This document shows positions 1-50,885 of a stretch of DNA of 50,885 nucleotides, piece by piece; position 1 is the stretch's first letter; each line of letters opens with the position of its first letter. Made by a program: the position numbers and the translations under genes. The DNA comes from an uncultured Bacteroidota bacterium (lineage in GTDB: Bacteria; Bacteroidota; Bacteroidia; Flavobacteriales; Flavobacteriaceae), in the NCBI GenBank assembly GCA_913041125.1, contig CAJWHM010000011.1:1-50885 (forward strand), read 5' to 3'. Under the pieces are notes generated by a model. That model saw nothing but the letters and a program-made list of their open reading frames with translations, was not told the DNA's origin and ran no database searches.

Positions 1-401
1 AATAAGTTAAAAAACATTCTATTTCGTAATGTGATTTTTTTTGAACTATCAGGTATCGTTACTTCAATATAACATTGAATTATATCATTTTTATATTCTC
101 TTCCCACAAAGTCAAAATCAATATTTTTTTTATTAATCTCAATTTGAAAATATTTTCTTAAACAAGATTCAATTAATTCATCTATCAATTTAACATTTGA
201 ATCCGGTGACATTTTTATATCCTTGTTATATAACCTTAATTGAGTCTCCATATCATCAATAAACATCTGGCTAGTAATTTCGAACGTTTGTCTTTGTTCT
301 TTATAAACAATTGATGTTGTACTAACATAAAATTTATGATCATTTTTTGTTTCAATAATAGGATTCATAAGTAATAAGAAGAATAAGAAGAAAAAATGCA
401 T
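1..401 (-). CDS. DUF6702 family secreted protein, 3' part outside window
   Basis: An open frame reads without a stop from an ATG at 401 to the window edge (about 133 codons), so the C-terminus is missing. The N-terminus is a short, very hydrophobic stretch rich in Phe and Leu, which suggests export. It is followed by the pattern I recall for DUF6702 proteins of Flavobacteriia: HKFYVSTTSIVYKEQ, then FEITSQMFIDDME, then DFDFVGREYKNDIIQCY. The molecular function of this family is not known to me. The ATG lies 6 nt after the stop codon of the CarboxypepD_reg-like gene on the same strand, so the two are probably co-transcribed. A second ATG at 368 is possible but would remove the signal peptide. 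Confidence 0.75.
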   Translation of the reverse strand, partial: MHFFFLFFLLLMNPIIETKNDHKFYVSTTSIVYKEQRQTFEITSQMFIDDMETQLRLYNKDIKMSPDSNVKLIDELIESCLRKYFQIEINKKNIDFDFVGREYKNDIIQCYIEVTIPDSSKKITLRNRMFFNL

Positions 402-407
402 TAAAAG

Positions 408-1136
408 TTATTGATCAATATTTTTAAAAAGCTCACTTTGGTCAACCAAATAATCGATTAACTCAAATTCTTTATCTTTTTTCAACAATTTAGATGTTTT
501 CATTTTCTTATCTATATATTCGAGGAAAATATTGACTTGACTTCTTTGAATACCAAGATCTTCCTCAAAAAAGCTAGGTTCAAAAACCAAGGTTAAAATT
601 TCACTTGGTTTCATTTTCAACTGCTCATCTGGTGTTTTATTTTTAATTGCACTTGCTAAAAGTCTAGCTATGTTTACAAAATCAATCCCGTTAGATAATT
701 GACGATTACTTGCTGCCCTATTTACAAGTTTTGAAGATTTATCCTTTTCATAATCAAATCCTTTAAATTCCTCTTCTTTTAAATCTAAAAATTTCTCAAC
801 ATCTTCAGTTGTAACAACAACTTCCTTTAATTCATTTATATTCTCATTTACTGAAACAACAAGTCTATTTTTTTTTAGTATCTCATCTGTAATAATTACA
901 GATCTAATCCGATATTGAACCGAAGAAAAAATGATTTCATCTCCCAATGCTACATCTATTTCAAAAAAACCATCACTATCGGTAATAGTATTCATTTGTG
1001 AAGTATTATTGATCACATTAGCAGCTATTACCTTTGTATTTTTATATAAAAGTTGCCCTTTAATTGGATTTCGATCTTGACTATTTAAAATTATAGGTGA
1101 AAAAAAACAAATACAAGCAATAAATATATTTTGCAT
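408..1136 (-). CDS. Carboxypeptidase-like regulatory domain protein, secreted
   Basis: This 242-residue protein has a signal peptide (about residues 1-20, hydrophobic, followed by SQDR). A CarboxypepD_reg-like beta-sandwich spans roughly residues 25-110, with the typical DSDGFFEIDVALGDEIIFSS and ELKEVVVT stretches. This domain also sits at the N-terminus of many TonB-dependent receptors, but here no barrel follows. The remaining part is charged, possibly helical, and unrecognised. It is probably periplasmic or attached to the outer membrane; its role is unknown. It is the first gene of a pair with the DUF6702 gene. A TAnnTTTG promoter lies just upstream. Confidence 0.8.
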   Translation of the reverse strand: MQNIFIACICFFSPIILNSQDRNPIKGQLLYKNTKVIAANVINNTSQMNTITDSDGFFEIDVALGDEIIFSSVQYRIRSVIITDEILKKNRLVVSVNENINELKEVVVTTEDVEKFLDLKEEEFKGFDYEKDKSSKLVNRAASNRQLSNGIDFVNIARLLASAIKNKTPDEQLKMKPSEILTLVFEPSFFEEDLGIQRSQVNIFLEYIDKKMKTSKLLKKDKEFELIDYLVDQSELFKNIDQ

Positions 1137-1154
1137 GATAAACTAGATCTAATT

Positions 1155-1162
1155 CAAATTTA
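1155..1162 (-). promoter_or_regulatory. -7 box TAAATTTG for the CarboxypepD_reg gene
   Basis: TAAATTTG on the minus strand fits the Bacteroidota -7 consensus TAnnTTTG. It sits 18 nt before the ATG at 1136, giving a 5' leader of only about a dozen bases. No clear -33 TTG is visible at the usual distance. Confidence 0.5.
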
Positions 1163-1216
1163 ATATCATAATTTAAATTATAATTTAATTTCTAAATATT
1201 TAATTGATAATAAAAA

Positions 1217-1663
1217 ATGAATATTAAAATTTCAGAAATTGAGGTTTCATTAACTTATCCTTTAAGACATGAATTATTAAGAAAAGGTAAGCCTTTAAAA
1301 AGCTGTTACTTAGAGGGAGACAAAAATTTAGAAACAATTCATATTGGTGCTTATACCTCAAAAGAACTTATTGGTATTGCTAGTGCTTATTTAAATTCGT
1401 GTCCACAATACTTTGATAAAAAAGGTGTCCAACTAAGAGCTATAGCTGTAATTCCTAGATTCCAGCGTCAAGGAATTGCAACAAAGCTTATTTATCACAT
1501 TTTGGAAAAAGTGAAAATTAAATTAAATCCAGATTATATTTGGTTAAATTCTAGAATTTCAGCAAATCAATTATATTTATCAAATGGATTCAACCCGATT
1601 GACAAACCTTTCAATATTAAGTCAATTGGAATGCATCAGAGGTTTATTATAATTATTAATTAG
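1217..1663 (+). CDS. GNAT family N-acetyltransferase
   Basis: The protein of 148 residues has the length of a single-domain GNAT acetyltransferase. Motif A, which binds acetyl-CoA, is visible as AVIPRFQRQGIATKLI, with the R/Q-x-x-G-x-A core at residues 84-89. The C-terminal stretch LNSRISANQLYLSNGF matches the usual beta-alpha end of the fold (A...LY...GF). The substrate cannot be told from the sequence. Its stop codon TAG shares one base with the GTG start of the following M15 peptidase gene, so the two are translationally linked. No strong promoter is visible in the 80-bp A+T-rich gap upstream. Confidence 0.88.
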   Translation: MNIKISEIEVSLTYPLRHELLRKGKPLKSCYLEGDKNLETIHIGAYTSKELIGIASAYLNSCPQYFDKKGVQLRAIAVIPRFQRQGIATKLIYHILEKVKIKLNPDYIWLNSRISANQLYLSNGFNPIDKPFNIKSIGMHQRFIIIIN

Positions 1664-2370
1664 TGCTCTTTAGAATTATTTTATCATCCTTAGCTTTTAA
1701 TTTAGTAATAGCCCAAGAAAAAATTCAGTATAATGTGATGGAATTACTTGGAAAAGCTAATCCTGAATTTTATAATGAAAAAATACCTATGATAAAAGAA
1801 GCCGGAGAGGCATTTGTGAATATGCAGAAAGAGGCCCTAAAAGAAGGGATAAAAATTAAAATTGTCTCCGGTTTTCGTTCTTTCAATAGACAAAAACAAA
1901 TTTGGAACAGAAAATTTAGAATTAATAAAATGAATGGATTGAGTCCTCAACAAAACTTATTAAAAATTATTGAATACTCAACTTTACCTGGAACTTCAAG
2001 ACACCACTGGGGAACAGATATCGATATTATAGATGGCAATAAAACAGTCAGTGGAGATGTATTATTGGAGAAAAATTTCCATGGTGATGGTCCATATGTT
2101 AAACTTAGAAAATGGATGGATATTAATGCTAAAAGATTTGGTTTTTATCGTCCCTATAATAACAATCCAAAAAGAAAAGGATTCAAATATGAACCATGGC
2201 ATTACAGCTATGCTCCAATAGCAATTCCAATGCTAAAGGCATATGTAAAATTAAAATTTAAAGACCAAATTGTTCAAAAAGATCTAGAGGGTTACCAGTA
2301 CTTAAATCAAAACTTTTTAGCCAAATACAAAAGAGAACATATTTTAGGTATTTCAAATAACCTCAAATAA
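1663..2370 (+). CDS. M15 family metallopeptidase (D,D-/L,D-carboxypeptidase type)
   Basis: A 235-residue exported protein with a signal peptide ending near residue 18 (FNLVIAQ). It carries the VanY/M15B signatures: SGFRSFNRQKQIWNRKF near residues 69-85, SRHHWGTDID (zinc ligands His114 and Asp121) and EPWHYS (catalytic Glu177, zinc ligand His180). Members trim peptidoglycan stem peptides in the periplasm. The start is GTG in TAGTG, overlapping the stop of the GNAT gene by one base; no in-frame ATG upstream would serve. Whether it acts as a D,D- or L,D-carboxypeptidase cannot be decided here. Confidence 0.9.
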   Translation: MLFRIILSSLAFNLVIAQEKIQYNVMELLGKANPEFYNEKIPMIKEAGEAFVNMQKEALKEGIKIKIVSGFRSFNRQKQIWNRKFRINKMNGLSPQQNLLKIIEYSTLPGTSRHHWGTDIDIIDGNKTVSGDVLLEKNFHGDGPYVKLRKWMDINAKRFGFYRPYNNNPKRKGFKYEPWHYSYAPIAIPMLKAYVKLKFKDQIVQKDLEGYQYLNQNFLAKYKREHILGISNNLK

Positions 2371-2408
2371 TTTGATTCAATTGATTATTATTAATAGTAA
2401 AAGATTAA

Positions 2409-3164
2409 TTATCGGATAAATACTGGGCTGGATTCGATTGAAGTTTCTCTAGCACTATATTTATAGTCTTCTTTATCAAAAGCTAATATATCATTATATG
2501 AAGTAGCCTGGGTTTCTATTAAGTGTCTTGCCATCATTCCTCTGGCTTTTTTTGCAAAAAATGAAATTATTTTAAATTTTCCATTTTTAAAATCTTTAAA
2601 AACAGGACTAATTATTCGACTATTCAAAATTTTAATGTTGATGACATCAAAATATTCTTTACTGGCAAGATTGACAAGTAAATCACCATCTAATAATAAC
2701 GTATTTAACTTTTCAGTAATTTTATTTTTCCAAAAATCATATAAATTTTTACTTGCACCAATTTTTAAAGGGGTTCCCATTTCAAGCCTATAAGGTTTTA
2801 TAACATCAAGAGGTTTTAAAATACCATATAAACCAGACAAAATAAATAATTTATTTTGCATTGTATCAATTTGTTTGTTTGAGAAAGAATAAGCGTCTAA
2901 ACCTGAATACACATCACCATTAAAAGCATAAACTGCGGCCCTATTTTTCGTGCTTTGGTTACTAAAAACTTGATTTCTTTCCCAGTTAAGTTCTGCTAGT
3001 TTCTCTGAAATTTTCATTAAATCTTTTATAGATTTTTGAGATTTAATTTTGAGTAAACTATTTATTTTTTCTGCTTCATTTAAAAATACTGGTTTTGAAG
3101 ACAATTTTGTTGGCAATTGCTTTTCAAAATCAAGTGATTTAGCAGGTGAAATTATAATTTTCAT
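2409..3164 (-). CDS. yaaA: Peroxide stress protein YaaA (UPF0246/DUF328)
   Basis: At 251 residues this is full length for the YaaA family. Recognisable stretches are MKIIISPAKSLDF at the start, NQVFSNQSTKNRAAVYAFNG, LSGLYGILKPLDVIKPYRLE, and FFAKKARGMMARHLIE near the C-terminus. In E. coli YaaA lowers free iron and limits DNA and protein damage during peroxide stress, and it has a DNA-binding fold; the same role is inferred here. It lies 83 bp downstream of rluD on the same strand. TTG-N18-TAATTTTA in that gap is a possible but imperfect promoter. Confidence 0.93.
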   Translation of the reverse strand: MKIIISPAKSLDFEKQLPTKLSSKPVFLNEAEKINSLLKIKSQKSIKDLMKISEKLAELNWERNQVFSNQSTKNRAAVYAFNGDVYSGLDAYSFSNKQIDTMQNKLFILSGLYGILKPLDVIKPYRLEMGTPLKIGASKNLYDFWKNKITEKLNTLLLDGDLLVNLASKEYFDVINIKILNSRIISPVFKDFKNGKFKIISFFAKKARGMMARHLIETQATSYNDILAFDKEDYKYSARETSIESSPVFIR

Positions 3165-3247
3165 AAAAATATTTATGTTAAAATTACAAGATTTTGTTTC
3201 CTAAAACAAGATTATATCACAGATCCTATAAATAGATTATTCATATT

Positions 3248-4282
3248 TTATTTTGGTTTAACATAATTTCTCCATTTTTCAATTACCGAATTAATATCAT
3301 TAGGTAATTCAGAATCAAATTTTAGTCTTTTCCCAGATTTGGGATGATCGAATTCTAATGTTTTAGCATGTAATGCTTGACGTGGTAATAGAGTAAAACA
3401 GTTTTCAATAAACTGACGATATTTCGTAAAATTGGTCCCTTTTAAAATAGCATTTCCACCATACCTTGCGTCATTGAATAATGTATGTCCTAAATGTTTC
3501 ATATGTGCTCTAATTTGATGAGTACGACCAGTTTCTAATTGACATTCAACAAGTGTAACATACCTAAATCTCTCTAACACTCGAAAATGAGTGACTGCCT
3601 CCTTACCTTGAGAGTCGTCTTCAAATACAGTCATTTGCAATCTGTTTTTAGGATTTCGTCCAATTGAGCCATTTATAGTGCCAAAATTATTTTCTAAATC
3701 ACCCCAAACTAGAGCTAAGTATTTTCTTTGTGAAGTTTTGTTAAAAAATTGTTTTGACAAATTGGTCATTGCTAATTCTGATTTAGCAACAACTAAAAGT
3801 CCACTTGTATCTTTATCAATCCTATGAACTAATCCTGGGCGCTCATCAGTATTATTTGGTAATTGTCCGAAATGATATAATAATCCATTTAAGAGTGTAC
3901 CAGAATAGTTTCCATGACCTGGATGGACTACGAGACCAGATGGTTTATTAATCACAACCAAAAAATCGTCTTCAAAAATTATATCAAGTGGGATTTTTTC
4001 TGGTGTGAGTAAATTTTTATAAGGAGGATGTGAAAATAATACTTTTACTATTTCACCTCCTTTAATTTTATAATTTGATTTTACAATTCTGTCTGAAACA
4101 AAAATGTTACCTGCTTTTGCTGCCTGTTGAATTTTGTTACGAGTAACATTTTCAATTCTTGACATTAAGAATTTATCAACTCGAAGTGGTGATTGTCCTG
4201 GATCAGCCTTGAAAGAATAATGTTCAAATAGTGAATCATTGATATCGTCAATATCAATTAAACTATTATTATCTCTTTCCAT
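3248..4282 (-). CDS. rluD: RluA-family 23S rRNA pseudouridine synthase (RluD type)
   Basis: The 344-residue protein has an N-terminal S4 RNA-binding domain (about residues 33-85, LRVDKFLMSRIENVTRNKIQ) and a RluA-type catalytic domain. The active-site motif is HRIDKDTSGLLVVAK, with catalytic Asp156. LETGRTHQIRAHM and HALHAKTLEF-like elements follow. The S4 domain and length fit RluD, which modifies helix 69 of 23S rRNA. The start overlaps the end of the PASTA gene by 14 nt, so the genes are translationally coupled. Other RluA paralogues (RluC) have a similar architecture, so the exact target site is inferred. Confidence 0.92.
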   Translation of the reverse strand: MERDNNSLIDIDDINDSLFEHYSFKADPGQSPLRVDKFLMSRIENVTRNKIQQAAKAGNIFVSDRIVKSNYKIKGGEIVKVLFSHPPYKNLLTPEKIPLDIIFEDDFLVVINKPSGLVVHPGHGNYSGTLLNGLLYHFGQLPNNTDERPGLVHRIDKDTSGLLVVAKSELAMTNLSKQFFNKTSQRKYLALVWGDLENNFGTINGSIGRNPKNRLQMTVFEDDSQGKEAVTHFRVLERFRYVTLVECQLETGRTHQIRAHMKHLGHTLFNDARYGGNAILKGTNFTKYRQFIENCFTLLPRQALHAKTLEFDHPKSGKRLKFDSELPNDINSVIEKWRNYVKPK

Positions 4283-4820
4283 TTCCCAAAACTAAATCTA
4301 TTTTACTTGTTTTAGGAAGCAGTATTCCAGGTTCTATTTTATTTCCTTTATACTGTATTTCTAAAACCATATCTTTTCCAATATTATCCCTATAGCTAAA
4401 CTCTCCTAATTCAAATCCTGTTGACTTTAGCAAGGATTCTGCGTTTCTCTTGGTTATTTGAATAAGGTTTGGAACAGTAATTTTTCGATATCCAGAAGGA
4501 TTTACAATCAAATATATTTTTCGGTTTTGTTTAACTTCATGGTCAGCCATTGGTATTTGAGATAACACTGAAAAGGGATTCATTGAAGGGACAAATCGTG
4601 CGGAATCAATAACCTCAAACCTAAGACCTTCCCTATCCATTATTTTTGTAACATCACTTAATTGAATACCTACGAGATTAGGTACTTTTTGATAAATATT
4701 ATGATTGGTAAAATTTTTAAGTCCAAAATATAACATTACAAATAATAAAAAAGAGGTCAGAACAACAAAAATTACATGTATCAAAAAAGATTTAGTAATT
4801 AGAAATCTAAGAAAATTCAT
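4269..4820 (-). CDS. PASTA domain membrane protein
   Basis: This 183-residue protein has a short cytoplasmic N-terminus, one membrane helix (about residues 13-33) and two PASTA repeats outside. The first begins KVPNLVGIQLSDVTKIMDR (near residue 41) and the second ITVPNLIQITKRNAESLLK (near residue 114). PASTA domains bind peptidoglycan or beta-lactam-like ligands and normally occur on Ser/Thr kinases and penicillin-binding proteins. Here no kinase or transpeptidase domain is present, so it is probably a small peptidoglycan-contacting protein. It lies next to rluD and opposite ddl, an arrangement I recall from other Flavobacteriia. Confidence 0.9.
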   Translation of the reverse strand: MNFLRFLITKSFLIHVIFVVLTSFLLFVMLYFGLKNFTNHNIYQKVPNLVGIQLSDVTKIMDREGLRFEVIDSARFVPSMNPFSVLSQIPMADHEVKQNRKIYLIVNPSGYRKITVPNLIQITKRNAESLLKSTGFELGEFSYRDNIGKDMVLEIQYKGNKIEPGILLPKTSKIDLVLGNGKR

Positions 4821-4860
4821 TGTTAATTATTGATTTACTAATATAATAAACCTATACTTT

Positions 4861-4888
4861 TTGATTGCTAAGAAATGATATACATTTG
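4861..4888 (+). promoter_or_regulatory. Bacteroidota-type promoter for ddl
   Basis: TTG (4861-4863) is followed after 17 nt by TACATTTG (4881-4888), an exact match to the TAnnTTTG -7 box. The ddl ATG starts 20 nt after the box, so the leader is about a dozen bases and has no Shine-Dalgarno sequence. Confidence 0.6.
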
Positions 4889-4907
4889 TATTTAAGACTC
4901 ATTATTA

Positions 4908-5888
4908 ATGAATAAAAAAAAGGTTGGTGTAGTTTGTGGAGGATATTCTTCAGAGTATAATATTTCTATAGAAAGCGGCAAAAATGTACACGATAATATT
5001 GATAGAAATTTATGGGAAGTATATCTAATTGTTTTAGACAAAAAATCATGGAATGCAAGTGACGATTTTGGAAATGAATATATTGTTTCAAAGGGAAATT
5101 TTGAATTACATAATTCAAAATCAAAAATAAAATTAGATGTTATTTTTAATCTTATTCATGGCTCGCTTGGTGAAAATGGCCAACTTGCTTCATTATTAGA
5201 ACTTCTTGAAATCCCTTTTTCAAGTTGTAATAGTTATAATGCAGCATTAACATTCAATAAAAGAGATTGTCTTTCTGTTTTAAAGAAATTTAATATTCCA
5301 ACTGCAAAAAGTTATTTAATTGATAAAGGGGATGACTTGAATGTTAATGAGATAATAAAAAAACTGGGACTTCCTTGCTTTGTTAAAGCAAATAGATCTG
5401 GTAGTAGCTATGGTGTATTTAAGGTTCATGACGAAAAAGAATTGATACCGTCAATAAATGAAGCCTTTAAAGAAGATCATCAATTAATTATTGAGAGTGC
5501 TTTAAATGGTAGAGAATTTTCTGTAGGAGTTGCAAAGTATGAAAATGAAATTCATATCCTTCCAATTACAGAAATTATTACAGAAAATGATTTCTTTGAC
5601 TATTCAGCAAAATATGAAGGTCAATCAAAAGAGGTCACACCAGCAGAAATTTCAGAAAATTGGAAAAGAGAATTATCCAATTTATCGGAAATTATTTTCA
5701 AAAAGCTTGGTCTCTCAGGATTCATTAGAAGTGAATTTATTATGGTAAATGATGTACCCCATTTACTTGAAATTAATTCTGTTCCCGGTATGACTAAAAA
5801 AAGTATTATACCTCAGCAAGTGGAAAAATTAAATATCAAATTAACCGATTTTATAACAAGAATCTTAAAAGAAACAATTAAAATATGA
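4908..5888 (+). CDS. ddl: D-alanine--D-alanine ligase
   Basis: A 326-residue ATP-grasp enzyme that joins two D-alanines with ATP for the peptidoglycan stem peptide, in the cytoplasm. Visible signatures are VGVVCGGYSSEYNISIESG at the N-terminus, LIHGSLGENGQLASLLE (substrate-binding region), FVKANRSGSSYGV (ATP-grasp loop) and LEINSVPGMT near residue 287, with metal-binding Glu288 and Asn290. The stop codon overlaps the start of coaD as ATGA, so both are read from one transcript. The divergent PASTA gene suggests a cell-wall-related locus. Confidence 0.96.
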   Translation: MNKKKVGVVCGGYSSEYNISIESGKNVHDNIDRNLWEVYLIVLDKKSWNASDDFGNEYIVSKGNFELHNSKSKIKLDVIFNLIHGSLGENGQLASLLELLEIPFSSCNSYNAALTFNKRDCLSVLKKFNIPTAKSYLIDKGDDLNVNEIIKKLGLPCFVKANRSGSSYGVFKVHDEKELIPSINEAFKEDHQLIIESALNGREFSVGVAKYENEIHILPITEIITENDFFDYSAKYEGQSKEVTPAEISENWKRELSNLSEIIFKKLGLSGFIRSEFIMVNDVPHLLEINSVPGMTKKSIIPQQVEKLNIKLTDFITRILKETIKI

Positions 5889-6343
5889 AAAGACTTTTTT
5901 TTCCAGGTTCTTTTGATCCAATTACGTTAGGACATTTAGATATTATTAAAAGAGCTAGAGTTATATCTGATGAATTAATTATTGGTATTGGTGAAAACTC
6001 AGATAAAAAATGTCTTTATTCTTTGGAAGAGAGGATCTATTTTATTTCAAAATCGATTAATCCTAAGTCAAATGTTAAAATTATGTCTTACAAAGGGCTG
6101 ACTTCTGACTTCTGCTTGAAAATAAAAGTATCTGCAATTATTCGAGGAATTAGGAGTTTCAAGGATTTTGAATATGAAAAAGATATAGCTGAAATAAACA
6201 GAAAGTTAATTGGAATTGAAACTCTTTTTTTTCTTTCTGATTCTAAATACTCGTTTATAAGTAGCAGTATTGTAAGAGAATTAATTTTAAATAAAGGAGA
6301 TTATTCATTATTCGTTCCAAATGCAGTTAAAAACAGTAGATAA
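5885..6343 (+). CDS. coaD: Phosphopantetheine adenylyltransferase
   Basis: A 152-residue nucleotidyltransferase of normal CoaD length. It transfers AMP from ATP to 4'-phosphopantetheine, the penultimate step of coenzyme A synthesis. The N-terminal FPGSFDPITLGHLDII contains the nucleotide-binding T/HxGH motif at residues 14-17. Also present are the RGIRSFKDFEYE stretch and the C-terminal FISSSIVRE motif that contacts the ATP phosphates. It overlaps ddl by 4 nt (ATGA). Its 3' end is separated by only 2 nt from the convergent Nudix gene. Confidence 0.96.
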   Translation: MKRLFFPGSFDPITLGHLDIIKRARVISDELIIGIGENSDKKCLYSLEERIYFISKSINPKSNVKIMSYKGLTSDFCLKIKVSAIIRGIRSFKDFEYEKDIAEINRKLIGIETLFFLSDSKYSFISSSIVRELILNKGDYSLFVPNAVKNSR

Positions 6344-6345
6344 TT

Positions 6346-6942
6346 TTAATTAATAATGTCAAAAATTAATTTTAAATTTTTGTAAGCATTTTCCATTAAT
6401 TTTGGGATTTCTTCTTTTGTTTTCCATTCAGCTTTAGTAATATTTTCGTCAATTTGTGGAGTCAGAGTTGAATTACATGAAGATTTCATTAAATACCAAT
6501 GAGTTTTTTTGAGTTTATATTTTTTATTTGCTTTAAAAATATGAAATGTCACAGTAAGAGGTTTGTCCGGGGTTAAATCAGATACACCAGTCTCTTCAAT
6601 TACTTCTCTAATTGCTGCATCAATTATTTTTTCCTTTTTGTCAATTTTTCCTTTGGGTAGATCCCATTTGTTATTTCTATATATAAACAAGAATCTTCCG
6701 TCATTATGTTCTACCAATCCACCAGCAGCTTCTACAATTGGAAAAATTTTAAAAAAATATTTCTCTATTTTTTCTTCTTTAGGGTGATATAAATTTACTC
6801 CAACTACTTTTTTATCATTTAATGCTTTAATAATCGATTTTGAATTTGAATATTTAATGAAAAATAATGGGTTATTAGGAGAGTTTTCACTTAAGGATGA
6901 TACAAAATTAACAGGTTTTTGATTATAAAAAACTTTATACAT
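6346..6942 (-). CDS. Nudix hydrolase
   Basis: Starting at the ATG at 6942 the protein has 198 residues. The Nudix box G-x5-E-x7-REUxEExGU lies at residues 98-120, with Gly98, Glu104, Arg112, Glu113, Glu116 and Glu117 all in place. The N-terminal part (MYKVFYNQKPVNF...) is an extra region typical of this Bacteroidota subgroup as I recall it. The substrate, a nucleoside diphosphate derivative, is not predictable. The frame is open 36 nt further upstream to a TTG, but the ATG fits the family start better. That ATG lies inside the -7 box of the divergent pyrE promoter. Confidence 0.9.
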   Translation of the reverse strand: MYKVFYNQKPVNFVSSLSENSPNNPLFFIKYSNSKSIIKALNDKKVVGVNLYHPKEEKIEKYFFKIFPIVEAAGGLVEHNDGRFLFIYRNNKWDLPKGKIDKKEKIIDAAIREVIEETGVSDLTPDKPLTVTFHIFKANKKYKLKKTHWYLMKSSCNSTLTPQIDENITKAEWKTKEEIPKLMENAYKNLKLIFDIIN

Positions 6943-6945
6943 TTG
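6919..6945 (+). promoter_or_regulatory. Promoter for pyrE, overlapping the Nudix start codon
   Basis: TTG (6919-6921), a 16-nt spacer and TACATTTG (6938-6945) match the Bacteroidota consensus. The pyrE ATG begins only 4 nt after the -7 box, so transcription should start at or within the start codon, predicting a leaderless or nearly leaderless mRNA. The box also covers the start codon of the divergent Nudix gene (6940-6942). Confidence 0.55.
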
Positions 6946-6948
6946 TGT

Positions 6949-7587
6949 ATGATTATTGATAAAAAAATTGCCAATCAAACTGCAAAATATCTATTACAAA
7001 TTAATGCAATTAAATTGAATCCAGAAAATCCTTTTACTTGGGCTAGCGGTTGGAAATCACCAATTTATTGTGATAATAGAATTGCACTTTCTTATCCAAA
7101 AGTTAGGAATTTCTTGTGTAATTCATTAGCAAAAACAATCAAACAAGAATTTAGTGATAATTTTATAATTGCAGGTGTTGCTACTGGTGCTATAGGCATT
7201 GGAATTCTAGTCGCACAAGAATTGGATTTGCCATTCATTTATGTTCGCCCAGAGGCAAAAAAACATGGCCAAAAAAATCAAATAGAGGGAGTTTTAAATT
7301 ACGGACAAAAAGTATTAGTTATAGAAGATTTGATTAGCACAGGAAAAAGCAGTCTAAATGCAGTTAAAGCTTTAAAATCTAATGGCGCTGAAATTTTAGG
7401 TATGATGGCATTATTTACTTATGGTTTTTCATTATCATTTGATGAGTTTGAAAGGGAAAATATCAAATTAAAAACTTTGAGTGATTATAAACATCTATTA
7501 GATGAGGCATTACTAAGTGGTAAGATTTCAACCGAACAAGCAGAAAACTTGAAATTATGGCGCAAAGACCCTTCTAATTGGAAGTAG
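6949..7587 (+). CDS. pyrE: Orotate phosphoribosyltransferase
   Basis: A 212-residue type I phosphoribosyltransferase of pyrimidine synthesis that makes OMP from orotate and PRPP. The PRPP-binding motif is VLVIEDLISTGKS at residues 122-134. FTWASGWKSPIYCDNR near the N-terminus and YVRPEAKKHGQKNQIEG (flexible catalytic loop) are also characteristic. I chose the ATG at 6949 because the frame upstream runs through the -7 promoter box; a TTG at 6919 is the -33 element instead. The 3' end overlaps the convergent birA by 14 nt. Confidence 0.95.
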   Translation: MIIDKKIANQTAKYLLQINAIKLNPENPFTWASGWKSPIYCDNRIALSYPKVRNFLCNSLAKTIKQEFSDNFIIAGVATGAIGIGILVAQELDLPFIYVRPEAKKHGQKNQIEGVLNYGQKVLVIEDLISTGKSSLNAVKALKSNGAEILGMMALFTYGFSLSFDEFERENIKLKTLSDYKHLLDEALLSGKISTEQAENLKLWRKDPSNWK

Positions 7588-8335
7588 AATTTGGTATGTT
7601 ATCATAAAGCATTTTAATTTCTCGATTATCACAGGTCATTTCTTTTCCCTTTATTTTAAGAACCAATTCACCATTTAAATTTACTTTGAAAATTTTAGCT
7701 TCAAAATTTGAATTTTTTGAATAAAAAACAGCTTTCTTTTTAAATTTCCATAATTTGGTTTGATAGAGATCAATTAGTTTTTTTTCATCAATATCTTCTA
7801 AATCTTTAAATCCCTTATTTATATAAACCAATAAATTTTCTAAAATATATTGAATATCCCAATTCTCTCCAGTTTCTATTTTTAGAGATGAAGCATTATG
7901 TAAATTTTTAAATGATTCTTGGTTTATATTGAGACCTATCCCAATAATTGAATCAACCAATTTCCCATTTGAAAAAAAGTTTTCAATTAAAACACCACCA
8001 ATTTTTCTATTACATGACAAAATGTCGTTAGGCCATTTTATTAATACATTTGGCACATTTAATTTTTCAAGACATTTAACAATGGAAATAGAAATTATCA
8101 CACTTATTAAAAAGGGATAAAAAATTGAAGAATCTTTAAAATTCTTGTAAATACTTATAGTTAAGCTCTTATGAGATTCGGAAAACCATTTATTTTCTCT
8201 TTGTCCTCTACCTGAAGTTTGCTTAATAGCCCAAACTAAATCCATATCCTTTGTATTTTTTGACCTCCGCATGACTTTTAAATAGTCATTTGTGGAACTA
8301 ATGGCATCAAGTTTGATTATATTAAAAAAACTCAT
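7574..8335 (-). CDS. birA: Biotin--[acetyl-CoA-carboxylase] ligase
   Basis: A 253-residue biotin protein ligase that activates biotin with ATP and attaches it to carrier lysines such as AccB. The motifs are GRGQRENKW (residues 42-50, biotinyl-AMP loop), KWPNDI (100-105) and KIGGVLIE (111-118). It starts directly with the catalytic domain, so the N-terminal DNA-binding domain of E. coli BirA is absent and it should not act as a repressor. It is convergent and overlapping with pyrE, and divergent from rsfS with 52 bp between. Confidence 0.94.
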   Translation of the reverse strand: MSFFNIIKLDAISSTNDYLKVMRRSKNTKDMDLVWAIKQTSGRGQRENKWFSESHKSLTISIYKNFKDSSIFYPFLISVIISISIVKCLEKLNVPNVLIKWPNDILSCNRKIGGVLIENFFSNGKLVDSIIGIGLNINQESFKNLHNASSLKIETGENWDIQYILENLLVYINKGFKDLEDIDEKKLIDLYQTKLWKFKKKAVFYSKNSNFEAKIFKVNLNGELVLKIKGKEMTCDNREIKMLYDNIPNSTSN

Positions 8336-8359
8336 AAAATTAATCTAGTTTTAAAGTAA

Positions 8360-8367
8360 TAAATTTG
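8360..8367 (+). promoter_or_regulatory. -7 box TAAATTTG for the rsfS-ftsH run
   Basis: TAAATTTG matches TAnnTTTG and lies 20 nt before the rsfS ATG. No good -33 TTG is visible at the right distance. It probably serves the whole rsfS-ftsH-LUD-cdsA-psd run. Confidence 0.45.
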
Positions 8368-8387
8368 TACAAAAGAAATTCACTTTA

Positions 8388-8759
8388 ATGTTAAATAATA
8401 ATGATAATGCTAGTTCACTTATTGACGAGATCATCAAGGGAATTGAAAATGTAAAAGGAGAAGAGATTCAAGTAATGGATCTTAATAATATTGAAAACAC
8501 ACCTTGCAAATACTTTATTATTTGCAGTGGAAATTCAAATACACAAGTTATGGCAATTGTTAATTCAATAATTAAGAAAGTAAGTAAAAAAATACAAGAA
8601 AAGCCTTTACACACAGAAGGCCTTGAAGCAGCTGAATGGGTTTTGATAGATTATATTAACGTTGTAGTTCATGTATTTCAAAGAAAAACAAGAGAGTTTT
8701 ACAACATAGAGGAATTGTGGGGAGATGCCAAAAGTACCCTTGTTACTTCAAATTATTAA
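8388..8759 (+). CDS. rsfS: Ribosome silencing factor RsfS
   Basis: A 123-residue RsfS/Iojap/DUF143 protein of normal length. It binds ribosomal protein uL14 on the large subunit and blocks subunit joining when nutrients are short. Typical stretches are IQVMDLNNIENTPCKYFIIC near the N-terminus, HTEGLEAAEWVLIDYINVVV in the middle and FQRKTREFYNIEELWGDA near the end. It is the first gene of a co-directional run with ftsH (3-nt gap), the LUD protein, cdsA and psd. Confidence 0.95.
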   Translation: MLNNNDNASSLIDEIIKGIENVKGEEIQVMDLNNIENTPCKYFIICSGNSNTQVMAIVNSIIKKVSKKIQEKPLHTEGLEAAEWVLIDYINVVVHVFQRKTREFYNIEELWGDAKSTLVTSNY

Positions 8760-8762
8760 AAT

Positions 8763-10718
8763 ATGAAAGAAGAAAAAAAATCAAATCAACCAAAATTTAA
8801 TATTTATTGGATTTACGGCGCAATAATATTTGTCCTTTTAGGCCTTAGCCTTTTTGGAGGAAATGATTGGCAAACCACTAGTAAAACAAATATTTCAAAT
8901 TTTGAAAAATTTCTGAACGCCGGTGATGTAAGTGAAGTGATAGTAATTAGAAACAAAAGTAGTGTTAGAGTTACTCTTTCCAAAGAAGCCTTAAATAAAC
9001 CAGAACATAAAGTACTATTAACAAAAAATATTTTAGGGCAAGAAAATATCAAAGGTCCCCATTACCAATTTGAAGTTGGAAGTTTAGAATTATTTGAAGA
9101 AAAATTAGAAAAAGCACGTTCAAACGGTGCAGTCTTCAGACTTGAATTTATCACAATTGAGAACAGATGGTTAGATACTTTAATTGGATTTTTACCTATA
9201 ATAATTATTATAGGTGTTTGGATTTTCTTAATGAGAAGAATGTCAGGTGGAGGTGCTGGAGGACCTGCTGGGCAAATATTTAGTATTGGTAAATCAAAAG
9301 CAAAACTCTTTGATAAAAATACAGATGTAAAAATAACCTTTAAAGATGTTGCAGGCTTAGAGGGTGCTAAAGAAGAAGTTCAAGAAATTGTTGACTTTCT
9401 AAAGAATCCTAAAAAATATACAGTTCTTGGAGGAAAAATTCCTAAAGGTGCTTTATTAGTTGGTTCACCTGGAACAGGAAAAACATTACTTGCAAAAGCT
9501 GTTGCTGGAGAAGCTAAAGTGCCTTTTTTTTCTCTCTCTGGTTCTGATTTTGTTGAAATGTTTGTTGGTGTTGGAGCCTCAAGAGTTAGAGATTTATTTA
9601 AACAAGCTAAAGACAAATCCCCATCGATAATCTTTATAGATGAAATCGATGCTATTGGTAGAGCAAGAGGTAAAAGTAACATCACAGGCTCTAATGATGA
9701 ACGAGAGAATACACTAAACCAACTTTTAACAGAAATGGATGGCTTTGGAACTAATACAAATGTCATTGTTATAGCAGCAACCAATCGAGCAGATGTTCTT
9801 GATAAAGCTTTAATGCGTGCTGGACGTTTTGATAGACAAATTTATGTTGATTTACCTGACTTAAACGAGCGCAAAGAAATATTTAAGGTTCATTTAAAAC
9901 CTCTTAAAATTATTAAAAATCTTGATATTGATTTTCTTGCTAAGCAAACACCTGGTTTTTCTGGTGCTGATATAGCTAATGTTTGTAATGAATCTGCATT
10001 AATTGCTGCAAGGAAGAACAAAAAATCTGTTGGAAAGCAAGATTTTCTTGATGCTGTAGATAGAATTGTTGGTGGATTAGAGAAAAAAAATAAGATTATA
10101 ACTCCTGAAGAAAAAGAAACTATCGCCTATCATGAAGCAGGTCATGCCATAGTAAGTTGGCTTCTTGAACATGCTGCACCACTTGTAAAAGTGACAATTG
10201 TTCCACGAGGACAGTCGCTAGGTGCTGCATGGTATTTGCCTGAAGAGAGACAAATTGTAAGAACTGAGCAAATGCTTGACGAAATGTGTGCTGCACTTGG
10301 AGGGCGAGCTGCAGAAAAAATTGTATTTAATAAAATTTCTACAGGTGCATTAAGTGACTTAGAAAAGGTCACTCGACAAGCAAAAGCGATGGTTTCTATC
10401 TATGGGCTCAATGAAACGTTAGGAAACATTACTTACTATGATTCTTCTGGACAAACTGATTATAATTTTTCTAAACCTTATTCAGAACAAACTGCTCAGG
10501 TAATAGACAAAGAAATTTCTAAAATTATCGAAAAACAATATAGTAGAGCCATAAGCTTACTAAAAAAATCAAAAGACAAACTAAAACAACTAGCTGATCG
10601 TCTTTTAGAAAAAGAGGTTATTTTTAAAGATGATTTAGAAAATATTTTAGGAAAAAGGCCCTACAAAACAAATAATGAGAAAATAGAGGAAGCTAAATTA
10701 CAAAAAGAAAAAAAATGA
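8763..10718 (+). CDS. ftsH: ATP-dependent zinc metalloprotease FtsH
   Basis: A full-length 651-residue membrane AAA+ protease that degrades misfolded and short-lived membrane and cytosolic proteins as a hexamer. Two membrane helices (about residues 15-31 and 138-157) flank a periplasmic domain. The AAA+ part has Walker A GSPGTGKT at 234-241 (most homologues have GPPGTGKT), Walker B FIDEID at 291-296 and the second region of homology MRAGRFDR at 351-358. The protease site is HEAGH at 457-461, with the third zinc ligand at Asp532. The C-terminus is Lys-rich. A LUD-domain gene follows after 8 nt. Confidence 0.98.
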   Translation: MKEEKKSNQPKFNIYWIYGAIIFVLLGLSLFGGNDWQTTSKTNISNFEKFLNAGDVSEVIVIRNKSSVRVTLSKEALNKPEHKVLLTKNILGQENIKGPHYQFEVGSLELFEEKLEKARSNGAVFRLEFITIENRWLDTLIGFLPIIIIIGVWIFLMRRMSGGGAGGPAGQIFSIGKSKAKLFDKNTDVKITFKDVAGLEGAKEEVQEIVDFLKNPKKYTVLGGKIPKGALLVGSPGTGKTLLAKAVAGEAKVPFFSLSGSDFVEMFVGVGASRVRDLFKQAKDKSPSIIFIDEIDAIGRARGKSNITGSNDERENTLNQLLTEMDGFGTNTNVIVIAATNRADVLDKALMRAGRFDRQIYVDLPDLNERKEIFKVHLKPLKIIKNLDIDFLAKQTPGFSGADIANVCNESALIAARKNKKSVGKQDFLDAVDRIVGGLEKKNKIITPEEKETIAYHEAGHAIVSWLLEHAAPLVKVTIVPRGQSLGAAWYLPEERQIVRTEQMLDEMCAALGGRAAEKIVFNKISTGALSDLEKVTRQAKAMVSIYGLNETLGNITYYDSSGQTDYNFSKPYSEQTAQVIDKEISKIIEKQYSRAISLLKKSKDKLKQLADRLLEKEVIFKDDLENILGKRPYKTNNEKIEEAKLQKEKK

Positions 10719-10726
10719 AATAAAAA

Positions 10727-11296
10727 ATGGGAATTTGGAAAAAAATATTTGGTAAAAAACCAGACAAAAGTCCTTATCTCCCAACACCTGAAGAACCATT
10801 AGACATTAGTTTTGCAAAGAACTTTACCTCGAACGGAGGTCTTTTTTTATATAATCAATCAAAAGAAAAAGTATTATATAATTTCCACGAAATATGTAAA
10901 GAAAATAAATGGACCTCAGAAGAAATAATTTGTTTAAATCAAAAACTTTCATCCTTTTTTAAAATTCCTTTTGTTACTAATAATTCAGGAAAATTAACGC
11001 ACTATAAGTCACTTTTAATTAATTGTGAATACTTAATATCAAATACTGGAAAAATTTTATTAAGTAGTAAACAAATAAACCATTTCAAACTAAATGATCT
11101 ACCCAAAACAATACTAGTTATTGCCAAATTAAATCAATTAGTTAAAGATGTTAGTCAAGGGATGACTCAAATAAAAAATAAATATCCCAATAAGATTCCT
11201 ACCAATATAACTACCCTAAAGACAATCAAGGATAAAAAAACAAGTTCCATTAAGACCAATTCAAAAAACATATATTTGTTACTTGAAGACATTTGA
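10727..11296 (+). CDS. LUD domain-containing protein
   Basis: A 189-residue protein resembling the LUD (lactate utilization, LutB/LutC-like) domain. Recognisable stretches are NCEYLISNTGKILLSSKQ near the middle, LPKTILVIAKLNQLVKDVSQGM, and NKIPTNITTLK before an SKNIYLLLEDI end. The N-terminal 40 residues are basic and lack a clear domain. No LutA or LutB partner lies nearby; instead it sits between ftsH and cdsA, as I recall for other Flavobacteriia. A role in lactate oxidation is therefore doubtful and the actual function is unknown. Confidence 0.75.
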   Translation: MGIWKKIFGKKPDKSPYLPTPEEPLDISFAKNFTSNGGLFLYNQSKEKVLYNFHEICKENKWTSEEIICLNQKLSSFFKIPFVTNNSGKLTHYKSLLINCEYLISNTGKILLSSKQINHFKLNDLPKTILVIAKLNQLVKDVSQGMTQIKNKYPNKIPTNITTLKTIKDKKTSSIKTNSKNIYLLLEDI

Positions 11297-11324
11297 GCTT
11301 TAATTAATATTTCATTAATTAGCT
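11296..11324 (+). repeat. Imperfect inverted repeat between LUD gene and cdsA
   Basis: AGCT, a two-base bulge (TT) and AATTAAT pair with ATTAATT and AGCT around a 5-nt loop, giving 11 base pairs. No T-run follows on either strand, so it is not an intrinsic terminator. It may be an intercistronic RNA structure or chance in A+T-rich DNA. Confidence 0.3.
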
Positions 11325-11353
11325 TAAAATGGAACTATGATGAAAATTAACTT

Positions 11354-12157
11354 GTGAAAGAATTTATTATTAGAAGTATTTCTGGATTATTATATGCAAT
11401 ACTAATTATTGCTGCAGCACTTTACTCAGATCTTAGTTTTATTATTGTCATTTTTGTTTTTTGTTCATTAGCATTATATGAATTTCAAAAGTTGATCCAA
11501 TATAAAAGTCCAGTCCCTTTTATTCTTTTTGGACTCATAATATATCAATTCTACAACAATAAATTAAACCCATATATTCATTTAAGTTTACTCGGTCTAT
11601 CAATTTTAAGTAATTTGTTTTTAACCTATTTACTTTTTTCAAAAAAAATTATAAAGTTAATTCCCTATCAAAAATCAGCTTTAACACTTTTCTATATTGT
11701 TGCTTCAAGCTATTTTATTATAGCAATGTCATCTTTAAGTTCTTCCATAGAAAATGGAATTATAATTAGCATTTATTTCCTTATTTGGGTTAACAATAGT
11801 TTCGCTTACATATTGGGCAGAAAATTCGGTAAAAATCTTCTTTTTAAAGAAATTTCACCTAAAAAGACATGGGAAGGTTTTTGGGGAGGAACACTAGTGT
11901 GCTTTATGTCAAGTTTCCTATTAATTTTTTATCATCCCTCCTATCCAGCCTGGACATTCCCAATAGCATCAATTTTAATTGCAGTAACCTCCACAGTTGG
12001 AGACTTAGTGCAGTCAAAATTTAAAAGACAAGCACTAGTTAAAGATAGCGGGTCTTTAATCCCAGGCCACGGTGGATTTTATGACCGTATGGATAGCGTT
12101 TTATTTACTGCTCCATTTATTTTTTTAGTATTAATGATAATAAGCTATGTTTCATAA
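11354..12157 (+). CDS. cdsA: Phosphatidate cytidylyltransferase
   Basis: A 267-residue integral membrane enzyme with about seven or eight hydrophobic segments. It makes CDP-diacylglycerol from phosphatidate and CTP, the branch point of phospholipid synthesis. The CdsA signature lies at residues 221-247: SKFKR..., KDSG, PGHGG and DRMD. The start is a GTG at 11354; the three nearby upstream ATGs are out of frame, and the protein beginning KEFIIRSISGLLYA fits the family. The 3' end overlaps psd by 11 nt, so both lipid genes are coupled. Confidence 0.95.
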   Translation: MKEFIIRSISGLLYAILIIAAALYSDLSFIIVIFVFCSLALYEFQKLIQYKSPVPFILFGLIIYQFYNNKLNPYIHLSLLGLSILSNLFLTYLLFSKKIIKLIPYQKSALTLFYIVASSYFIIAMSSLSSSIENGIIISIYFLIWVNNSFAYILGRKFGKNLLFKEISPKKTWEGFWGGTLVCFMSSFLLIFYHPSYPAWTFPIASILIAVTSTVGDLVQSKFKRQALVKDSGSLIPGHGGFYDRMDSVLFTAPFIFLVLMIISYVS

Positions 12158-12800
12158 AGAGGGTTATCAAATCATTCTGACTTCATTTTTAATTGCAGCT
12201 TTAATTGCAATTGGATCTGAATATAAAATTGATAATTTTATTTTAAGAACTGTCTTTCAAATTTTTTCACTTTTACAACTGATTTTGGTACTTCAATTTT
12301 TTAGAAATCCAAAGCGTGAAACAACAATAAATAAAAATCATTTAATTGCTCCTGTAGACGGAAAAGTAGTAATAATTAAGAAAGTTCATGAAAAAGAATA
12401 TTTCAAAGACGATCGCCTTCAAATATCCATATTTATGTCTCCTCTGAATGTTCATGTAACAAGATATGCAATTAGTGGAGAAATTAAATTTAGTAAATAT
12501 CACCCTGGTAAATACTTAGTTGCATGGCATCCTAAATCTTCTGAATTAAATGAAAGAACAACGATTGTTATTAAAAATGAAGCTTTCGGAGAAATTCTTT
12601 ACAGACAAATTGCTGGAGCTGTGGCTCGTAGAATTGTGAATTATGCTGAAGTAGGATCAAAAGTTATTCAAGGCGAAGATGCTGGATTTATAAAATTTGG
12701 TTCTCGTGTTGATTTATTTCTTCCCCTTGACACAAAAATTGATGTCAATTTAAATGATAGAGTAATAGGTGGAATTCAAAAGATTGCTCATAAAAATTAG
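12147..12800 (+). CDS. psd: Phosphatidylserine decarboxylase, short proenzyme type
   Basis: A 217-residue protein of the short, archaeal/Bacteroidota-type Psd family, which makes phosphatidylethanolamine from phosphatidylserine. Two hydrophobic segments lie at the N-terminus. IAPVDGKVV and FMSPLNVHVTR (catalytic His region) are conserved. The self-cleavage site that creates the pyruvoyl group is FGS, with cleavage expected between Gly185 and Ser186. It overlaps cdsA and meets valS tail to tail with a 4-base overlap. No phosphatidylserine synthase gene is in the window. Confidence 0.93.
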   Translation: MFHKEGYQIILTSFLIAALIAIGSEYKIDNFILRTVFQIFSLLQLILVLQFFRNPKRETTINKNHLIAPVDGKVVIIKKVHEKEYFKDDRLQISIFMSPLNVHVTRYAISGEIKFSKYHPGKYLVAWHPKSSELNERTTIVIKNEAFGEILYRQIAGAVARRIVNYAEVGSKVIQGEDAGFIKFGSRVDLFLPLDTKIDVNLNDRVIGGIQKIAHKN

Positions 12801-15427
12801 AACCCAGCTAAACTTTTCTCTATTAAATTTATCTTTTCTTTAGCATCCTCAACTTTTTTCTTTTCTATAGCTACCACATCTTCTGGAGCGTTTAGAATAA
12901 ATCTTTTATTTGAAAGTTTACTCTCAACAGATGCCAAAAACCCTTTCATATATTTTAATTCTTTCTCTAATTTGTTCTTTTCTAATGATTTATCTTCAGA
13001 AAATTTTGTTGGTATAAAAAATTCGTATGTATCAACTCTGAAGCTTCCCCCAGATTGATTGTTTGGTGCTTCCCCAAAAATTAATTTTTGAACTAACCCT
13101 ATTTTTTTTATGGTTGCTTCGAGGAAAGATTTTGAATTTCCTTTAGTAACATATAAATCAATTTTTTCTTTGAAAGAGAGTTTCTTTTCTTTTCTAAAGT
13201 TACGTATTGCGACTATTATTTCCCTTGTTAGGGAAAATTTTTCTATAATCTGTTCATCAATTTTTCTAACCTTTGGCCATGATGATATAGTAAGAGAATT
13301 TTCTATATTTCTGTTAGATATATAATGCCAAAGTTCCTCTGATAAAAATGGCATAAAAGGATGTAATAATCTAAGATTATTTTCAAAAAATAATAAAATT
13401 TTATTGTATGATTCTCTATCTATAGTTGACCCATAAGGGGGTTTAACTATCTCAAGAAACCAAGAACAAAAGTCGTCCCAAATAAGCTTATATACTGACA
13501 TCAGCGAATCTGAAATTCTATATTTATCAAAATTTTTGTTTACCCATTTTAAAATTTTATTAAAATGACTATCGTACCATTCTATGGCCTCTTCATTTGA
13601 TTTTGAAATATCACCCATTTCATCAATTTCCCAACCATTTATTAAACGAAAAGCATTCCAAATTTTATTTGCAAAATTTTTACCCTGATTACAGAGACTT
13701 TCATCAAAGAGTAAATCATTACCAGCAGCAGAACTTAACATTAGACCAACTCTTACAGCATCAGCTCCATATCTATTTATCAGTTCTAAAGCATCAGGAG
13801 AATTTCCTAACTGTTTAGACATTTTTCTTCCTTTCTTATCACGAACTAGTCCTGTTAAATAAACTTTAGAAAATGGTTGTTTTTTTTGAAATTCATACCC
13901 CGACATAATCATCCGAGCAACCCAAAAAAATAAAATATCTGGTCCTGTAACCAAGTCTTGAGTAGGATAATAATAGTTAATATCTTCATTGTTAGGGTTT
14001 CTAATACCGTCAAAAACCGAAATAGGCCATAGCCAAGAGGAGAACCAGGTATCTAGAACATCTTCGTCTTGAAATAAATCGTTTAAAGTTAAATTCTTGT
14101 TTTTTGTTACTTTTTTTGCTTTTTCTAATGCTTCTTTTTCTGAAACTGCTACTACAAAGTCATTTTTACCTTTTCCATAATAATATGCTGGAATTCTTTG
14201 TCCCCACCATAATTGTCTTGAAATATTCCAATCACGAATATTCTCCATCCAATTTCTATAAGTGTTTTTAAACTTTTCTGGGAGTAATTGTATTTGTTTG
14301 GATTCTAATACATTTTTAATGGCTGGTTTGGCTAGATCTTTTGTATTTAAAAACCATTGATCAGATAACCTAGGTTCAATTATCGCTTTTGTTCTCTCAG
14401 AAGTACCTACTTTGTGTACATGAGATTCAATCTCTACTAAATAACCTTCATTTTCTAGATCTTTTACAATTTTTTTTCTTGCCTCAAAGCGATCTAATCC
14501 TTCATATTTTAAACCATTTTTATTTAAAGTAGCATCAGAGTTAAAAATATCGATTATGTCTAAATTATATTTTTCACCTAATATTTTATCATTTACATCA
14601 TGAGCAGGCGTAACTTTTAAACACCCTGTGCCAAAATCCATTGCTACATACTCATCTTGGATGATAGGTATTTTTCTTTTGGAAAGTGGTACTAAAACGT
14701 GCTTACCTTTTAAATGCTTATATCGAGTGTCATTAGGATTAATGCAAATTGCTGTATCCCCTAAAAGAGTCTCTGGACGTGTAGTTGCGATTACAACTTT
14801 CTCTTTAGATCCATCTAATTGATAAGCAATATGATATAGGTTTCCTGATATTTCTTGATAAATCACCTCTTCATCAGAAAGTGTTGTTTGAGCCAATGGA
14901 TCCCAATTAACCATTCTGTATCCTCTATAAATTTTTCCTTTTTCATACAAATCAACAAAAACCTGTATTACTGATTCAGACATTTCTTTATCTAATGTGA
15001 ATTTGGTTCTTTCCCAATCACAACTACAACCTAATTTTTTAAGCTGTTCAAGAATTATACCTCCGTACTCATTAGTCCAATCCCATGCATGTTGTAAAAA
15101 TTCTTCTCTAGATAAGCTACTTTTTTCTATTCCTTTTTCTTTTAAAAATGCTACTACTTTTGCTTCAGTTGCTATAGATGCATGATCTGTCCCTGGAACC
15201 CAACATGCATTGTATCCCCTCATTCTAGCCCTTCTAATAATAATGTCTTGCAAAGTGTTATTGAGCATATGGCCCATATGCAGGACACCTGTAACATTTG
15301 GAGGAGGGATTACTATTGTATATGGTTCTCTTTCGTCTGGTTTTGAATTAAAATATTTATTCTTTATCCAGTAATCATACCATTTACTCTCAACTAATTG
15401 AGGATTAAATTTGGAAGGAATTTCCAT
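12797..15427 (-). CDS. valS: Valine--tRNA ligase
   Basis: A class I aminoacyl-tRNA synthetase of 876 residues that charges tRNA-Val and edits misactivated threonine. The HIGH motif is HMGH (residues 50-53, in PPPNVTGVLHMGH) and the KMSKS motif is KMSKQ (535-539). The editing domain region VIATTRPETLLGDTA is near residue 212. A C-terminal coiled-coil arm begins near residue 805 (Lys/Glu-rich). The frame stays open 96 nt upstream, but that part encodes unrelated hydrophobic sequence and crosses the promoter, so the ATG at 15427 (MEIPSKFNPQLVESKWY) is the start. Confidence 0.97.
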   Translation of the reverse strand: MEIPSKFNPQLVESKWYDYWIKNKYFNSKPDEREPYTIVIPPPNVTGVLHMGHMLNNTLQDIIIRRARMRGYNACWVPGTDHASIATEAKVVAFLKEKGIEKSSLSREEFLQHAWDWTNEYGGIILEQLKKLGCSCDWERTKFTLDKEMSESVIQVFVDLYEKGKIYRGYRMVNWDPLAQTTLSDEEVIYQEISGNLYHIAYQLDGSKEKVVIATTRPETLLGDTAICINPNDTRYKHLKGKHVLVPLSKRKIPIIQDEYVAMDFGTGCLKVTPAHDVNDKILGEKYNLDIIDIFNSDATLNKNGLKYEGLDRFEARKKIVKDLENEGYLVEIESHVHKVGTSERTKAIIEPRLSDQWFLNTKDLAKPAIKNVLESKQIQLLPEKFKNTYRNWMENIRDWNISRQLWWGQRIPAYYYGKGKNDFVVAVSEKEALEKAKKVTKNKNLTLNDLFQDEDVLDTWFSSWLWPISVFDGIRNPNNEDINYYYPTQDLVTGPDILFFWVARMIMSGYEFQKKQPFSKVYLTGLVRDKKGRKMSKQLGNSPDALELINRYGADAVRVGLMLSSAAGNDLLFDESLCNQGKNFANKIWNAFRLINGWEIDEMGDISKSNEEAIEWYDSHFNKILKWVNKNFDKYRISDSLMSVYKLIWDDFCSWFLEIVKPPYGSTIDRESYNKILLFFENNLRLLHPFMPFLSEELWHYISNRNIENSLTISSWPKVRKIDEQIIEKFSLTREIIVAIRNFRKEKKLSFKEKIDLYVTKGNSKSFLEATIKKIGLVQKLIFGEAPNNQSGGSFRVDTYEFFIPTKFSEDKSLEKNKLEKELKYMKGFLASVESKLSNKRFILNAPEDVVAIEKKKVEDAKEKINLIEKSLAGF

Positions 15428-15453
15428 GAAAATTATCAATAAAATATTAAACA

Positions 15454-15461
15454 CAAAAATA
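15454..15461 (-). promoter_or_regulatory. -7 box TATTTTTG for valS
   Basis: It matches TAnnTTTG on the minus strand, 26 nt before the valS ATG at 15427. AGTGTCCC directly precedes it, as at the divergent promoter. No -33 TTG is present at the normal distance, so the GTGTCCC element may replace it or bind a regulator. Confidence 0.5.
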
Positions 15462-15542
15462 GGGACACTTAATCTATAATAAAAATGAAGTCTTAACAAA
15501 GACTTTTCAAGAATAATACTCAATTAATAAGTTTAGTGTCCC

Positions 15543-15550
15543 TACTTTTG
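15543..15550 (+). promoter_or_regulatory. -7 box TACTTTTG for the aminotransferase-murB pair
   Basis: It matches TAnnTTTG, 14 nt before the ATG at 15565, so the leader is under ten bases. It is preceded by AGTGTCCC, the same element as at the valS promoter, and lacks an obvious -33 TTG. Confidence 0.5.
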
Positions 15551-15564
15551 TATTTTATTGAAAT

Positions 15565-16776
15565 ATGCCAAAACTATCTAAAAGAGGAACAGAACTTCCA
15601 ACTTCACCAATAAGAAAACTAGTTGTTTATTCTGATCAAGCTAAGTCAAAAGGTATAGAAGTTTTACATTTAAACATTGGCCAACCTGACATCGAAGCTC
15701 CAAAAGAGGCAATTAATGCTGTACAAAATTCCAATCTTAATCTCCTTCCCTATGGTTCCTCTCAAGGTTCGTTCTCTTATCGAAAGAAACTTTCTGAATA
15801 TTATAGAAAAAATGAAATTGATGTTAGTCCAGATGAAATCTTAATTACAACAGGAGCTAGTGAAGCGCTTACTTTTGCTCTTAACTCAATTTGCGACTCA
15901 GGTGAGGAAATAATTATACCAGAACCATTTTACGCAAACTATAATGGTTTCGCAAGTGCTGCAAATGTTAAGGTAGTTCCAGTTATCTCTGAATTTAATA
16001 GTCAATTCCAACTTCCATCTCTGGAAAATATTGATGAAAAAATTAATTCAAAAACTAAAGCTATACTGCTTTGTAATCCAAGTAATCCTACTGGGTATGT
16101 ATATAGTAAAAAAGAAATCATTACGTTATGTGAATTAGCTGTAAAGCACAATATTTTTCTTGTTGTTGACGAAGTTTATAGAGAATTCATTTACACTGAT
16201 ACAAAGCATTATTCGGTTATTCAATATTCCCGAAGTGGGAAGAACTCAGTGATGATTGACTCCGTTTCAAAAAGATACAGCCTTTGTGGTGCTAGAGTTG
16301 GATGTATTGTGACTAAAAATAAAAAACTCATGAAAAATCTGATGAAGTTTGCACATTTGAGATTATCTCCACCTACATACGCAACAATTGCTAGTGAAGC
16401 TTCCCTTGATGCGCCAGACACTTACCTTAAAGGTGTTATCAAAGAGTACAGCAAACGAAGGGAGGTTCTAATTAAATCTTTACGAAAAATACCTGAGGTG
16501 AAAGTTTCAGAACCCAAAGGAGCATTTTATTGTATTGTCAAACTTCCTGTTAATGATGCGGAAGATTTTTCTAAATTTTTATTAACATCTTTTCATAATG
16601 AAAATCAAACTGTAATGTTAGCTCCTGCAAGTGGATTTTACTCTACTCCTGGAATTGGAAAAAATGAAGTCAGAATTGCCTTTATATTAGATTGTAAAAA
16701 ATTGATTAGAGCAGTAAAAATTATAAAATTAGGATTAATCGCCTATAAAGAAAAACATCCACTTATAATCGAATGA
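15565..16776 (+). CDS. PLP-dependent class I/II aminotransferase
   Basis: A 403-residue fold-type I aminotransferase. The PLP lysine is Lys236 in SVSKRYSLCGARVG. NPSNPTG (171-177, cofactor-binding Asn) and VVDEVYREF (Asp202, which contacts the pyridine nitrogen) are intact, as is the C-terminal NEVRIAF stretch with the substrate-carboxylate Arg. It belongs to the AspB-like group, but the amino acid substrate cannot be assigned. Its stop overlaps the murB start as ATGA, although the two functions are not obviously linked. It is one of three class I aminotransferases in the window. Confidence 0.9.
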   Translation: MPKLSKRGTELPTSPIRKLVVYSDQAKSKGIEVLHLNIGQPDIEAPKEAINAVQNSNLNLLPYGSSQGSFSYRKKLSEYYRKNEIDVSPDEILITTGASEALTFALNSICDSGEEIIIPEPFYANYNGFASAANVKVVPVISEFNSQFQLPSLENIDEKINSKTKAILLCNPSNPTGYVYSKKEIITLCELAVKHNIFLVVDEVYREFIYTDTKHYSVIQYSRSGKNSVMIDSVSKRYSLCGARVGCIVTKNKKLMKNLMKFAHLRLSPPTYATIASEASLDAPDTYLKGVIKEYSKRREVLIKSLRKIPEVKVSEPKGAFYCIVKLPVNDAEDFSKFLLTSFHNENQTVMLAPASGFYSTPGIGKNEVRIAFILDCKKLIRAVKIIKLGLIAYKEKHPLIIE

Positions 16777-17774
16777 TCAAACAAAATATATCTTTAAAAA
16801 AATATAACACTTTTGGTATAGATGCCAAAACTAGATTTTTTTCAGAAATATTAAATGAAAAAGATTTAATTGAAAAAATTAAAAAATGTAAAAAAACACC
16901 CTTTAGAATATTAGGTGAAGGAAGTAATATCCTTTTAACTAAAGATTATAAAGGCTATACTTTTATAATTAAAAATAAAGGAATCAATATTATTCAAGAA
17001 AATGAATCTGAGATTGTTGTAGAGGTTCAAGCTGGAGAAAATTGGCATAATTTTGTTCTTTGGGCTTTGGAAAAAAATTATGCAGGTATAGAAAACCTAG
17101 CATTTATTCCTGGAACTGTTGGAGCAGCTCCAATTCAAAATATTGGTGCATACGGTGTAGAATTAAAAACTGTTTTTAAATCCTGTCGTGCTCTTGAAAT
17201 TGAAACACTAACTTTCAAAATTTTCAAAAAAGAAGATTGTGACTTTGAATACAGATCATCAATATTTAAAAAACAATTTAAAGAAAAAATTATAATTACA
17301 AGCGTTTGTTTTGTATTACATAAACCCCCTCACAAAATAAATACAGATTATGATCCTTTAAAAAATGCCCTTAAAGGAAAAAAAAATACAATCCAAAATA
17401 TAGCAAATGCAGTAATTAATGTAAGGAAATCAAAACTACCTGATCCCTCCAAAATTGGAAATAGTGGTAGTTTCTTTAAAAATCCAATCATTAATAAAGA
17501 TAAATTCCTTGAACTCAAAAATAAATATCCAGATATTCCAAATTTTTTTGAACCTTATAATAAAATTAAAATTCCAGCTGCGTGGCTAATAGAAAAAATA
17601 GGATATAAAGGAAAAAGATTTGGTCATGCAGGAATACACAATAAACAGGCTTTAGTTATTGTAAATTATGGAAATGCTGAAGGAAGTGATATTTTGATGC
17701 TTGCAAACCAAATAAAGGAAAAAATACTAATTCATTTTGGAATAAAATTAGAATTTGAAGTAAACTTATTTTGA
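16773..17774 (+). CDS. murB: UDP-N-acetylmuramate dehydrogenase
   Basis: A 333-residue flavoenzyme that reduces UDP-GlcNAc-enolpyruvate to UDP-MurNAc with NADPH, in cytoplasmic peptidoglycan precursor synthesis. The FAD-binding region shows LKKYNTFGIDAKT, RILGEGSNILLT (46-56) and FIPGTVGAAPIQNIGAYG (111-128). The catalytic serine region is GNSGSFFKNP and the C-terminal acid region follows PAAWLIEKIGYKGKRFG. The layout and length match type I (E. coli-like) MurB. It is translationally coupled to the preceding aminotransferase gene and ends 4 nt from the convergent dtd. Confidence 0.95.
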   Translation: MIKQNISLKKYNTFGIDAKTRFFSEILNEKDLIEKIKKCKKTPFRILGEGSNILLTKDYKGYTFIIKNKGINIIQENESEIVVEVQAGENWHNFVLWALEKNYAGIENLAFIPGTVGAAPIQNIGAYGVELKTVFKSCRALEIETLTFKIFKKEDCDFEYRSSIFKKQFKEKIIITSVCFVLHKPPHKINTDYDPLKNALKGKKNTIQNIANAVINVRKSKLPDPSKIGNSGSFFKNPIINKDKFLELKNKYPDIPNFFEPYNKIKIPAAWLIEKIGYKGKRFGHAGIHNKQALVIVNYGNAEGSDILMLANQIKEKILIHFGIKLEFEVNLF

Positions 17775-17778
17775 TATA

Positions 17779-18231
17779 TTATTCTCTATTTTTAGAATCA
17801 ATCCATATCGTAACAGGACCATCGTTAATTAGTTCAATTTGCATATCTGATCCAAATTTCCCAGAAACGACAGGTTTTGATAGAAATTTTTGTGAGTATT
17901 CAATAAAGGAATTATAAAGTGGAATAGCATGTTCATGACAAGCAGCTCTTATATATGATGGCCTATTACCTTTTTTTGTTTTAGCCATTAATGTAAACTG
18001 ACTAATAATCATTAATTCTCCTTTAATATCTAAAAGAGATTGATTCATTACACCTTTCTTGTCATTAAAAATGCGCAAATTCAAAATCTTATTTACCAAC
18101 CATTGTACATCATTTATTTCATCAGCATTTTCAATACCTAATAAAATCATTAGGCCTCTTCCAGAATGTTTTTTTTCTTTTCCATCTATAATTACCTCAG
18201 CATATTTAACTCTTTGAATAACAACCCTCAT
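17779..18231 (-). CDS. dtd: D-aminoacyl-tRNA deacylase
   Basis: A 150-residue protein of standard length for DTD, a homodimer that removes D-amino acids (and glycine) from mischarged tRNAs. The two family motifs are present: SQFTL (in MIISQFTLMAKTKKGNRPS) and the Gly-Pro motif near the C-terminus (NDGPVTIWID), whose cis Gly-Pro gives chiral proofreading. MRVVIQRVKYAEVIIDG at the start is typical. The gene directly abuts the stop of rsgA, so the two form an operon. Confidence 0.96.
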   Translation of the reverse strand: MRVVIQRVKYAEVIIDGKEKKHSGRGLMILLGIENADEINDVQWLVNKILNLRIFNDKKGVMNQSLLDIKGELMIISQFTLMAKTKKGNRPSYIRAACHEHAIPLYNSFIEYSQKFLSKPVVSGKFGSDMQIELINDGPVTIWIDSKNRE

Positions 18232-19161
18232 TTAACTTCTAATATTTGTACCCTCCTTAATTAAATGAATATAACTTTTGTATCTACTTTTAGATATTGA
18301 ACCATCTTCAACTCCTCTTATAATTGCACATTTGGGCTCGTTTTTATGAAGACAATTTTTGAATTTACATTTTCCTTGATTGATAAAAATTTCTGGGAAA
18401 TAATTTCTAATTTCTTCAGCTTTTATATTGACAACACCAAATCCTCTTATTCCTGGGGTATCAATTATTTTAATTCCATTTTTTAAAATATGCATTTCTG
18501 CAAATGTAGTTGTATGTTTTCCCTGCATGTGTTGACTTGAAATGGATGCTGTTTTTAAATTTATCTCAGGTTCTAATGCATTTATAAATGTTGATTTTCC
18601 AACTCCACTATTGCCTGAAATCATGCTGACCTTATTAATTAGTATTTTTTTTAATTTACCTATATTTTGGTTTTTTTTTGCTGATATCTTATATGTCTTG
18701 TAGCCAATATCATCATAAATTTTTTTTAATGATTCTAAATCTTTTAGCTGATCTATACTAAAAGAGTCAATTTTGTTAAATAAAATAATTACCGGTATAT
18801 GATAAGCCTCCGCGGAAAGTAAAAATCGATCTATAAATATTGGGTATGTCTTTGGTTTATGAATCGTTACCATTAATAATGCTAAGTCAATATTAGATGC
18901 AATAATTTGTGTTTGTTTTGAAAGATTTACTGATTTTCTAACTATATAATTTTTTCTGTATCCAATATCAATTATTTTTCCTTCATCTTTTTTACTGGCA
19001 TCATTAACTTCGAAAATAACATTATCCCCTACTGCAACTGGATTTGTGCTTTTTATATTCTGAAGCCTTATCTTTCCTTTTAATTTACAAGAATATAAAT
19101 TTCCCTCTGACTCAATAGAGTAAGAGCTCCCAGTAGATCTTAAAACGACACCTTTTTTCAA
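18232..19161 (-). CDS. rsgA: Ribosome small subunit-dependent GTPase A
   Basis: A 309-residue circularly permuted GTPase for late 30S maturation. It has an N-terminal OB-fold (about 1-70) and GTPase motifs in permuted order: NKID (G4, 129-132), then GNSGVGKS (G1, 183-190), then DTPG (G3, 234-237). A C-terminal zinc site is formed by Cys265, Cys270, His272 and Cys278. The start codon appears to be TTG at 19161; no in-frame ATG lies at a fitting position. A near-consensus TTACTTTG upstream may be its -7 region. Confidence 0.93.
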   Translation of the reverse strand: MKKGVVLRSTGSSYSIESEGNLYSCKLKGKIRLQNIKSTNPVAVGDNVIFEVNDASKKDEGKIIDIGYRKNYIVRKSVNLSKQTQIIASNIDLALLMVTIHKPKTYPIFIDRFLLSAEAYHIPVIILFNKIDSFSIDQLKDLESLKKIYDDIGYKTYKISAKKNQNIGKLKKILINKVSMISGNSGVGKSTFINALEPEINLKTASISSQHMQGKHTTTFAEMHILKNGIKIIDTPGIRGFGVVNIKAEEIRNYFPEIFINQGKCKFKNCLHKNEPKCAIIRGVEDGSISKSRYKSYIHLIKEGTNIRS

Positions 19162-19228
19162 TAGTTTTATTTACAAAGTAACAGTTTTTTTTCAGCATAG
19201 TCTGCTCTTACTAGAAACGACTAATTCT

Positions 19229-19236
19229 TATCTTTG
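19229..19236 (+). promoter_or_regulatory. -7 box TATCTTTG for the gpmI run
   Basis: It matches TAnnTTTG exactly, 14 nt before the gpmI ATG. The -33 region has no clear TTG. It should drive gpmI, the thioredoxin lipoprotein, map and the methyltransferase gene. Confidence 0.45.
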
Positions 19237-19250
19237 TGTAAACTCATTTG

Positions 19251-20777
19251 ATGGCACAAAAAACACTTTTAATGATACTAGATGGATGGGGTAACTCAAC
19301 AGACTCTAGTGTATCTGCTATAGATAAAGCTAAAACTCCTTTTATTGATTCCTTATATGAAAATTATGAGTCTAATGTTTTAAAAACCGACGGAAAACAT
19401 GTTGGGCTTCCAGAAGGACAAATGGGCAATAGTGAAGTCGGTCATATGAATTTGGGTGCGGGAAGGATTGTGTATCAAGATTTAGCAAAAATAAGTAGGG
19501 CAATTAAAGATGGAGAACTTGAAAATCAAATAGTTTTAACAAATAGTATAAAATATGCTATAAAAGAAGACAAGAAAATACATCTTTTAGGATTACTTTC
19601 AGACGGTGGTGTACACTCTCATATTAATCATATAGAAGGTTTTTTAGAATTTATAGGGGAATATCAATATAATAAAGTATTTCTTCATGCCTTTACAGAC
19701 GGAAGAGACGTAGATCCTAAATCTGGTATAAAATTTATAGAACGTATCGAAAAAAAGATTTCTGAAACCGGGGGTAATCTCGCAAGTGTTATAGGAAGAT
19801 ACTATGCAATGGATCGTGATAATAGATGGGAAAGAATTAAAGAAGCATATGATCTTTTAGTTAAAGGCTTAGGAAAGCCGTCTGATAATTTTATTGAACA
19901 ATTAAATAAAAGTTATAAAGAAGGCATTACAGATGAATTTATTAAACCCCTTTTTAAGAAAAATATTGATGGTAATGCACTTACCAAAATTGAAAATGGA
20001 GATGTTGTAATTTTTTTAAATTTTAGAACTGACCGAGGAAGAGAGTTAACACAAGTGCTTTCTCAAAAAGCATTTCCTGATTATGATATGCATCCTCTTC
20101 AATTACGCTATATTACTCTTACCAATTATGACACATCATTTAGAAATGTTGATATTATTTTTAATAAAGAAAACTTATCTGAAACACTAGGCGAGATATT
20201 GTCAAAAGCGGGTAAGACTCAAGTTAGAATTGCAGAGACAGAAAAGTATCCTCATGTTACTTTTTTCTTTAATGGAGGACGCGAAGAACCGTTTGAAGGA
20301 GAGGAACGTATACTTTGTCCATCACCTAAAGTTGCAACTTATGATCAAAAGCCTGAAATGAGTGCTTTTGAGATTACAAAAGCAATTATAAAAAAAATTA
20401 CTTTACAAACTCCAGATTTTATTTGTCTTAACTTTGCAAATCCCGATATGGTTGGACATACAGGTGATTTCAATGCAGCTGTAAAAGCTTGTGAAGTTGT
20501 TGATGAATGTGTGTCAGAAGTTGTAAAATCAGCTTTAGATAAAAAATATGCTATACTAATTATTGCTGATCACGGAAATTGTGAAACAATGTTAAATTCT
20601 GATGGAAGCCCTAATACTGCCCATACTACAAATCCTGTTCCAATTATTTTAGTAGATTTAGAAAAGAAAAAAGTTAAAGAAGGTATACTTGGAGATATTG
20701 CACCTACTATATTAGATTTATTAGAAATAGACATCCCAAAAAAAATGACAAGAAACTCTCTAATTAAAAAGTCATGA
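19251..20777 (+). CDS. gpmI: 2,3-bisphosphoglycerate-independent phosphoglycerate mutase
   Basis: A 508-residue enzyme of the alkaline phosphatase superfamily that interconverts 3- and 2-phosphoglycerate in glycolysis and gluconeogenesis. ILDGWGNS (metal ligand Asp11) and MGNSEVGHMNLGAGR (nucleophile Ser61) are present, as are TDGRDVDP, NFRTDRGRELT, NFANPDMVGHTG and ADHGNCE, which carry the remaining metal ligands. The frame also starts with a TTG three bases upstream, but ATG at 19251 is the likely start. It overlaps the next gene by 4 nt (ATGA). Confidence 0.97.
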   Translation: MAQKTLLMILDGWGNSTDSSVSAIDKAKTPFIDSLYENYESNVLKTDGKHVGLPEGQMGNSEVGHMNLGAGRIVYQDLAKISRAIKDGELENQIVLTNSIKYAIKEDKKIHLLGLLSDGGVHSHINHIEGFLEFIGEYQYNKVFLHAFTDGRDVDPKSGIKFIERIEKKISETGGNLASVIGRYYAMDRDNRWERIKEAYDLLVKGLGKPSDNFIEQLNKSYKEGITDEFIKPLFKKNIDGNALTKIENGDVVIFLNFRTDRGRELTQVLSQKAFPDYDMHPLQLRYITLTNYDTSFRNVDIIFNKENLSETLGEILSKAGKTQVRIAETEKYPHVTFFFNGGREEPFEGEERILCPSPKVATYDQKPEMSAFEITKAIIKKITLQTPDFICLNFANPDMVGHTGDFNAAVKACEVVDECVSEVVKSALDKKYAILIIADHGNCETMLNSDGSPNTAHTTNPVPIILVDLEKKKVKEGILGDIAPTILDLLEIDIPKKMTRNSLIKKS

Positions 20778-21337
20778 AAAAAATTCCTTACTTGTTTTTT
20801 ATTTTATTGCTCAGTTATACTTCTTGTAAAAAAAATTTTAAAGAAAACCAACAGTTACCTTTAAATGTAAAAACTTTGGTAGGTGAAGAAGGTGAGACCG
20901 TAATATTAGGCCCTATGAATCGTGCAAACCTAAATACTGATGAGTTTTTAGCTTGGTTTGAACCTTCTTATAAAAGTCAAAAGGTGCCAGTAGATTGGGT
21001 TAACGAGCATCTTAATCTGAGTGAAAAAATAACTTTTAAGCTTTTTTTAGGAACTTGGTGTGAAGATACCCAGAGAGAATTAGGACCGATGTTTAAAATT
21101 CTAGATGCTCTTAATGTTCATCATAATAGAATTGAAATGTATGGTCTTTCAGAATTCAAGGATAGCCCCAATAGGTTAGAAAAAGAATATGAGATTCTTA
21201 ATATTCCAACACTAATATTTTTTGAAAATGGAATTGAAATAAATCGAATAGTTGAATTTCCTGTAGTAAACCTTTTGGATGATTTTTCTAAAATTTTAAA
21301 AAAACAATCCTACAAAAATTCTTACTCAGATTTTTAA
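20774..21337 (+). CDS. Thioredoxin-fold lipoprotein with a single active-site cysteine
   Basis: A 187-residue protein with a lipoprotein signal; the lipidated cysteine would be Cys18 (LLSYTSCKK). A thioredoxin-like domain follows. Its active-site segment LGTWCEDTQREL has only the first cysteine (Cys96), where thioredoxins have CxxC. The cis-Pro loop IPTLIFFENG is present. Cys96 is the only cysteine besides the lipidated one, so it cannot act as a normal dithiol thioredoxin and may act as a monothiol or redox-sensing protein. It is translationally coupled to gpmI and 1 nt upstream of map. Confidence 0.82.
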   Translation: MKKIPYLFFILLLSYTSCKKNFKENQQLPLNVKTLVGEEGETVILGPMNRANLNTDEFLAWFEPSYKSQKVPVDWVNEHLNLSEKITFKLFLGTWCEDTQRELGPMFKILDALNVHHNRIEMYGLSEFKDSPNRLEKEYEILNIPTLIFFENGIEINRIVEFPVVNLLDDFSKILKKQSYKNSYSDF

Positions 21338-21338
21338 A

Positions 21339-22163
21339 ATGGCTTCAATAGTTTTAAAAAACAAAGAAGAAATAGAATTATTACGTGAGAGTGCATTAGT
21401 CGTTTCAAAAACACTAGGAATGCTTGCTTCAGAAATTGTTCCGGGAATAACTTCCCTTGAGTTAGATCGTCTCGCAGAAACATATATCAGAGATCATGGG
21501 GCTGAACCAGGATTTTTAGGGCTATACGATTTCCCTAATACCCTTTGTGTTAGTCCAAATGCCCAGGTTGTTCATGGTATTCCAAACAATATTCCTTTTG
21601 AGGAAGGAGATATAATATCAATAGATTGTGGTGCATATAAAAATGGATTTTATGGCGATCACGCATATACCTTCCAAGTTGGAAATATAAAATCAGATAT
21701 TAAAAAATTACTTGAAATCACAAAAGCATCTCTTTACGAAGGAATAAAATCATTTAAAGAGGGTAACAGAATTGGTGATTTGGGTTATGCTATTCAAAAT
21801 TATTGCGAAAAAGAAGGCTATGGTGTCGTAAGAGAATTAGTTGGGCATGGATTAGGTAAAGAAATGCATGAAGGACCAGAAATTCCAAATTATGGAAAGA
21901 GAGGACGAGGAAAAAAATTTGTCAATGGTATGGTTTTAGCAATTGAACCAATGATAAATCAAGGAACCCACAAAATAAAACAGCTTAAAGATGGTTGGTC
22001 TATAATGACAGAAGATGGAAGGCCAAGCGCTCATTTTGAACATAATGTTGCTCTTATAGATGGTAAACCCGAATTACTATCTACTTTTCAATATATATAT
22101 GATGCCATTGGTATTAGCAGTATAGAAGAAAACCCATTTAGAAAAGAACCTTTAAAATTATGA
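21339..22163 (+). CDS. map: Methionine aminopeptidase, type I
   Basis: A 274-residue enzyme that removes the initiator methionine from nascent proteins. The five metal ligands of the pita-bread fold are Asp96, Asp107, His170, Glu203 and Glu234. They lie in IDCGAYKNGFYGDH, LVGHGLGKEMHEGPEIPNYG, AIEPMI and HFEHNVAL. Substrate-binding His80 is in VVHGIP. The second Asp is followed by His (GDHAYTF) where many bacterial enzymes have Thr or Ser. The stop overlaps the start of the methyltransferase gene as ATGA. Confidence 0.97.
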   Translation: MASIVLKNKEEIELLRESALVVSKTLGMLASEIVPGITSLELDRLAETYIRDHGAEPGFLGLYDFPNTLCVSPNAQVVHGIPNNIPFEEGDIISIDCGAYKNGFYGDHAYTFQVGNIKSDIKKLLEITKASLYEGIKSFKEGNRIGDLGYAIQNYCEKEGYGVVRELVGHGLGKEMHEGPEIPNYGKRGRGKKFVNGMVLAIEPMINQGTHKIKQLKDGWSIMTEDGRPSAHFEHNVALIDGKPELLSTFQYIYDAIGISSIEENPFRKEPLKL

Positions 22164-22912
22164 AATTGATTCTAAATATTTTTCCAAGACCATGGCTAAT
22201 TAGATTGAGTATTTGGCTTCTTCCTTTAATCAAAATTTATTATTCAGGTAGGCGGTTTATTGATCCTATAGATGGAAGTTCATACAGAAAGTTTCTCCCA
22301 TATGGATATCAAAAATTGAGAAAAAATGCATTATGCCCAGGAACACTTTCTTTAGAAAGACATCGATTGTTATGGCTTTACTTAGAAAGAGAAACAAATA
22401 TTTTTAAAAAAAAATTAAATGTATTACATATTGCACCTGAACAAGTGTTTTTTAAAAAATTTAAAAAATTTGAAAATTGGAATTATACAACTTGTGATAT
22501 TAATTCACCTTTAGCTGATATTAAATCTGATATATGTAATCTGCCATTTAAAAATAATTCTTATGACTTAATATTGTGTAATCATGTTTTGGAGCACATC
22601 CCTGATCACAATAAAGCAATTAGCGAATTATACAGAATATTAAAAAAAGGTGGAATTTTAATCGCTCAAGTACCTATAGATTTTAGTAAAGAAAAAACAT
22701 TCGAAGATTTTAATATTACAAACAATAAGGAAAGAAATAAAATTTTTGGACAATATGATCATGTTAGAGTATATGGAACAGATTTTTTTAGCTTTTTAAA
22801 TCAAGCGGGATTTAAAACAAAAAGTATCGATTACATAAATAAGATATCTAAAGAAGAAATTCAAAAATTTGGATTAAAAAAAGATATCATTCCAATTGGG
22901 TATAAAGTTTGA
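22160..22912 (+). CDS. Class I SAM-dependent methyltransferase
   Basis: A 250-residue protein with a Methyltransf_11-like core. The SAM-binding part is degenerate at motif I (NVLHIAPEQ instead of a glycine-rich loop) but is followed by DICNLPFKNNSYDLILCNHV, LEHIPDHNKAISELYRILKK and GGILIAQVPI, which are typical. The N-terminal 85 residues are basic and partly hydrophobic, suggesting membrane association or a lipid or sugar substrate. The substrate is unknown. It is the last gene of the gpmI run and ends 8 nt from the convergent apbE. Confidence 0.82.
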   Translation: MKLILNIFPRPWLIRLSIWLLPLIKIYYSGRRFIDPIDGSSYRKFLPYGYQKLRKNALCPGTLSLERHRLLWLYLERETNIFKKKLNVLHIAPEQVFFKKFKKFENWNYTTCDINSPLADIKSDICNLPFKNNSYDLILCNHVLEHIPDHNKAISELYRILKKGGILIAQVPIDFSKEKTFEDFNITNNKERNKIFGQYDHVRVYGTDFFSFLNQAGFKTKSIDYINKISKEEIQKFGLKKDIIPIGYKV

Positions 22913-22920
22913 AATTGTAT

Positions 22921-23946
22921 TTATTTTCTAGGAAAATTTTTTGAGAAATGTTGTTCAATTGACCCATCCTCATTTTCAATTATCCAAAATGCTTCTAAGT
23001 CCAATTCTCGATCTACCAAGGCTTTACCCTTTTCATAAGGCATAACCATAAGTGAGGTTGCATATGCATCGGCAATCATACATTTGTTTGAAATTACTGA
23101 AGTACTTAGAACATTTGTTGGGAATGGATTGCCTGTTTTTGGATTAACTGAGTGAACTATTCGTCTTCCTGATCTTTCATCTATTTTGTATTTTCTGTAA
23201 TTACCCGAAGTTGCTAAAGCTTGATTTTTTAAACTAAGTGTTCTTATAAATTCTCGGTTTTCACCTTGTTTCGGATCATCAATAGCTACTTTCCATAAAT
23301 TATCTGTCCTAGGACTTTTCCCTTGAGCTACTATTTCTCCTCCAATCTCAACTAAAAAAGAATTGACATTATTTTTTCTTAAATGATCAGCAATTAAATC
23401 AACTGTATAGCCTTTTGCCAAAGCATTAAAATCTAAATATATATTTGGATCCTTTTTTTGAATGGTGTTTTTTGAAGTTAGGGATGTTTTATTCCAACCT
23501 GTATATTTCAAAATTTTATCTCTTTCTAATTTGCTAATTGATTTTAATTTTTTTTCTGGTCCAAAACCATATGCATTTACAAGTGCTCCAACTGTAGGAT
23601 CAAAATAACCTTCAGTTTTTTTCCAAATAATACTAGAAGTTTTATAAACATTTTGAAAATGAATATCTACTTGAATCAAACTGTCTCCCCTATTGATTTT
23701 CGAAATATCAGAATCTATTTCATAGGTTGACATTGATTTATTTATTAATTTAATAATAGAGTCAATATGAGTTATTAAAAGATTTGTTTCAAGAGACTTA
23801 CTTATATAAGTAACAGAATACGAGGTACCTAAAGCATATCCGCTTATTACTTTTAAATCATTAGTTTTTTTTTGGTGACATCCAATGATAAAAAAAAATA
23901 GAAGAATTCTAAAGTATTTTCTCAAGACCACTGAAATTGACAACAT
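22921..23946 (-). CDS. apbE: FAD:protein FMN transferase (lipoprotein)
   Basis: A 341-residue ApbE-family protein that attaches FMN through a phosphoester to Thr residues of Na+-NQR subunits NqrB and NqrC, on the periplasmic side. It has a lipoprotein signal (FFFIIGCHQ) and family stretches GTSYSVTY, KGYTVDLIADHL, LVEIGGEIVAQGKSP and HSVNPKTGNPFP. The ATG at 23946 overlaps the small upstream gene by 38 nt. A TTG at 23925 gives an equally good signal peptide. Its proximity to the nqr operon supports its role as the NQR flavin transferase. Confidence 0.94.
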   Translation of the reverse strand: MLSISVVLRKYFRILLFFFIIGCHQKKTNDLKVISGYALGTSYSVTYISKSLETNLLITHIDSIIKLINKSMSTYEIDSDISKINRGDSLIQVDIHFQNVYKTSSIIWKKTEGYFDPTVGALVNAYGFGPEKKLKSISKLERDKILKYTGWNKTSLTSKNTIQKKDPNIYLDFNALAKGYTVDLIADHLRKNNVNSFLVEIGGEIVAQGKSPRTDNLWKVAIDDPKQGENREFIRTLSLKNQALATSGNYRKYKIDERSGRRIVHSVNPKTGNPFPTNVLSTSVISNKCMIADAYATSLMVMPYEKGKALVDRELDLEAFWIIENEDGSIEQHFSKNFPRK

Positions 23947-24268
23947 ATGAGTTATTTTTTAATAAGGGTAAATTGTAGTTTTCTGAATTAGCAAATCCTA
24001 CTCCAGCAAAATAAAGCTTTGCTTTATTTTTTTTTGCATGAATAATTACTTTTTCCATGAATTTAAGATCATATTTTTTAGGAGAATTTGGATATAGACA
24101 TCCAGATACAACAATAAAATATAGTGATTTTTTTTTCACACAAACAAATTGTGGAGACTGCTTCATATCAGAATTTACTCCTAAAAATTCGTACCCTTGG
24201 GTTTTTAAGAAGTTTCCAACTTCTTGCATTGCAAGTTGATGTATTTCTTTCTTATTTAGTTGCTCCAT
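23909..24268 (-). CDS. Small conserved protein next to apbE (function unknown)
   Basis: A 119-residue soluble protein without signal peptide, starting MEQLNKKEIHQLAMQEVGNF. I recall homologues in Flavobacteriia encoded beside apbE and nqr. There they are often labelled 'Na(+)-translocating NADH-quinone reductase subunit F', although this protein has no Fe-S, FAD or NADH motif. Its pattern (PQFVCVKKKSLYFIVV, LYFAGVGFANSENYNLPL) suggests a compact alpha/beta fold. The frame opens at a TTG 12 nt upstream, but that lies inside the -7 box, so ATG at 24268 is preferred. The gene overlaps apbE by 38 nt. Confidence 0.75.
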   Translation of the reverse strand: MEQLNKKEIHQLAMQEVGNFLKTQGYEFLGVNSDMKQSPQFVCVKKKSLYFIVVSGCLYPNSPKKYDLKFMEKVIIHAKKNKAKLYFAGVGFANSENYNLPLLKNNSYVVNFSGLEKIL

Positions 24269-24277
24269 CTTATAAGT

Positions 24278-24285
24278 CAAAAGTA
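24278..24285 (-). promoter_or_regulatory. -7 box TACTTTTG for the small gene and apbE
   Basis: It matches TAnnTTTG on the minus strand, only 9 nt before the ATG at 24268, which leaves a leader of a few bases. No -33 TTG is clear. Confidence 0.5.
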
Positions 24286-24356
24286 ATTATTAGGACTATA
24301 ATTAATATTAAATAAAGTTAAAATAACTATTTTGCATTCTAAGAAAAATAAAAAAT

Positions 24357-27308
24357 ATGATCTGGATTAAAAAATATAGTCTAGCAATTTTATTTATAAT
24401 TTTTACGGGCTGTTCAAATGAAAAGTATCAAACAAAAACATCACATTCTGGAAATTATAAATATGAGTATGTAACTAATGATCCTACTCAAACAAGAATT
24501 TACACTTTAGATAATGGTTTAAAAGTATATTTGAGTCATTTCGAAAAAGAACCCAGAATTCAAATATTTACAGCTGTAAAAGCTGGTGGAAAAAATGATC
24601 CAGAAAATAATACAGGTTTAGCTCACTATCTGGAACACATGATGTTTAAGGGTAACAAATTTTTTGGAACCAAAGACTATGAAAAAGAAAAGCCATTATT
24701 AGATTCAATTGAAAATTTATTTAATGAGTATTCGAAATTGGACGGTGAAAATGAACGAAAAAATCTATATAAAACCATTGATGAACTCTCAAATAAAGCA
24801 GCATTATTTGCCATTCCTAATGAATATGATAAAATGATTTCTAAGTTAGGAGGTAAAAATTTAAACGCCTATACATCAGAGGATAGAACAGTTTATTATG
24901 TTGATATTCCCTCAAATGAAATAGATCGCTTTTTAAAATTAGAAGGTTCTAGATTTAAGCAGATTGTAAATCGCCTTTTTCATACAGAACTTGAAGCAGT
25001 TTACGAAGAAAAAAATAGAAGTTTAGATAGTGACTCCAGAAAAATAGTTAGAGCTATTTACCAAAGTTTATTCCCAAACCATCCATATGGTAAACAATCC
25101 GTAATAGGAACAATTGAACATTTAAAGAATCCATCAATTACTGAAATCAATAATTATTTTGATAAATATTATCGCCCAAATAATGCTGCAATTTGTATGA
25201 GCGGTGAATTAAATTTTGATAAGACAATAGCACTCATTGATAAATACTTTGGCGATTGGAAACCAAATTATGATCTTGTAGAGTCTGAATTTGAAGAGCA
25301 AAATAAAATTAATTCTCCAATAATCAATGAAGTTTTTGGACCTGATAAAGAATCAGTAACAATTGGTTATCGCTTTGATGGAAAGAATAAAAAAGATTTA
25401 ATGAAATTGAAGCTAATTGATATGATTTTAGCTAATAGCACAGCTGGATTAATTGATCTGAATTTAGTCCAAAAACAAAAAGTTTTATTTGCTAATTCAC
25501 TTGTTGACGAAATGAATGATTTTTATGTCCATGTTTTAGAGGGTACTCCAAAAGAAAATCAAAGTCTAGAAGAAGTAAAAAATCTCATCCTTGGTGAAAT
25601 AAAAAATATTAAAAACGGGAATTTTGATAATTATTTATTAAATGCTGTTGTAAATGATCTTAAAAAATCAATAATGCTTCAGGATGATTCAGATAATGCA
25701 AATTATTACAGAGGCGATAAAATGGTAATTGCATTTACAAGAGATATAACATGGAAAGAAAGTATCGCTTATTTTGATGAAATTTCAAAAATCACAAAAG
25801 AAGATCTTATTTCTTTTGCAAACATTCATTACTCAGAAAACTATGCGGTAGTATATAAAAAAACAGGAAAAGATAATTCAATAAAGAAAGTTGAGAAACC
25901 AGAAATTTCAAAAATCCCTTTAAATAGAAACGAATTGTCAGATTTTCATAAAAAAATAGACGAAATCAAAATTGAAAAACTACAACCAAAATTTATTGAT
26001 TTTAAATCAGAGCTTGATTTTTATAGAATTGGAAATTTAGACGTAATAGCAAAAGAAAACAAAAATAACGATTTATTTAATCTCACTTTTAAGTACGAAT
26101 TTGGAAAAAATTTAGAATCAAAAATTGGTCTTGCTACAAGCTTAATGAATTATGCTGGAACAGGGGAATTAAGTCCTGAAGATATAAAAAAAGAGTTCTA
26201 TAAATTGGGAGCAGAATATAGCTTCAGAACCTCTGGAGATGGAAAAGAAACTTCAATTTCACTAAGTGGACTCAGTGAAAATATGGATGCTTCAATTAAA
26301 CTTTTTGAAACACTGTTAAATGATCCTAAAGCAACACAGAATTCACTTAATAAACTTGTAGATAGAATACTAAAATCTAGGTCAGATAATAAAAAAAACA
26401 AAGATGTAATACTCGGAAGTCGTCTAATCCCTTTTGGGGTATATGGAAAAGATAATCCTGCAAATGATGTTATAAGTTCTAAAACGTTAAAGCAGACAAA
26501 GGTAGAAGAGTTATTAACTTGTATAAAAAAACTTAAGAAATATCCGCATCGTATTTTATATTACGGTAATAAGAATAAAGAAGAATTATCCAGATTAATA
26601 AAAACTTATCATGACGTTCCCAATAATTTTATTGAAGTAAAAAATGATATAACATATTACAAAGAAAAAGATCATGACAAAAAATATGTGTTTTGGACAG
26701 ACTTTGATATGGTTCAAACAGAAATCATACTTCTTTCAAAACAAGAGCTTCTAGATAACTCTAAAAGTGCAGCTATTCGTCTGTTTAACGAATATTTTGG
26801 TGGTGGAATGAATTCCATTGTATTCCAAGAAATAAGAGAAGCTCAAGGCCTAGCTTATTCTGTATTTTCAACTTATTCTCAAGCACGTAGTAAAGATCGT
26901 TCAGACTATATATACTCATATATTGGTGTACAATCTGATAAACAAAAGGAAGCATTATCATCGATGTTTAACTTAATAAACAATCTTCCTGAATCATCTC
27001 AAGCATTTGATGTTGCAAAGCAATCTATATTAAATAAAATTGAAAGTGAACGAATTACGAATTCATCTATTTTAAGTTATTATTTGAATGCAGAAAAAAG
27101 GAATATTGATTATGATATTAGAAAAAATATATATGAAGAAGTAAAAAATATGAGTTTCGAAAACTTATTGTCATTTCATAAAAATTATATAAAAAATAAA
27201 TCACATAATATCTTATTAATAGGAAATAAAGAAAATATTGATTTTAAAAACCTCAGAAAATATGGTGAAGTTGAGGAAATTTCTCTAGAAACTTTATTTG
27301 GATACTAA
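24357..27308 (+). CDS. M16 family zinc metalloprotease, lipoprotein
   Basis: A 983-residue, two-module M16 (pitrilysin-like) protease with a lipoprotein signal (FIIFTGC, lipidated Cys19), so anchored in the periplasm or outer membrane. The inverted zinc motif HxxEH is HYLEH (His90, Glu93, His94), with the distal Glu in ELEAVYEE near residues 211-218. The second half carries the inactive M16 module with the typical FNEYFGGGMNSIVFQEIRE and GLAYSVFSTY stretches. It probably degrades exported peptides. It lies between the apbE pair and the nqr operon, transcribed the opposite way, with no evident functional link. Confidence 0.93.
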   Translation: MIWIKKYSLAILFIIFTGCSNEKYQTKTSHSGNYKYEYVTNDPTQTRIYTLDNGLKVYLSHFEKEPRIQIFTAVKAGGKNDPENNTGLAHYLEHMMFKGNKFFGTKDYEKEKPLLDSIENLFNEYSKLDGENERKNLYKTIDELSNKAALFAIPNEYDKMISKLGGKNLNAYTSEDRTVYYVDIPSNEIDRFLKLEGSRFKQIVNRLFHTELEAVYEEKNRSLDSDSRKIVRAIYQSLFPNHPYGKQSVIGTIEHLKNPSITEINNYFDKYYRPNNAAICMSGELNFDKTIALIDKYFGDWKPNYDLVESEFEEQNKINSPIINEVFGPDKESVTIGYRFDGKNKKDLMKLKLIDMILANSTAGLIDLNLVQKQKVLFANSLVDEMNDFYVHVLEGTPKENQSLEEVKNLILGEIKNIKNGNFDNYLLNAVVNDLKKSIMLQDDSDNANYYRGDKMVIAFTRDITWKESIAYFDEISKITKEDLISFANIHYSENYAVVYKKTGKDNSIKKVEKPEISKIPLNRNELSDFHKKIDEIKIEKLQPKFIDFKSELDFYRIGNLDVIAKENKNNDLFNLTFKYEFGKNLESKIGLATSLMNYAGTGELSPEDIKKEFYKLGAEYSFRTSGDGKETSISLSGLSENMDASIKLFETLLNDPKATQNSLNKLVDRILKSRSDNKKNKDVILGSRLIPFGVYGKDNPANDVISSKTLKQTKVEELLTCIKKLKKYPHRILYYGNKNKEELSRLIKTYHDVPNNFIEVKNDITYYKEKDHDKKYVFWTDFDMVQTEIILLSKQELLDNSKSAAIRLFNEYFGGGMNSIVFQEIREAQGLAYSVFSTYSQARSKDRSDYIYSYIGVQSDKQKEALSSMFNLINNLPESSQAFDVAKQSILNKIESERITNSSILSYYLNAEKRNIDYDIRKNIYEEVKNMSFENLLSFHKNYIKNKSHNILLIGNKENIDFKNLRKYGEVEEISLETLFGY

Positions 27309-27348
27309 GTACCTATTTTAAAAATAATTCTTTTTTATGGATGGTTTT

Positions 27349-28644
27349 CTAGCCACCAAAATCATCAAAACGTACATTTTCAGGTGGTACACCAAAATCG
27401 TCTGCCATTCTTTCTACAGCTTGGTTCATGAGAGGAGGTCCACAAAAATAAACTTCAATATCCTCTGGAGCTTCATGTTTGGACAAATATTGATCTATTA
27501 CTACTTGGTGTACAAAACCGGTGAAACCATCTCCTTCTGATTCTAAACTTGATTTTTCATTCCAATTATCTTCTTCTAATGGCTCTGAGAGTGCAATGTA
27601 AAATTTAAAGTTTGGAAAATCCTTCTCTAGAGATTTAAAATGATCAATGTAAAATAACTCTCTTTTTGATCTTCCACCGTACCAAAAAGTTACTATACGT
27701 CCAGTTTTTAGCGTTCTGAAAAGTTCATAAAGATGTGATCGCATCGGTGCCATACCTGCACCACCTCCAACATAAAGCATCTCAGAATCAGATTCGTTAA
27801 TAAAGAATTCACCGTAAGGTCCTGAAATAGTTACTTTATCACCTGGTTTTTTTGAAAAAATATAGGAAGATGCAACTCCAGGATTTACGTCACTCCATGT
27901 ATTTTTATTACGATCAAAAGGAGGTGTAGCAATTCGAACATTTAACATTATCTCTTTCCCTTCGGCCGGATAAGAGGCCATTGAATAAGCTCGTTCAACT
28001 GTTTCTGAATTTTTCATCACTAGTGGCCATAAGTTAAACTTATCCCATTCTAATTTAAATTTTCCTGGATCACCAGGATGTTCGTCAGGGTGGGCAGATA
28101 TATCTATATTTTCATATTTTACTTCACATTCAGGTATTTCAATTTGAATATAGCCTCCTGCTTTGTAATCCATTTCTTCAGGAATCTCAACTACAAATTC
28201 TTTAATAAATGAAGCAACGTTCCAATTTCTTACAACAGTAGCCTCATATTTTTTTATACCAAAAACCTCTTCCGGAACCTGTATTACCATGTCTTGTTTG
28301 ACTTTTACCTGACAGCCTAATCGCCATCCCTCTGCTACCTCTTTTCTAGAAAAATGTGGTGTTTCAGTAGGAAGAATTTCTCCGCCACCCTCTAATACCT
28401 GACATTTACATTGGATACAAGTTCCTCCACCTCCACACGCAGAGGGTAAAAATATTTTATTATTTCCTAAAGTACTGAGTAATGTACTTCCTGATGTAAC
28501 TTCTACTTGGTTATCACCATTTATTTTTAATGATACGGGGCCAGATGGTAAAAGTTTTGCTTTAACCCCTAAAAGCATTCCAACTAATAAAAATGTGATT
28601 GTCAAAAAAACAATAATACTTGCAATAACAACTGTATATTCCAT
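27349..28644 (-). CDS. nqrF: Na+-translocating NADH:quinone reductase subunit F
   Basis: The 431-residue NADH-oxidising subunit. One N-terminal membrane helix (about 4-26) is followed by a 2Fe-2S domain with Cys70, Cys76, Cys79 and Cys111. Then come a FAD-binding domain (RAYSMASYP) and an NADH-binding domain (GGGAGMAPMRSHLYE). The C-terminus NVRFDDFGG is typical. NqrF passes electrons from NADH via FAD and 2Fe-2S toward NqrD/E and NqrC. It is the last gene of nqrABCDEF, 7 nt after nqrE. Confidence 0.98.
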   Translation of the reverse strand: MEYTVVIASIIVFLTITFLLVGMLLGVKAKLLPSGPVSLKINGDNQVEVTSGSTLLSTLGNNKIFLPSACGGGGTCIQCKCQVLEGGGEILPTETPHFSRKEVAEGWRLGCQVKVKQDMVIQVPEEVFGIKKYEATVVRNWNVASFIKEFVVEIPEEMDYKAGGYIQIEIPECEVKYENIDISAHPDEHPGDPGKFKLEWDKFNLWPLVMKNSETVERAYSMASYPAEGKEIMLNVRIATPPFDRNKNTWSDVNPGVASSYIFSKKPGDKVTISGPYGEFFINESDSEMLYVGGGAGMAPMRSHLYELFRTLKTGRIVTFWYGGRSKRELFYIDHFKSLEKDFPNFKFYIALSEPLEEDNWNEKSSLESEGDGFTGFVHQVVIDQYLSKHEAPEDIEVYFCGPPLMNQAVERMADDFGVPPENVRFDDFGG

Positions 28645-28651
28645 ACTGATT

Positions 28652-29269
28652 TTATAATTTAATTCCCATAAAACTCATGAATCCTATAGCCATAAGCCCT
28701 GTTATTATAAAGGTAATTCCCAAACCACGCAAAGGGGCAGGCACATTTGAATAGGAGATTTTTTCTCTTATTGCAGCTATTGCCAAAATGGCAAGTAACC
28801 ATCCTATTCCTGATCCAAAACCATAAATTGCAGATTCTGTGATGCCTGAAAAATCTTTTTGTTGCATAAAAAGTGATCCCCCTAAAATTGCACAATTAAC
28901 AGCAATTAAAGGAAGAAAAATTCCCAAAGCACCATAAAGAGCAGGTGCAAATTTTTCAACAATCATTTCAACTAGTTGAACCATAGACGCAATTACAGCG
29001 ATAAACATAATAAAACTTAAAAAACTTAAATCTAATTCTACATAAGAACTGTCTAACCAAGTTAGAGCACCTGGACGAAGTAAATAAGTGTCTAGTAAAA
29101 AGTTAATGGGTACAGTAATTGCTAATACAAAAATAACAGCAAGACCTAAACCTACAGCAGTTTTTACTGTTTTAGAAACTGCTAGATAAGAACACATTCC
29201 TAAAAAGTAAGCAAAGATCATGTTTTCTATAAAGATGCTTTTGACAAATAAATTTAAATATGCTTCCAT
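28652..29269 (-). CDS. nqrE: Na+-translocating NADH:quinone reductase subunit E
   Basis: A 205-residue membrane subunit with six predicted helices. Together with NqrD it holds an iron centre within the membrane; the expected cysteines are here Cys26 ([12 protein letters not shown]) and Cys126 ([11 protein letters not shown]). [12 protein letters not shown] and [12 protein letters not shown] are typical of the NqrE/RnfA group. It lies in the middle of the nqr operon with a 6-nt gap to nqrD. Confidence 0.97.
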
Positions 29270-29275
29270 CTACAA

Positions 29276-29971
29276 TTAATTTTTCTCTATTAGAATACGA
29301 TTTCGATACCTTTGTAACCAAATAATAAGTCCCACGGTTATTAATGCCATAGGAGAAAGCAACATTAATCCATTATTTTCATAACCCATCTCGTATATCA
29401 TGTCAGGTATTACTTGATATCCAAATAATTTCCCAGAACCTAAAAGCTCCCTAAAAAAAGCAACGAGGATTAAAATAAATCCATAACCTGCTGCATTGCC
29501 AACACCATCTAAAAATGATTTCCATACTCCATTCCCCAATGCAAATGCTTCAAGCCGACCCATTACTATACAGTTAGTTATAATTAATCCAATGAAAATT
29601 GATAGTTCCTTGCTTACGTCATAAGCAAAAGCTCTTAAAACTTGATCTACTAAAATTACCATTGAAGCAACTACAACCAATTGAACAATAATTCTAATTC
29701 TATTTGGTATTAAATTTCTTAAAAGAGAAATAATTACATTACTAGCTGCCATAACTGCCATTACAGAAATACTCATTACAACTGCTGGTTTTAACTGAAC
29801 AGTGATAGCTAGTGCAGAACAAATTCCTAATACCTGTACGGTTATAGGATTGTTATCATCCATTGGGTCTGACAATAATTTTCGATTTTTCTTTGAGAAA
29901 AGTGGTTCCCTATCTTTATTTATAAATAGTAAAGTTGAAGTTTTTTTAGTAATAGACTTTTTTTCTTCCAT
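29276..29971 (-). CDS. nqrD: Na+-translocating NADH:quinone reductase subunit D
   Basis: A 231-residue membrane subunit with six helices, partner of NqrE. The iron-binding cysteines are Cys51 (VLGICSALAITV) and Cys134 (ITNCIVMGR). The core begins with SKKNRKLLSDPMDDNNPITV near residue 26. About 22 extra residues precede it (MEEKKSITKKTS...), whereas NqrD proteins I recall start near the SKKN stretch. An internal start would be needed to remove the extension, and none with ATG is present there. It is 4 nt from nqrC. Confidence 0.97.
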   Translation of the reverse strand: MEEKKSITKKTSTLLFINKDREPLFSKKNRKLLSDPMDDNNPITVQVLGICSALAITVQLKPAVVMSISVMAVMAASNVIISLLRNLIPNRIRIIVQLVVVASMVILVDQVLRAFAYDVSKELSIFIGLIITNCIVMGRLEAFALGNGVWKSFLDGVGNAAGYGFILILVAFFRELLGSGKLFGYQVIPDMIYEMGYENNGLMLLSPMALITVGLIIWLQRYRNRILIEKN

Positions 29972-29975
29972 CGTT

Positions 29976-30707
29976 TTAATTATTCAATGCAATTAAATCA
30001 TGTTTAGTTTTCAAATAAGGCAAATAATGGTTTAAACGTTCTAAAATCATTGCTGTTACACCGTCTCCAGTAATTGTAGCTCCAGAAATTGCATCTACTT
30101 CATGATCATTTTTATCAAGATCTTTAGGATCATTATTGGTTTTAGAGACATTTATTCCGACTAAATTTCCATCTACATCAAAAACTTTTTCTCCTAAAAA
30201 TCTGTCCTGAAACCATTTTTGTGTAATCTCAGCACCAAGTCCAGCAGTTTCTCCTTTATGATCAAAAACAGCCCCTTTAATAGTATTTTTATCTTCTTCG
30301 AGGGCAATATATCCCCATATAGCATTCCATAATCCTGCTCCTCTAAGTGGGATTATATAAAATTTTTCTTCATCTAAATTTGCTTCATAAATTGGAAAAC
30401 GTTGCTCAGATAACGGCTTCTTGAGCTCATTACTCAATTTAATTTCGAATGCATCCGTTTTCTCATCTACTGTCCCATCTTTAGTTAGTGAGAGTTCGGC
30501 AGTTATATATTTTTTGTATAAGTCTTCAGCCTGGTCTCTTCCAATATTAATTCCAACAGTTGCTAAAATATTTTGCATTTTTTCTTTACGTACATTAGCT
30601 GCCTGAAGATCTTTTAATGAACTAGCTGTAAAAGCTAAAGCAGAGGCAACCACTAACACCATAATCGTAGCAAATAAAAAAGTATATGCATTACTATCTC
30701 TATTCAT
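29976..30707 (-). CDS. nqrC: Na+-translocating NADH:quinone reductase subunit C
   Basis: A 243-residue subunit with one N-terminal membrane helix (about 9-29) and a periplasmic FMN-binding domain. The ApbE flavinylation motif is complete: DAISGAT, with FMN expected on Thr211. The usual GLWNAIWGYIALE and GETAGLGAEI stretches are present. It carries electrons between NqrD/E and the NqrB flavin. It starts 2 nt after the stop of nqrB. Confidence 0.97.
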   Translation of the reverse strand: MNRDSNAYTFLFATIMVLVVASALAFTASSLKDLQAANVRKEKMQNILATVGINIGRDQAEDLYKKYITAELSLTKDGTVDEKTDAFEIKLSNELKKPLSEQRFPIYEANLDEEKFYIIPLRGAGLWNAIWGYIALEEDKNTIKGAVFDHKGETAGLGAEITQKWFQDRFLGEKVFDVDGNLVGINVSKTNNDPKDLDKNDHEVDAISGATITGDGVTAMILERLNHYLPYLKTKHDLIALNN

Positions 30708-30709
30708 CT

Positions 30710-31873
30710 CTAAGCAGTTTTAAGATTTTCTGTAACTGTCTTCCATCGCTTCTTACGTTTATTTATGTTTCCATTAATAACATAGTGATCTATTGTAGGT
30801 GCAAACACATTCATTAATAAAATAGCAAGCATAACACCTTCAGGATAAGCAGGATTAAATACCCGTATCATAATACAAAAGATACCAACTAAAAAGCCAT
30901 AAATCCATTTACCTTTGATTGTTTGAGCGGCTGAAACAGGGTCAGTTGCCATGAAAACAATTCCAAATGCAAAACCACCAACAATTAAATGATTTATCCA
31001 AGAAAAACTCATTAAGGCATTGGCACCCCAAAGATTAAATAGAAAACCCATTAGTGCAGCGCCTAAAATTCCTCCAGTAATGATACGCCAACTACCAACA
31101 CCAGTAATTATTAAAATTAATGCACCAACTGCTACCCAAAGAGTCGATGTTTCAGCAATTGATCCTGGTATTGAACCTTGAAACATTTCTGCCATTGAAT
31201 AAGTTATATTATTTCCAGCAGCTAAATTGCCAAGAATTGTTTCTCCTGAAATTGAATCAACATTAGAAGCCTCAGAAACCCATACTTTATTTCCCGACAT
31301 ATAAGTTGGATAAGCAAAAAATGCAAATGCTCTGGCTGTTAGTGCTGGATTTAAAATATTCATACCAGTTCCACCAAAAGCTTCTTTAGCAACAAGTACA
31401 GCAAAAGCTGTAGAAATTCCAACCATCCAAAGTGGTATATCAACTGGCATAATCATTGGAATCAAAAGGCCTGTTACTAAATATCCTTCATTAACTTCAT
31501 GGCCCCTGTAAACTGCAAATCCAAATTCTATCGAAAGACCTACAACATATGAAACAATTATCATTGGAACAACTTTCCATGCTCCATGAATAAAGGCTTC
31601 AAAAAACGTAAATGGAGATCCAATTTGTGAATAATATTGGAAACCTGTATTATAAATGCCATAGATTAAAACAGGCAACAATGCAATAATTACAGTTACC
31701 ATGGTTCTTTTTAAGTCAACTGCATCACGAATATGGGCACCTTTTTTTGTTGTATGATTTGGAACAAATAAAAAGGTGTCAAAAGCATTTATTGCTGGTG
31801 CAAATTTTTCAAATTTTTGTCCTTTACCAAATGGTCTTTTTAGATTATCTAAACTTCTTCTTAAAAAATTCAT
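30710..31873 (-). CDS. nqrB: Na+-translocating NADH:quinone reductase subunit B
   Basis: A 387-residue subunit with about ten membrane helices that carries one covalent FMN and riboflavin and forms the Na+ path. GGTGMNILNPALTARAF, KGKWIYGFLVGI and NPAYPEGVMLAILLMN are characteristic. The segment aligning with the flavinylation motif (D-x-x-S/T-G-A-T) reads DSISGET at residues 206-212. Asp, Gly and acceptor Thr212 are kept, but Ala is replaced by Glu (codon GAA). Whether ApbE still modifies it is open. The gene lies between nqrA and nqrC in the operon. Confidence 0.97.
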   Translation of the reverse strand: MNFLRRSLDNLKRPFGKGQKFEKFAPAINAFDTFLFVPNHTTKKGAHIRDAVDLKRTMVTVIIALLPVLIYGIYNTGFQYYSQIGSPFTFFEAFIHGAWKVVPMIIVSYVVGLSIEFGFAVYRGHEVNEGYLVTGLLIPMIMPVDIPLWMVGISTAFAVLVAKEAFGGTGMNILNPALTARAFAFFAYPTYMSGNKVWVSEASNVDSISGETILGNLAAGNNITYSMAEMFQGSIPGSIAETSTLWVAVGALILIITGVGSWRIITGGILGAALMGFLFNLWGANALMSFSWINHLIVGGFAFGIVFMATDPVSAAQTIKGKWIYGFLVGIFCIMIRVFNPAYPEGVMLAILLMNVFAPTIDHYVINGNINKRKKRWKTVTENLKTA

Positions 31874-31883
31874 TTTTCTTAAA

Positions 31884-33242
31884 TTATCCTACTTCATTAA
31901 TCATTAATTCTATTCCCTGTCGGATTACTTCTTGAGCTTCTAATTTAGAGGTATTGGCATAATCCACCAATCCAAAATCTTCGGGTACTATTTCATAAAT
32001 ACCCAAAGCCTCCATTTTTTCAATATCTTCCACCATACAGGCTTTCAGAAGCTGCATAGGATAGATATCAAATGGAAAAAATTTCTCCATTTCACCTGTT
32101 ACAACAAGGGCGCGTTCCTCACCATTCAGGTTAGTATTAACCTCAAAACCTTTTCTATTAAAAATTCTTGAAAAAGAAGTATTTGACAAGCTCATTACAC
32201 TATTATCCTTAAATGGTAACCAGCCAAACATTCTGTAATCATTGCCCTCAGGAATCACTGTAATTAAGTTATTAAAATAACTTAAATAGTCTGATAGATC
32301 TGATATTGATCCAGTTAGGACGTTACCATTAATAACCCTGTTTTCATTATTTCTTATTCCTGCTTTTTTAAGTATAGGTTTTAATTCAGAACCAATTATC
32401 GTTTGAAAATACTTTGGTTGTTCTACTGAATTTCCCGAAACAGCTACTGTTCTTAATGGGGAGAAAATTCCTGTACTCAAAAATTCTCCTAAATTAACAA
32501 CATCTTCTGCATTTACAGTCCATACTACTTCCCCCATATTTAAAGGACATATTTTTTGGATATGAAAGCTAATATTACCTACAGGATGAGGCCCTTGAAT
32601 TGTGTAGTGTTGTACTCTTTCAATCGAACTAAAATATCCTGAAAATGATTTTTCAATTCCCAAAAAAACATTTTGGTCAACAAGTTTATTCAATAAATCT
32701 ATCCCTAATTGAAATTTCTTTTTTTTGTCCTTCAAGATAAATTGCATATCACCTTCAAGAGGATCCGTTTTTACAGTTGAAACAAAAATTGCTTTGGGCG
32801 TCTCCAATGGGTTTGCCATTATTCCGTAAGGTCTTTGGTGTATGAATGGCCAGTTTCCACTCTTAGAAAGAATAGCCTTTAAATCATCTCGGGTCTTTTT
32901 ATCCCAATTATCAATTGAGTGAGAAACTGATTTTTGATTATCAGAAGCTTCAATAATAATTTTCTCTATTTTTCTTTTTGGACCTCTTTCAATTGATTTT
33001 ATAATTCCTGCAACAGGAGAAACAATTTTAATATCAGGATTTTTTTTGCTAAAAAAAATGGGTTCTCCTAATTTTAAATTAGCACCTTCTTTATGGAGCA
33101 ATTTTGGAATAGTTCCAAAAAAATCATCGGGCTTTATCGCGAAGGTTTTGGACGAAGTAGTCTTATCTAGTATTTTCTCTGCTCTACCTTTAATGTTAAG
33201 ATTTGCCCCTCTATTGGAACGAAGATTCTTAATTACCTCCAT
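31884..33242 (-). CDS. nqrA: Na+-translocating NADH:quinone reductase subunit A
   Basis: A 452-residue cytoplasmic subunit that begins the operon. Family stretches include NLNIKGRAEK near the N-terminus, IKPDDFFGTIPKLL, GPHPVGNISFHI, VVWTVNAEDVVNLGEFL, ERALVVTGEMEKFFPFDIYPMQ and VEDIEKMEALGIYEIVPED near the C-terminus. The frame is open upstream to a TTG at 33266, but that TTG is part of the TAAATTTG promoter box, so ATG at 33242 (MEVIKNLRSNRG) is the start. The operon order nqrABCDEF is complete with gaps of 2-10 nt. Confidence 0.96.
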   Translation of the reverse strand: MEVIKNLRSNRGANLNIKGRAEKILDKTTSSKTFAIKPDDFFGTIPKLLHKEGANLKLGEPIFFSKKNPDIKIVSPVAGIIKSIERGPKRKIEKIIIEASDNQKSVSHSIDNWDKKTRDDLKAILSKSGNWPFIHQRPYGIMANPLETPKAIFVSTVKTDPLEGDMQFILKDKKKKFQLGIDLLNKLVDQNVFLGIEKSFSGYFSSIERVQHYTIQGPHPVGNISFHIQKICPLNMGEVVWTVNAEDVVNLGEFLSTGIFSPLRTVAVSGNSVEQPKYFQTIIGSELKPILKKAGIRNNENRVINGNVLTGSISDLSDYLSYFNNLITVIPEGNDYRMFGWLPFKDNSVMSLSNTSFSRIFNRKGFEVNTNLNGEERALVVTGEMEKFFPFDIYPMQLLKACMVEDIEKMEALGIYEIVPEDFGLVDYANTSKLEAQEVIRQGIELMINEVG

Positions 33243-33263
33243 CAAGTTAAATTCAAAATCATA

Positions 33264-33271
33264 CAAATTTA
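33264..33271 (-). promoter_or_regulatory. -7 box TAAATTTG for nqrABCDEF
   Basis: It matches TAnnTTTG on the minus strand, 21 nt before the nqrA ATG. A TTTG lies 24 nt further upstream, somewhat farther than the usual spacing of about 19. Confidence 0.5.
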
Positions 33272-33383
33272 ATAACTATACCTCTTTAGAGAAAACAAAT
33301 AACAAATGAAATAATTTATTTATAATGATTCTAAATAGTTGTTTAATGTTTTTATTATAATTTGTGAATTTGGTCAAAATAAC

Positions 33384-34661
33384 ATGAACAATTACATTTA
33401 CCTTACGTTGAGAAATAAAATTATTTTTTTTTATTTAATGGTCCTTTTAAATTCTTTTTTAACTAGGGCTCAAACAGTTTTTGAATACGCTCCGCCAATT
33501 CATATAAAATCCGTACAGTTTTTTGGATCAAATAAATATGGAAGTTTTCCAATAGTAGAATTAGGAGAAAAAATTACACTTATATTTGATGATCTCAGGG
33601 GTGAAGAAACTGATTTTTATTATAAAATAAAACATTTTAACTTCGATTGGACACCTTCTTCACTTTTTCAAAACGAATTCATTGAAGGTCTTGATAATTT
33701 AAGGATTGAGAATTATCGTACTTCTTTTAACACATTACAAAATTATACAAATTATAGGTTAGAAATACCTAATGAAAATATAGAGCTAAAAGTATCTGGC
33801 AACTATTTATTGGAGATTTATAATGTATATGATGAATTAGTTTTTTCGAGAAAATTTTGTGTTTATGAAAATATTTCTAATGTTCAAGCATCTGTTTTTC
33901 GCCCTCAAAATATGAATATTTATAACACTCATCAATCAATTCATTTCGCTGTAACTCCTCAACAAGGAGCTTTAATAAACCCACAAGAAAATGTTTTTAT
34001 CCGTTTATTACAAAATTGGCAATGGGATTCAGAAATAATTGGATTAAAACCTCAGTATTTTTCCGGCAAGACAATAGAATATAGATATGAGCTCCCATCT
34101 CAATTTGAAGGAGGTAATGAGTATTATTTTTTTGACACAAAAGATTTAAGAATTACGAGCCCAAATATTAGTTATATAAACAAAGCTGATCTTTATGAAA
34201 CATTTTTAAATGTTAATACACCACGATTCAATCAAGAATATATTTTTAATCAGGACATAAATGGAGGTTTCGAAATTCGAAATGTAATGAGACCAGGAGA
34301 TCCAAACCATGAAGCAGACTATAGTTACGTATATTTTAGCTTGGCTACAAATTATAAGCTTAATGATGATGAAATTTATATTTATGGCGGATTCAACAAT
34401 TTTAATTTAGATGATTATAATCGAATGTATTATAATCCTTCATTGGAAATATATGAGGGCGTCCTTCTTTTAAAACAAGGTTTTTATAATTATAAATATG
34501 TTTTAAAAAAAAATGGTAAGTTTTACAAAAATGGAATAAGTGGAACACATGCGCTTACAGAAAATGAATATTTAATTCTTGTATACTATCGAAATGTTGC
34601 CTATCAATATGATTCAATTATAGGAATTGGAAATACAAGTTCTTTTAATTTAAGAAATTAA
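33384..34661 (+). CDS. Type IX secretion system plug-domain protein (DUF5103)
   Basis: A 425-residue secreted protein with a signal peptide ending near residue 30 (LLNSFLTRAQ). The DUF5103 family starts here with TVFEYAPPIHIKSVQFFG, followed by FDDLRGEETDFYYKIKHFN and DWTPSSLFQNEFIEGLDN. This family was named after the Plug protein that closes the periplasm-facing gap of the SprA translocon in the type IX secretion system. The C-terminal part is beta-rich. I chose ATG 33384 because it gives a clean signal peptide; upstream codons overlap a weak promoter. No other T9SS genes are in the window. Confidence 0.85.
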   Translation: MNNYIYLTLRNKIIFFYLMVLLNSFLTRAQTVFEYAPPIHIKSVQFFGSNKYGSFPIVELGEKITLIFDDLRGEETDFYYKIKHFNFDWTPSSLFQNEFIEGLDNLRIENYRTSFNTLQNYTNYRLEIPNENIELKVSGNYLLEIYNVYDELVFSRKFCVYENISNVQASVFRPQNMNIYNTHQSIHFAVTPQQGALINPQENVFIRLLQNWQWDSEIIGLKPQYFSGKTIEYRYELPSQFEGGNEYYFFDTKDLRITSPNISYINKADLYETFLNVNTPRFNQEYIFNQDINGGFEIRNVMRPGDPNHEADYSYVYFSLATNYKLNDDEIYIYGGFNNFNLDDYNRMYYNPSLEIYEGVLLLKQGFYNYKYVLKKNGKFYKNGISGTHALTENEYLILVYYRNVAYQYDSIIGIGNTSSFNLRN

Positions 34662-34724
34662 GGAGTTGTTTAAAAACAAAGTATTAAATCTTTATATTTA
34701 AAGTAAAAATTTCAAGAAAGTAAA

Positions 34725-35111
34725 TTGATACAACAAATCACAAAAGGAATTAAGATTTCTGTTGAATCTAAATTTGAAGGAAGTTTCTTAAGAGATAATG
34801 TTTCTCACCACGCCTTTAAGTATTTTATAAATATCGAAAACCAAAGTAATAATGTAGTCCAACTAATATCAAGACACTGGAAAATAAGGGAGGTTACATG
34901 TCCTCCACACTTTGTAAATGGTATTGGTGTGGTTGGAAAAAAACCTGTAATTCGTCCAGGTGAATTACATACTTATCAATCTGGAAGTCTGATTACTTCT
35001 CCAATTGGCTGTATGTCAGGAACATTTACTATGATAAATTTTAGTACTGCTCAAAAATTTAATGTTGAAATACCTAACTTCAAGCTCAATGTCCCTTTTA
35101 TTTTGAACTAA
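34725..35111 (+). CDS. apaG: ApaG domain protein
   Basis: A 128-residue single-domain ApaG protein (fibronectin type III-like fold, formerly linked to Co2+/Mg2+ efflux; true role uncertain). The core GVVGKKPVIRPGELHTYQSG and GCMSGTFTM are diagnostic. The start codon is TTG at 34725: the protein beginning IQQITKGIKISVESKFEG fits the family start, and no in-frame ATG is near. It sits between the plug-domain gene (63-bp gap) and pruA (62-bp gap). Confidence 0.93.
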   Translation: MIQQITKGIKISVESKFEGSFLRDNVSHHAFKYFINIENQSNNVVQLISRHWKIREVTCPPHFVNGIGVVGKKPVIRPGELHTYQSGSLITSPIGCMSGTFTMINFSTAQKFNVEIPNFKLNVPFILN

Positions 35112-35127
35112 GACTACTTTATTCATC

Positions 35128-35160
35128 TTGCTGTAGATTAAAGATAAATCTATACATTTA
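35128..35160 (+). promoter_or_regulatory. Possible promoter for pruA
   Basis: TTG (35128-35130), a 22-nt spacer and TACATTTA (35153-35160) approximate the Bacteroidota promoter, differing in the last base of the -7 box. A 6-bp hairpin (TAGATT/AATCTA) lies in the spacer. Confidence 0.3.
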
Positions 35161-35173
35161 AAAAAAAATTAAA

Positions 35174-36799
35174 ATGGCTAATAGTTTAACTAGTGTTCCA
35201 TATCCTTCTAACGAGCCAATAAAATCTTATGCTCCAGGAAGTGTTGAAAAAAAGGAAGTTTTATCTACATATAAAAACCTATACAATACTTCAATAGAAA
35301 TAAAAATGAGAATAGGAAATAAAGATGTCAAGTCTGATAATAAAGCTTCAATTTACCCACCTCATGACAATAAACATAAAATTGGTTTCTATTATAGATC
35401 AGATAAAAAACATATTGAACAAGCAATTAAATCTGCACTAGAATCTAGAGAAAAATGGTGTAAAATGCCCTGGGAATCAAGAGCTGCGATATTTTTAAAA
35501 GCTGCAGATTTGGTCGCGGGACCCTTCAGAGCAAAAATTAATGCGGCAACTATGTTAGCTCAGTCAAAAACTATTTTTCAGGCAGAGATAGATGCGGCTT
35601 GTGAATTAATTGATTTTTTAAGATTTAATGTTCAATATATGCAGGAGATATATACGAATCAACCTAATAATAGTCCTGGGATATGGAATAAAATTAGCTA
35701 TCGCCCCTTAGAAGGATTTGTTTATGCAGTGAGTCCATTTAATTTTACTGCTATTGCAGGTAACCTTCCTGCTAGTGCTGCTATGATGGGAAATGTTGTT
35801 GTATGGAAGCCAAGTGATTATCAAATTTATTCGGCAAAAATTTTAATGGACATTTTCAGAGAAGCTGGGCTCCCAGATGGTGTAATAAATATGGTTTTTG
35901 GTGACCCCGAAATGATTACAAATACAATTCTTGAAAATTCTAATTTTTCAGGTATTCATTTTACAGGTTCAACAAAAGTTTTCAAAGATATTTGGAAAAA
36001 AATAGGAAACAATATTGATTATTATAAAACTTATCCAAGGATTGTCGGTGAAACAGGAGGGAAAGATTTTATTATAGCTCATCCTTCGGCAAAGCCCGCA
36101 GAAGTAGCTACAGCAATAACTCGAGGCGCCTTTGAATTCCAAGGTCAAAAATGTTCTGCTGCCTCAAGGGTTTATCTTCCAAAATCTATGTCTGAAAAAG
36201 TCATTTCTCATCTTAAATCAGATTTGAATTCAATATCAATGGGTTCACCAGAAGATTTTAAAAATTTTGTTACTGCTGTTATACACAAAGATGCTTATGA
36301 TCGACTAGTAAAAGTTATAGAGAAAATAAAAAAAGATACCGATGCTGAAATTATTTTAGGAGGTGGTTATGATGATTCAAAAGGTTACTTTATTGAGCCT
36401 ACTGTAGTTATAACAACAAACCCAAAATACGATACTATGGAACGAGAGCTTTTTGGTCCTTTAGTTACAGTTTATATTTATCCTGACGAATTATGGGGGG
36501 AAACTCTTAAATTAATCGACCAAACATCTGAATATGCATTGACAGGTGCAGTTTATTCTCAAGATAGATATGCACTAGAAGATGCTGTAAATATTTTAGA
36601 AAATTGTGCTGGAAATTTTTATATAAATGACAAGCCAACCGGAGCTGTAGTTGGTCAACAGCCCTTTGGAGGAGCTCGTGGGTCTGGAACAAACGATAAA
36701 GCTGGTTCCTCAATAAATCTTTTAAGATGGGTGTCGCCTAGATTAATTAAAGAAACATTTATTCCGGCTTCAAATTATCGTTATCCCTTCTTAGGTTAG
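35174..36799 (+). CDS. pruA: L-glutamate gamma-semialdehyde dehydrogenase
   Basis: A 541-residue aldehyde dehydrogenase of the single-domain P5C dehydrogenase type. It oxidises glutamate semialdehyde to glutamate with NAD+, the second step of proline degradation. The catalytic Cys327 lies in FQGQKCSAASR and general base Glu293 in VGETGGKDF. The NAD-binding region includes FTGSTKVFKDIW and the N-terminal part has NEPIKSYAPGS. It lacks the proline dehydrogenase domain, so a separate putA-like gene should exist elsewhere. Its 3' end overlaps the convergent rsmG by 41 nt. Confidence 0.96.
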   Translation: MANSLTSVPYPSNEPIKSYAPGSVEKKEVLSTYKNLYNTSIEIKMRIGNKDVKSDNKASIYPPHDNKHKIGFYYRSDKKHIEQAIKSALESREKWCKMPWESRAAIFLKAADLVAGPFRAKINAATMLAQSKTIFQAEIDAACELIDFLRFNVQYMQEIYTNQPNNSPGIWNKISYRPLEGFVYAVSPFNFTAIAGNLPASAAMMGNVVVWKPSDYQIYSAKILMDIFREAGLPDGVINMVFGDPEMITNTILENSNFSGIHFTGSTKVFKDIWKKIGNNIDYYKTYPRIVGETGGKDFIIAHPSAKPAEVATAITRGAFEFQGQKCSAASRVYLPKSMSEKVISHLKSDLNSISMGSPEDFKNFVTAVIHKDAYDRLVKVIEKIKKDTDAEIILGGGYDDSKGYFIEPTVVITTNPKYDTMERELFGPLVTVYIYPDELWGETLKLIDQTSEYALTGAVYSQDRYALEDAVNILENCAGNFYINDKPTGAVVGQQPFGGARGSGTNDKAGSSINLLRWVSPRLIKETFIPASNYRYPFLG

Positions 36800-37418
36800 T
36801 TTTTATTGGTAAATACACTATTTTTTTTGTTTCAAAAAAAGATTCATTAAAATAATTATTTAAAAAATGTATAACAGCTTCAGGAAAAAATTTTAGTTCC
36901 TCAGTTAAATCCCCGCCTTTTAAACAAATAATTCCATTATTTAAAATATTTTTACTTAGGGGTGAAATTTTATTTTTCACCCATGGTACAAAAAATTCCA
37001 ATTTAGTTACAGCACGACTAATTACAAAATCCACCATTTTTGGATAATGTTCCGCTCGAATATGATAACTAGAGACATTATCTATACCTAATTCTTTACT
37101 TACTTCTTTAACAACATTTATTTTTTTTCCAATACTATCTATTAAATCAAATTGGACTTCAGGAAATAATATTGCTAGAGGAATCCCTGGAAAACCTCCT
37201 CCTGTTCCTACATCTAAAATTCTTGTTCCTGGAATAAAAGAAATCATTTTTGAAATTCCTAAAGAATGAAGAACATGATGTTTATAAAATGAATTCATAT
37301 CCTTTCTTGATATGATATTTATTTTAGAATTCCAATCAATATATAATTGTAAAAGTTCATTAAACTGATGTTTTTGGTTAATTGTTAAATTTGGGAAATA
37401 TTTTAAAATAGATTCCAT
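36759..37418 (-). CDS. rsmG: 16S rRNA (guanine(527)-N(7))-methyltransferase
   Basis: A 219-residue SAM-dependent methyltransferase that modifies G527 of 16S rRNA; its loss is known to give low-level streptomycin resistance. The SAM loop is RILDVGTGGGFPGIPLAI (residues 66-83). KINIISRKD and VISRAVTKLEFFVPWV are also typical. The C-terminal 10 to 15 residues (after VYLPIK) are encoded within the 41-nt overlap with pruA and look like an unconserved tail. TACTTTTA upstream may be its -7 region. Confidence 0.96.
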   Translation of the reverse strand: MESILKYFPNLTINQKHQFNELLQLYIDWNSKINIISRKDMNSFYKHHVLHSLGISKMISFIPGTRILDVGTGGGFPGIPLAILFPEVQFDLIDSIGKKINVVKEVSKELGIDNVSSYHIRAEHYPKMVDFVISRAVTKLEFFVPWVKNKISPLSKNILNNGIICLKGGDLTEELKFFPEAVIHFLNNYFNESFFETKKIVYLPIKTNLRRDNDNLKPE

Positions 37419-37459
37419 AACTTTTTCTTATACTATCTTTTTAAAAGTAAATTTTAATT

Positions 37460-37467
37460 TATTTTTG
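37460..37467 (+). promoter_or_regulatory. -7 box TATTTTTG for the desaturase gene
   Basis: It matches TAnnTTTG, 15 nt before the ATG at 37483. No clear -33 TTG is visible. Confidence 0.45.
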
Positions 37468-37482
37468 CTTAACTATAAACAT

Positions 37483-38577
37483 ATGCAATCTAAACAAACC
37501 CTCCGTTTTTCAAGAAAAGACTCTAAAAATTTTTTTAAAACTCTAAACCATAGAGTTAACACTTATTTTAAAAAAAATAAAATTAGAAAAACAGGTAACT
37601 GGAAGCTTTACCTAAAATCTTCACTTATGTTTATTTTACTTTTAGGCCCCTATTTCTTAGTTTATACACTCGAAATAAGTTTATGGGTTAAATTAATTAT
37701 GTGTATAATAATGGGTATTGGCATGGCTGGAGTTGGAATGAATGTTATGCATGACGGTAATCATGGCTCTTTTTCAAAACATCCTTTAGTAAATAAATTA
37801 ATGGGTAGTAGTATTTATATTTTGGCTGGGAATGTTTTTAATTGGAAAATTCAACATAATTTGCTTCATCACACTTATACGAATATTCACGGTCATGATG
37901 AAGATATTGATCCAGGAAACATCTTACGCTTTTCCAAACACAGCCCATGGTTTCCTTATCATCGATTTCAGCATTTATATTCTATATTCCTTTATGGTCT
38001 TTTGACAATCAATTGGGCAATTTTTGCTGATTTCAAACAGATGAAAAGTTATACGTCACGAAAATTAACCTATTTAAATAGTAAGAGAGCTAGTTTGCAG
38101 TGGATTGGCCTAATTATTTCTAAAATTATTTATTTTTCTGTCTGGTTAATCATTCCATTAATATTTATTGAAGCTTCCTGGTGGGCTATAATTATTGGTT
38201 TTATAATTATGCATTATACTGCAGGTTTAATATTAAGCATCGTGTTTCAACTAGCACATGTTATGGAAGATGCTTCAATGCCTAAAGCGGACAGAACAGG
38301 AACAATGAAAAATACATGGGCTATACATCAACTTTTAACAACTGTCAATTTTTCAACGAAAAATAGATTCATAAATTGGTTTACTGGTGGATTAAATCAT
38401 CAGATTGAACATCATATTTTTCCTAATATAAGTCATATCCACTACTCTAAAATTGGTAAAATAGTAAAACAAACAGCGAAAGAATTTAATTTACCTTACA
38501 ACGAATATAAAACAACTAGAAGTGCAATTTTTTCCCATTTTAAATTTTTAAAACAAATGGGGCTTCAACCCAATTAA
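37483..38577 (+). CDS. Membrane fatty acid desaturase, front-end type
   Basis: A 364-residue di-iron membrane desaturase with hydrophobic segments around 45-62, 70-86 and 205-260. The three histidine boxes are HDGNH (90-94), HNLLHH (125-130) and QIEHH (307-311). A glutamine in the third box is typical of front-end desaturases (delta-5/6-like) and of bacterial linoleoyl-CoA desaturase-type proteins. No cytochrome b5 domain is fused. It probably adjusts membrane unsaturation, for example in the cold; the substrate and double-bond position are unknown. ATG 37483 is preferred because the earlier TTG lies in the promoter box. Confidence 0.92.
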   Translation: MQSKQTLRFSRKDSKNFFKTLNHRVNTYFKKNKIRKTGNWKLYLKSSLMFILLLGPYFLVYTLEISLWVKLIMCIIMGIGMAGVGMNVMHDGNHGSFSKHPLVNKLMGSSIYILAGNVFNWKIQHNLLHHTYTNIHGHDEDIDPGNILRFSKHSPWFPYHRFQHLYSIFLYGLLTINWAIFADFKQMKSYTSRKLTYLNSKRASLQWIGLIISKIIYFSVWLIIPLIFIEASWWAIIIGFIIMHYTAGLILSIVFQLAHVMEDASMPKADRTGTMKNTWAIHQLLTTVNFSTKNRFINWFTGGLNHQIEHHIFPNISHIHYSKIGKIVKQTAKEFNLPYNEYKTTRSAIFSHFKFLKQMGLQPN

Positions 38578-38585
38578 AAATATCT

Positions 38586-39770
38586 ATGGATTTACTTTCA
38601 AAAAGAATTAACAGCTTGCCTATTTCGGCAACTTTATCAATGGCTGCAAAAGCTCGAGAATTAAAAAATAATGGAGTAGATATAATTGGTTTGAGTTTAG
38701 GTGAACCTGATTTCAACACCCCTGAATTTATTAAAGATGCTGCAATTAGTGCTGTTAATGATAATTGGAATTCATATTCCCCAGTTGATGGCTACTTAGA
38801 TTTAAAAGCAGCAATTTGTAATAAATTTAAAAGAGATAATGGTATAAGTTATGAATCATCTCAAATTGTGGTTTCAACTGGAGCAAAACAATCGATTGCA
38901 AATGTGTGCATGGTTTTATTAAATCCAGGAGACGAAGTTTTACTTCCCGCTCCATATTGGGTTAGTTATTCTGCCATAGCAACATTAGCTGAGGCAGAAT
39001 CAAAAATAATACCAACTTCAATAGATACTGATTTTAAAATAACACCTGAACAATTGGAGAATTCAATAAATTCAAAAACAAAGTTGGTAATGTTTAATTC
39101 TCCAAATAACCCAAGTGGAACTATTTATACAGAAAACGAGTTGCGAGCACTTGGAAAAGTGTTAGAAAAACACCCAAATATTTATATACTATCTGATGAA
39201 ATATATGAACATATAAATTACGGGACTCCTCATTTTAGTATTGCATCGATACCTGAACTATATGAAAGAACAATTACAGTTAACGGTGTTGCAAAAGCCT
39301 TTGCTATGACTGGATGGAGGATTGGATATATAGGCGCTCCAGAATGGATTGCTAAAGCATGTAATAAAATGCAAGGACAAATTACATCAGGAGCGAATTG
39401 CATAGCCCAAAGAGCTACAATTGCTGCTGTTAATGCACCTTTAAGTCAGATACAATATATGGTTGACGAGTTTTCAAAACGAAGAGAGATAATTATAGAC
39501 CTCTTGAAAGCAATTCCTGGAATTAAGATTAATCAACCTCAAGGAGCTTTTTATGTTTTTCCTGATGTATCAGATTATTTCGGCAGGACTTTAAATAATA
39601 AAAAAATTGAAAATGCTTCAGACTTTGCAATTTATCTTTTAGAAGAAGCACATGTCGCAACAGTTAGTGGTGAAGCATTTGGAAATGGAGATTGTATTCG
39701 TATATCATATGCTGCTTCGGAAAAAAACATAAGGGAGGCAATAAAAAGAATCTCAAAATCTTTGCAATAA
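38586..39770 (+). CDS. Aspartate aminotransferase-like PLP enzyme
   Basis: A 394-residue class I aminotransferase resembling AspC/AatA of the thermophile type (subgroup 1b). The PLP lysine is Lys237 in NGVAKAFAMTGWRIGY. Other motifs are LSLGEPDFNTP, NSPNNPSGT (171-179) and LSDEIYEHINY (Asp204). The extent of similarity favours aspartate/prephenate aminotransferase activity, but this is inference. It begins 8 nt after the desaturase gene, so it is probably in the same transcript. Confidence 0.92.
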   Translation: MDLLSKRINSLPISATLSMAAKARELKNNGVDIIGLSLGEPDFNTPEFIKDAAISAVNDNWNSYSPVDGYLDLKAAICNKFKRDNGISYESSQIVVSTGAKQSIANVCMVLLNPGDEVLLPAPYWVSYSAIATLAEAESKIIPTSIDTDFKITPEQLENSINSKTKLVMFNSPNNPSGTIYTENELRALGKVLEKHPNIYILSDEIYEHINYGTPHFSIASIPELYERTITVNGVAKAFAMTGWRIGYIGAPEWIAKACNKMQGQITSGANCIAQRATIAAVNAPLSQIQYMVDEFSKRREIIIDLLKAIPGIKINQPQGAFYVFPDVSDYFGRTLNNKKIENASDFAIYLLEEAHVATVSGEAFGNGDCIRISYAASEKNIREAIKRISKSLQ

Positions 39771-39813
39771 TATTTATTAAAAATATTTAATTAATAAAAT
39801 TTGAATTATATTA

Positions 39814-40773
39814 ATGATTACCTCAGATATAAATCTAGCAATTGAATCATTAAAAAAAGGAAATGTTATTGCAATACCTACTGAAACAGTATATGGTTTA
39901 GCAGGAAATGCTTTTGAAGAATCAAGTGTTAATAAGATTTTCAAAATTAAAAACAGGCCATCATTTAATCCTTTGATAGTCCATGTTCCAAATCCAAAAT
40001 ACATAAATAAAATTGCTCAAAATATTCCAAAAATTGCACAAAAACTATCTAAGCATTTTTGGCCAGGACCACTAACTCTAGTTCTTGAAAAACAAAAGCA
40101 TATTTCAGATATTGTAACAGCAGGAAAGTCAACTGTTGCAGTGAGAGTCCCAAACCACAAATTAACACTAGACCTTTTATCAAAATTACCCTTTCCTCTT
40201 GTAGCGCCTAGTGCAAATCCATTTGGATTTACTAGTTCTACATCAGCAGATCATGTAATAGAATATTTTGCTGATAAAATAGATTTAATATTAGATGGAG
40301 GAGTATCCTTAAAAGGAATTGAGTCTACAATTATTGGGTTTGAAAATGATAATGCTGTTTTATATAGACATGGATCTATACCTATTGAAGAGATTGAAAA
40401 AATAATAGGAAAAGTTGAAATAAAAAACAAGAATAATTTATCACCTGAGGCACCAGGAATGCTTAAAAGACATTATGCACCAAAAACCAAAATAGTTTTT
40501 TCAAATGATTTTATAAAGTCAATAAAAAGTTATCCAAATAAAAAAATTGGAATATTATGTTTAAAAAAAATTAAAAAAATTCCTAAATCAGTACATCAAG
40601 AGGTTTTATCTTCTGATGGGAATTTGAATGAAGCAGCAAAAAATCTCTACGCCTCTTTGCACAAATTGGATCGATTAAATTTAGATTTAATTCTCACCTC
40701 CATTGTGCCTGAATATGAATTAGGTAGATCAATTAACGATCGCTTAAGAAGGGCTGTTGAAGTTGAAAATTAA
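39814..40773 (+). CDS. L-threonylcarbamoyladenylate synthase, Sua5 type
   Basis: A 319-residue protein with an N-terminal YrdC domain (about 1-200) and a C-terminal Sua5 domain. It makes threonylcarbamoyl-AMP from threonine, bicarbonate and ATP for the t6A37 modification of ANN-decoding tRNAs. Signatures are GNVIAIPTETVYGLAGNAF, KNRPSFNPLIVHV, APSANPFGFTSSTSA and the linker APGMLKRHYAPKT, which closes the active site. The long form corresponds to Sua5/TsaC2 rather than the short TsaC of E. coli. It ends 1 nt from the convergent DUF975 gene. Confidence 0.95.
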   Translation: MITSDINLAIESLKKGNVIAIPTETVYGLAGNAFEESSVNKIFKIKNRPSFNPLIVHVPNPKYINKIAQNIPKIAQKLSKHFWPGPLTLVLEKQKHISDIVTAGKSTVAVRVPNHKLTLDLLSKLPFPLVAPSANPFGFTSSTSADHVIEYFADKIDLILDGGVSLKGIESTIIGFENDNAVLYRHGSIPIEEIEKIIGKVEIKNKNNLSPEAPGMLKRHYAPKTKIVFSNDFIKSIKSYPNKKIGILCLKKIKKIPKSVHQEVLSSDGNLNEAAKNLYASLHKLDRLNLDLILTSIVPEYELGRSINDRLRRAVEVEN

Positions 40774-40774
40774 A

Positions 40775-41368
40775 TCAATTTTCAAATCGCCTAAAATTTT
40801 CATCTTTTATTGTTAAATAATAATTAGCAAGAGCAAGGTTATGCCAAGGCATAATAATAAAAACTCCAACAATAAAAAATAGTAAGCCTAGAAAATACCA
40901 TGGAAGAAAACGAAGGTGTAACATAAATAATTCCATTTTTTTTCCATCCATCATTTTCCAACTTTTTTCAAGAACTTCAATAACCTGCATTTCTGGTTTT
41001 TCCGCAATTATGTAATAAGACATTGAAAAACCCAAGCTAATTATTATACCAGGAATTATAAAAAATATAAAACCTACAATAGTTAATCCATTAACAATTA
41101 TAAATAATAAAAGAATATTTATTAATGGTTTAAAGCCTTCAAAAAGATCATAAAAAGATGATTTATTTTCTCTAGATATTTTTAGAAAATAAATACATAG
41201 TCCTAATTGTAGAGGTCCAGCTATTAGTAAAGATAATATTTCGCCGAAAGTATTTAACTCTGAGGGAATAGCTATTAACATTGTATAAACTATACAAACA
41301 GATATAGATAATCCCCAATGCGATAACAATTGGTCTCTTGTTTTTTGTATTAAAACTAAAAGATCCAT
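40775..41368 (-). CDS. DUF975-like multi-spanning membrane protein
   Basis: A 197-residue hydrophobic protein with about five membrane segments and no signal peptide. The pattern FIIPGIIISLGFSMSYYIIA, VIEVLEKSWKMMDGKKMELF and the C-terminal NLALANYYLTI resembles DUF975 proteins, whose function is unknown. It follows the DAHP synthase gene by 19 nt on the same strand, so it may be the last gene of the aromatic amino acid operon. A role in amino acid transport cannot be claimed from the sequence. Confidence 0.7.
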   Translation of the reverse strand: MDLLVLIQKTRDQLLSHWGLSISVCIVYTMLIAIPSELNTFGEILSLLIAGPLQLGLCIYFLKISRENKSSFYDLFEGFKPLINILLLFIIVNGLTIVGFIFFIIPGIIISLGFSMSYYIIAEKPEMQVIEVLEKSWKMMDGKKMELFMLHLRFLPWYFLGLLFFIVGVFIIMPWHNLALANYYLTIKDENFRRFEN

Positions 41369-41387
41369 TAAAAATTAATTATTTAGA

Positions 41388-42470
41388 TTATTTATTTAAA
41401 ATCTTTTCTTGCTTATTAATTGATTCTTGATGAATAGCCTTAAATACTTTAAGAATAAATTCTTCCGACAGATCCCTTTCCTCTCCTTCAAGTATCATTT
41501 TTCCTAAAATCTCATTCCAACGTTTATTTTGAAGAACAGCTACATTATTAGATTTTTTTAAAACACCTATTTCGTTAGCTACTCTCATTCGCTTTCCAAG
41601 GGTGTCTAAAAGTGTTTGGTCTGCAACATCTATTTGTGCACGTAAATTATTTAACTGCTGTTTATAAGATTCTTCATCAGTAGTTTTCTTTCTTACTTTA
41701 AGGTCTTTCATGATTTCAATTAATCTTGAAGGAGTTACTTGCTGTTTTGCGTCACTCCATGCATTATCTGGATCCCAATGTGATTCTATCATTAAACCAT
41801 CATAGTTTAAGTCTAAAGCGGCTTGAGAAATATCAAAAATCAAATCCCTTCGTCCAGAAATATGTGATGGATCACATATCATTGGTAAATCAGGAAAACG
41901 ATTTTTAACTTCGATAGGAATCTGCCATTCTGGATTATTCCTAAATTTAGTTTTTTCGTAAGTTGAAAAACCTCGGTGAATAAGTCCTAATTTATTGATA
42001 TTCGCTTTGTACAGCCGTTCAATTCCACCAAGCCATAGGGCTAAATCTGGATTTACTGGATTTTTTACTAATATAATTTTATCAGTTCCTTCAAGAGCAT
42101 CTGCAATTTCTTGCATTATAAAAGGACTTACTGTTGATCGTGCTCCTATCCAAAGAATATCTACATCATTTTCAATTGCTAAGTCAACATGATTTTTATT
42201 AGCAACCTCAGTTGCTGTTAAAAGGCCTGTTTCATCTTTTACCTTTTTTAACCATTTCAATCCAATTGCACCAACTCCTTCAAACATACCCGGTTTTGTT
42301 CTTGGCTTCCAGATTCCTGCTCTATAAACTGTTACGTCACTTTCTTTCAATTCATGTGCAATTTTTAAAACTTGTTCTTCAGTTTCTGCACTGCATGGGC
42401 CTCCAATTACAAGTGGATGATTCAATCCAAAATCAACAAGCCATTGACGCATTTCTTTTTTATTTTCCAT
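41388..42470 (-). CDS. Bifunctional DAHP synthase/chorismate mutase
   Basis: A 360-residue fusion. The N-terminal part (about 1-260) is a type I-beta DAHP synthase with GGPCSAET (23-30), GIWKPRTKPGMFEG, WIGARSTVSPF, DPSHISGRRDL and SHWDPDNAWSDAKQQ, which includes metal-binding residues. The C-terminal part (about 265-350) is an AroQ chorismate mutase with LRAQIDVADQTLLDTLGKRM and VLKKSNNVAVLQNKRW. It thus catalyses the first step of the shikimate pathway and the branch step to prephenate; in related fusions the mutase domain mediates feedback inhibition by prephenate. It is the fourth gene of the pheA operon, 27 nt after tyrA. Confidence 0.95.
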   Translation of the reverse strand: MENKKEMRQWLVDFGLNHPLVIGGPCSAETEEQVLKIAHELKESDVTVYRAGIWKPRTKPGMFEGVGAIGLKWLKKVKDETGLLTATEVANKNHVDLAIENDVDILWIGARSTVSPFIMQEIADALEGTDKIILVKNPVNPDLALWLGGIERLYKANINKLGLIHRGFSTYEKTKFRNNPEWQIPIEVKNRFPDLPMICDPSHISGRRDLIFDISQAALDLNYDGLMIESHWDPDNAWSDAKQQVTPSRLIEIMKDLKVRKKTTDEESYKQQLNNLRAQIDVADQTLLDTLGKRMRVANEIGVLKKSNNVAVLQNKRWNEILGKMILEGEERDLSEEFILKVFKAIHQESINKQEKILNK

Positions 42471-42497
42471 CTTAAATTCTCTTTTATTTATATTGGT

Positions 42498-43346
42498 TTA
42501 ATTTATTCCAGTTAAAATTTCTTTAATAGCATTAGTTTTAAGCATTTTATCATAAATAGCTTCATAATTTTTTTGTTCAATAAGCCTTTTAAATTCTTGT
42601 AAATTTGAAATATATTGATCTAATACCTCTAAAATATTTTCTTGATTTTGTTTGAAAATAGGAGTCCACATATCTGGAGAACTTTTTGCCAAACGAACTG
42701 TTGATTCAAAACCACTCCCAGCCATGTCGAAAATAGTTTTTTCATCCTTCTCTTTTTCCATTACTGTTTTACCTAGCATAAATGAAGAAATATGGGAAAG
42801 ATGAGAAACATATGCGATGTGTTTGTCATGTTCTTTTGGGTCCATTTCCCTTAGCCTCATGTTTATATTTTTGAACCAACTGACTGCCCACTCTAAAAGG
42901 TCTGGTCTTGTTTTATTTGTCTCACATAAAATTTGTGATTTACCAATAAACAAAGAATCAAAAGCAGCTGTAGGTCCAGAAAATTCAGTGCCAGCTATAG
43001 GATGTGTTGCAAGGAACTGATTTCTCTTCGGGTGAAAAGCCACTTTTTCACAAATCATTGATTTTGTTGAGCCCACATCAATTAATAAAGTATTATCATT
43101 GATTTGATCTAATAAATCATCGATAAGGTCAAGAGCAGCGTCAACAGGTATTGCTAGAAGAATAACATCCATTTGAAAAAAATCAGATTTTTTAAGAATT
43201 TCATCAATAAGACCTAATTCTAATGCCCTCTTTTCATTCTCAAGATTTTTGTCATTTCCAAATAATCTTGAAGGAGATACATGTTTTTTTGCTGCTAATG
43301 CAAATGATCCACCTATTAATCCAAGTCCAATTATTCCTATTTTCAT
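42498..43346 (-). CDS. tyrA: Prephenate dehydrogenase
   Basis: A 282-residue NAD(P)-dependent dehydrogenase converting prephenate to 4-hydroxyphenylpyruvate for tyrosine. The nucleotide-binding loop is GLGLIGGS (residues 7-14). LIDVGSTKSMI, HPIAGTEFSGP and HIAYVSHLSHISSFML (substrate-binding His) are intact. No ACT domain and no chorismate mutase domain are attached; the mutase is fused to the DAHP synthase encoded next. Its start overlaps the stop of the aminotransferase gene by 4 nt. Confidence 0.95.
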   Translation of the reverse strand: MKIGIIGLGLIGGSFALAAKKHVSPSRLFGNDKNLENEKRALELGLIDEILKKSDFFQMDVILLAIPVDAALDLIDDLLDQINDNTLLIDVGSTKSMICEKVAFHPKRNQFLATHPIAGTEFSGPTAAFDSLFIGKSQILCETNKTRPDLLEWAVSWFKNINMRLREMDPKEHDKHIAYVSHLSHISSFMLGKTVMEKEKDEKTIFDMAGSGFESTVRLAKSSPDMWTPIFKQNQENILEVLDQYISNLQEFKRLIEQKNYEAIYDKMLKTNAIKEILTGIN

Positions 43347-44491
43347 GACTCAAACCTTTTAATTGCTTCTTTTATCTTTTCCTCTGAAACACAAAGTGAA
43401 AAACGAATATACCCTTCTCCTTGGCTTCCAAATACAGTTCCAGGTGTGATGAAAATATTTTTCTCTTTAAGAATTCTATCAATAAAAGCTTCAGAATTAT
43501 TGAGTCCTTTGGGGAGTCTTGCCCATAAAAAAAGACCTACTCCTTCTTTTTCTATTCTAGCACCAAGTTTCTTAATTAAATTTTTCATTAATTCCCTCCG
43601 TTTCTTGTAAACTTTATTAAGTTCATAAAACCAATCAGGTGTCATATTTAATGCTTCTATTGCACCTTGCTGAATTCCAAATAACATTCCAGAATCCATA
43701 TTACTTTTTACCTTCAGCGCTTGTGTTAAAACTTTTTCATTTCCAATCATCATACCAACACGCCATCCTGCCATATTAAAAGATTTACTTAATGAATTTA
43801 ACTCAACAGCTACTTCTTTTGCATAGGGTCTTGATAAAATACTTTGAGGTTTTTCTGTTAAAATAAAACTGTAAGGATTATCATTTATTAAAAGAATATC
43901 CCTTTGTCTAGCCCATAGAATGAGTTTATCAAAAGTTTCGACTGAAACATCTGTTCCAGTTGGCATATGTGGATAGTTCAACCACATAATTTTTACTTTG
44001 GAAGTATCTAAATGATCTAAAAATTCAAAGTCAGGCTGCCAATTTTTGGATGGATTTAAATCATAAAAAATTGTTTTGGCTTCCATTAATCCAGCCACGG
44101 ATGAATAAGTTGGATAACCTGGGTTAGGAATTAACACTTCATCTCCAGAGTTAAGAAAAGCCATTGATAGATGCATTATACCCTCTTTTGATCCCATTAA
44201 AGGAAGTACCTCAGACTCAGGATTAAGGTTAACATCATAATGTTTTTTGTAAAAACTAGATATTGTTTTTCTAAGTTCAGGTAGCCCTTGATAACTTTGA
44301 TACATATGAGCTCTAGGATGACTCATAGCACTACTTAAAGCTTTAACAACACTGGGATTCGGTTCAATATCAGGACTACCAATACCCATATTAATTACAG
44401 GTTTCCCCGAATTCATCATCCTAGAAACTTCTTTTAGTTTTCTAGAAAAATAGTATTCTTTAACAGAATCTAAACGTTTAGCTTTTTTCAT
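43343..44491 (-). CDS. PLP-dependent aminotransferase of the aromatic operon
   Basis: A 382-residue class I aminotransferase. The PLP lysine is Lys236 in LNSLSKSFNMAGWRVG, with NYPHMPTGT (172-180) and INDNPYSF (Asp204). The NYPHMPTG motif replaces the common NPxNPTG. It lies between pheA and tyrA with 4-nt overlaps on both sides, so it most likely transaminates phenylpyruvate and 4-hydroxyphenylpyruvate, or prephenate. This assignment is from context; sequence alone does not decide the substrate. Confidence 0.9.
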   Translation of the reverse strand: MKKAKRLDSVKEYYFSRKLKEVSRMMNSGKPVINMGIGSPDIEPNPSVVKALSSAMSHPRAHMYQSYQGLPELRKTISSFYKKHYDVNLNPESEVLPLMGSKEGIMHLSMAFLNSGDEVLIPNPGYPTYSSVAGLMEAKTIFYDLNPSKNWQPDFEFLDHLDTSKVKIMWLNYPHMPTGTDVSVETFDKLILWARQRDILLINDNPYSFILTEKPQSILSRPYAKEVAVELNSLSKSFNMAGWRVGMMIGNEKVLTQALKVKSNMDSGMLFGIQQGAIEALNMTPDWFYELNKVYKKRRELMKNLIKKLGARIEKEGVGLFLWARLPKGLNNSEAFIDRILKEKNIFITPGTVFGSQGEGYIRFSLCVSEEKIKEAIKRFES

Positions 44492-45321
44492 ATCACATGT
44501 TGTTCATATTCACCTAAAATTTTAAATTTTGAAGCCATAATCTCAATAAGTTTTCTAGCCTTATTGTAATTAGAATAATCATCAAAAGTCACATCTACAA
44601 AAAAAGCGTATTTACCAGGAATTTCTATTACTGGAAGTGATTGAATTTTGGTTAAATTTAAATGACAGTCACTCATAACATTCAAAACTGCAGCTAAGCT
44701 TCCCCTCTTGTGATCTAAAATAAACTTTAAGGAAGCTTTGTTTATTTGTTTTTTAGGAACTAAGCTTCCTTTATTTTGAACAATAAAAAATCGAGTTACA
44801 TTATTTTTTATTGTCTGTATAGATGAAGCATAAATTGTAAGATTGAACATATTAGCTGCTTCTTGACTCGCAATTGCACCTCTTCTTTTCAATTGATTTT
44901 TTGATATATTAAGTGCTTCTTCTGCGGTGTCTTCAGACTCAACTAATCGGATATGGGGATAATTTTTAAAAAAAGACTTGCATTGTAGTAATGCCATTGG
45001 GTGTGAAAACACCTCATCAATTTCTTCTATGCTCTGACCATCTAATCCCATGAGGTTATGATTAATATTTAGACCGTATTCTCCAATAATTTTCAAATTA
45101 TTTTGATCAATTAATGCATAATTTGGTATTATAGATCCAGCTATTGAGTTCTCAATAGCCATAACAGCTAAATCTGCATTTTCTTCTAATAATTCTTTTA
45201 CGGTTTGATCGAATGAATCACAAAGAACTAGAGAGGTGTCATCCTCAAAATATCGATTTACAACGATGTTGTGAAATGATCCTAATTTACCTTGTATCGC
45301 AACCTTAATTTTCTGTTTCAT
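44488..45321 (-). CDS. pheA: Prephenate dehydratase
   Basis: A 277-residue monofunctional enzyme making phenylpyruvate from prephenate. The PDT domain (about 1-182) has the catalytic Thr-Arg-Phe motif at 176-178 (NNVTRFFIV) and AIENSIAGSI near residue 56. The C-terminal ACT domain (about 197-275) is altered at the two Phe-binding motifs: RGSLA in place of GALV-type and IQSLP in place of ESRP. It is the first gene of the aromatic operon. Its ATG is 8 nt downstream of the T-run of an intrinsic terminator that follows a Phe/Tyr-rich leader frame. Confidence 0.95.
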   Translation of the reverse strand: MKQKIKVAIQGKLGSFHNIVVNRYFEDDTSLVLCDSFDQTVKELLEENADLAVMAIENSIAGSIIPNYALIDQNNLKIIGEYGLNINHNLMGLDGQSIEEIDEVFSHPMALLQCKSFFKNYPHIRLVESEDTAEEALNISKNQLKRRGAIASQEAANMFNLTIYASSIQTIKNNVTRFFIVQNKGSLVPKKQINKASLKFILDHKRGSLAAVLNVMSDCHLNLTKIQSLPVIEIPGKYAFFVDVTFDDYSNYNKARKLIEIMASKFKILGEYEQHVI

Positions 45322-45329
45322 TTAAAGTC

Positions 45330-45359
45330 AAAAAAAAAGCCCTGAATAAGTCAGGACTT
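45330..45359 (-). terminator. Attenuator terminator in the pheA leader
   Basis: On the minus strand AAGTCCTGA pairs with TCAGGGCTT (9 bp, one G-T wobble) around the 5-nt loop CTTAT. An uninterrupted run of nine T (45338-45330), the first two within the stem, follows. This is a textbook intrinsic terminator, yet it stands between the promoter and pheA. The 5' arm with its preceding C (CAAGTCC, 45360-45354) can instead pair with GGATTTG at the end of the leader frame (45395-45389), which would be the antiterminator. Confidence 0.85.
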
Positions 45360-45385
45360 GTTTTTATGTTATTTCGTTTAGAATA

Positions 45386-45454
45386 TTACAAATCCCCCTT
45401 AACCTCTAAAAAGAAGTAAAAATAATTTGAATAAAATAAATTAGTATTGTTCAT
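45386..45454 (-). CDS. Phe/Tyr-rich leader peptide of the pheA operon
   Basis: A 22-codon frame from ATG to TAA. Residues 6-16 read LFYSNYFYFFL, so it has four Phe (7, 12, 14, 15) and three Tyr (8, 11, 13) codons, with five aromatic codons in a row at 11-15. It starts 17 nt after the -7 box and ends 26 nt before the terminator stem. The 3' codons GGG GAT TTG form the proposed antiterminator arm. A ribosome waiting at the aromatic codons would leave this arm free, while one reaching the stop codon would cover it. The function as a control peptide is inferred from this geometry. Confidence 0.8.
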   Translation of the reverse strand: MNNTNLFYSNYFYFFLEVKGDL

Positions 45455-45470
45455 ATTCTAAATAATTAAG

Positions 45471-45501
45471 CAAAAGTAATATTGCTTTTATCAAAAACAA
45501 A
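45471..45501 (-). promoter_or_regulatory. Consensus promoter of the aromatic amino acid operon
   Basis: TTTG (45501-45498), a spacer of exactly 19 nt and TACTTTTG (45478-45471) match the full Bacteroidota promoter consensus, the best match in the window. Transcription should begin about 10 nt upstream of the leader ATG, so pheA has a leader of roughly 140 nt, unlike the very short leaders elsewhere here. Confidence 0.75.
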
Positions 45502-45569
45502 TTTTTAATGATTTTTTTTGAATAAACTATAAATACATTTTTGTTTCTTTAGCGATATAATTCAACCAT

Positions 45570-46442
45570 TTGAAATCAAATAAATCACATTTTTATTATG
45601 TTTTTTTATTGAATACTGGTATGCTTTTTATTAGTACATCTGGAGTTTTAGGACGCTATATATCTCTTCCCCCTCCAATCTCAATTTTAATAAGATCATT
45701 AATAGCATTATTTTTTATCACTCTTTTTGCAGTTTATAATAAATATACTTTTAAAATAAATTATAAAAGTCATGGAATAGCAATTCTGTTAAGTGGATTT
45801 TTTATGGCACTGCATTGGATAACTTATTTTTTTTCATTGCAGTGGAGTAATGTCGCTATTGGCATGATGGCCCTTTTTACATATCCTTTAATTACGGTTT
45901 TTTTAGAGCCTTTATTTATGAATGTAAAACTTCAAAAGAGACATTTTATTCTAGGTTTGATGGTTATTTTCGGTATTTACTTTTTAGTTCCTGAATTTAA
46001 TATTGAGAATTCAAAGACACAAGGTTTATTAATTGGTTTATTATCAGCATTAGCTTATAGTTTGAGAAATTTAATTTTGAAAAAACACAATGCTATGGCA
46101 AATGGTTCAATTCAAATGATTTATCAACTAAGTGTAATTATAATTCTTTTGATTCCAACATTTTGGATATATCCTGGTGTAGATATTATTTCACAGTGGC
46201 CATATTTATTAATTTTAGGATTAGTAACAACAGCCATAGGGCATACATTATTTCTAAATAGTTTTTCTCACTTTAGTATTAGTACAGCCAGTATAATGAG
46301 TAGTATTCAACCTCTTTTTGGGATTCTTCTTGGTAGCATATTTTTATATGAAATTCCAAATATCAAAAGTATATTTGGAGGTATATTAATTTTAATGACC
46401 GTGCTGATCGAAAATATTTACACGAAAAATAATCAGCTATAA
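45570..46442 (+). CDS. DMT family (EamA) transporter
   Basis: A 290-residue inner membrane protein with ten predicted helices in two EamA repeats of five (about residues 9-135 and 148-284). It is typical of drug/metabolite exporters such as RhtA-like amino acid exporters. The conserved end of each repeat (FTYPLITVFLEPLF; SIQPLFGILLGSIFL) is visible. The substrate is unknown. The start appears to be TTG at 45570; the next in-frame ATG, at codon 18, would cut into the first helix. It is divergent from the pheA operon, which is suggestive but not proof of a link to aromatic amino acids. Confidence 0.85.
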   Translation: MKSNKSHFYYVFLLNTGMLFISTSGVLGRYISLPPPISILIRSLIALFFITLFAVYNKYTFKINYKSHGIAILLSGFFMALHWITYFFSLQWSNVAIGMMALFTYPLITVFLEPLFMNVKLQKRHFILGLMVIFGIYFLVPEFNIENSKTQGLLIGLLSALAYSLRNLILKKHNAMANGSIQMIYQLSVIIILLIPTFWIYPGVDIISQWPYLLILGLVTTAIGHTLFLNSFSHFSISTASIMSSIQPLFGILLGSIFLYEIPNIKSIFGGILILMTVLIENIYTKNNQL

Positions 46443-46462
46443 AAGATTTATAATAGAAAATA

Positions 46463-47356
46463 ATGAGTCTTGTTTTAAAAAAAGTAAGTAAAAATTTTGG
46501 AGACCTTCAGGCGTTAAAGGGTATTTCATTTTCATTAAAAAAAGGAGAAATAATAGGTTTACTTGGCCCAAATGGAGCTGGAAAATCAACATTAATGAGA
46601 ATTTTGACTGGATTCTATACAAAATGGAAAGGAGAGGCTTCTTTTTTTGAAAAAGATTATAAAAAAGATATTTATGATATAAAAAAACAAGTTGGTTATT
46701 TATCTGAAAATAATCCTTTATATCCTGAAATGTATGTTAAAGAATATTTTCGTTACGTAAGTGGTTTATACCGCCTGAAAGACCCACCAATTGATCGATT
46801 AATGAAACAAACTGGTCTTTTAGAATATCGAAGAAAAAAAATACAAACACTCTCTAAAGGTTATAAACAAAGAGTTGGATTAGTAGCAGCTCTTCTTCAT
46901 GATCCTAAACTTATAATATTAGATGAACCTACAACAGGCCTTGACCCAAATCAGCTTCTAGAAATAAGAGAACTAATAAGAGAATTGGGAGAAAAAAAAA
47001 CAGTTATTCTTTCAACACATATCCTTCAAGAGGTTGATGCTATATGTGATCGTGTTTTAATTATTAATAAAGGTGAAATTATCTATGATGATCGGTTAGA
47101 AAACATAAATAAAAATCAAAAACAAATTCTAGAAGTAAGCTTCGATTATCGTATTGAAACAGAGGCACTATCCAAAATTCAAAATGTTGGAAAAGTCATA
47201 AATACCAGAGGTTTTGATTATGAAATATATGCAAAAGGGACAAAAGATATTCGTTCATTAGTCTTTGATTTTGCACATGAAAATGGATTAAAAATTTTAA
47301 GTCTCCAATTAAAAAATCAAAATTTAGAACAGCTTTTTAATAATTTGACAAATTAA
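46463..47356 (+). CDS. gldA: GldA-like gliding motility ABC transporter ATP-binding protein
   Basis: A 297-residue ABC ATPase. Walker A is GPNGAGKST (35-43), the ABC signature LSKGYKQRVG (130-139) and Walker B LIILDEP (150-156), followed by the H-loop STHILQE. The overall length and the pattern KGEIIGLLGPNGAGKSTLM match GldA, which works with GldF and GldG in gliding of Flavobacteriia. Those partners are not in the window, so a generic ABC-2 export ATPase remains possible. It starts 20 nt after the EamA gene. Its stop overlaps the convergent metF by 4 nt. Confidence 0.8.
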   Translation: MSLVLKKVSKNFGDLQALKGISFSLKKGEIIGLLGPNGAGKSTLMRILTGFYTKWKGEASFFEKDYKKDIYDIKKQVGYLSENNPLYPEMYVKEYFRYVSGLYRLKDPPIDRLMKQTGLLEYRRKKIQTLSKGYKQRVGLVAALLHDPKLIILDEPTTGLDPNQLLEIRELIRELGEKKTVILSTHILQEVDAICDRVLIINKGEIIYDDRLENINKNQKQILEVSFDYRIETEALSKIQNVGKVINTRGFDYEIYAKGTKDIRSLVFDFAHENGLKILSLQLKNQNLEQLFNNLTN

Positions 47357-48309
47357 AAAACCTGTTCTGCAATAGCTTTTATATTATCAGATTTTCCCAT
47401 TGAATAATAATGTAAAAATGGCACACCAGCTTTTTTTAATTCTCTACTTTGTTCAATACACCAATCAATACCAACTTTCCTAACTGAGGAGTTATCTTTA
47501 CATTTAATTATTTCTTTTATTAAAATCTCGGGTAAATCCACATGAAAACGATGAGGTATTAAATTTAATTGTTTTATAGTTGAAAGAGGTTTAAGCCCTG
47601 GTATTATAGGGACCTCTATACCTTCTTTTCTAGCAAGCTCTACAAATTCAAAAAATTTTTTGTTGTCAAAAAACATTTGTGTTACAATATAGTCAGCTCC
47701 TGACTCAACTTTTTTCTTTAAAAAATGTAAATCGCTTTCCAAACTTGGAGCTTCCATATGTTTTTCGGGATAACCTGAAACTCCTATACAGAAATTCGTA
47801 GGATGTGAGTTAAGAAGTTCTTCGTCTAAATAAATACCTTTATTCAGATTTGAAATTTGTTTTACCAAATCGCTGGCATGTTGGTGGCCATCTTTATTGG
47901 GTTTGAAATATGTTTCTGACTTAACAGCATCTCCTCTCAATGCCACTAGATTGTCAATCCCAAGAAAATCCAAGTCAATTAAAAAATTTTCTGTATCCTC
48001 TTTATTAAAACCTCCACAGAGTATGTGTGGTACTGCATCAATATTAAATTTATTTTGAATAGCAGCACATATTCCAACTGTCCCCGGACGCTTACGAATT
48101 ATTTTTTTTTCATGTAGACCATTTTCGAGTTTCTTAAAAACATGTTCTTCTCTATGATATGTTACGTCAATAAAAGGAGGCTTAAAATCCATCAAAACTT
48201 CTATTACCTCCATAAGAGCTGATATATTTTGACCTTTTAGAGGAGGTAATATTTCAAAAGTAAATTGTGTTTCCCCCTTAAATCTTTCTATATGATCTGT
48301 TATTTTCAT
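47353..48309 (-). CDS. metF: Methylenetetrahydrofolate reductase
   Basis: A 318-residue FAD-dependent TIM-barrel enzyme reducing 5,10-methylene-THF to 5-methyl-THF, the methyl donor for MetH. FTFEILPPLKG near the N-terminus carries the catalytic Glu. GFNKEDTENFLIDLDFLGI, LVALRGDAV, CIGVSGYPEKHMEA and GADYIVTQMFFD are typical of MetF. It lies 31 nt after metH on the same strand, so the two consecutive steps of methionine methyl transfer are co-transcribed. Confidence 0.96.
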   Translation of the reverse strand: MKITDHIERFKGETQFTFEILPPLKGQNISALMEVIEVLMDFKPPFIDVTYHREEHVFKKLENGLHEKKIIRKRPGTVGICAAIQNKFNIDAVPHILCGGFNKEDTENFLIDLDFLGIDNLVALRGDAVKSETYFKPNKDGHQHASDLVKQISNLNKGIYLDEELLNSHPTNFCIGVSGYPEKHMEAPSLESDLHFLKKKVESGADYIVTQMFFDNKKFFEFVELARKEGIEVPIIPGLKPLSTIKQLNLIPHRFHVDLPEILIKEIIKCKDNSSVRKVGIDWCIEQSRELKKAGVPFLHYYSMGKSDNIKAIAEQVF

Positions 48310-48340
48310 CTTACAATAATTTTATATTTAACACAACTCT

Positions 48341-50885
48341 CTATTCAGCAAAATTAGTACTTAACCATTTTTTTGCATTTTGTAATGAAATTCCTCTTCT
48401 TTTACTATAAGAAATTAATTGGTCTTCTTTAATTTTTCCCAAACCAAAATATTTTGCCTCTGGATTTGCAAAATAATAACCTGATACTGAAGAAGCAGGC
48501 CACATAGCCAAACTTTCAGTAAGTTTAACACCTATAGTCTCTTTAACATTTAATAATTCCCAAAGACTCTTTTTTTCTAAATGGTCAGGACAAGCAGGAT
48601 ATCCTGGTGCAGGACGAATACCTCTATATTTTTCCTCTATTAAATCCTCATTTGAAAGATTCTCTTCTTTTGTATAGCCCCAATAATTAATTCTTATTTC
48701 TTTATGTAAATACTCTGCAAAAGCTTCTGCAAATCTGTCTGCTATGGCTTTTATCATAATCGAACTGTAATCATCGTTATTCTCCTCAAAAAATTTTGCT
48801 TTTTGTTCTACTCCAAATCCAGTTGTGACACAAAAAGCTCCTGCGTAATCAATTTTTTTTGATTCCCTGGGCGCTATATAGTCTGCAAGAGCTAAATTTG
48901 AAATACCTTTATGTTTTTTTAATTGCTGTCTTAAAGTAATCCACCTTGCAATAACTTTTTCCCTTTCCTTGTTGTTATATACCTCGATGTCGTCCCCAAC
49001 AGAATTTACTGGAAAAATACCAAAACGAGCTTTGGCAGTAAGCCAATTTTCTTCGATAATTTTTCTAATCATTTTTTGAGCGTCATTAAATAATAATTTT
49101 GCTTGTTCCCCAACTAATTTGTCATTTAAAATATCTGGATATTTACCGTGTAAATCCCATGATCTAAAAAAAGGACTCCAATCAATAAAATTTAACAATT
49201 CTTCTATTGTTTGATTCTCTATAGTGTAAATCCCTAATTTTCTCGGCTTTTTTATCTCAAAATTATTCCAATCTATTTTTTTTGCGTTTTTTTGGGCCTC
49301 GGATAAAGTCAAATATGTTTTTGATGATGTTCTCTCTAAAAACTTTCTTTTAAACAATTCGTACTCCTCTCGGATTTTTAAAGTGTAGGATTCTTTTTGA
49401 TCTTTTTGAAGAAGATTTCCTACAACACCTACAGCACGTGAAGCATCATTTACATGAATAACTGGAGATTTTGATTGTGATGCAATTTTAACAGCAGTAT
49501 GAGCTTTTGAAGTTGTTGCGCCACCAATTAATAGAGGAATTTTAATATTTTGTCTATCTAATTCCTTTGCTAGATAAACCATTTCATCTAAGGAAGGAGT
49601 TATTAAACCTGATAATCCAATTATATCAACTTTTTCCTCTAGAGCTCGTTTAATAATAATTTCAGGAGGAACCATAACTCCTAAATCAATAATTTTGTAA
49701 TTATTACATGCTAAGACAACACTAACGATATTTTTTCCAATATCGTGAACATCACCTTTTACTGTTGCCATTAGTACTTTTCCAGCATGTTTTTTTGTCT
49801 CAGTTTTCTCTGCCTCAATAAATGGCTGTAAATAAGCTACAGCTTTTTTCATTACCCTAGCAGACTTTACAACTTGTGGCAAAAACATTTTACCTTCTCC
49901 AAAAAGGTCACCTACAACATTCATTCCATCCATTAATGGTCCCTCTATTACATCTATTGGTTGTTTTGATTCTAATCTAGCTTCTTCTGTATCTTGCTCT
50001 ATAAAAGTGTCAATCCCCTTAATTAGGGCATGAGTTATTCTTGAATTTAAATTTTTATTTCTCCAACTATCCTTTTCTTTTTTTGACTCTCTACCTTTGT
50101 TTGTTATAGTTTCAGCATACTCCAGTAATCTTTCTGTAGCATCATCTCTACGATCTAACAAAACATCTTCAACATATTCCATTAGTTCTTTTGGTACTTC
50201 GTCATAAACCTCCAAAAGGCTAGGGTTTACAATCCCCATATTCATACCATTCCTTATTGCATGATAAAGGAAGGATGAATGCATTGCCTCACGAACATAA
50301 TTATTACCTCGAAAAGAAAATGAAATATTACTTACACCACCACTTACGCTTGCATGGGGAAGATTGTTTCTAATCCATTTTGTAGCATTAAAAAAATCTA
50401 GAGCATTTTTTCTATGTTCTTCCATTCCTGTTGCAACAGGAAAAATATTTGGATCAAAAATGATATCTTCTGGCGAAAATTCTACAATATCGACTAAAAT
50501 TTTATAGGATCTTCTACAAATATCAATTCTACGTTCTAATGTATCAGCTTGACCATTTTCATCAAATGCCATAACAATAACAGCTGCTCCAAATCTTTTT
50601 ATAATTTTGGCTTGATTAATGAAATTTTTCTCTCCCTCCTTTAAACTAATCGAATTTACAATACACTTTCCTTGAACTACCTTTAGTCCTGCTTCAATTA
50701 TTTCCCATTTTGAACTATCAATCATTATTGGTACTCTAGAAATATCAGGTTCAGCTGCTATTAAATTTAAAAATCTAGTCATAGCCTCTACTCCATTGAT
50801 CATTCCTTCATCCATGTTAACATCTATAATTTGCGCACCCCCTGTAACTTGCTCTCTGGCAATCTCTAATGCTTCATCATATTTT
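48341..50885 (-). CDS. metH: Cobalamin-dependent methionine synthase, pterin/B12/activation part (5' end outside window)
   Basis: An open frame of about 848 codons enters from the window edge; its start is not visible. Domains in order are pterin-binding (starting before [13 protein letters not shown]), B12-binding with [10 protein letters not shown] (cobalt-ligating His) and LIGGATTSK, and the AdoMet activation domain with [12 protein letters not shown] and a [14 protein letters not shown] end. The enzyme transfers a methyl group from 5-methyl-THF to homocysteine. The homocysteine-binding domain would lie beyond the edge, in the same gene or, as I recall for many Bacteroidota, as a separate gene. 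metF follows after 31 nt. Confidence 0.96.

Follow-up and report, generated by a model that had tools for sequence, protein, structure and literature searches.

The pheA operon and its leader region

The stretch of DNA analyzed here (50,885 nucleotides, hereafter the window) comes from one contig in a 60-contig draft genome of 1.71 Mb. Of three named records with a related PheA, the closest was a Candidatus Arcticimaribacter MAG (68% PheA identity), which makes a marine flavobacterium the likely source. Its minus strand carries an aromatic amino acid operon that begins with pheA, coding for prephenate dehydratase (44488–45321; PF00800, E 5.7e-52), and continues with genes for a class I/II aminotransferase (43343–44491; PF00155), the prephenate dehydrogenase TyrA (42498–43346; PF02153 and PF20463) and a DAHP synthase/chorismate mutase (41388–42470; PF00793 and PF01817). 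The pheA, tyrA and DAHP synthase/chorismate mutase genes had already been named in an earlier sequence-only reading of this DNA, and the Pfam matches confirm them. An aminotransferase homologue was found immediately 3′ of pheA at 94 of the 109 leader-bearing loci with long flanks. The upstream neighbor, a gene for an EamA transporter (from 45570, plus strand), flanks the promoter region; because it is divergent, no co-directional gene ends at the terminator of the pheA leader.

A letter-by-letter check of the minus strand gave the order promoter, 22-codon open reading frame (ORF), candidate antiterminator arm, intrinsic terminator and pheA operon, an arrangement that the sequence-only reading had taken for a Phe/Tyr-sensing attenuator. 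The predicted promoter of the Bacteroidota type, TTTG-N19-TACTTTTG, was located as proposed at 45501–45471, with the -33 element TTTG at 45501–45498 and the -7 box TACTTTTG at 45478–45471, and the leader ATG lies 16 nt downstream of the -7 box. In 29 of 33 genus regions, the pattern TTTG-N17–21-TAnnTTTG was present no more than 80 nt from the leader ATG; TAnnTTTG itself occurred in the last 45 nt for 61 of 146 leaders, compared with a mean of 6.1 in shuffles. The ORF itself runs from the ATG at 45454 to the TAA at 45386 and encodes the peptide MNNTNLFYSNYFYFFLEVKGDL, with a counterpart ORF in all 33 genus regions. Seven of its 22 codons are aromatic, and the earlier count of four Phe (7, 12, 14 and 15) and three Tyr (8, 11 and 13) was correct. 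The putative control codons are thus Phe7, Tyr8 and the run Tyr11-Phe12-Tyr13-Phe14-Phe15 (45410–45436).

Three further elements follow from the capacity of this leader to pair. A candidate protector arm, CAAATT (45424–45429), is able to pair with GATTTG at 45394–45389. The antiterminator 5′ arm, GGGATTTGT (45388–45396), occupies the final sense codons and reaches one base into the stop codon, and its partner, ACAAGTCCT (45353–45361), overlaps the 5′ arm of the terminator. The G-run noted earlier (GGGGG, 45398–45394) belongs to a set of 8 GGGGG occurrences on the minus strand in a window with 30% GC. The intrinsic terminator, AAGTCCTGA-CTTAT-TCAGGGCTT (45330–45359), consists of a 9-bp stem with a 5-nt loop (45359–45337) and a T9 run that ends at 45330, 8 nt upstream of the pheA ATG at 45321, exactly as first read. 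Rfam 15 includes leader-peptide and T-box families, and none of its families matched above the gathering score anywhere in the window.

In chance tests on the window sequence, the terminator folded far better than shuffles (z -4.65, with 0 of 200 shuffles as good), but the surrounding 10 kb contained about as many terminator-like sites as shuffles would (4 versus 3.8 expected). Folding of the leader without the terminator was not significant (z -1.34), and neither was the aromatic count of the window leader, since 37% of its open dinucleotide shuffles reached at least 7 aromatic codons. This last test is conservative because shuffling retains the U-richness that the aromatic codons cause; over 146 leaders, the aromatic-codon shuffle test gave p ≤ 0.05 in 128. 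Evidence from the single sequence is insufficient alone, and comparison decides.

Conservation and coding constraint of the leader

PheA matches were obtained in 33 of 38 genomes from the genus and 84 of 100 from the family, with the window's own genome counted in both, giving 116 upstream regions; the five genus genomes with no PheA match were left out of the leader counts. The search of these regions asked for a short ORF with at least five aromatic residues and a terminator after it. With a loose setting, leader and terminator were detected upstream of pheA in 110 of the 116 regions, in 2 of 30 hisG regions and in 8 of 30 trpE regions; with a strict setting, the counts were 106 of 116, 0 of 30 and 0 of 30. 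The same procedure found none in 28 ilvD upstream regions, and the whole arrangement appeared in 0 of 1500 random segments of the window. The earlier reading had looked to homologous loci for loss of the aromatic codons or the terminator, and both were kept together in all 33 regions from the genus and in 126 of the 132 from the family. Among the six family regions without detection, G048 was truncated at the edge of its contig, and in G066 an aromatic run was seen by eye whose ATG went undetected, while the leader was judged by eye to be absent upstream of pheA in G013, G023, G035 and G080.

Leader detection is biased in that it prefers the ORF richest in aromatic residues, with at least five of these required in the wider sets. 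A choice blind to residues, which took whichever ORF was longest ahead of the strongest terminator, nevertheless picked the aromatic ORF in 28 of 33 pheA regions. When the genus was scanned with a covariance model of the pheA leader, 33 of 38 genomes gave one strong match each, adjoining pheA; these 33 had also supplied the training sequences, so that only the uniqueness of the match is informative (weaker matches, with E from 0.001 to 0.1, were left out). G108 had a second strong match beside a PheA fragment. A weak match on the opposite strand of the window (45276–45365, plus strand, E 0.013) was discounted and is probably due to the palindromic terminator.

Samples from the order, class and phylum were then added. 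One search among them yielded PheA in 32 of 119 genomes (30 loci used, the window's own included), another in 38 of 79 (30 loci used, plus 5 of the other 8) and a further one in 172 of 198 (43 new regions taken). In total, leader and terminator were detected in 172 of 220 regions. Of the 46 families sampled, counting f79 once although it carries two labels, 25 had one or more such regions. These figures are counts and not rates, as the samples were partly chosen (32 of the 48 regions in one wider set were hand-picked for family spread) and cover only genomes where PheA matched. A few of the distant leaders, for example that of G138, are weak, with only 5–6 aromatic residues. No leader was detected among the regions sampled from families f72 (0 of 7), f2 (0 of 4) and f13 (0 of 3). 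The f72 loci (L165, L166 and L170–L174) belong to genomes of about 0.6 Mb in which pheA is present and neither leader nor terminator was found, as would be expected if reduced, perhaps symbiont, genomes lose attenuation control. At four loci of the same phylum but outside the class (L278, L281, L288 and L289), an aromatic leader precedes a pheA whose product is 42–43% identical to that of the window. For f79 (G336) and f97 (G440), one other genome each was examined, and its PheA was more distant and its pheA had no leader. The regulated pheA operon may, to judge from these sequences, have been transferred between classes.

Within the genus, constraint on the leader falls at the level of codons. 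Codons 12, 13 and 14 are aromatic in all 33 genomes, with changes that are only synonymous or between Phe and Tyr, and aromatic codons occupy positions 7, 8, 11 and 15 in 32, 32, 30 and 28 genomes, respectively; codons 3, 4, 16 and 19 are free to vary. Two non-aromatic residues, Asn9 (30 of 33) and Glu17 (31 of 33), are also nearly fixed, which would fit a nascent-peptide sensor like TnaC, where the aromatic peptide, acting jointly with free amino acid bound by the ribosome, would cause or relieve arrest and operate the same RNA switch. We regard such a sensor as very unlikely. Glu17 lies in paired columns 49–52 of the alignment and Asn9 at paired columns 25–26, and because both fall in paired columns, their conservation can be explained by RNA pairing. 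Moreover, the residues next to the aromatic run change across family representatives while the run persists, exchange of Phe and Tyr is tolerated, and the sister leaders described next simply bear His or Trp codons.

These sister leaders came from comparison loci in the genus, namely hisG (30 of 35 matching genomes), trpE (30 of 36, with paralogues of the trpE family left out) and ilvD (28 of 30). When ORFs were picked blind to residue, pheA leaders averaged 7.67 Phe plus Tyr (33 leaders), hisG leaders 2.93 His (30 leaders, 28 of them with a His run) and trpE leaders 1.96 Trp (26 leaders from 29 regions), and no terminator was found upstream of ilvD in 27 regions. In the window's own genome, hisG is preceded by the His-rich leader MKQKKHHNHQNLNYSNVI and the terminator CCCGTTTGAGTGATCAAACGGG with a T-run (L177, contig C7), and a terminator was present upstream of hisG in all 30 genus regions examined. 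Likewise, trpE is preceded by the Trp leader MKNYNVKSWWHNNDS and a terminator with the near-constant loop GTCATCACGA (L256, contig C2); by eye, the antiterminator of the trpE leader seems to pair with the terminator loop and inner stem rather than with the outer stem. Like the pheA leader, both have a short ORF with cognate codons and a terminator before the first gene, but the sequences are unrelated. At the ilvD loci (L224 and others among L207–L234), a stretch about 200 nt upstream looked conserved by eye, with motifs such as TTGAATGTATTAAA, TTGATAATCA and TTGAATATAAGAG.

The cognate codons of the hisG and trpE leaders also bear on the idea that the pheA element is a new riboswitch or protein-binding leader that senses the amino acid, with the ORF being incidental. 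A structured 5′ element without an Rfam match would fit such a leader. However, conservation is at the codon level, and the genus alignment has no obvious conserved core beyond the reading frame and the competing arms, making this explanation highly improbable.

Trp is present in 62 of 147 pheA leaders. In the family set, leaders with Trp were found in 50 of 78 genera, compared with 16.9 expected from shuffles, while the wider set had 21 of 62 versus 15.7 expected and the window's genus 2 of 33. The Trp-codon signal is therefore strong in the family only. Its commonest context is NWFY, with 19 cases. This suggests that Trp-bearing leaders of the family may sense all three aromatic amino acids, which, if true, would suit an operon that includes DAHP synthase.

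Competing RNA arms and ribosome position

The antiterminator pairing proposed earlier, GGATTTG (45395–45389) with CAAGTCC (45360–45354), was found as described, with 7 bp including one G-U, and it can be extended to GGGATTTGT/ACAAGTCCT, a helix of 9 bp with two G-U pairs. A helix of at least 6 bp between the 52 nt scanned before the terminator and the terminator 5′ arm was found in 139 of 147 leaders. Pairing between these regions had a mean score of 18.4, compared with 12.3 when the pre-terminator region was shuffled, and 102 of 147 leaders reached p ≤ 0.05 individually; when the short terminator arm was shuffled instead, only 49 of 147 did so. The arms match while their sequences differ. For example, GGGATTTGT/ACAAGTCCT in the window corresponds to AGGACTTT/AAAGTCCT in the genus and to CGAGAC/GTCTCG, ACGGGACT/AGTCCCGT, GAGGCTTT/AAAGCCTC, AGCGGGA/TCCCGCT, GAGCGGTC/GACCGCTC and GGCAGGA/TCCTGCC in other leaders.

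Swapping of partners between genomes gave z 19.4 for all 147 leaders, z 10.8 for the 78 family genera and z 12.6 for 37 leaders from the order and class samples, with 0 of 20,000 permutations matching the observed pairing in each case. With one genome per family (25 families), the lowest z in 20 draws was 7.6, and 0 of 40,000 permutations matched. Antiterminator and terminator arms change together across families. The compensatory stem changes anticipated in the earlier reading are thus present at this level, but none was two-sided in the antiterminator helix within the genus, where the swap test gave z 1.0. The genus-level test is uninformative because the terminator arm is invariant in the genus; since this arm also belongs to the terminator, a change in it needs matching in three places, as the families show. 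Among individual genomes, the register of the window helix is one base off relative to most relatives, four genus genomes have another helix instead (GATCAGG, ATCAGG or CAGG), with only 4–7 bp, and the best helix of G104 and G118 is located elsewhere.

With covariation in hand, coincidence can be weighed, that is, an AT-rich stretch that happens to encode Phe and Tyr codons beside a constitutive terminator. The window sequence taken singly would allow it, with an aromatic count within the range of shuffles and no excess of terminator-like sites nearby. The comparative data refute it through the conservation of the arrangement, the constraint on the aromatic codons, the covariation and the failure to recover the arrangement from random segments, and we give it virtually no weight.

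Covariation also bears on the possibility that the leader ORF acts on translation of pheA, by reinitiation or coupling, with the hairpin serving as a processing or stability element. The T-run ends only 3–16 nt before the PheA match across the genus, and leader ORFs at 11–14 bp from genes are overrepresented in Bacteroidetes, where a role in reinitiation has been proposed for them (PMC4833913), both of which would be in line with such control. However, the leader stop codon in the window is 64 nt upstream of pheA, the hairpin bears the marks of an intrinsic terminator with a T-run retained in all 33 genus regions, and the arm that covaries is the one that competes with the terminator. Control of translation or stability is accordingly rated as extremely unlikely, and the arms are discussed below as parts of a transcription attenuator.

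The position of the ribosome was modeled with an assumed footprint that extends 14 nt upstream and 15 nt downstream from the first base of the P-site codon. With this footprint, a ribosome at the stop codon masks at least half of the arm in 129 of 139 leaders, and in 112 it masks all of it. When the RNA was folded as transcribed to the terminator loop, the mean antiterminator probability in the window was 0.94 with the ribosome on the aromatic codons and 0.00 with it at the stop codon, and the corresponding medians over 139 leaders were 0.96 and 0.00 (8 of 147 leaders, with a helix below 6 bp, were dropped). In 133 of 139 leaders, at least one aromatic codon, when occupied by the ribosome, gave more antiterminator than the stop codon did. 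This partial-transcript folding was chosen after the full-length result and shows geometry rather than proof. The last aromatic codon is 7–13 nt upstream of the arm in 126 of 139 leaders, close to where the assumed footprint ends; a spacing below 10 nt occurs in 45 of 139, and a ribosome stalled there would partly mask the arm. The earlier estimate of a workable distance for a stalled ribosome fits the partial-transcript model with the assumed footprint, but at equilibrium the full-length RNA of the 6 leaders folded had the terminator winning in every ribosome state, with an antiterminator probability of at most 0.17. Antitermination must therefore be kinetic and take place during transcription. 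Kinetic action during transcription is accepted for trp-type attenuators.

Three alternative structures had been proposed at the outset, including a protector hairpin. The predicted minimum-energy fold of the window leader contains the CAAATT/GATTTG hairpin, and in the genus a helix that partly overlaps it (columns 18–26 with 64–72) has 86.9% of cells paired and 3 pairs with two-sided change. Without a ribosome, however, the antiterminator was favored in the window (0.85) and exceeded 0.5 in 94 of 139 leaders. In these folding models, the protector hairpin has little strength in the window and does not extend to leaders in general.

Proposed control of the operon and related systems

The Phe/Tyr attenuator of the sequence-only reading gains support overall from conservation, covariation and the cognate hisG and trpE leaders. 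On these grounds, the pheA leader is very probably a trp-type, ribosome-mediated transcription attenuator of the pheA-aminotransferase-tyrA-DAHP synthase/chorismate mutase operon. RNA polymerase would initiate just past the -7 box, and the leader would be translated as it emerges. With charged tRNA-Phe and tRNA-Tyr ample, the ribosome would reach the stop codon and cover GGGATTTGT in the last codons, leaving the CAAGTCCT segment free for the terminator, and transcription would halt before pheA. With Phe or Tyr scarce, the ribosome would stall on uncharged tRNA in the aromatic run and leave GGGATTTGT exposed, which could then pair with ACAAGTCCT before the terminator 3′ arm emerges, allowing polymerase to read through. 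If the leader is not translated, the hairpin between the aromatic codons and the antiterminator arm, weak as it is in the window, may favor termination.

In proteobacteria, attenuation of amino acid operons is textbook knowledge. The pheA and trp attenuators of E. coli and Salmonella have codons for the product amino acid in a leader peptide, and mutually exclusive antiterminator and terminator structures precede the operon. The window leader resembles them in its cognate codons and in its competing antiterminator and terminator. It differs from the pheA leader of E. coli and Salmonella in reading Phe and Tyr (often Trp as well in the family) rather than Phe alone and in having no Rfam match, and its antiterminator arm lies within the last sense codons and stop codon.

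Classical trp attenuators in Actinobacteria have repeated regulatory codons and complementary triples common to antiterminator and terminator (PMC1262725); the pheA leader has the same traits, while phylum, amino acid and sequences differ. Little was found on amino acid attenuation in Bacteroidota among open-licence papers. Short ORFs reminiscent of attenuation leaders have been described in B. thetaiotaomicron (PMC7366714, 2020). In Flavobacterium psychrophilum, 5′ elements without an Rfam match were reported before pheA and hisG and are common to other Flavobacteriaceae (PMC9723704, ISME Commun. 2021), and the same paper separately presents strong hints that amino acid operons of this species are attenuated through leader peptides. 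Its pheA element is in the same family and before the same gene as the attenuator of the window, and neither has an Rfam match, so the pheA attenuator was partly anticipated there. The sequence, codons, structure and reach beyond the family of the pheA element were not found in the text of that paper, whose supplements may hold more. Relative to that text, what is new here is the anatomy, the covariation, the reach over 25 families and the frequent Trp codon in family leaders. The reach and anatomy of the pheA attenuator were not found described in open-licence papers, and a comparative study cited in PMC4833913 may list Bacteroidetes cases.

The analysis points to a likely regulator of the aromatic pathway in these bacteria and would justify annotating the leader gene and setting up an Rfam family for the element. 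Bacteroidetes are without Shine-Dalgarno sequences (PMC6847099), and a conserved element at the aromatic operon across many families offers a ready assay for transcription-translation coupling without Shine-Dalgarno initiation. We lean slightly toward a broader view, in which one leader peptide reading all three aromatic amino acids would be an old and widespread regulator of the phylum, with Trp lost in the window's genus, and which, together with the His and Trp leaders, would imply early coupling of transcription and translation in bacteria that initiate without Shine-Dalgarno sequences.
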